Source of the DNA: a virus
Strand: one strand, 5' to 3'
Length of the DNA: 22,343 bases
IMG/VR virus record: IMGVR_UViG_3300030098_005075
Coordinates: 1 to 22,343 of that record
Shown: in pieces, positions 1 to 22,343 of the stretch
How positions within the stretch are numbered: position 1 is the stretch's first letter
Layout of the letters: every line of letters starts with the position of its first letter
The notes under the pieces: model-generated
What the model was told of the DNA's origin: nothing
What the model saw: only the letters and a program-made list of their open reading frames with translations
The model's database searches: none
Position numbers and translations under genes: made by a program

Positions 1-31
1 TTTTTTCTATACTGTATAATACTATATAATA

Positions 32-50
32 TTATACTTATCAAGTATAA
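32..50. repeat. AT-rich inverted repeat at left edge
   Basis: Two perfect 8-base arms (TTATACTT and AAGTATAA) flank a 3-base loop inside a very AT-rich stretch (1-60) holding several TATAAT-like hexamers. It lies just beyond the stop of the last minus-strand gene. It could be a weak terminator, a protein-binding site or a promoter region continuing out of the window. No G+C-rich stem is present, so a classical terminator is not convincing. I see no gene in 1-84. Confidence 0.4.
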
Positions 51-84
51 GTGTATTTTTTACTGGTACACCTGGTACAGGACC

Positions 85-252
85 TTATAAATCACTTAGC
101 CCTGACCTTATTAACTCCCTCTCTGCTGCTTCTCTAAAGAACTCAATGTCCTCCTGTGCCTTCTCAAGCTCCGACCTTAAGCTTTGCATTAACATGTCCA
201 TTGTCTCTACTTTTTCCTCTAAAGCCTTGATTCTACGTTCTGATTCACTCAT
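85..252 (-). CDS. small acidic coiled-coil protein (55 aa)
   Basis: Not recognised. The 55-residue product is almost wholly charged and helical (many E, K and R, with spaced L, I and M), reading like one continuous coiled coil of about residues 3-48, so an oligomerisation or adaptor role is possible. The ATG at 252 is preceded by an AAAGGA Shine-Dalgarno site 6 bases away. It starts 3 bases after the stop of the Fis-like gene, so the two are very probably co-transcribed. It is the last gene of the minus-strand cluster in this window. The coding call rests on the ribosome site, spacing and regular amphipathic composition. Confidence 0.6.
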   Translation of the reverse strand: MSESERRIKALEEKVETMDMLMQSLRSELEKAQEDIEFFREAAERELIRSGLSDL

Positions 253-255
253 TTT

Positions 256-573
256 TTATCCTTTGAAGCGTTTTTTCTTATCATTATCTAGTCTTTTACC
301 TACTGCTAATTTAGTTTCACCACCCACGGTTTGATACTCAAAGCAGTCTCTCAACTGCCTTCTAGGTTCGTTAATTGTGAACCACCTTTCTACCCAACGT
401 ACCCGAAAACGCTTTAGATAACTAAACAAAGTAACTTGAGTTATGTTTAAAATCAACCCTGCTTTTACCTTATTACCCTTCGTATGTAACAGGGTCTTAG
501 CTATGCAATGCGCCTTAAAATCATCAAGGGGAACAACGTCCTCAATGCTCTGTGGGTTCATTATCCTGTCCAT
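256..573 (-). CDS. Fis/NtrC-type helix-turn-helix DNA-binding protein
   Basis: 105-residue protein. Residues about 18-57 match the layout of the Fis/HTH_8 domain that ends NtrC-type activators and Fis: a first helix (AKTLLHTKGNKVKAGLIL), a turn, then a recognition helix (ITQVTLFSYLKRF). It probably binds DNA and regulates phage or host transcription, or bends DNA. A basic C-terminal tail (DKKKRFKG) follows. The ATG at 573 is chosen because GGAGGT lies 4 bases upstream; an in-frame GTG at 585 lies upstream of that site. It overlaps the preceding gene by 32 bases. The family assignment is by eye; it could be another HTH class. Confidence 0.65.
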   Translation of the reverse strand: MDRIMNPQSIEDVVPLDDFKAHCIAKTLLHTKGNKVKAGLILNITQVTLFSYLKRFRVRWVERWFTINEPRRQLRDCFEYQTVGGETKLAVGKRLDNDKKKRFKG

Positions 574-775
574 CAATACCTCCACTCAATACTTTTGGTT
601 TATTCAGGCTATTAAGCCTTTCGTTCTCTTCTCGTAACTCTCCAATAGTGTCGATCATTTGCTCAAAGACCATATCCTCAAAACCCGTAGCACTCTCACT
701 TGAGGTTACAGCTTTTTTGTATCTCTTTAAGAAATAAACTAAGGTGTCTAAAATTTTACTCTGTTGTCTAGTCAT
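542..775 (-). CDS. small helical protein with coiled-coil segment (77 aa)
   Basis: Not recognised. The N-terminal half (residues 1-22) is a basic amphipathic helix, the middle is Ser/Glu rich, and residues about 35-55 (MIDTIGELREENERLNSL) form a short coiled coil. The start at 775 is preferred over an in-frame TTG at 826 because AAGGA lies 5 bases upstream and because the ATG overlaps the previous gene's stop by 8 bases (ATGACTAG), a usual translational-coupling arrangement. Its end overlaps the Fis-like gene by 32 bases. No function can be assigned. Confidence 0.6.
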   Translation of the reverse strand: MTRQQSKILDTLVYFLKRYKKAVTSSESATGFEDMVFEQMIDTIGELREENERLNSLNKPKVLSGGIDGQDNEPTEH

Positions 776-1052
776 AACAATCCTTCCAGTCTGTGGGTTC
801 AAGTCTACCATGATAGGCTTCCTCAAAAATGTTGTCTGCTCTCTCTTCTATCTCACGGTTCATTGCTTTTGTCAATTTTTTTTGCATATGTAAATTAATT
901 AATACTCTTTGCCATTCATCTTTTTCTTGATTCCATACCGCTATGCTATGAATTTTCCAATCGTCTTGAGCATAGAAGTCAACCATAACCGAGTATTCTT
1001 TGCCCTCAAAAATAAATATAACTTCCTCATCTTCGAATGTTGGTTCTTCCAC
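768..1052 (-). CDS. small acidic phage protein (94 aa, GTG start)
   Basis: Not recognised. The N-terminal half alternates acidic and hydrophobic residues in a probable beta-sheet (VIFIFEGKEYSVMVDFYA, then IHSIAVWN); the C-terminal half is helical (residues about 55-80) and ends in an acidic tail. The GTG at 1052 is supported by GGAGG 7 bases upstream, and it directly abuts the TAA of the preceding 41-codon gene (TAAGTG). It could be a soluble host-interaction or DNA-mimic-type protein, but that is only suggested by its acidity. Confidence 0.65.
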   Translation of the reverse strand: MEEPTFEDEEVIFIFEGKEYSVMVDFYAQDDWKIHSIAVWNQEKDEWQRVLINLHMQKKLTKAMNREIEERADNIFEEAYHGRLEPTDWKDCYD

Positions 1053-1178
1053 TTATCCCTCCAGAAATTCTATTGCTTCTTTTAATCTCTTAATCTCATT
1101 ATGCCAATCATCGTCATAAATTTCAAGAGTTTTTATGACATCGGTAATTTTTTCAATTGCTTCCTCTCTCTTTAGCAT
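1053..1178 (-). CDS. 41-aa helical microprotein
   Basis: Not recognised. A 41-codon reading frame of mostly helical, charged residues (MLKREEAIEKITDVIKTLE, then IKRLKEAIEFLEG). AAGGGG lies 6 bases before the ATG, the stop TAA is followed without a gap by the GTG of the next gene, and the start overlaps the end of the lipoprotein gene by 26 bases. The overlaps, ribosome site and regular heptad-like pattern argue for a real gene despite its size. Function unknown. Confidence 0.5.
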   Translation of the reverse strand: MLKREEAIEKITDVIKTLEIYDDDWHNEIKRLKEAIEFLEG

Positions 1179-1458
1179 CCTTATCCCCTTCAATAAAATC
1201 TATATAACCTCTCCAATGCTCTTTACAATATGCCTTTATGTCCTTAGCCTTCCAAGCGTGTTCTTTTTGTTTCATCTTAGTACAAGCGGCTATAGCCTTT
1301 TCCCTAGTTTCTTCACTAAAAGCTGGCGACCTTCCGACCGTCTGATTAAAGTCTACTTGACTATTAATTTTACAACTAGAAAGGGATATCATCAACAGTA
1401 AAATCAGCATCGGGGTTAACATAATTTTCAAACCTATCATCGTCTGTAATATTCTCAT
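1153..1458 (-). CDS. predicted lipoprotein
   Basis: 101-residue precursor. A positively charged start (R2, K11) is followed by a hydrophobic core (residues 12-26) and a lipobox L26-S27-S28-C29, the usual signal peptidase II site. The mature part, about 72 residues, is hydrophilic and helical with two further cysteines (AACTKMK and AYCKEHW). It should be lipid-anchored in the host envelope. Small phage lipoproteins include outer-membrane spanins and superinfection blockers; neither identity is shown, and no partner inner-membrane spanin is evident. The ATG at 1458 has AAGGA 7 bases upstream. Its first 83 bases overlap, in another frame, the gene ending in an SSB-like tip. Confidence 0.6.
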   Translation of the reverse strand: MRILQTMIGLKIMLTPMLILLLMISLSSCKINSQVDFNQTVGRSPAFSEETREKAIAACTKMKQKEHAWKAKDIKAYCKEHWRGYIDFIEGDKDAKERGSN

Positions 1459-1543
1459 TTTTCATTCCTTCTTCAATTAAAAACTGTTCGTGTTCGTATG
1501 TTAATAAATCATCAAAATCAATCATTCTTAATACTTTACTCAT
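1376..1543 (-). CDS. acidic microprotein with SSB-like C-terminal tip
   Basis: 55-residue, strongly acidic protein. Its last residues, DFTVDDIPF, closely resemble the C-terminal tip of bacterial single-stranded DNA-binding protein (E. coli SSB ends DFDDDIPF), the peptide that docks many replication and repair enzymes. There is no OB fold, so it cannot be an ordinary SSB. Inference: a decoy or recruiter for SSB-tip-binding host enzymes such as RecO, PriA, exonuclease I or Pol III chi. AAGGGG and AAGGA precede the ATG; the start overlaps the previous gene by 8 bases (ATGAGTAA). The 3' end is embedded in the lipoprotein signal-peptide region. Confidence 0.6.
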   Translation of the reverse strand: MSKVLRMIDFDDLLTYEHEQFLIEEGMKNENITDDDRFENYVNPDADFTVDDIPF

Positions 1544-1709
1544 TCCTTAGCCCCTTGTTATTTATTACTCTACCCATATCAATGAGAGTCACGGCTTTGT
1601 CCTCTGATATGCCATAAAACTCTGCAAACTTTTTAACACTAAGATAATTATTAAAGAAGTCTAAATAAAATAATTCTAATTTAAGTAAAGCTTCGTTAAT
1701 TTCTCTCAC
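1536..1709 (-). CDS. small HTH-like protein (57 aa, GTG start)
   Basis: 57-residue protein with a hydrophobic helix (residues 8-22, LLKLELFYLDFFNNYL) followed by a segment like a short helix-turn-helix (residues 24-49, VKKFAEFYGISEDKAVTLID and then GRVI). It may bind DNA, or the helix may only pack the fold; no family is claimed. The GTG at 1709 has AAAGGGG 5 bases upstream and overlaps the previous gene's stop by 4 bases (GTGA); its own stop overlaps the next start by 8 bases. This chain of overlaps makes the reading frame credible. Confidence 0.55.
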   Translation of the reverse strand: MREINEALLKLELFYLDFFNNYLSVKKFAEFYGISEDKAVTLIDMGRVINNKGLRNE

Positions 1710-2035
1710 TTATTCCCCTTTGGCTTGACCGTAGTAATTGAAACAATCGCCTTAGGTGTTGCCAGTACAGCATCTTTTTGAGGCGTGTTATCTCTGTATA
1801 ATAGCACAATCATCCCATGCTGTCTACATAATAATTGGAAGTTCTTAAAATGAATTGTAGTTGTACAAGTTAAATGGTCCGAAGCCGTTCCTACCGTGTT
1901 TATTGTACTGGCATTAATGTTCGTAGGCATAAACCAGGATTTAGTCGCTTTCGGTGTCTTGATCGACACCATTACCGTCGAAGCCATTGAGGTTGTCCCT
2001 ATCATTAATGCGGCTAAGGCTAATAATTTTTTCAT
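1706..2035 (-). CDS. secreted or periplasmic small protein
   Basis: 109-residue precursor with a textbook Sec signal peptide: KK at positions 2-3, hydrophobic core LLALAALMIG and a probable signal peptidase I site after SMA (about residue 18). The mature part, about 90 residues, is Thr/Ser/Val rich, probably beta-structured, and has two cysteines (LTCTTT and LLCRQH) that could form a disulfide in the periplasm. AAGGAG lies 8 bases before the ATG. Function not recognised; export suggests a role at the envelope, such as superinfection control or lysis timing (inference). Confidence 0.65.
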   Translation of the reverse strand: MKKLLALAALMIGTTSMASTVMVSIKTPKATKSWFMPTNINASTINTVGTASDHLTCTTTIHFKNFQLLCRQHGMIVLLYRDNTPQKDAVLATPKAIVSITTVKPKGNK

Positions 2036-2046
2036 CGTCTTTACTC

Positions 2047-2056
2047 CTTACGTAAG
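2047..2056. promoter_or_regulatory. perfect 10-base palindrome at ribosome site
   Basis: CTTACGTAAG is a perfect palindrome that overlaps the AAGGAG ribosome site of the exported-protein gene starting at 2035. It could be a small operator, or chance in AT-rich DNA. No second copy was noticed. Confidence 0.2.
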
Positions 2057-2098
2057 TGAAATCTAATAAATGTTTTAATATTGAACCTGGACAAACCA

Positions 2099-2515
2099 TT
2101 ATTGATTTCTCCAAAAAGTATTTTGCTCTGCACCTTTTCGGGTCTTGTAGGCTTTGACAAGCATTGGTTGTTGTGTCTTGTAGCGTCTAAACGTCCCAAA
2201 CTTCGCACCTTCCCCCATGCGCTGCATGACCTTATCTAGTTTAGCCTCATCGGTTATGATGTCTCTCATGGTTTCTAATTCAGAAGTAAAAAACTCCGAG
2301 TTCTTATCATTTTTATAAAACCCCTCTGGTAACTCCATAGCTCTCTCTTTTTTTCTCTTAGTGAACTCGCCATGAGACTTGATAGCTTCCTTCATTGACT
2401 CGTTTAAATGACTTTTATCTTCGTTCATAGCTTGACTCAATAACTCTGATAACTCTGGTCTCTCTTCTACGTTAATCTTTCCATCTTTCATTGTAATCAT
2501 GTTAAACTTAATCAT
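2099..2515 (-). CDS. unrecognised 138-aa protein, first gene of an operon
   Basis: Not recognised. The product is hydrophilic and helical, with an acidic N-terminal half (VEERPELSELLSQAM) and a basic C-terminal third (FGTFRRYKTQQPMLVKAYKT) that could contact nucleic acid. The ATG at 2515 is chosen over an in-frame upstream start at 2566 because AAAGGGG lies 6 bases before it and because the promoter -10 (2538-2543) falls between the two, so the longer form would not be transcribed. It heads the transcription unit running to 85. Confidence 0.65.
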   Translation of the reverse strand: MIKFNMITMKDGKINVEERPELSELLSQAMNEDKSHLNESMKEAIKSHGEFTKRKKERAMELPEGFYKNDKNSEFFTSELETMRDIITDEAKLDKVMQRMGEGAKFGTFRRYKTQQPMLVKAYKTRKGAEQNTFWRNQ

Positions 2516-2537
2516 TTTATTCCCCTTTGTTAATACT

Positions 2538-2566
2538 ATAATACACGAAAAAGCCTTGTAGGTCAA
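2538..2566 (-). promoter_or_regulatory. sigma70-type promoter
   Basis: On the minus strand: -35 TTGACC (2561-2566), 17-base spacer, -10 TATTAT (2538-2543). The predicted start is near 2531, giving a leader of about 16 bases that is little more than the AAAGGGG ribosome site. The -35 sits in the imperfect palindrome AGGTC-TT-GACCT (2559-2570), a possible operator. It would drive the genes from 2515 down to 85. Confidence 0.65.
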
Positions 2567-2582
2567 GACCTGTATAATATTT

Positions 2583-2789
2583 TCACGCTTTGACCTTAAC
2601 CATCTTAAATTCTGCCGTAGGGTTATGTTCTCTCAAGTCCATCAAAACCTCATAAGCCCAATAATGGTTTAACAATGAGGCATGTATCAAATTAATAACA
2701 GGCTTATTATTTTGAAGGTCCATCGGTCTAAACCTTTTCATTCCTTCCGTTTTAACATAAATGTTATATAACTCATCTCTTAAAATCAT
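2583..2789 (-). CDS. unrecognised 68-aa protein
   Basis: Not recognised. Mixed helical protein with a central hydrophobic stretch (INLIHASLLNHYWAYEVLMD) too polar to be a confident membrane segment. The ATG at 2789 overlaps the preceding stop by 4 bases (ATGA) and has GAGGG 4 bases upstream. It is the last gene of the operon starting near 3848; the next promoter follows within 20 bases of its stop. Confidence 0.6.
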   Translation of the reverse strand: MILRDELYNIYVKTEGMKRFRPMDLQNNKPVINLIHASLLNHYWAYEVLMDLREHNPTAEFKMVKVKA

Positions 2790-2947
2790 TCTGCCCTCAC
2801 TTTTTTTATTTCTATAGTGCCACCCATAGCTATTAAATATTCAGTTTTTAAATAAAGAGCTTCCTTCTTAGTTGAAGCTGTGTCTATTACTTCTCCATTC
2901 CAAATTAAATCATACTCAAATTTCATAGCGGTCCATTCCCTTTTCAT
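2786..2947 (-). CDS. 53-aa microprotein
   Basis: Not recognised. Compact beta-beta-alpha-beta-like pattern (FEYDLIWNGEVID, then KKEALYLKTEYLIAMGG, then TIEIKKVR), consistent with a small globular fold. The ATG at 2947 overlaps the upstream stop by 4 bases and has GGAGG 9 bases upstream; an alternative ATG at 2926 would give 46 residues. It overlaps the downstream start by 4 bases. Function unknown. Confidence 0.55.
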   Translation of the reverse strand: MKREWTAMKFEYDLIWNGEVIDTASTKKEALYLKTEYLIAMGGTIEIKKVRAE

Positions 2948-3153
2948 ATTGGTCTGCCTCCTCTACAGTCTTGAACGGTCCTAATCAAAATAGAACCGTC
3001 TTTTTGTTTAAGTAATACTATTAAAGTATAACACCCATTTTTAAGTCTAACACCACCATCATCAAACTCTAGTTCTTTAGTCTCGCCTATTTTACTCATG
3101 GCTATAAACAAAACAGTAACTAAAAGCATGTCCTTCATTATCTTTAAAATCAT
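2944..3153 (-). CDS. small membrane-anchored or exported protein (69 aa)
   Basis: N-terminal basic, then hydrophobic segment (residues about 1-21: MILKIMKDMLLVTVLFIAMS) followed by a polar beta-rich domain with two cysteines (NGCYTLIVLL and QDCRGG). It could be a single-pass inner-membrane protein with a periplasmic domain, or an uncleaved signal anchor. The ATG at 3153 has AAAGGAG 5 bases upstream; an in-frame ATG at 3174 has no ribosome site. It overlaps the next gene by 4 bases. Function not recognised. Confidence 0.6.
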   Translation of the reverse strand: MILKIMKDMLLVTVLFIAMSKIGETKELEFDDGGVRLKNGCYTLIVLLKQKDGSILIRTVQDCRGGRPI

Positions 3154-3192
3154 AATAACTCCTTTGCCCTCCATGGCTTATTGACTGAGACT

Positions 3193-3588
3193 TTACTTCA
3201 TTATTTGCTGATATTGACCATAAGTAAAAGATTGATTCCAACTCTCTACCGTATAAGGTTTATAGGGTTCTTCAATGAACCTTCCTACAACAAAGCTTCC
3301 ATTGTTTGGATGTGCAGTAAAATAAACAGTGTCAGTTTCAAACTCAAAAGACAACTCTCTACCCCTAACATACCAGACAAAGTTTTTTTGATAGACCTTA
3401 AACCCAAAACGCTTTAAAAAATCATTCATACAATTTTTAGTATGATTTGTTTTCCATCCACCATTATTCAATCTTATTCTAGTCGAACCGTCCTCAAGGT
3501 TCTCTGCTATAACAATAACAGTGTCGTAAAGCTTATAATACTCTTTGTTGCCTATATTCCAAACACTAAGACCTTTTCTTTGTCGCAT
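3193..3588 (-). CDS. unrecognised 131-aa beta-rich phage protein
   Basis: Rich in aromatic residues and beta strands (YYKLYDTVIVIAE, TRIRLNNGGWKTNHTK, NFVWYVRGREL). The pattern of a short strand pair followed by NGGW and TKNCMNDFLKRFG is, from memory, like a small phage protein family of unknown function that carries 'L-N-x-G-G-W-x-T'; I cannot name it safely. The ATG at 3588 is chosen over a TTG at 3600 because a GGGGGT ribosome site sits between them, 5 bases before the ATG. Its start overlaps the preceding small gene by 23 bases. Confidence 0.7.
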   Translation of the reverse strand: MRQRKGLSVWNIGNKEYYKLYDTVIVIAENLEDGSTRIRLNNGGWKTNHTKNCMNDFLKRFGFKVYQKNFVWYVRGRELSFEFETDTVYFTAHPNNGSFVVGRFIEEPYKPYTVESWNQSFTYGQYQQIMK

Positions 3589-3697
3589 CTTTACCCCCAA
3601 AAGCTTTATTAATTAACTTAATTCTTTTATCTCTCTTAATCTTATCCTGAGAAACCGTAGGCTTTATGATTTTATAAGCCCAAAAATTTTTCATCAT
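3566..3697 (-). CDS. 43-aa basic microprotein
   Basis: Not recognised. A short, strongly basic product (about a third K or R) that could bind nucleic acid. Tandem ATGs lie at 3697 and 3694, the first overlapping the preceding stop by 4 bases (ATGA). There is GGAGG on the coding strand about 9 bases upstream. The 3' end overlaps the next gene by 23 bases. Evidence is positional; the reading frame could be non-functional. Confidence 0.45.
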   Translation of the reverse strand: MMKNFWAYKIIKPTVSQDKIKRDKRIKLINKAFGGKDATKKRS

Positions 3698-3837
3698 GCA
3701 GCCTCCAATACAGGTAAAAGGTGTTTATAGGGAAACTCAACATAAACCCACTCCTGACAGTCTTTTTGAGTATCAGGCTTTATAATAAGCGGAATAACGT
3801 TTTCTAATGTTTCAAGTTTTATAGTTTTTGTTTTCAT
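3694..3837 (-). CDS. 47-aa microprotein, first gene of an operon
   Basis: Not recognised. A 47-codon frame (IKLETLENVIPLIIKP, then WVYVEFPYKHLLPVLEA) with regular hydrophobic spacing. The ATG at 3837 has AAGGGG 5 bases upstream and stands directly downstream of a near-consensus promoter, so it should be the first translated gene of this unit. It overlaps the next start by 4 bases. Function unknown. Confidence 0.55.
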   Translation of the reverse strand: MKTKTIKLETLENVIPLIIKPDTQKDCQEWVYVEFPYKHLLPVLEAA

Positions 3838-3854
3838 TGAGTCCCCTTATAAAC

Positions 3855-3883
3855 ATATTAACAGAAAAACCTTCCTTGGTCAA
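3855..3883 (-). promoter_or_regulatory. sigma70-type promoter
   Basis: On the minus strand: -35 TTGACC (3878-3883), 17-base spacer, -10 TAATAT (3855-3860). The spacer shares the AAGG...TTTTTC arrangement of the promoter at 2538-2566. The predicted start is near 3848, leaving only about 11 leader bases and placing AAGGGG at the 5' end. It should drive the genes from 3837 to 2583. Confidence 0.6.
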
Positions 3884-3889
3884 GCGTTT

Positions 3890-4324
3890 TTATGCAATAT
3901 GTCTTAAATCGCAAATATAGTAATCATTCCCGTCTTTAGTATAGTTCTCGCATTGTGTGGCTATACCCTTAGTTGTAGCAATGAATTTTCCTAACTTCTC
4001 GGACTTGACCTGATTAAGTGAAGCGTCAAAAGCCTTGACCATAAACCTCAATTCAGCATTCCTGTCAGAGTCAACAAAAAGTATGGAATGTTGATCATAA
4101 ATGTGGGCAAGTTGTTCAACCGTAGAATAATCAAACACCTGATTAATAACAGGCACTAAGATTGATAACTCCGACTCCCCTCTGTAAACTCCTTCGACCA
4201 CCTTAAATCTAAGACCGAATGTCTTAAGGTGATTCAAGACCTTCTTATGGTTCTCAAGGTTATCAGCTTTGGATAATCTAGATTGAAATACTGAAAATAT
4301 AACAAAAGCATCATTTTTTTTCAT
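3890..4324 (-). CDS. unrecognised conserved-looking protein (144 aa)
   Basis: First gene of the leftward cluster. The layout is an N-terminal strand (AFVIFSVFQS), an ENHKKVLNHLKTFG helix, then VVEGVYRGESELSILVPV, then SILFVDSDRNAELRF. The order 'EN...L...G, G-Y-x-G-x-x-E-x-S, xFVD-x-x-R-x-A-x-L' vaguely recalls DUF3293-like proteins, but I would not assign that. It is probably a soluble early protein of unknown function. The ATG at 4324 has AAAGGGG 5 bases upstream and a sigma70-type promoter just beyond. Confidence 0.7.
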   Translation of the reverse strand: MKKNDAFVIFSVFQSRLSKADNLENHKKVLNHLKTFGLRFKVVEGVYRGESELSILVPVINQVFDYSTVEQLAHIYDQHSILFVDSDRNAELRFMVKAFDASLNQVKSEKLGKFIATTKGIATQCENYTKDGNDYYICDLRHIA

Positions 4325-4353
4325 TTTTTCCCCTTTGGTTATTGGTTAATAAG

Positions 4354-4382
4354 AGTATAGCACGATAAGGCAAAACCTACAA
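4354..4382 (-). promoter_or_regulatory. sigma70-type promoter (leftward)
   Basis: On the minus strand: -35 TTGTAG (4377-4382), 17-base spacer, -10 TATACT (4354-4359); predicted start near 4347. It drives the gene at 4324. It overlaps the region in which a rightward promoter is expected, so the two could compete. Confidence 0.55.
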
Positions 4383-4392
4383 GACTTTTTAT

Positions 4393-4398
4393 TATAAT
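4393..4398 (+). promoter_or_regulatory. candidate rightward -10 element
   Basis: A perfect TATAAT stands 16 bases before the first plus-strand start codon (4415). No matching -35 is visible at the usual distance, so an activator or a phage factor may be needed. If used, the transcript would begin near 4405, leaving a leader of only about 10 bases. Confidence 0.35.
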
Positions 4399-4414
4399 AA
4401 GTGTACAAATAATT

Positions 4415-4888
4415 ATGAGCAAAAAAGAGCAAAAAAAGCCCCCATTTAAAGAGCTACAAAGAGCATGGTATAAAATACTAGATGAGTCGGGTTTCGACGA
4501 TATCGAACGGTCTGGAAAGAATAGACAACGTTTTTTTGATGAGTATAGTGGAATACTAAAGAGACCGACAAGCGTAGTAAGGGCAAAATATGATTTATTT
4601 ACTGAAAAATACTATAATATAGCAAGTTTTTTAAGCTATAATGCTACTTTTTTACCCAAAATAGACCTTAAAGTACTAGAATTACATGGCAAAGGCTACA
4701 CAACTCAACGTATTTCCGACTATTTACGAGAAAACTTTGAATACCCTTTAAATAAAAAAGGTAGAAAAGGTAAACCCTACTCGATTTTTTTTGTTCACAC
4801 CAAACTTAAGTACCTGAAATTATTAATATTAATCTATGCACGAACAGACTGTTTAGACACTGTTAAGATATCTTGGCAATCTATGTAG
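4415..4888 (+). CDS. HTH-like protein, first rightward gene
   Basis: 157 residues. The N-terminal half contains the pattern WYKILDESGFDDIE (residues about 18-31), which I associate loosely with small phage regulatory proteins encoded near terminase genes. Residues about 89-110 (DLKVLELHGKGYTTQRISDY) look like a helix-turn-helix, followed by basic residues and a hydrophobic helix (YLKLLILIYA). A DNA-binding role is likely, possibly regulating the divergent region beside it or helping packaging. No Shine-Dalgarno site precedes the ATG, and a TATAAT lies just upstream, so translation may be near-leaderless. Certainty about function is low. Confidence 0.65.
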   Translation: MSKKEQKKPPFKELQRAWYKILDESGFDDIERSGKNRQRFFDEYSGILKRPTSVVRAKYDLFTEKYYNIASFLSYNATFLPKIDLKVLELHGKGYTTQRISDYLRENFEYPLNKKGRKGKPYSIFFVHTKLKYLKLLILIYARTDCLDTVKISWQSM

Positions 4889-4988
4889 CAATTGTTAAGA
4901 TAACTTGATGGGGAGGTTAAAAAAAGGCTTGACTTTCCAAAAACCCTCTGTAAGACTGAATAATAAAACACCGCTTTCTGGAGCAAAT

Positions 4989-5363
4989 ATGACGCAAAAC
5001 AAAACGGAGCCACGCAAGATTCTACTACCTCCCAAAAAAAAGAAAGTGACCTTAGAAACTAGTTCCGTTATTCCTGCCACAGAGTTGTTGCTCCATGATG
5101 CCAAAGCTATCATTGGTGCTGAACTAGCCCACTACAGGTCCAAAGCCGTAAGGGGGGTAACTCTGGACCCTAAGGAGGCTCGAATAGTCCAAGGCTACCT
5201 GGAGTCCCTAGTTAAGATTCAGAGAGAAGAAAGAGAAATTTCCGAAGCTCAAGATTTGTCTGCCCTGTCAGATTCAGAATTGATGCGCCTAGCCAAACGA
5301 GTGCTGGATAATAATAATAAGACAATAGATAAGAACGAAAGGAGTGATAATGAAAGCAACTGA
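4989..5363 (+). CDS. possible terminase small subunit
   Basis: 124 residues from the ATG at 4989, chosen because GGAG lies 5 bases upstream; in-frame TTG 4905 and ATG 4908 have no ribosome site. A basic, proline-rich N-terminus (PRKILLPPKKKK) precedes a helical region (ELLLHDAKAIIGAELAHYRS, then DPKEARIVQGYLESLVKIQR) and a C-terminal LSALSDSELMRLAKRVL segment. This layout, and its place in the packaging block, suggest the DNA-recognising small terminase, which forms a ring and feeds the large subunit. Sequence identity is not certain; it could be another helical packaging-block protein. It overlaps the next gene by 14 bases. Confidence 0.5.
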   Translation: MTQNKTEPRKILLPPKKKKVTLETSSVIPATELLLHDAKAIIGAELAHYRSKAVRGVTLDPKEARIVQGYLESLVKIQREEREISEAQDLSALSDSELMRLAKRVLDNNNKTIDKNERSDNESN

Positions 5364-5556
5364 AATCTATCAAAAACAAGCTGACCTTATTTATGCCAAA
5401 ATTGGTCACGCTAGAATGCAACAAAAACAAAATGAAGAACTCATAGAAGAATTAGAGTTCGAACTCAAAGCTCTGGTCAGAGCATATCCCCAAATGCAAT
5501 TAGTAGAACAAGAACTTAACAACGAGCAACATGGATTGGCAGATGACAAAATCTAA
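5350..5556 (+). CDS. small coiled-coil protein (68 aa)
   Basis: Not recognised. Highly helical, glutamine- and glutamate-rich product (QKQNEELIEELEFELKALVR), probably a two-helix coiled coil. The ATG at 5350 has AAGGAG 5 bases upstream; the in-frame GTG at 5344 overlaps that site and is unlikely. It overlaps the gene before by 14 bases and the GNAT gene after by 26, so it belongs to the same transcript. Confidence 0.6.
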   Translation: MKATEIYQKQADLIYAKIGHARMQQKQNEELIEELEFELKALVRAYPQMQLVEQELNNEQHGLADDKI

Positions 5557-6013
5557 TGACAACTGCCGCCTTAGACCTCTTGTAGAGGAAGACCATCCAT
5601 TTCTGTTTAACAGTTTTTTAAAGTCTTACAGGTTTAGCCCTTTTGCAGAAAAGATTACAAACACTATTTATTTTGAAGACCACCATAGGCTTATAGAACG
5701 GATAATCCAAAACTCAAAAGTTCTTGTAGCTTGTAACCCCTCCGACCCTTCTCAGCTATATGGTTACATACTGGCAGGAGAGGAAGATGGAATACTTATA
5801 ATACACTTTATTTATGTTAAGCATACCTTCAGAAATATGGGGATAGGGAAAACTCTTTTAGACGCAGTAGGTCATTCGAGTGACAATGCTTCAGTTTACA
5901 CTCACCACACCCGAATGGCTGATAAACTCTCTTCTAAGTATAATTTAGTTTACCATCCATATTTATTATTTGACCTTCCTAACTATGTGGAGTCTCCAGA
6001 TGAGCAGGACTAA
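5531..6013 (+). CDS. GNAT-family N-acetyltransferase
   Basis: 160 residues with a GNAT fold: an N-terminal RLRPLVEEDHPFLFNSFLKS segment (residues 13-32) and the acetyl-CoA loop R101-N-M-G-I-G106 after the beta strand ILIIHFIYV, matching the family's R/Q-x-x-G-x-G/A motif. It would transfer an acetyl group to an amine on a protein or small molecule; the target is unknown. The start is uncertain: ATG 5531 or the in-frame ATG 5543, neither with a good ribosome site, so coupling to the preceding gene is likely. It overlaps the ClpP-like gene by 14 bases. Phage GNATs near packaging genes might act on virion or host proteins (inference). Confidence 0.7.
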   Translation: MDWQMTKSNDNCRLRPLVEEDHPFLFNSFLKSYRFSPFAEKITNTIYFEDHHRLIERIIQNSKVLVACNPSDPSQLYGYILAGEEDGILIIHFIYVKHTFRNMGIGKTLLDAVGHSSDNASVYTHHTRMADKLSSKYNLVYHPYLLFDLPNYVESPDEQD

Positions 6014-6563
6014 AGATGTAGATAAAGAAAAATTAAGACTCGACTACCTCTTTGACCAGGGGGTTAATTTTGTCGATCGAGTCATTCAGATTAACGAAGA
6101 AATAGATGACCATAGTTTTGCATTTATAGATGCTGCTCTTAGTGAACTAGAGAGAGCTAGTAAGAAAACTATAACTATTAGAATAAACTCTCCAGGGGGG
6201 TCTGTCTATGACGCTCTAGCTATGATAGGTAGACTTAATGCTTCTAGTTGTAGAATAGTTACAGAATCCTACGGACATGTAATGAGTGCTGCTACACTAC
6301 TACTAGCCGCAGGTCGCAAACGTAGAATGTCTAAATACTGTGTGTTTATGGCACACCAAATGTCTTACTACATAGGAGGGTCTCATGCTGAAACGAAAGA
6401 AGAAGTAGATCAAGTTGAAAAACAGGAACGCCAATGGTGTTCTTGGATGGCAGAGTTGAGTAACAAGGATGCAGACTTTTGGTATGACAAAACCTATAAG
6501 AAAAACTTTTACTTGACTCCAGATGAATGCTTAGAGTATGGAGTTATAGATGAAATCTTTTAA
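6000..6563 (+). CDS. ClpP-fold serine protease (cytoplasmic)
   Basis: 187 residues, about the size of ClpP. Visible family features are the oxyanion loop INSPGGSVYDAL (residues 62-73), a nucleophile at S96 in YGHVMSAATL, H119 in FMAHQ, and a probable third residue D163 in FWYDKTYKKNF, then YLTPDECLEYGVIDEIF as in ClpP C-termini. It should hydrolyse peptides as an oligomer. Phages use ClpP-like proteins as prohead proteases, but the coat here is of P22-like organisation, which normally needs none, so the target is open. The ATG at 6000 has GGAG 7 bases upstream; no signal peptide. It overlaps its neighbours by 14 bases on each side. Confidence 0.85.
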   Translation: MSRTKDVDKEKLRLDYLFDQGVNFVDRVIQINEEIDDHSFAFIDAALSELERASKKTITIRINSPGGSVYDALAMIGRLNASSCRIVTESYGHVMSAATLLLAAGRKRRMSKYCVFMAHQMSYYIGGSHAETKEEVDQVEKQERQWCSWMAELSNKDADFWYDKTYKKNFYLTPDECLEYGVIDEIF

Positions 6564-6840
6564 AAATCGCAGTCATGAAGTAGCTTGCAATATGATGGAA
6601 ATTAGTATAGAATTAATAGATGAAGTATTCAAAAAAGTAGACCGTATAGCAAAACGTAACTCCCATAGAGAACGTAACGGTCTAAAGCTGATAGACTCAG
6701 GACATTTTAGATGGGATATAAGACAATTAAAACTACAAACAAAGGACAAGCTAGAGTCAATTCAGGCTCTATTAGAACAATACGGCGACGACACTAAGTT
6801 GATCGCAAGAAAACCAGAATCGGAGGAGACAGACGAATGA
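6550..6840 (+). CDS. unrecognised helical protein between two proteases
   Basis: 96 residues, strongly charged and predicted helical throughout (ISIELIDEVFKKVDRIAKR, then LKLQTKDKLESIQALLEQYG), with an acidic end. No family recognised. GGAG lies 6 bases before the ATG. It starts inside the end of the ClpP-like gene and ends with ATGA overlapping the start of the second protease. Its place between two ClpP-fold proteins suggests a partner, adaptor or substrate, but nothing in the sequence proves that. Confidence 0.65.
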   Translation: MKSFKNRSHEVACNMMEISIELIDEVFKKVDRIAKRNSHRERNGLKLIDSGHFRWDIRQLKLQTKDKLESIQALLEQYGDDTKLIARKPESEETDE

Positions 6841-7484
6841 AAAAACTACTGACCCTAGCTTTGTTGGGGGGGCTATTTTTAGGCACCTTTCTATCAATCG
6901 AAAGAAAAGAAGTATTAGAGAATAAGTATGATGTTTCTATTGGAGCTATTAATGGCTACAGTATAGACCCTACCTTAAAAGACTTCAAAACCGCAGCAAG
7001 AGTAAACGGAAAAGACAAAGTAATTGACATGGTTATTAACTCAGGTGGAGGCTCAGTTCACATCGGGTTAGAAATAATTGAAGAAATGAAATACCTAAAA
7101 AGTTTAGGTTATGAGTTTAATTGTTTTGTTCGTAATGCCTATTCTATGGGATTTATAATCCTACAATACTGTGACAAAAGAATAGGAAGTTCTAACTCTA
7201 CCTACATGCACCACCTAGTACAGGTAGGATATGGTAGACCTAAAAGAACTGAAAATAATAAAAAATTGTTTAAAGCTCTTGACTTTTTTGATAAATTAGT
7301 GTTAGATGAAATATCAAAAAGAATGGGCGTAGACCCCAAAGAGTTTTTTGAAATCTATAAAGATGATAAGTGGTGGGACGCTAATGAAGCTCTTAAGGCT
7401 AACATCATAGATGAAATAAAATCATTCAGCTTAGTTGTGAAAAAAATAAAATATAAATTCGTACCCTTTTGGAGGAGATATTAA
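6837..7484 (+). CDS. membrane-anchored ClpP/SppA-like serine protease
   Basis: 215 residues. A basic start (KK) and hydrophobic segment (residues 4-20, LLTLALLGGLFLGTFLS) form a signal anchor. The ClpP-fold core has INSGGGSVHIGLEIIEEM (residues 68-85), nucleophile S103 in NAYSMGF, catalytic histidine H125 or H126 in YMHHL, and an aspartate at 176/177 in YKDDKWWDANEAL, with the ending ANIIDEI. The C-terminus is basic and aromatic (KYKFVPFWRRY). It would cleave peptides at the inner membrane, probably facing the periplasm if the anchor behaves as a Sec signal (inference). It is clearly diverged from the protease at 6000, so they are not a recent duplication. Confidence 0.75.
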   Translation: MKKLLTLALLGGLFLGTFLSIERKEVLENKYDVSIGAINGYSIDPTLKDFKTAARVNGKDKVIDMVINSGGGSVHIGLEIIEEMKYLKSLGYEFNCFVRNAYSMGFIILQYCDKRIGSSNSTYMHHLVQVGYGRPKRTENNKKLFKALDFFDKLVLDEISKRMGVDPKEFFEIYKDDKWWDANEALKANIIDEIKSFSLVVKKIKYKFVPFWRRY

Positions 7485-7798
7485 TGAAATACAAAATAGA
7501 TTCAATCAGATGTTACCAATCGGTAATGTTTGAAAAAACCAACGAGACGTTTTTTGCTTCTCGACAAATTAACAATCGAAAACCATTAGAGTTAGAATTG
7601 ATTGAAAATTTAAATGTAGTCTCTATCAAATCAGATAGGGACCACGTTCTTATTCCTTTAACTAACGTATCTTGTGTCTATCTTAAGTCTCCTATGAAAC
7701 TAGAACAAGAAGTTAAAGATAAGGAAGAAAGGGATATAGTTGGTACTCCAAGCGTAATTAAAAAACCCAAAATAAAACGTACAGCTTATAGGAGCTAA
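7484..7798 (+). CDS. unrecognised small phage protein (104 aa)
   Basis: Not recognised. N-terminal beta-rich domain, with strands VVSIKSDRDHVLIPLTNVSC (residues about 46-65), and a charged C-terminal tail that is basic at the end (KPKIKRTAYRS). The single-strand-then-IPLTNV pattern is seen in small phage proteins of unknown role. The ATG at 7484 overlaps the previous stop by one base (TAATG) and has GGAGG 8 bases upstream; the in-frame ATG at 7469 lies before that site. It is 1 base from the oxygenase gene. Confidence 0.6.
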   Translation: MKYKIDSIRCYQSVMFEKTNETFFASRQINNRKPLELELIENLNVVSIKSDRDHVLIPLTNVSCVYLKSPMKLEQEVKDKEERDIVGTPSVIKKPKIKRTAYRS

Positions 7799-7799
7799 C

Positions 7800-8660
7800 A
7801 TGAGTGGTAAACAAGCAAAAAAAGCAAGACAGGAAGCAAAAGCAAACGAGTCAGATAAAGAACGCCTAGAGCGTCTAGCTAAGAACACTGATTTCAGATT
7901 ACTAAAACCTTTTGGTCCATCCGTAGGTCTATTTCACATGCCATCTGAAATAACTCAAGCTTTGATAAAGAAGACAGATGAAATTCTTGAAGACAGAGAT
8001 AGGGTAGACTGGGGCAAAAACTTAGTAGGTCAAATTGCTGAAGAACCCTGGATTAGTAATGATCAACTAAAAGAGATTGGAGCTTTTGATTATCTACAAG
8101 GTATGCTCTACAACTACGTATGGAACGCTTTAACTTCAGACGGTCATGAACTGAAACAGCTAGAAATTCAAATAGACCACGCATGGATAGTTAGTCAATT
8201 TGCAGATGAGTACAACCCAGTCCACTTTCATACTTATTGTGATCTATCCTCTGTACTCTGGTTAAAAGTTCCAGATTTTTCGGATAGATCAAAAGTAGGA
8301 AAGTTACCAGAGTATAAACACCAAAGAGACGGAATGATTGAATTTATCTACAAAACAGCTTGTCCAACTGGAATGGAAAAAGGTTCTCTATCCTTCATGC
8401 CTGAACCAGGCAAGTTGGTAACATTTCCATCTAACCTCTTGCATACAGTTTACCCATTTAAAGGTTCAGGAGAACGAAGGTCTATAGCTTTTAACTCTCA
8501 CTGGAATGCCGTACTTAAAAACGGAAAAATGTTTGATAAGTCTTTTAGAATGAAGTCAGACCAGAATACTGAAGAATATTTAAAAACTCTAACTTCTAAA
8601 AAAGAGGTGTCAGAATTTGCAAAACGTAAACAGGGAAGCCCTGATAGCGGAGCTTCATAA
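7800..8660 (+). CDS. 2-oxoglutarate/Fe(II)-dependent oxygenase-like protein
   Basis: 286 residues. An N-terminal basic helix (residues 3-28) is followed by a double-stranded beta-helix-like core. Probable iron ligands are H142 and/or H144 in YNPVHFHTYCDLSSVLWLKV, a distal H215 in FPSNLLHTVYPF, and R226 or R227 in GERRSIAF as the 2-oxoglutarate anchor. This spacing matches the family often labelled 2OG-FeII_Oxy_5, which is frequent in marine viruses. It would hydroxylate an unknown substrate, perhaps a virion or host protein. AGGAG lies 5 bases before the ATG. Its last 44 bases overlap the start of the large terminase, so both are made together. Confidence 0.7.
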   Translation: MSGKQAKKARQEAKANESDKERLERLAKNTDFRLLKPFGPSVGLFHMPSEITQALIKKTDEILEDRDRVDWGKNLVGQIAEEPWISNDQLKEIGAFDYLQGMLYNYVWNALTSDGHELKQLEIQIDHAWIVSQFADEYNPVHFHTYCDLSSVLWLKVPDFSDRSKVGKLPEYKHQRDGMIEFIYKTACPTGMEKGSLSFMPEPGKLVTFPSNLLHTVYPFKGSGERRSIAFNSHWNAVLKNGKMFDKSFRMKSDQNTEEYLKTLTSKKEVSEFAKRKQGSPDSGAS

Positions 8661-10098
8661 AAGGAAGACAAAAGCTGAGAAACCTAAGTTTATCTTTAAA
8701 GATTTTTGTTTTGAGAAACAGGTTGACTTTTTTCGTGGCTCAGGTTCCAGGTTTAGAAATGCTGTATGTTCTCGTAGAGCAGGTAAAACAGTCGGTATAG
8801 CTGCTGACATGATAGATACTGCTCTTAAAAGTGATGAAGTCAACCTGCTTTACATTACTATAACTCAGCAACAAGCTAGAGCTATTATTTGGTCTGATTT
8901 GGTTAAGATTATAGAAGAGTATGAACTAGAATGTAAAATGGATAATGTTAGATTAACTATAGCGTTTCCTAACAAGTCTAAAATTTACATAGCAGGAGCC
9001 AAAGATAGAACCGAGATAGAAAAGTTTAGAGGATGGAAACTAATGAAGTGTTACATAGATGAGTGTCAATCCTTCCGGTCCTATCTAAAGGAGTTGATAA
9101 ATGACATCATCATCCCAGCCTTAAGGGACAAAAGAGGACAATTATATTTAACAGGAACTCCAGGTCCAGTTAAAGCAGGAATATTTTTTGAGTATTCTCA
9201 ATCAAAAAACTGGAAAGCACACCACTGGACAGCTTTTGATAATCCCTATATGCACAATCCTCCCCAGTTAAATTTAGAGGAAATATTAACAGAAGAAAGA
9301 GTTATAAGAGGAATTGATGAGTCAGACCCATCTTATATAAGAGAAACATTTGGTAAATGGGTGGAGGATAAAGATGCACTCGTATTTAAATTCAATAAAG
9401 CAAAAAACATCTTTGATAAACTCCCTACTGAAGGGGAGTGGCACTATATTATTGGTATTGATATTGGCTACAATGACAGTGATGCTATCGCTGTTATCGG
9501 TTACAATACGCACTATAAGCGAGTCTACTTGGTGGACGAACATGTTAAAAACAAACAAAACATTAGTCAATTAGTGGCTGCTATAAATGAATACAAGGAC
9601 TTGTATAACCCCATACGAATGGTCATGGACGCAGGAGCCTTAGGAAAAAAGATCCAAGAGGAGCTTCGAATGAGGCATGGTCTTAATATCGAGGCTGCTG
9701 ACAAGACCCGAAAAGTAGAGTTTATTGAGTTATTAAACGATGATTTACGAACTGAAAAATTTAAAGCCTTCAAGAGTTCTTTATTTGAAGAGGATTGCAT
9801 GTTGGTACAATGGGACAAGGACTCGAAAATTCGTAATCCAGAAAGACCAAGGATTTCAGACACTTATCACTCGGATATTTGTGATGCTGTCCTTTATGCT
9901 TGGAGAGAATGTCGTCATTATCTATCTGAAAAGCCAAAAGCCCAACCGAAAGAAGGGTCAGACGCTTACATGAAAGAGTTAGAAATGAAAGAAGCTAGGG
10001 AATGTGAGGAACGCAAAAAGGACCCATATGCCTTTGAGTTAGAGAAATTATATGAGCAGGATATGCAAGAATTAGATAATATAATAGATGAACAATAG
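8617..10098 (+). CDS. terL: terminase large subunit (packaging ATPase-nuclease)
   Basis: 493 residues, normal for the family. It powers DNA translocation into the prohead and cuts concatemers. ATPase features are Walker A CSRRAGKT (residues 51-58), Walker B CYIDE (145-149) and coupling motif LTGTPG (178-183). Nuclease-domain acidic residues are D282 in GIDIGYNDSDA, D338 in VMDAG and D420/D423 in YHSDICDAV. The start is a TTG at 8617: GAGGTG lies 7 bases upstream and no ATG or GTG fits. It overlaps the oxygenase by 44 bases, so it may be translationally coupled. The C-terminal tail is long, charged and probably portal-binding. Confidence 0.95.
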   Translation: MQNVNREALIAELHKRKTKAEKPKFIFKDFCFEKQVDFFRGSGSRFRNAVCSRRAGKTVGIAADMIDTALKSDEVNLLYITITQQQARAIIWSDLVKIIEEYELECKMDNVRLTIAFPNKSKIYIAGAKDRTEIEKFRGWKLMKCYIDECQSFRSYLKELINDIIIPALRDKRGQLYLTGTPGPVKAGIFFEYSQSKNWKAHHWTAFDNPYMHNPPQLNLEEILTEERVIRGIDESDPSYIRETFGKWVEDKDALVFKFNKAKNIFDKLPTEGEWHYIIGIDIGYNDSDAIAVIGYNTHYKRVYLVDEHVKNKQNISQLVAAINEYKDLYNPIRMVMDAGALGKKIQEELRMRHGLNIEAADKTRKVEFIELLNDDLRTEKFKAFKSSLFEEDCMLVQWDKDSKIRNPERPRISDTYHSDICDAVLYAWRECRHYLSEKPKAQPKEGSDAYMKELEMKEARECEERKKDPYAFELEKLYEQDMQELDNIIDEQ

Positions 10099-10106
10099 GA
10101 GAGGAC

Positions 10107-10337
10107 ATGTTAGATCATCTTAATGACGTGAAGTCCTTTATTATATGGTGCAAAAATAATAAAGTAAAATCATTTAGATCAAAAGAAATAGAGTTCGAGC
10201 TTTCTGAAATCGGGCTAGTAGAAGGACTCGCTAACGTAGAAGACTTGCAAAAGCACCTAGACGAGTCTGAACATGAAAACGAACAGATACAAAAACAAGA
10301 AGACGATGAACTCATGTTTTGGTCTTCTAATACTTAG
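10107..10337 (+). CDS. small acidic protein between terminase and portal
   Basis: 76 residues, with a basic N-terminal part (FIIWCKNNKVKSFRSKEIEF) and a very acidic, glutamine-rich C-terminal half (LDESEHENEQIQKQEDDE). A protein of this kind is common between terL and portal in marine podovirus-like genomes, from memory; its role is unknown. The ATG follows GGAGAGG closely and the gene lies 8 bases from each neighbour. A packaging accessory role is suggested by position only. Confidence 0.65.
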   Translation: MLDHLNDVKSFIIWCKNNKVKSFRSKEIEFELSEIGLVEGLANVEDLQKHLDESEHENEQIQKQEDDELMFWSSNT

Positions 10338-10345
10338 GACATTTC

Positions 10346-12289
10346 ATGGATAATTTTTCTGAAATTAACGGAAGCAAGTGGTGGTTGGCAAATAAAAATA
10401 ATTTATATCAAGAGTTGTTTGCCTATGTAACTGCTCTAGATAGTAGACAACAATATAGAGAAACAGACAATATTCGATATGCTAGGTTATATGGTAACTA
10501 TGACCAAGTTGGGCTAGGAGCTTATAACTATAGTAGAATTGAAAGCTCTTATAATACCACTAATAGAGTAACTTTAAATGTTATTCAATCTTTGATAGAT
10601 ACAGTCGTATCAAAAATAACTAAAAACAAACCAAAAGCTACATTCCTCACCTCTGGTGGGGATTTTAGTCTGCAAACTAAAGCTAAAAAATTAACAAAAT
10701 TTGTAGAAGGTATTTACTCATACTCTGACTTTTATGCAAAAGCTTCAATGGCGTTCCAAGATGCTTGTATTTTTGGTTCAGGTTGTATTAAAATTTACAT
10801 AGAAGATGGTCAAATTAAGACAGAAAGAGTTATAATAGATGAAATAAAAGTAGATGACATTGAGTCTTATTATGGAAAACCTAGACAAATGCACCAAGTT
10901 AAGTATATTGAAAAATCTGTTCTTAAAGCAATGTTTCCAGATTTTGAATTACAAATAGACTCAGCTTCTTACCCAGACGCTCAAAGTTATGGTCAATCTG
11001 CAACAGCTAAAGACATGATTAAAGTTATAGAATCTTGGCATTTACCCTCTGGACCAAAATCTAAAGACGGTAAACATACTATTTGTATCTCTAGTGCTAC
11101 TCTTTTTGAAGAAGACTATGATAAAGATTATTTTCCATTTGTATTTTTTAGATGGGGTCTTAGACCTGTAGGCTTTTTTGGTCAAGGTTTGGCTGAACAA
11201 TTACAAGGTATTCAATTAGAGATTAATAAAATTTTAAGAACAATACAAGTTTCAATGCACCTTGTATCTGTCCCTAAACTTTTAGTTGAAGCAAGTTCTA
11301 AAATTGTTTCTTCTCACCTTAATAACAGAATCGGTGGAGTTATAAAGTACGCAGGAACTCCTCCTGTTTATGCTCCTTTAGGTTCTATACCACCTGATTT
11401 GTTTGCTCACTTAGATCGTTTATATCAAAGAGCTTATGAAATTTCTGGCATTTCTCAACTAGCGGCTCAATCCCTAAAACCTGCTGGGTTAGACTCAGGT
11501 AAAGCCTTAAGAGAGTATAACGATTTAGAAACAGAAAGGTTTATGGCAGTAGCTAAAAGGTATGAAAATACTTTTATGGAAGCTGCTGAAATTATGATAG
11601 ACATGGCTAGAGACTTATACCTTGCTGAAGGAGATTTTAAAGTTAAAGCCAAAGATGGTAAATTTGTAGAAACCATTAGATGGGAAGATGTAAACATGGA
11701 CAAGGATAAGTATTTAATGCAAGCTTATCCTACTTCAGCTTTAGCAAGTAGTCCAGCAGCTAGATTAGCAGACATAACAGACCTCATAGCAGCAGGTTTT
11801 TTATCAAAAGAAGACGCTCTTAAATTATTAGATTTTCCAGATTTAGAATCTACTATGAATTTGTTAAATGCTGATGCTAATAATTTAGAAAGACTTATTG
11901 AGGATATGATGGATAAAGGAGAGTATTTTCCACCTGAACCATATCAAAACTTAGAAAATGCTGTAAGAAAAACACAACAGGCATATTTAATGTACAAATA
12001 TCAAGGTGCTCCAGAAGACCGTCTTGAACTTTTAAGACAGTATATGGAAGATTGTCAAAACTTAATAGAGAAAGCCAGAGCTGAACAACCAAGTCCTCAA
12101 GACTTAACCCAGCAATTAGCAGAAGCTGGAGCAAGAACAGCAGCAGCAGAAGTAGCTGAAAATATTCCAGCCGAGGAAGATTTTTTACTTTCTGGAGCTT
12201 TAGATTTAAGTGACGACAACCTATTGAAAGAACAAATACAACCAGAAGAAGAAGTTATGATAGAGGAGCAAGAAGAAATTATAGAGTAA
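10346..12289 (+). CDS. portal protein (P22-like)
   Basis: 647 residues, in the size range of P22-type portals (P22 about 725). It forms the ring at one capsid vertex for DNA entry and exit. Supporting features are its place directly after terL, the N-terminal YARLYGNYDQVG segment, NVIQSLIDTVVSKITKNKPK (residues about 73-92) typical of portals, a long central alpha/beta wing (WGLRPVGFFGQGLAEQLQGI), and an acidic, helical C-terminal region rich in E and Q, fit for the barrel. AGGA lies 6 bases before the ATG. No frame disruptions. Assigned by pattern and position. Confidence 0.88.
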   Translation: MDNFSEINGSKWWLANKNNLYQELFAYVTALDSRQQYRETDNIRYARLYGNYDQVGLGAYNYSRIESSYNTTNRVTLNVIQSLIDTVVSKITKNKPKATFLTSGGDFSLQTKAKKLTKFVEGIYSYSDFYAKASMAFQDACIFGSGCIKIYIEDGQIKTERVIIDEIKVDDIESYYGKPRQMHQVKYIEKSVLKAMFPDFELQIDSASYPDAQSYGQSATAKDMIKVIESWHLPSGPKSKDGKHTICISSATLFEEDYDKDYFPFVFFRWGLRPVGFFGQGLAEQLQGIQLEINKILRTIQVSMHLVSVPKLLVEASSKIVSSHLNNRIGGVIKYAGTPPVYAPLGSIPPDLFAHLDRLYQRAYEISGISQLAAQSLKPAGLDSGKALREYNDLETERFMAVAKRYENTFMEAAEIMIDMARDLYLAEGDFKVKAKDGKFVETIRWEDVNMDKDKYLMQAYPTSALASSPAARLADITDLIAAGFLSKEDALKLLDFPDLESTMNLLNADANNLERLIEDMMDKGEYFPPEPYQNLENAVRKTQQAYLMYKYQGAPEDRLELLRQYMEDCQNLIEKARAEQPSPQDLTQQLAEAGARTAAAEVAENIPAEEDFLLSGALDLSDDNLLKEQIQPEEEVMIEEQEEIIE

Positions 12290-12323
12290 TTATAATAAGA
12301 ATACAATAATAGATCATTAGATC

Positions 12324-12334
12324 GGGCTAAGCCC
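12324..12334 (+). other. small GC-rich hairpin before scaffold gene
   Basis: GGGC-TAA-GCCC followed by TTT, in the 65-base gap between portal and scaffold. The 4-base stem is too short for a confident terminator, but it stands out in AT-rich DNA. It could be an RNA-processing or stability element for the highly expressed scaffold-coat transcript. Confidence 0.25.
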
Positions 12335-12354
12335 TTTAAGCTAAAGGAGTAAAA

Positions 12355-13236
12355 ATGGAGACCAACAGTCATGAACATCTTAATGATGTAGTTATGAACC
12401 AAAATTCTGAAGAATCTGCTGAACAAGAAGTAGAACAATCCTTAGATGCAGCTAAAGATTCAGAAAAAAGTAATGATTTTTCACGTAAGTTTGCTGCTTT
12501 GAGCAGACGAGAAAAAGACATTAGAGCAAAAGAAGCAGAGTACGAAAACCGCATAGCTGAGTTAGAGGAAAAATTTAACTTCTTTAACAAAAAACCTGAA
12601 CCTAAAAAAGAACCAGACATTCCTCTGGAGTATAGGTTAAAACAAAACCCTCTTAAAGCATTAGAGGATATGGGTCTTAGCTATGATAAATTAACTGAAT
12701 TAGCATTGAATGATGGAAAACTTACTCCTGATATGCAAATGAAGTTAATGCGTGAAGAACTGGAAAATGGTTACAAATCAAAGTACGAAGAGTTAGAAAA
12801 AAGAATATTAGATAAAGAAAAAAGTGATGAACAAAGGCGTTATGACGACATACAAAGAGGTTTTATGAACGAGATAGATAGTTTTGTCTCGTCTAATAAA
12901 GATGAATATGAGTATGTAGCTCACAATCAAGCAAATGAAGTTATTTATGAAGTAATAGAGGAGCACTATAACGAAACAGGTAGAATCCTTGATATAAAAG
13001 ATGCTGCTCAAGCCGTTGAGAGTTATTTAGAAGAAGAAGCTGAGAAGTTATTAAATCTTAGCAAAGTAAAAAATCGTCTTTCACAAAGAGACCAACGAGA
13101 GCCAGAAACTCCAAGACAGTCGCAAGTAACATTGTCTAACGCCATGTCTGCTCAGGCGAATGAAAGAGTAGAAAAAAAGTTATTATCAGATGAAGAAAGT
13201 AAGGCTTTAGCAGCCAGAATGTTAAAATGGGAATAA
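12355..13236 (+). CDS. capsid scaffolding protein
   Basis: 293 residues, close to the P22 scaffold (303). The product is highly charged and mostly helical, with coiled-coil segments (SRREKDIRAKEAEYENRIAE near residues 50-69, and YEELEKRILDKEKSDEQRRY later) and no recognisable enzyme motif. Together with its place between portal and coat, that makes a scaffold the best call. It would template prohead assembly and leave, or be degraded, before packaging. AAAGGAG precedes the ATG. The acidic N-terminus and basic C-terminal end fit a coat-binding tail, as in P22. Not proven by sequence alone. Confidence 0.8.
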   Translation: METNSHEHLNDVVMNQNSEESAEQEVEQSLDAAKDSEKSNDFSRKFAALSRREKDIRAKEAEYENRIAELEEKFNFFNKKPEPKKEPDIPLEYRLKQNPLKALEDMGLSYDKLTELALNDGKLTPDMQMKLMREELENGYKSKYEELEKRILDKEKSDEQRRYDDIQRGFMNEIDSFVSSNKDEYEYVAHNQANEVIYEVIEEHYNETGRILDIKDAAQAVESYLEEEAEKLLNLSKVKNRLSQRDQREPETPRQSQVTLSNAMSAQANERVEKKLLSDEESKALAARMLKWE

Positions 13237-13268
13237 AATATTTATATTAAATTTAAAGGAGTTCTAAA

Positions 13269-14468
13269 ATGGCACACACACCTGCATTAGAAACAAGTCT
13301 AAATATGACTAGCTTTGCTGGAGCTTTAAAACAGCATTACACTCAAGAAAGAATTGAGAACATGGTTTACAAGGATAATCCATTTCTCGCTATGATTTCT
13401 AAATATGAAAATTTTGGTGGTGAAAACCTCAAGCTTCCTATCAAGTATGGGATTCCTCAAGGTCGATCTGCTACTTTTGCTGATGCTCAACACAACAAAA
13501 CCAGTACTCAGTTAAAAGCATTTTTACTTACTAGAGTATCTGACTACTCTCTAGCTTCTATCGCTAATGAAACTATTGAAGCTTCTAAAGGTAATGCTAA
13601 CGCATTCATGGAAGCTGCTACTGTTGAAATTGATGGAGCTATCGAGTCTGCTACTCGGTCTCTAGCTATCTCTCTTTTCGGAGACGGTTCAGGTCAAATC
13701 GGTGTTGTTGGTTCACTAGCTACCACTACTGCTTCTAACGATACTATTACTCTAGCTACCATTGATGATGTTACTAATTTTGAAATTGGTATGCAGTTAA
13801 ACTTTGGTACAGCTACCAATAACAAAGAAGTCATATCAGTAAATAGAGACACTGGTGTTGTTATTGTTAACGCTGCTTCAGGTGCTACTGCTACTGAAGC
13901 TATCTATATTGATGGTGACAAGGATGCTAAACTTTCTGGTTTAGGAGCTTGGCTTCCTTCTTCTGCTCCAGGTTCTACTGCTTTTTTTGGAGTTGATAGA
14001 AGTGTAGATTCTACTCGTTTAGGTGGTATTCGTTTTTCTGGTTCTTCTCTTCCTCTTGAAGAAGCTTTAATTGGTGCTGCTGCTAGAGTTGCTAGAGAAG
14101 GTGGAAAGCCTGATGTTTGTTTCATGAACTACTCTAACTTTGCTGACTTAGAAAAAGCTTTAGGTTCTAAAGTTTCTTATGTTGACGTTAAAGTAAGTCC
14201 TGAAATTGGATTTAGAGGTGTTTTAATCCACGGACCTAGAGGACCTATCAAAGTAGTTCCAGATCAAAACTGTCCTAAAGATGTAGCTTATATGTTACAA
14301 ATGGATGTTTGGAAACTTTACTCTCTTGGTAAAGCTCCAAAGATTTTAGACTCAGACGGTCTTAAGTTTCTAAGAGATTCTACTGCTGACTCTGTTGAAG
14401 TTAGAGTTGGTTACTACGCTCAGTTAGGGTGTAGAGGTCCTGGTTACAATGTTAGGATTGCACTATAA
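13269..14468 (+). CDS. major capsid (coat) protein
   Basis: 399 residues. It sits after the scaffold and before a strong terminator, with an ideal AAAGGAG ribosome site. The N-terminal MTSFAGALKQHYTQ helix and MVYKDNPFLAMI are typical of phage coat N-arms. Residues about 155-217 (TLATIDDVTNFEIGMQLNFG, then VISVNRDTGVVIVNAASG) form a beta-rich insertion domain, the sort used to stabilise HK97-fold shells such as P22 coat. The C-terminal part is Gly/Val rich. The fold is expected to be HK97-like; this is inferred from organisation. No maturation cleavage site is evident. Confidence 0.9.
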   Translation: MAHTPALETSLNMTSFAGALKQHYTQERIENMVYKDNPFLAMISKYENFGGENLKLPIKYGIPQGRSATFADAQHNKTSTQLKAFLLTRVSDYSLASIANETIEASKGNANAFMEAATVEIDGAIESATRSLAISLFGDGSGQIGVVGSLATTTASNDTITLATIDDVTNFEIGMQLNFGTATNNKEVISVNRDTGVVIVNAASGATATEAIYIDGDKDAKLSGLGAWLPSSAPGSTAFFGVDRSVDSTRLGGIRFSGSSLPLEEALIGAAARVAREGGKPDVCFMNYSNFADLEKALGSKVSYVDVKVSPEIGFRGVLIHGPRGPIKVVPDQNCPKDVAYMLQMDVWKLYSLGKAPKILDSDGLKFLRDSTADSVEVRVGYYAQLGCRGPGYNVRIAL

Positions 14469-14481
14469 TTTTTAAATAATG

Positions 14482-14507
14482 GGAAGCCTTTCGGGGCTTC
14501 CTTTTTT
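14482..14507 (+). terminator. rho-independent terminator after the coat gene
   Basis: 7-base perfect stem GGAAGCC / GGCTTCC, 6-base loop, then six T. It lies 13 bases after the coat stop. It probably limits read-through into the tail genes or stabilises the coat mRNA 3' end. Confidence 0.9.
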
Positions 14508-14552
14508 GTCAAGCTGCGTGTTGTATTACACTCAGACTAAAGGAGAAATGAA

Positions 14553-14978
14553 ATGGCAAACAGAAGTTTTAACAGGCTACAAGCCTTAGATAAAGAAGTT
14601 AAATTTTTATTTTTACATGCTGCAATTACAGATGGGTCTGGAGCTGCTGAATTAGACAATAGTAAAAGTGTAGGTATCAAGTCTATCTCTCGTTCAGCAG
14701 AAGGAGAGTATGACATTACTCTTGGTGTTCCAGGTGGAGATACAGATAAATACTCCTCTTTACTATTTGTTGATGGTATTATCTTAGATGGTACTGCGAT
14801 AACTGCTACAGGTGGTTTAGGGTTTCAAATAGAAGCTGAAACTGTATCTAGTGATGGAGTAATTAAAATATTTGTATTAGATAAAGAAGGTGTTAGGAAG
14901 GAAGTTAAAAACGGAGACATTATGAAATTAATGATTGTTGTTAAAAACTCTAACCAACCAGGCGTAGGTGCTAGTTAA
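14553..14978 (+). CDS. probable head decoration protein
   Basis: 141 residues, immediately downstream of the coat gene. The start (MANRSFNRLQALDKEVKFLF) and the following beta-rich pattern (VGIKSISRSAEGEYDITLGV) match, from memory, a family found after the coat gene in many podoviruses and marine phages, often called decoration or head-stabilising protein. It would bind the capsid exterior. AAAGGAG precedes the ATG at a normal distance. It lies beyond the terminator, so it must be reached by read-through or another promoter. No catalytic motif is visible. Confidence 0.6.
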   Translation: MANRSFNRLQALDKEVKFLFLHAAITDGSGAAELDNSKSVGIKSISRSAEGEYDITLGVPGGDTDKYSSLLFVDGIILDGTAITATGGLGFQIEAETVSSDGVIKIFVLDKEGVRKEVKNGDIMKLMIVVKNSNQPGVGAS

Positions 14979-14989
14979 GGAGTCTAACA

Positions 14990-15277
14990 ATGATTATGAT
15001 GGGTCCTAAAAAAGATAAAGGAGGTATGATTTCTATTATCATCGAAAAGATGAAAAATGGAAAAAGTTCCTATGAAGAGGGTAAAGACCATAACGAAGAG
15101 TTTATGGAAAAACCTGAACATGAAGAACATGAAGTCTATGAGCATTATAGAGAAGAAGTAGATGGAATGTTAGACGCTATCAAAAAATGTGTCAAAGGTG
15201 AAGGAGACGAAATGGAGTACAAAGAAGAGTTCTCTAAGTGTCTCAAGATGTTCATCAAAAAATGTGTTAAAGAATAA
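14990..15277 (+). CDS. small highly charged protein (95 aa)
   Basis: Not recognised at family level. A basic start (GPKKDKGGMISIIIEKMKNG) leads into a Glu/His-rich middle and a C-terminal helix with three regularly spaced cysteines (AIKKCVKGE, SKCLKMFIKKCVKE). Similar short acidic proteins lie in this position in marine podoviruses, from memory, without known function. AAGGAG lies before the ATG. It precedes the second terminator, so it may close the capsid transcript. Confidence 0.6.
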   Translation: MIMMGPKKDKGGMISIIIEKMKNGKSSYEEGKDHNEEFMEKPEHEEHEVYEHYREEVDGMLDAIKKCVKGEGDEMEYKEEFSKCLKMFIKKCVKE

Positions 15278-15278
15278 C

Positions 15279-15304
15279 AGGGGGGCGAAAGCCCTCCTTC
15301 TTTT
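15279..15304 (+). terminator. rho-independent terminator with GAAA loop
   Basis: AGGGGGGC / GCCCTCCT forms an 8-base stem with one G-T pair and a GAAA tetraloop, followed by TTCTTTT. The G-run just after it (15305-15309) is the ribosome site of the next gene and can also pair with CCCTCC, so the terminator arm could compete with ribosome access. Confidence 0.8.
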
Positions 15305-15313
15305 GGGGGTTGT

Positions 15314-16039
15314 ATGGCAGAGATAATGGAAAAAGATCTCGTTACACGAGTACGGCAACGTGCTGATATGGTAGATAATTACTTTGTAGGTGACAGCGAG
15401 GTACAAACCTATTTAAATGCAGGAATAGCAGAGCTACACGACCTATTGATTCAAACTTATGGACAAGATTATTATGTTAGTACTGATACTTTTACTACAG
15501 TAGCAGGTACTTCTTCGTACCCTATTGCAAGTTCTACCTCTGGACCTAACATAACAAATTTTTACAAACTCAGAGGTATGGATGCTAAATTAAACGGTAG
15601 TGAGTGGTTTACTCTAGAACCTTTTAATTTTAGTGAAAGAAATTTAAATCAAAATTGGGGTTCTTGGGGTCTCCTAGGATTAACCAACGTAAGATACAGA
15701 TTAGTAGGTTCAAACATAGAATTTATACCTGAACCAGACGGAGCTACTGACATTAGGATTTGGTACATTCCAACTGCGCAACAGTTTGATAGCACTACTC
15801 CAGCTACGTCTACTACTAAGTTTGATGATATAAATGGTTATGCTGAGTATGTAGTTATTTCAGCAGCTATTAACTGTTTACAAAAAGAAGAAAGTGATGT
15901 AGGAGTTCTTTTAGCTCAAAAATTAGACATGAGAAAAAGAATAGAACAAGCTGCTAGTAATAGAGACGCAGGTAGTCCTATAACTGTTACCGATGTTTAT
16001 AAAGTTAACAATGAGTTTTTGTACACTAGGAGTACTTAA
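15314..16039 (+). CDS. head-tail adaptor protein (P22 gp4/SU10 adaptor-like)
   Basis: 241 residues. The beginning (LVTRVRQRADMVDNYFVGDS, then EVQTYLNAGIAELHDLLIQ) is the helical pattern of adaptors that sit below the portal, followed by beta-rich sequence with aromatic patches (YKLRGMDAKLNG, WGSWGLLGLTNVRYRLVG, RIWYIPTAQQF) and a C-terminal helix. It would link portal to nozzle. The start is ATG 15314 with GGGGG 4 bases upstream; ATG 15326 is an alternative. Its stop overlaps the next start (TAATG). The family is named from memory of SU10-type adaptors. Confidence 0.8.
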   Translation: MAEIMEKDLVTRVRQRADMVDNYFVGDSEVQTYLNAGIAELHDLLIQTYGQDYYVSTDTFTTVAGTSSYPIASSTSGPNITNFYKLRGMDAKLNGSEWFTLEPFNFSERNLNQNWGSWGLLGLTNVRYRLVGSNIEFIPEPDGATDIRIWYIPTAQQFDSTTPATSTTKFDDINGYAEYVVISAAINCLQKEESDVGVLLAQKLDMRKRIEQAASNRDAGSPITVTDVYKVNNEFLYTRST

Positions 16040-16362
16040 TGGCTGGTATAAAAGCATTTGTTAAACAAATTGATCCTCAGAATTCAAACATTACTCAAAC
16101 TCAAAGTAATGTTAATACGGCTCTTAAGCAAATTGCTAACTCTGCAATCATAGATGGAGTTTTAATTAAAAATATAGACGTAGGTACAGCAGACACAATA
16201 GTAAACCATAAATTAGGTAGAGAGCCTTTAGGTTGGATTGTGGTTAGAAAAAATGAAACTGGGGAAATTTATGAATCTTCTACTGTTAATAAAAACAGAG
16301 ACAAGGTTTTAATCTTAAGAGGTTCAACGGCAACAACAGACACAAATTTTTGGATATTTTAG
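16039..16362 (+). CDS. small tail or fibre-associated protein (107 aa)
   Basis: Beta-rich protein with the segment TIVNHKLGREPLGWIVVRKN (residues about 53-72), a motif (H-K-L-G-R-x-P-x-G-W) common in phage tail-fibre C-terminal domains. The N-terminal half is a helix with Asn/Gln-rich sequence (TQSNVNTALKQIAN). It is probably a tail or fibre component, or an assembly helper. AGGAG lies 6 bases before the ATG, which overlaps the adaptor stop by one base. Confidence 0.6.
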   Translation: MAGIKAFVKQIDPQNSNITQTQSNVNTALKQIANSAIIDGVLIKNIDVGTADTIVNHKLGREPLGWIVVRKNETGEIYESSTVNKNRDKVLILRGSTATTDTNFWIF

Positions 16363-16371
16363 GAGAATATA

Positions 16372-17037
16372 ATGGCAAACTCAGGAACATATTTAAATCT
16401 AACCCTACCTGATGTAGGTTCTACGCTAGGGTCAACCTGGGCTACTGTTTTAAATAATGCTTTTATTGACCTAGATGATCATGACCATAGTACTCAAGGT
16501 AAGAGTATTCCTTCTGCTGGTCTTAATATAAATGCTGATGTTGAGTTTAATGGGTATAGTGCTACTGAACTTAAGTACTCAGTCTTTGAAGATCAAGGCT
16601 CAGCTTCAACTACTTCTAGATCACTATATAGTAAAGGAAACGATTTATATTGGAGAAACACTTCTACTGCTGTTCAAATTACAAAAGACGGAGCAGTTAA
16701 AGGTGATTTTGGATATTTTAATTACTACACAACTGGAACAAACTCTACTCATACAATTGCTGCTAGTTCAGCTAATTCTTTTATAAATGCTGCTGGTACA
16801 GGTACAACTACGGTTGGCATAACCTTACCTTCTGCTTCTACTGTAGGAGCTGGTAGATTTTATGCCTTTAAAGACGGTGGAGGAGCAGCAGGTACAAGAG
16901 CCGTAACCATTACAGCAGCAGGTACAGACACTATAGACGGTGGTACAGCAGGTGGAAATTTTACTATTTCAACAAACTACGGTCATGCCATAGTAGTATG
17001 TGACGGAAGTTCTAAATGGTATAGATTACAAAACTAA
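16372..17037 (+). CDS. short tail-fibre-like protein
   Basis: 221 residues, low-complexity and rich in Gly, Thr, Ser and Ala. Residues 1-45 (LNLTLPDVGSTLGSTWATVL, then FIDLDDHDHSTQGKSI) are a phage tail-fibre-type N-terminal segment with the recurring DxDDHDHS motif, and the rest is beta-rich with repeated G-T-D-T turns. It could be a receptor-binding or fibre-connecting protein. The length is short for a full receptor-binding protein, so the distal domain may be elsewhere. AGGAG lies 6 bases upstream. Confidence 0.65.
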   Translation: MANSGTYLNLTLPDVGSTLGSTWATVLNNAFIDLDDHDHSTQGKSIPSAGLNINADVEFNGYSATELKYSVFEDQGSASTTSRSLYSKGNDLYWRNTSTAVQITKDGAVKGDFGYFNYYTTGTNSTHTIAASSANSFINAAGTGTTTVGITLPSASTVGAGRFYAFKDGGGAAGTRAVTITAAGTDTIDGGTAGGNFTISTNYGHAIVVCDGSSKWYRLQN

Positions 17038-17046
17038 GGGTTTATA

Positions 17047-20000
17047 ATGGCTTTAGAAAAAGGACGAGTAGCTGTACCATTAGCAAAAGGGATTAATCAA
17101 AAGATTGACCCTAAACAGGACCCTCCTGGGTCTTTAGAAACTCTTGAAAATATTCAAGTTTCTAAGTATGGTGAAATAGAAAAAAGAGAAGGCTACGAAA
17201 AAGTTCAAGAACGGTATGGTTATACAAGTAGTACTACGACTTATCCTATAACTAATATTCAAGCAATTACTTCTTTTAAAGACGAATTACACATTCTTAC
17301 AGATAATAAAGCACTCTCTAACTTTCAAGGATTAGGAAAAGCAATATTTCAAGGAAAATACTCTCCTGCTAAAGTTGAAACTCAATGGATTACTCAACAA
17401 CAAGCCTATGATTGTGTTCACCATAATGTGGTAGTTAAGGGAGATTATAGTTACTCTGTGTTTTCTTTAATAACTTCATCAACTACTGCTCCAGTTTATA
17501 TAGTTGTTAGAAATGTTTTAGATGATACGCATTTAGTGTCTCTTGCATCTATATCATCAACTGCTTATGATAAACCTAAGATTATTTCTTTAGGGGATAA
17601 GATAGTAAAATTTGCAATTGAAAAAGACAGTACCAATTATTATGTAGTTTATAACATGGCTAGTCCTTTAGACTATGATGAACTTACGTCTACTTCGTGG
17701 ACTAGATTAACACAAACTCACGCAGATAAAGTTTATGATGTAACAAGTAATGAAGCAGGTACAGCGGCTGCTGTAGTTCACAAAACTACCTCAGGAGAAG
17801 CTCAAATTCTTTCTGTTTTTTTTGACACTGACCCTACTGTAGGAGACGTTTTAGGTTTTCAATCTTCTTTTACTAGTACTAGTACTGCTGTTACAGCCGT
17901 GGGAGTTACTCCTATAACTACAAATCCGAGAAAAAATGGAGTTTATACTAGCACACAAGATGAGGGAGGTTTTTGTTTTACTTTTGGGGATTCAACTATG
18001 TTAGCTGTAACTACTTTTGATGAACTAGGTATGAACATTCATGTAAACACATCTTTCACTCATAGTGGTTCAACTGGCAATCAATTTAATTTACCTATTG
18101 GTCCTACGTCTATAATAGGAATAGCAAGAGATAATAATTGGAGTACAGGTGGTACAGGTGGATTAACCTATGATATTTACAGTACTTTTGATATAACTGC
18201 TACATCTTCAACTAATAATAACAGACTTTGGACTATAGACAACACCACAGGAACTTATGCTGTAGGAAACTTATTAGCTACATCTTTTAGCGGAGGTACG
18301 GCTAATATTAAACAAACAGGAAGCAGTACTACTACGTTTCAAGATATAAGTTATGCAGATTTTCCTGCTTGGAACAAACAAAGAACTACATTATACAGAC
18401 AATTTGCAAATATTGATGGAAGTTCAGCAGGAAATTATGCATATGCGTATGCTTGTGTAGGAGCAGGTTTAGCGGCTAAGCCTTATTTAGTAGATGGAGA
18501 CCCTATAGTTCTTGTTGGTAGAAACCCAGGAGATCAAAACTCTTATTATTTATACGCATTTGAAGATTATGACACAACTATAAACAGACCAGTAGGAGTA
18601 GTAAGTTATGGTACTGCTGATGCTTATCATCCTTTTGAAGCTGGAGCAGAAGGTTTATCAGGTCTAGCTAGTGTTGGTAAACATAGCTCAGGCAGTATTC
18701 ATTTACCTACTAATACTTTAGGAAGAATACAATCTAACGATAAAGCTTTTTTTACTCTAGCTGTTCCTTCAATAACTAAACTTACCTATGACTATTCCGT
18801 AGCAAATCAAAGTGTAGAAGTAGCAGGAAATTTATTAGTAGCAGGAAGTCAAGTATTTGGAAGTGACCAGATGAGGTTTCAAGAATATAACTTTGTATCT
18901 CGTCCTAGTAAGTTGTTTATAGACACTACAAATATGACTACTTCTGGTGCTAAATTTCCCCAGAATGCAGTTTATAGTTACTATGCCGTTTATCGGTATG
19001 AAGATGCTTCTGGTAAAATTCACAGATCAGGCTTGTCTGATGTTTTTACTTTTAAAAATCCTGTTGATTATGACAACATAGACATACTAATACCTTTTGT
19101 AAACTTAACTGCTAAGTACCAATATTCTACATTTATAGAACTGTATCGTACTACAGACGGAGGGTTAGCTCATTACAAAGTTAGTGATCAAGCTATAAGT
19201 TCTACAGTCCTTGCTAGTAGTAATAATAAAGAACGTAATTATATAAAAATAAGAGATACTATTGGTGATAGTTCATTACAAGACAATGAAATACTTTATA
19301 CATTTGGAGGAATATTAGAAAATAGCGTAGTTGGAGCAGCTTCTATAATAACAACTTTTAAAAACAGAGTCTTTGTAGCAGGTTTAGAAGACAGTCCTGA
19401 TCTTGTTAAATATTCAAAACTCATAGGAGGACAAGTATTTAGCCCTGCTCCTGTTGAGTTTGCTAATGAACTAGTTTTAGAAGTTCCTACTTTAGGTGGT
19501 AAAATAGTAGCCATGAAGGCAATGGATGATAAACTAATAGTGTTTAAAGAAAGAGCCATTTACATGATTGCTGGAGAAGGTCCTGTAGACACAGGGGAAC
19601 AAAACGATTATATAGATCCCCAATTAGTTACTACAGACATAGGATGTAAATTTGCTAATGGGGTAGCTTCTACGCCTAAAGGACTTATGTTTATGTCCAA
19701 CAAAGGGATTTATCTTCTAAACAGAAGTCAAGGTCTGGAGTATATTGGCGCTCCTGCTGAAGACTATAATGACTTGACAATAACTAAAGCTACTGTAGTT
19801 TCTAAGAAAAACGAAGTAAGGTTTTTATCTTCTGATGGACCTACTATAATTTATAATTACTTTTTAGAAATGTGGTACACTTACGACGATCATAGAGGAA
19901 ATAGTTCTTGTTTAGTAGGAAATGATTATCATCTTGCTACTTTTAAAGATAAAGTGTATAAACAGGTAAGTACAACAGCTAGTTTTGATGGAGCCATGGT

Positions 20001-20502
20001 TCCTATTAAACTTACAACTGGATGGCTCTCATTTGCAGGAGTTCAAGGTTTTCAAAGAGTTTACAGAATGCTTATACTTGGAGAATATAGGTCTCCTCAT
20101 AAGCTTCAGATTAAAGTAGCTTATAATTATGATGATGTTTGGCATGAGGAAAAACTTATAGATGTAGCAGGTTATACTCAATGGTATCCTTATGGAGGTC
20201 CTACAACTGGAACTCAAGATAAGTATGGAGACCCTAGCACTAGTGATGCTTCAGGTCACACAGCTATAGCTTACGGTGGTAAGGATAATAATCAGTACCA
20301 AATAAGATTAAACTTTCAAAAACAAAAATGTGAAGCTATAAAAATACAAATTACAGAAGTAGAAGGTTCTAACCCAGCAGGAAACTCTGAATCAGCAGGT
20401 CCAGGTTTTAATCTTTCTAACCTTTCTTTTATAGTAGGAGTCAAAAAAGGAGACTTCAGAATCAAAGAGCAAAGAGTGTTTGGTTCTTTAAAAATAACTT
20501 AG
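17047..20502 (+). CDS. large nozzle/tail stabilisation protein (P22 gp10-like)
   Basis: 1151 residues. Residues about 10-55 (VPLAKGINQKIDPKQDPPGS, then LETLENIQVSKYGEIEKREG) are the recognised N-terminal strand of gp10-like packaged-DNA stabilisation or nozzle proteins, which close the tail tube under the adaptor. Later repeats (KAMDDKLIVFKERAIYMIAG, FMSNKGIYLLNRS, KNEVRFLSSDGPTIIYNYFL) read like beta-propeller blades. P22 gp10 is only about 472 residues; the extra length lies mostly in a Ser/Thr-rich beta region at residues about 240-560, possibly an inserted or fused host-facing domain. AAGGG precedes the ATG. Confidence 0.8.
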   Translation: MALEKGRVAVPLAKGINQKIDPKQDPPGSLETLENIQVSKYGEIEKREGYEKVQERYGYTSSTTTYPITNIQAITSFKDELHILTDNKALSNFQGLGKAIFQGKYSPAKVETQWITQQQAYDCVHHNVVVKGDYSYSVFSLITSSTTAPVYIVVRNVLDDTHLVSLASISSTAYDKPKIISLGDKIVKFAIEKDSTNYYVVYNMASPLDYDELTSTSWTRLTQTHADKVYDVTSNEAGTAAAVVHKTTSGEAQILSVFFDTDPTVGDVLGFQSSFTSTSTAVTAVGVTPITTNPRKNGVYTSTQDEGGFCFTFGDSTMLAVTTFDELGMNIHVNTSFTHSGSTGNQFNLPIGPTSIIGIARDNNWSTGGTGGLTYDIYSTFDITATSSTNNNRLWTIDNTTGTYAVGNLLATSFSGGTANIKQTGSSTTTFQDISYADFPAWNKQRTTLYRQFANIDGSSAGNYAYAYACVGAGLAAKPYLVDGDPIVLVGRNPGDQNSYYLYAFEDYDTTINRPVGVVSYGTADAYHPFEAGAEGLSGLASVGKHSSGSIHLPTNTLGRIQSNDKAFFTLAVPSITKLTYDYSVANQSVEVAGNLLVAGSQVFGSDQMRFQEYNFVSRPSKLFIDTTNMTTSGAKFPQNAVYSYYAVYRYEDASGKIHRSGLSDVFTFKNPVDYDNIDILIPFVNLTAKYQYSTFIELYRTTDGGLAHYKVSDQAISSTVLASSNNKERNYIKIRDTIGDSSLQDNEILYTFGGILENSVVGAASIITTFKNRVFVAGLEDSPDLVKYSKLIGGQVFSPAPVEFANELVLEVPTLGGKIVAMKAMDDKLIVFKERAIYMIAGEGPVDTGEQNDYIDPQLVTTDIGCKFANGVASTPKGLMFMSNKGIYLLNRSQGLEYIGAPAEDYNDLTITKATVVSKKNEVRFLSSDGPTIIYNYFLEMWYTYDDHRGNSSCLVGNDYHLATFKDKVYKQVSTTASFDGAMVPIKLTTGWLSFAGVQGFQRVYRMLILGEYRSPHKLQIKVAYNYDDVWHEEKLIDVAGYTQWYPYGGPTTGTQDKYGDPSTSDASGHTAIAYGGKDNNQYQIRLNFQKQKCEAIKIQITEVEGSNPAGNSESAGPGFNLSNLSFIVGVKKGDFRIKEQRVFGSLKIT

Positions 20503-20510
20503 GAGCTAGT

Positions 20511-20861
20511 GTGTCTCATTACGCAAATTATGTCAAAGAGTTAAAAGATTCTACAGTAGTAGAAGATGAGTATGGTTTTTATCAATATAAACTATGCCCT
20601 CAACATCTTTTTATAGAGGAGCTTTATGTTGACTCTCGATATAGAGGATTTAGAGAGGCAAAAAGGTATATAAGAGAAATGGCGAAAGTAGCTAAAGATA
20701 ATGATTACACATACTTAATGGGTGCTATTGCAATAACCAACAAAAACCCATTAAAACTTTTAAGTTTGTACTTAAGAAATAATTGTAAACTACACTCTAC
20801 TGATAGGAATTATATTTATTTAACAATTAATATAGAAGATGCAGAAGCTTTGGAGGCTTGA
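20511..20861 (+). CDS. short GNAT-like protein
   Basis: 116 residues, shorter than a full GNAT (about 150). It keeps the core strand-loop-helix: LFIEELYVDSRYRGFREAKRY (residues 33-53), where R-Y-R-G-F-R resembles the acetyl-CoA loop, but the second glycine/alanine position is not well matched. It may be an acetyltransferase, or a degenerate GNAT used structurally. The GTG at 20511 has AGGAG 5 bases upstream. It lies between the nozzle gene and the internal-protein-like gene, 8 and 1 bases away. Confidence 0.6.
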   Translation: MSHYANYVKELKDSTVVEDEYGFYQYKLCPQHLFIEELYVDSRYRGFREAKRYIREMAKVAKDNDYTYLMGAIAITNKNPLKLLSLYLRNNCKLHSTDRNYIYLTINIEDAEALEA

Positions 20862-20862
20862 A

Positions 20863-22343
20863 ATGCAAATTATAAAACCAAAACTAGTCGGACCTAAATT
20901 ATGGGCAACAGGACCCCTTAAGTGCTTTAAAGGTACACCTTCACCTTCAAATAAAAGTACAAGTACAAGTACAAGTACAAGTACAAGTACAGGTACAGGT
21001 ACAGGTACAGGTACAAATGTTACTCAAACTCCTGAACCAACAGTACCAGTCAGAGATCCAGTATATGGAACTATAGTAAATGTTCCACAAAGTCAGTATC
21101 AAACTGCTATAAATACTGGAGCACTCCCAGTAGGAAATACAGGACAAGGTAATACAGGACAAGGAAATACAGGCTCATCTCCTCCCCCAGATACAGATCC
21201 AGCTCCAAGTGGAGGTCCTCCAAAAGGTGAAACTCCGCAACAAGCTATAGATCGTATGAAAAAAGAAAAAGCGGAAAGAGATAGACTAGCAAAACAAGCA
21301 GCAAAAGAACATGACGAAAGACAGAAAGCTAAAAGAAAAGCTGAATTAAAAAAACAACGACAAGCTTTAGACGCAAAAAGAGAAAAAGAGTTACAAGAAA
21401 AAACTGAAAGAGAGACAGACGCTCTTGACAATAGAAGTTTTTTAGAAAAAATTGCAGACACTCTCTACACTGGAGATGTTGCAGCTTTTGGTAGTAAACA
21501 AAAAGCTGGTATGTTAAGAAGAGACTATGATGATTCTAAGAAACAACGAGGTGTAGAAGAAGCTAGAAGACTTGGAAGACCTGTCATAATTGATGGTAAA
21601 CTATACAAACCTGGAATGCAAACTCCAGAAGAACAAGAGCAAGAAGCCGAGGAAGCCGCTGCTTATGGTATTAGTGTAGATCAACTAAGACAGGAATACG
21701 CAGAGCAAGGCACACCTGAAGAAAGAATGTCAAGACAAGTTAGGGATGCTCAAGAAGAAGAGTTAGCAGCTTCAAAAGGTTATAAAAGTGTTCAAGAAAT
21801 GCGAGAAGCTGAAGAAGCCGCTGGCGGTGGTACAGGGTTAATGATAGGTCAAGGTGAGATTCAAACTTTTCAAGACGAGCAAGAAAAAGAAAGACAAGAT
21901 AAAATTGCTCAAAAGCAAGGTTATATAGATGCTGAAGACAAACGACAAACTGAAAGTTATACTAATAGACAAAAGATGCTAAGAAAAAAAATGGCTGAAA
22001 TAGATTATAGTAGAGGTTTGATAGACGATGTTGAATGGGCTGATATGTACGGTAAAGATAGTATTCCTTCTGGGGTTACTGTACCTAATGTACTTTCAGG
22101 TGTTGGTTTAGGACTAGAAGGTTTAGGAGTTCCAGGGGCAAGTGCCTTAGGTACTTTAGCTGGATGGGGAACTGGTAAAGTATTGCAAGCTGCTGATATG
22201 CAAGCTACGAAAGATGATGCTGAACAAGCTTTAGCTGAAGAAGCTCAAGAAGAGTCTCCTGACTCTGTAGATCCAAGAGACGAAGAACCACAAGACGTTG
22301 ATCCTACTCCTCAACCTGGAGGAGGCGATCCTGTACAACAACA
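20863..22343 (+). CDS. partial repeat-containing coiled-coil protein (possible internal virion protein)
   Basis: Open from the ATG at 20863 to the window end: 493 codons seen, 3' end missing. GGAGG lies 6 bases upstream. Order: short basic start (residues 1-31); Ser-Thr/Gly-Thr dipeptide repeat (32-51); Pro/Gly-rich linker with NTGQG repeats (92-104); long charged coiled coil (about 126-188); further Glu/Gln/Lys-rich helical region (about 225-380); glycine-rich hydrophobic segment (about 405-447, GLGLEGLGVPGASALGTLAG) that could enter a membrane; then an acidic, Pro-rich tail. A membrane-active segment plus coiled coils after the tail genes suggests an ejection protein, but this is inference. 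Confidence 0.7.
   Translation, partial: MQIIKPKLVGPKLWATGPLKCFKGTPSPSNKSTSTSTSTSTSTGTGTGTGTNVTQTPEPTVPVRDPVYGTIVNVPQSQYQTAINTGALPVGNTGQGNTGQGNTGSSPPPDTDPAPSGGPPKGETPQQAIDRMKKEKAERDRLAKQAAKEHDERQKAKRKAELKKQRQALDAKREKELQEKTERETDALDNRSFLEKIADTLYTGDVAAFGSKQKAGMLRRDYDDSKKQRGVEEARRLGRPVIIDGKLYKPGMQTPEEQEQEAEEAAAYGISVDQLRQEYAEQGTPEERMSRQVRDAQEEELAASKGYKSVQEMREAEEAAGGGTGLMIGQGEIQTFQDEQEKERQDKIAQKQGYIDAEDKRQTESYTNRQKMLRKKMAEIDYSRGLIDDVEWADMYGKDSIPSGVTVPNVLSGVGLGLEGLGVPGASALGTLAGWGTGKVLQAADMQATKDDAEQALAEEAQEESPDSVDPRDEEPQDVDPTPQPGGGDPVQQ
20956..21015 (+). repeat. in-frame hexanucleotide tandem repeat
   Basis: Ten consecutive 6-base units: six AGTACA followed by four GGTACA, encoding (Ser-Thr)6(Gly-Thr)4. 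A switch between two unit types suggests expansion of two alleles. Copy-number change would alter length by two residues per unit without breaking the frame. Confidence 0.95.
21136..21174 (+). repeat. 15-base in-frame tandem repeat
   Basis: The unit AATACAGGACAAGG(T/A) occurs twice and is followed by a partial third copy, encoding NTGQG-NTGQG-NTG. It lies in the Pro/Gly-rich linker of the partial protein. Confidence 0.8.

Follow-up and report, generated by a model that had tools for sequence, protein, structure and literature searches.

A 22,343-nt stretch of marine phage DNA (the window) encodes a microprotein that ends in a near copy of the tip of bacterial SSB (SSB-Ct, DFDDDIPF) and has no detectable OB body. 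From its sequence, we tentatively propose that the microprotein is translated, probably early in infection, with the SSB-Ct copy as its working part, and that its most likely role is that of a decoy in the SSB-tip pockets of the host. An earlier note on this DNA had described an acidic 55-residue frame ending DFTVDDIPF, with the stop right after Pro-Phe; the frame is indeed present, at exactly 1376-1543, on the minus strand (the note gave no strand). The window copy reads MSKVLRMIDFDDLLTYEHEQFLIEEGMKNENITDDDRFENYVNPDADFTVDDIPF*, with a computed pI of 4.05 and 16 D/E for 4 K/R residues. As in the bacterial tip, Pro-Phe lies at the exact C-terminus and follows an acidic run, the residues being near-identical. 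The microprotein differs from bacterial SSB in having no detected OB fold, in its total length (55-61 aa) and in offering a single tip per chain unless it is oligomeric.

Table 1. Coordinates of the microprotein gene, its neighbours in the window and tip-bearing members of a second family
Feature	Position	Strand	Remarks
Microprotein gene, 55 aa, C-terminus DADFTVDDIPF*	1376..1543	-	conserved in L001, L002, L008
Codons DFTVDDIPF + stop	1376..1405	-	DF and DDIPF invariant in 4/4 genomes
Putative lipoprotein gene, 101 aa, signal peptide + lipobox LSSC	1153..1458	-	overlaps microprotein out of frame, 1376-1458
HTH-like gene, 57 aa, just upstream of microprotein	1536..1709	-	phrog_4907, 5.8e-9; stop overlaps microprotein start (ATGAGTAA)
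SAM-lyase family gene, head of leftward gene block	3890..4324	-	PF23780, 2e-16
phrog_1811-type tip-bearing protein	L221:4580-4801	+	
phrog_1811-type tip-bearing protein	L173:2619-2846	-	
phrog_1811-type tip-bearing protein	L234:6125-6349	-	
phrog_1811-type tip-bearing protein	L286:4001-4222	+	HTVC033P gp31

The ending is judged not to be a product of chance, because no ORF ending in DD[ILV]PF, or in the looser [DE][DE][IVLMF]P[FWY], occurred when 40 windows were simulated from the first-order base statistics of the real one, each simulation giving about 61 ORFs of at least 40 aa. To the claim that the frame has no OB fold we found no exception: the microprotein had no match in Pfam, NCBIfam or PADLOC, none that was meaningful in the PDB, and a PHROG match of 0.076 at best. 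Its AlphaFold model (mean pLDDT 59) shows helices only, chiefly a helix at residues 10-31 predicted with modest confidence, followed by a low-confidence tail. Of the two features that define PF00436 and other ssDNA-binding OB proteins with such a tip, the microprotein thus has the exact C-terminal D-D-x-P-F and not the OB domain.

A scan of IMG/VR for DFxxDDIPF followed by a stop returned at least 119 stretches, from which 71 representative proteins were classified. Among the matches listed, 28 representatives belong to PF00436 and 7 to SSB_1; others fall into PHROG ssDNA-binding families, a gp32-like family, DUF669 or the T7-type primase-helicases, and some have no assignment. Since the recognisable proteins ending in this way are mainly ssDNA-binding, the ending is, among viral sequences, a strong marker of SSB-type proteins. 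Of the tip-bearing families among the matches listed (from at least 119 stretches), that of the window microprotein alone is complete, shorter than 70 aa and convincing. Two other candidates for free-tip genes were discounted, L099 as a probable internal start and L121 as probably a downstream fragment. In one case a helicase bears an SSB-type tip: the T7-type primase-helicase at L030:5820-7451 (-) ends in DFFNDDIPF. A 73-aa ORF without a family match, at L183:3961-4182 (-), ends in SEDDIPF and is possibly a third type of free tip.

IMG/VR scans with the microprotein, the neighbouring putative lipoprotein and the phage primase returned the same three contigs each time (L001, L002 and L008). 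Each carries a copy of the microprotein gene; the products are 82, 73 and 62% identical to that of the window, two of them have in-frame insertions (of one residue and of five residues), and every copy ends in DFxxDDIPF*. DDIPF* is therefore at the C-terminus in 4/4 genomes, and homologues without it, which the earlier note had named as counter-evidence, did not occur among the three IMG/VR relatives found. That note had also asked whether the last residues are the most conserved. Indeed, the C-terminal tip is the best conserved stretch in the four genomes, while helix residues and length vary; the body is also conserved in part (MSKVL, DLLT, HE). A scan with the terminase found 22 further close relatives from the same phage group, whose contigs end before the microprotein region: they extend at most 6.5 kb upstream of the terminase in the loci read, and the window microprotein lies about 7.1 kb upstream. 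The microprotein profile was unmatched in 28 related contigs found via the terminase or a conserved 113-aa protein described below, of which 22 are too short to be informative. Among cultured phages, neither the whole window (megablast) nor the microprotein and lipoprotein (tblastn) had a match, and a species-genome scan with the microprotein profile gave none either. L012 was rejected as a relative of the lipoprotein, the similarity being a short chance match within an unrelated ORF.

The microprotein frame looks coding, judging by its start/stop overlap, its ribosome-binding site, the in-frame length differences and a lean of substitutions towards third positions. Its start overlaps the stop of the upstream gene (ATGAGTAA in the window, ATGA in L001), and AAGGGG lies about 7 bases ahead of it in the window. 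A GGGG-type ribosome-binding site precedes the microprotein in 3/4 genomes, L008 having CGGGA. The upstream HTH-like gene is present in L008 and missing from that place in L001 and L002. In L001, the start overlaps instead the stop of a gene for a secreted-protein-like product, again with a G-rich ribosome-binding site. The start signals are retained, in other words, although the upstream neighbour differs between genomes. In the part of the gene that overlaps no other frame, third positions account for 4/5 substitutions between the window and L001 and for 3/6 between L002 and L008.

The final 83 bases of the microprotein gene (26 full codons and the stop) also encode the N-terminal residues of the putative lipoprotein, an overlap absent from the earlier note; the LSSC lipobox spans the codons of the tip and the stop. 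The lipoprotein, which lies in the early block, had no family match and may, at a guess, be of the superinfection-exclusion type. Its gene is clearly coding as well, because 23/29 substitutions between the window and L001 outside the overlap fall at its third positions. Conservation of the tip could therefore have been a mere by-product of the lipobox. Among the four sequences compared, all from one phage group, the DDIPF-stop codons contain two substitutions, both in the single genome L002 (GAT to GAC and ATC to ATT). Both are third-position changes that are silent in the tip frame and alter the lipoprotein (I to T and S to F), which suggests that the lipoprotein frame alone is insufficient to explain conservation of the tip. 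With each lipoprotein sequence held and its synonymous codons randomised, the probability of DDIPF* was 1e-4 to 5e-4. The residue pair between DF and DDIPF varies (TV, VS, TA, TH), with a silent or conservative effect on the hydrophobic signal peptide. Upstream of the tip, most changes within the overlap alter the microprotein sequence, as expected if importance were limited to the tip and a few helix residues. The non-coding substitution pattern that would have told against the frame did not occur, and within the tip the pattern favours coding.

The surroundings fit the suggestion of an early module. The microprotein lies in a leftward operon that begins with a SAM-lyase-like gene, the type that phage T3 deploys first, to counter restriction, and runs into replication genes. 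In a 39-kb relative (G001), the leftward genes encode UDG-like, primase-like and DUF5906 helicase-like proteins, ThyX, ribonucleotide reductase, an exonuclease VIII-like nuclease and DNA Pol A. A PF00436 SSB was not found in the three records searched, and in as much of the microprotein's genomes as was examined no second convincing ORF carries an SSB-like tip. Between the exonuclease VIII-like and Pol A genes of G001 lies the conserved 113-aa protein (L004:14175-14516, minus strand), which ends without a tip and matches no family significantly; its AlphaFold model is unusable (pLDDT 36). By position, it might be the phage's own tail-less ssDNA-binding protein. With 27% identity, the terminase points weakly towards Pelagibacter phages, whereas Pol A, with 42%, points towards those of Flavobacterium. 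The Pelagibacterales SSBs examined end in DDEIPF or DDDIPF, which is compatible with the microprotein tip and is not evidence for the host. The last ORF (20839-22341) continues past the end of the window; close to its start, an in-frame Ser-Thr/Gly-Thr simple repeat is followed by GNTGQ-type repeats (about 20950-21170).

In the decoy mechanism that we infer, the N-terminal 30 or so residues would form an acidic helix and the tail would be flexible. The free carboxylate and ring of the last Phe, with the Asp residues ahead of it, would fit the SSB-Ct pocket of at least one genome-maintenance enzyme of the ExoI, RecJ, RecQ, RecO, PriA, DnaG or chi class. Pockets filled early in infection could deny host nucleases and repair enzymes access to SSB-coated phage DNA. 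Just these groups (the carboxylate and ring of the Phe and the side chains of the Asp residues) are what SSB-Ct pockets recognise; E. coli does not survive loss of the Phe, and the pocket is also pursued as an antibacterial target (PMC3594151). On its own, the free C-peptide of SSB is enough to delay the loading of RecA on SSB-wrapped DNA (PMC5605508). A lone tip would have to compete with tetrameric SSB, requiring high expression or self-association. In the open-access literature searched, no earlier account of a stand-alone SSB-tip microprotein was found. If the tip docks, it would give phages a cheap and general route, through one shared pocket, to a dozen or more DNA-maintenance enzymes. 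Anti-nuclease or host shut-off roles among unnamed small phage genes would then become testable.

We judged a decoy to be the most likely role, ahead of an adaptor to a phage protein and, in third place, docking on the phage replisome. As an adaptor, the microprotein would bind a phage protein such as the 113-aa one through its helix and recruit host SSB-interacting enzymes to phage DNA through its tip, the two proteins making up a split SSB. Partial conservation of the body agrees with this, as does the location of the tip-less 113-aa protein in G001; however, ssDNA binding by the latter is a guess, given its lack of a family match and poor model, and we consider the adaptor unlikely. The partner of the tip could also come from the phage itself, which has genes for a Pol A, a helicase and a primase. 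The microprotein shares strand and block with the primase and helicase genes, with Pol A further on, and one surveyed phage primase-helicase (L030) bears the same kind of ending. In T7, the acidic tails of gp2.5 and gp4, which have an aromatic end, dock on the polymerase; unlike the microprotein tip, they are carried on an ssDNA-binding or helicase body. That the microprotein has the bacterial SSB-Ct sequence, and not a generic acidic tail, makes docking on a phage replisome partner improbable in our view.

Ranked below replisome docking in probability is the possibility that the lipoprotein gene gave rise to the frame as a by-product, or that translation of the frame serves only to couple the lipoprotein, the tip being functionless. 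Reading of the lipobox over the tip codons and the mostly non-silent substitutions upstream of them fit such an origin, but the pattern is reversed within the tip codons, and the frame has its own ribosome-binding sites, in-frame indels, and start/stop overlaps that survive a change of upstream gene. Least probable, we think, is an acidic DNA mimic of the T7 gp5.9 kind that blocks a nuclease by charge, with an incidental tip. The microprotein is short and acidic, like gp5.9, a phage protein aimed at host DNA repair, as the microprotein may be; its acidic helix, predicted with moderate confidence only, is what it shows of a gp5.9-type parallel acidic coiled coil. Gp5.9 is not known to carry an SSB tip. 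Conservation in the microprotein is highest in the C-terminal tip, whereas helix residues and length vary; a DNA mimic would suit the body and not the conserved tip. T7 gp5.9 itself inhibits RecBCD by mimicking DNA with a coiled coil (PMC9836394).

A second scan (GATGAYATHCCNTTYTAA) found nine proteins of 73-76 aa with one common body, ending in DDIPF or DDDIPF; they were picked by their tip, and its conservation within the group is not inferable from them. Both members tested matched phrog_1811, a family of unknown function, and neither matched an ssDNA-binding family. Gp31 of the isolated Pelagibacter phage HTVC033P is a close copy (84.9%); its gene follows that of the DNA polymerase at a distance of about 4 kb downstream. 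The body is kept and the tip missing in HTVC106P, an uncultured Fussvirus, phage 023Pt_psg01 and T4-like cyanophages. The tip thus looks to have been gained by, or lost from, a non-SSB carrier in this family. Like the microprotein, the phrog_1811-type proteins of HTVC033P-like pelagiphages are small and helix-rich-looking and carry an SSB tip without an ssDNA-binding family match. They differ in that their sequence is unrelated to the microprotein and that the family exists elsewhere without the tip. Indeed, the window microprotein gave no local alignment to this family at E <= 100 and no phrog_1811 match, and so showed no sign of the family's body with its GEHPQ motif. It is quite possible that phages have more than once equipped small helical proteins that do not bind DNA with an SSB tip, the window family and the HTVC033P variant being two independent origins, and that this free-tip class hijacks or jams the SSB hub. 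HTVC033P has been isolated and its host is cultured, which makes the phrog_1811-type family directly testable.
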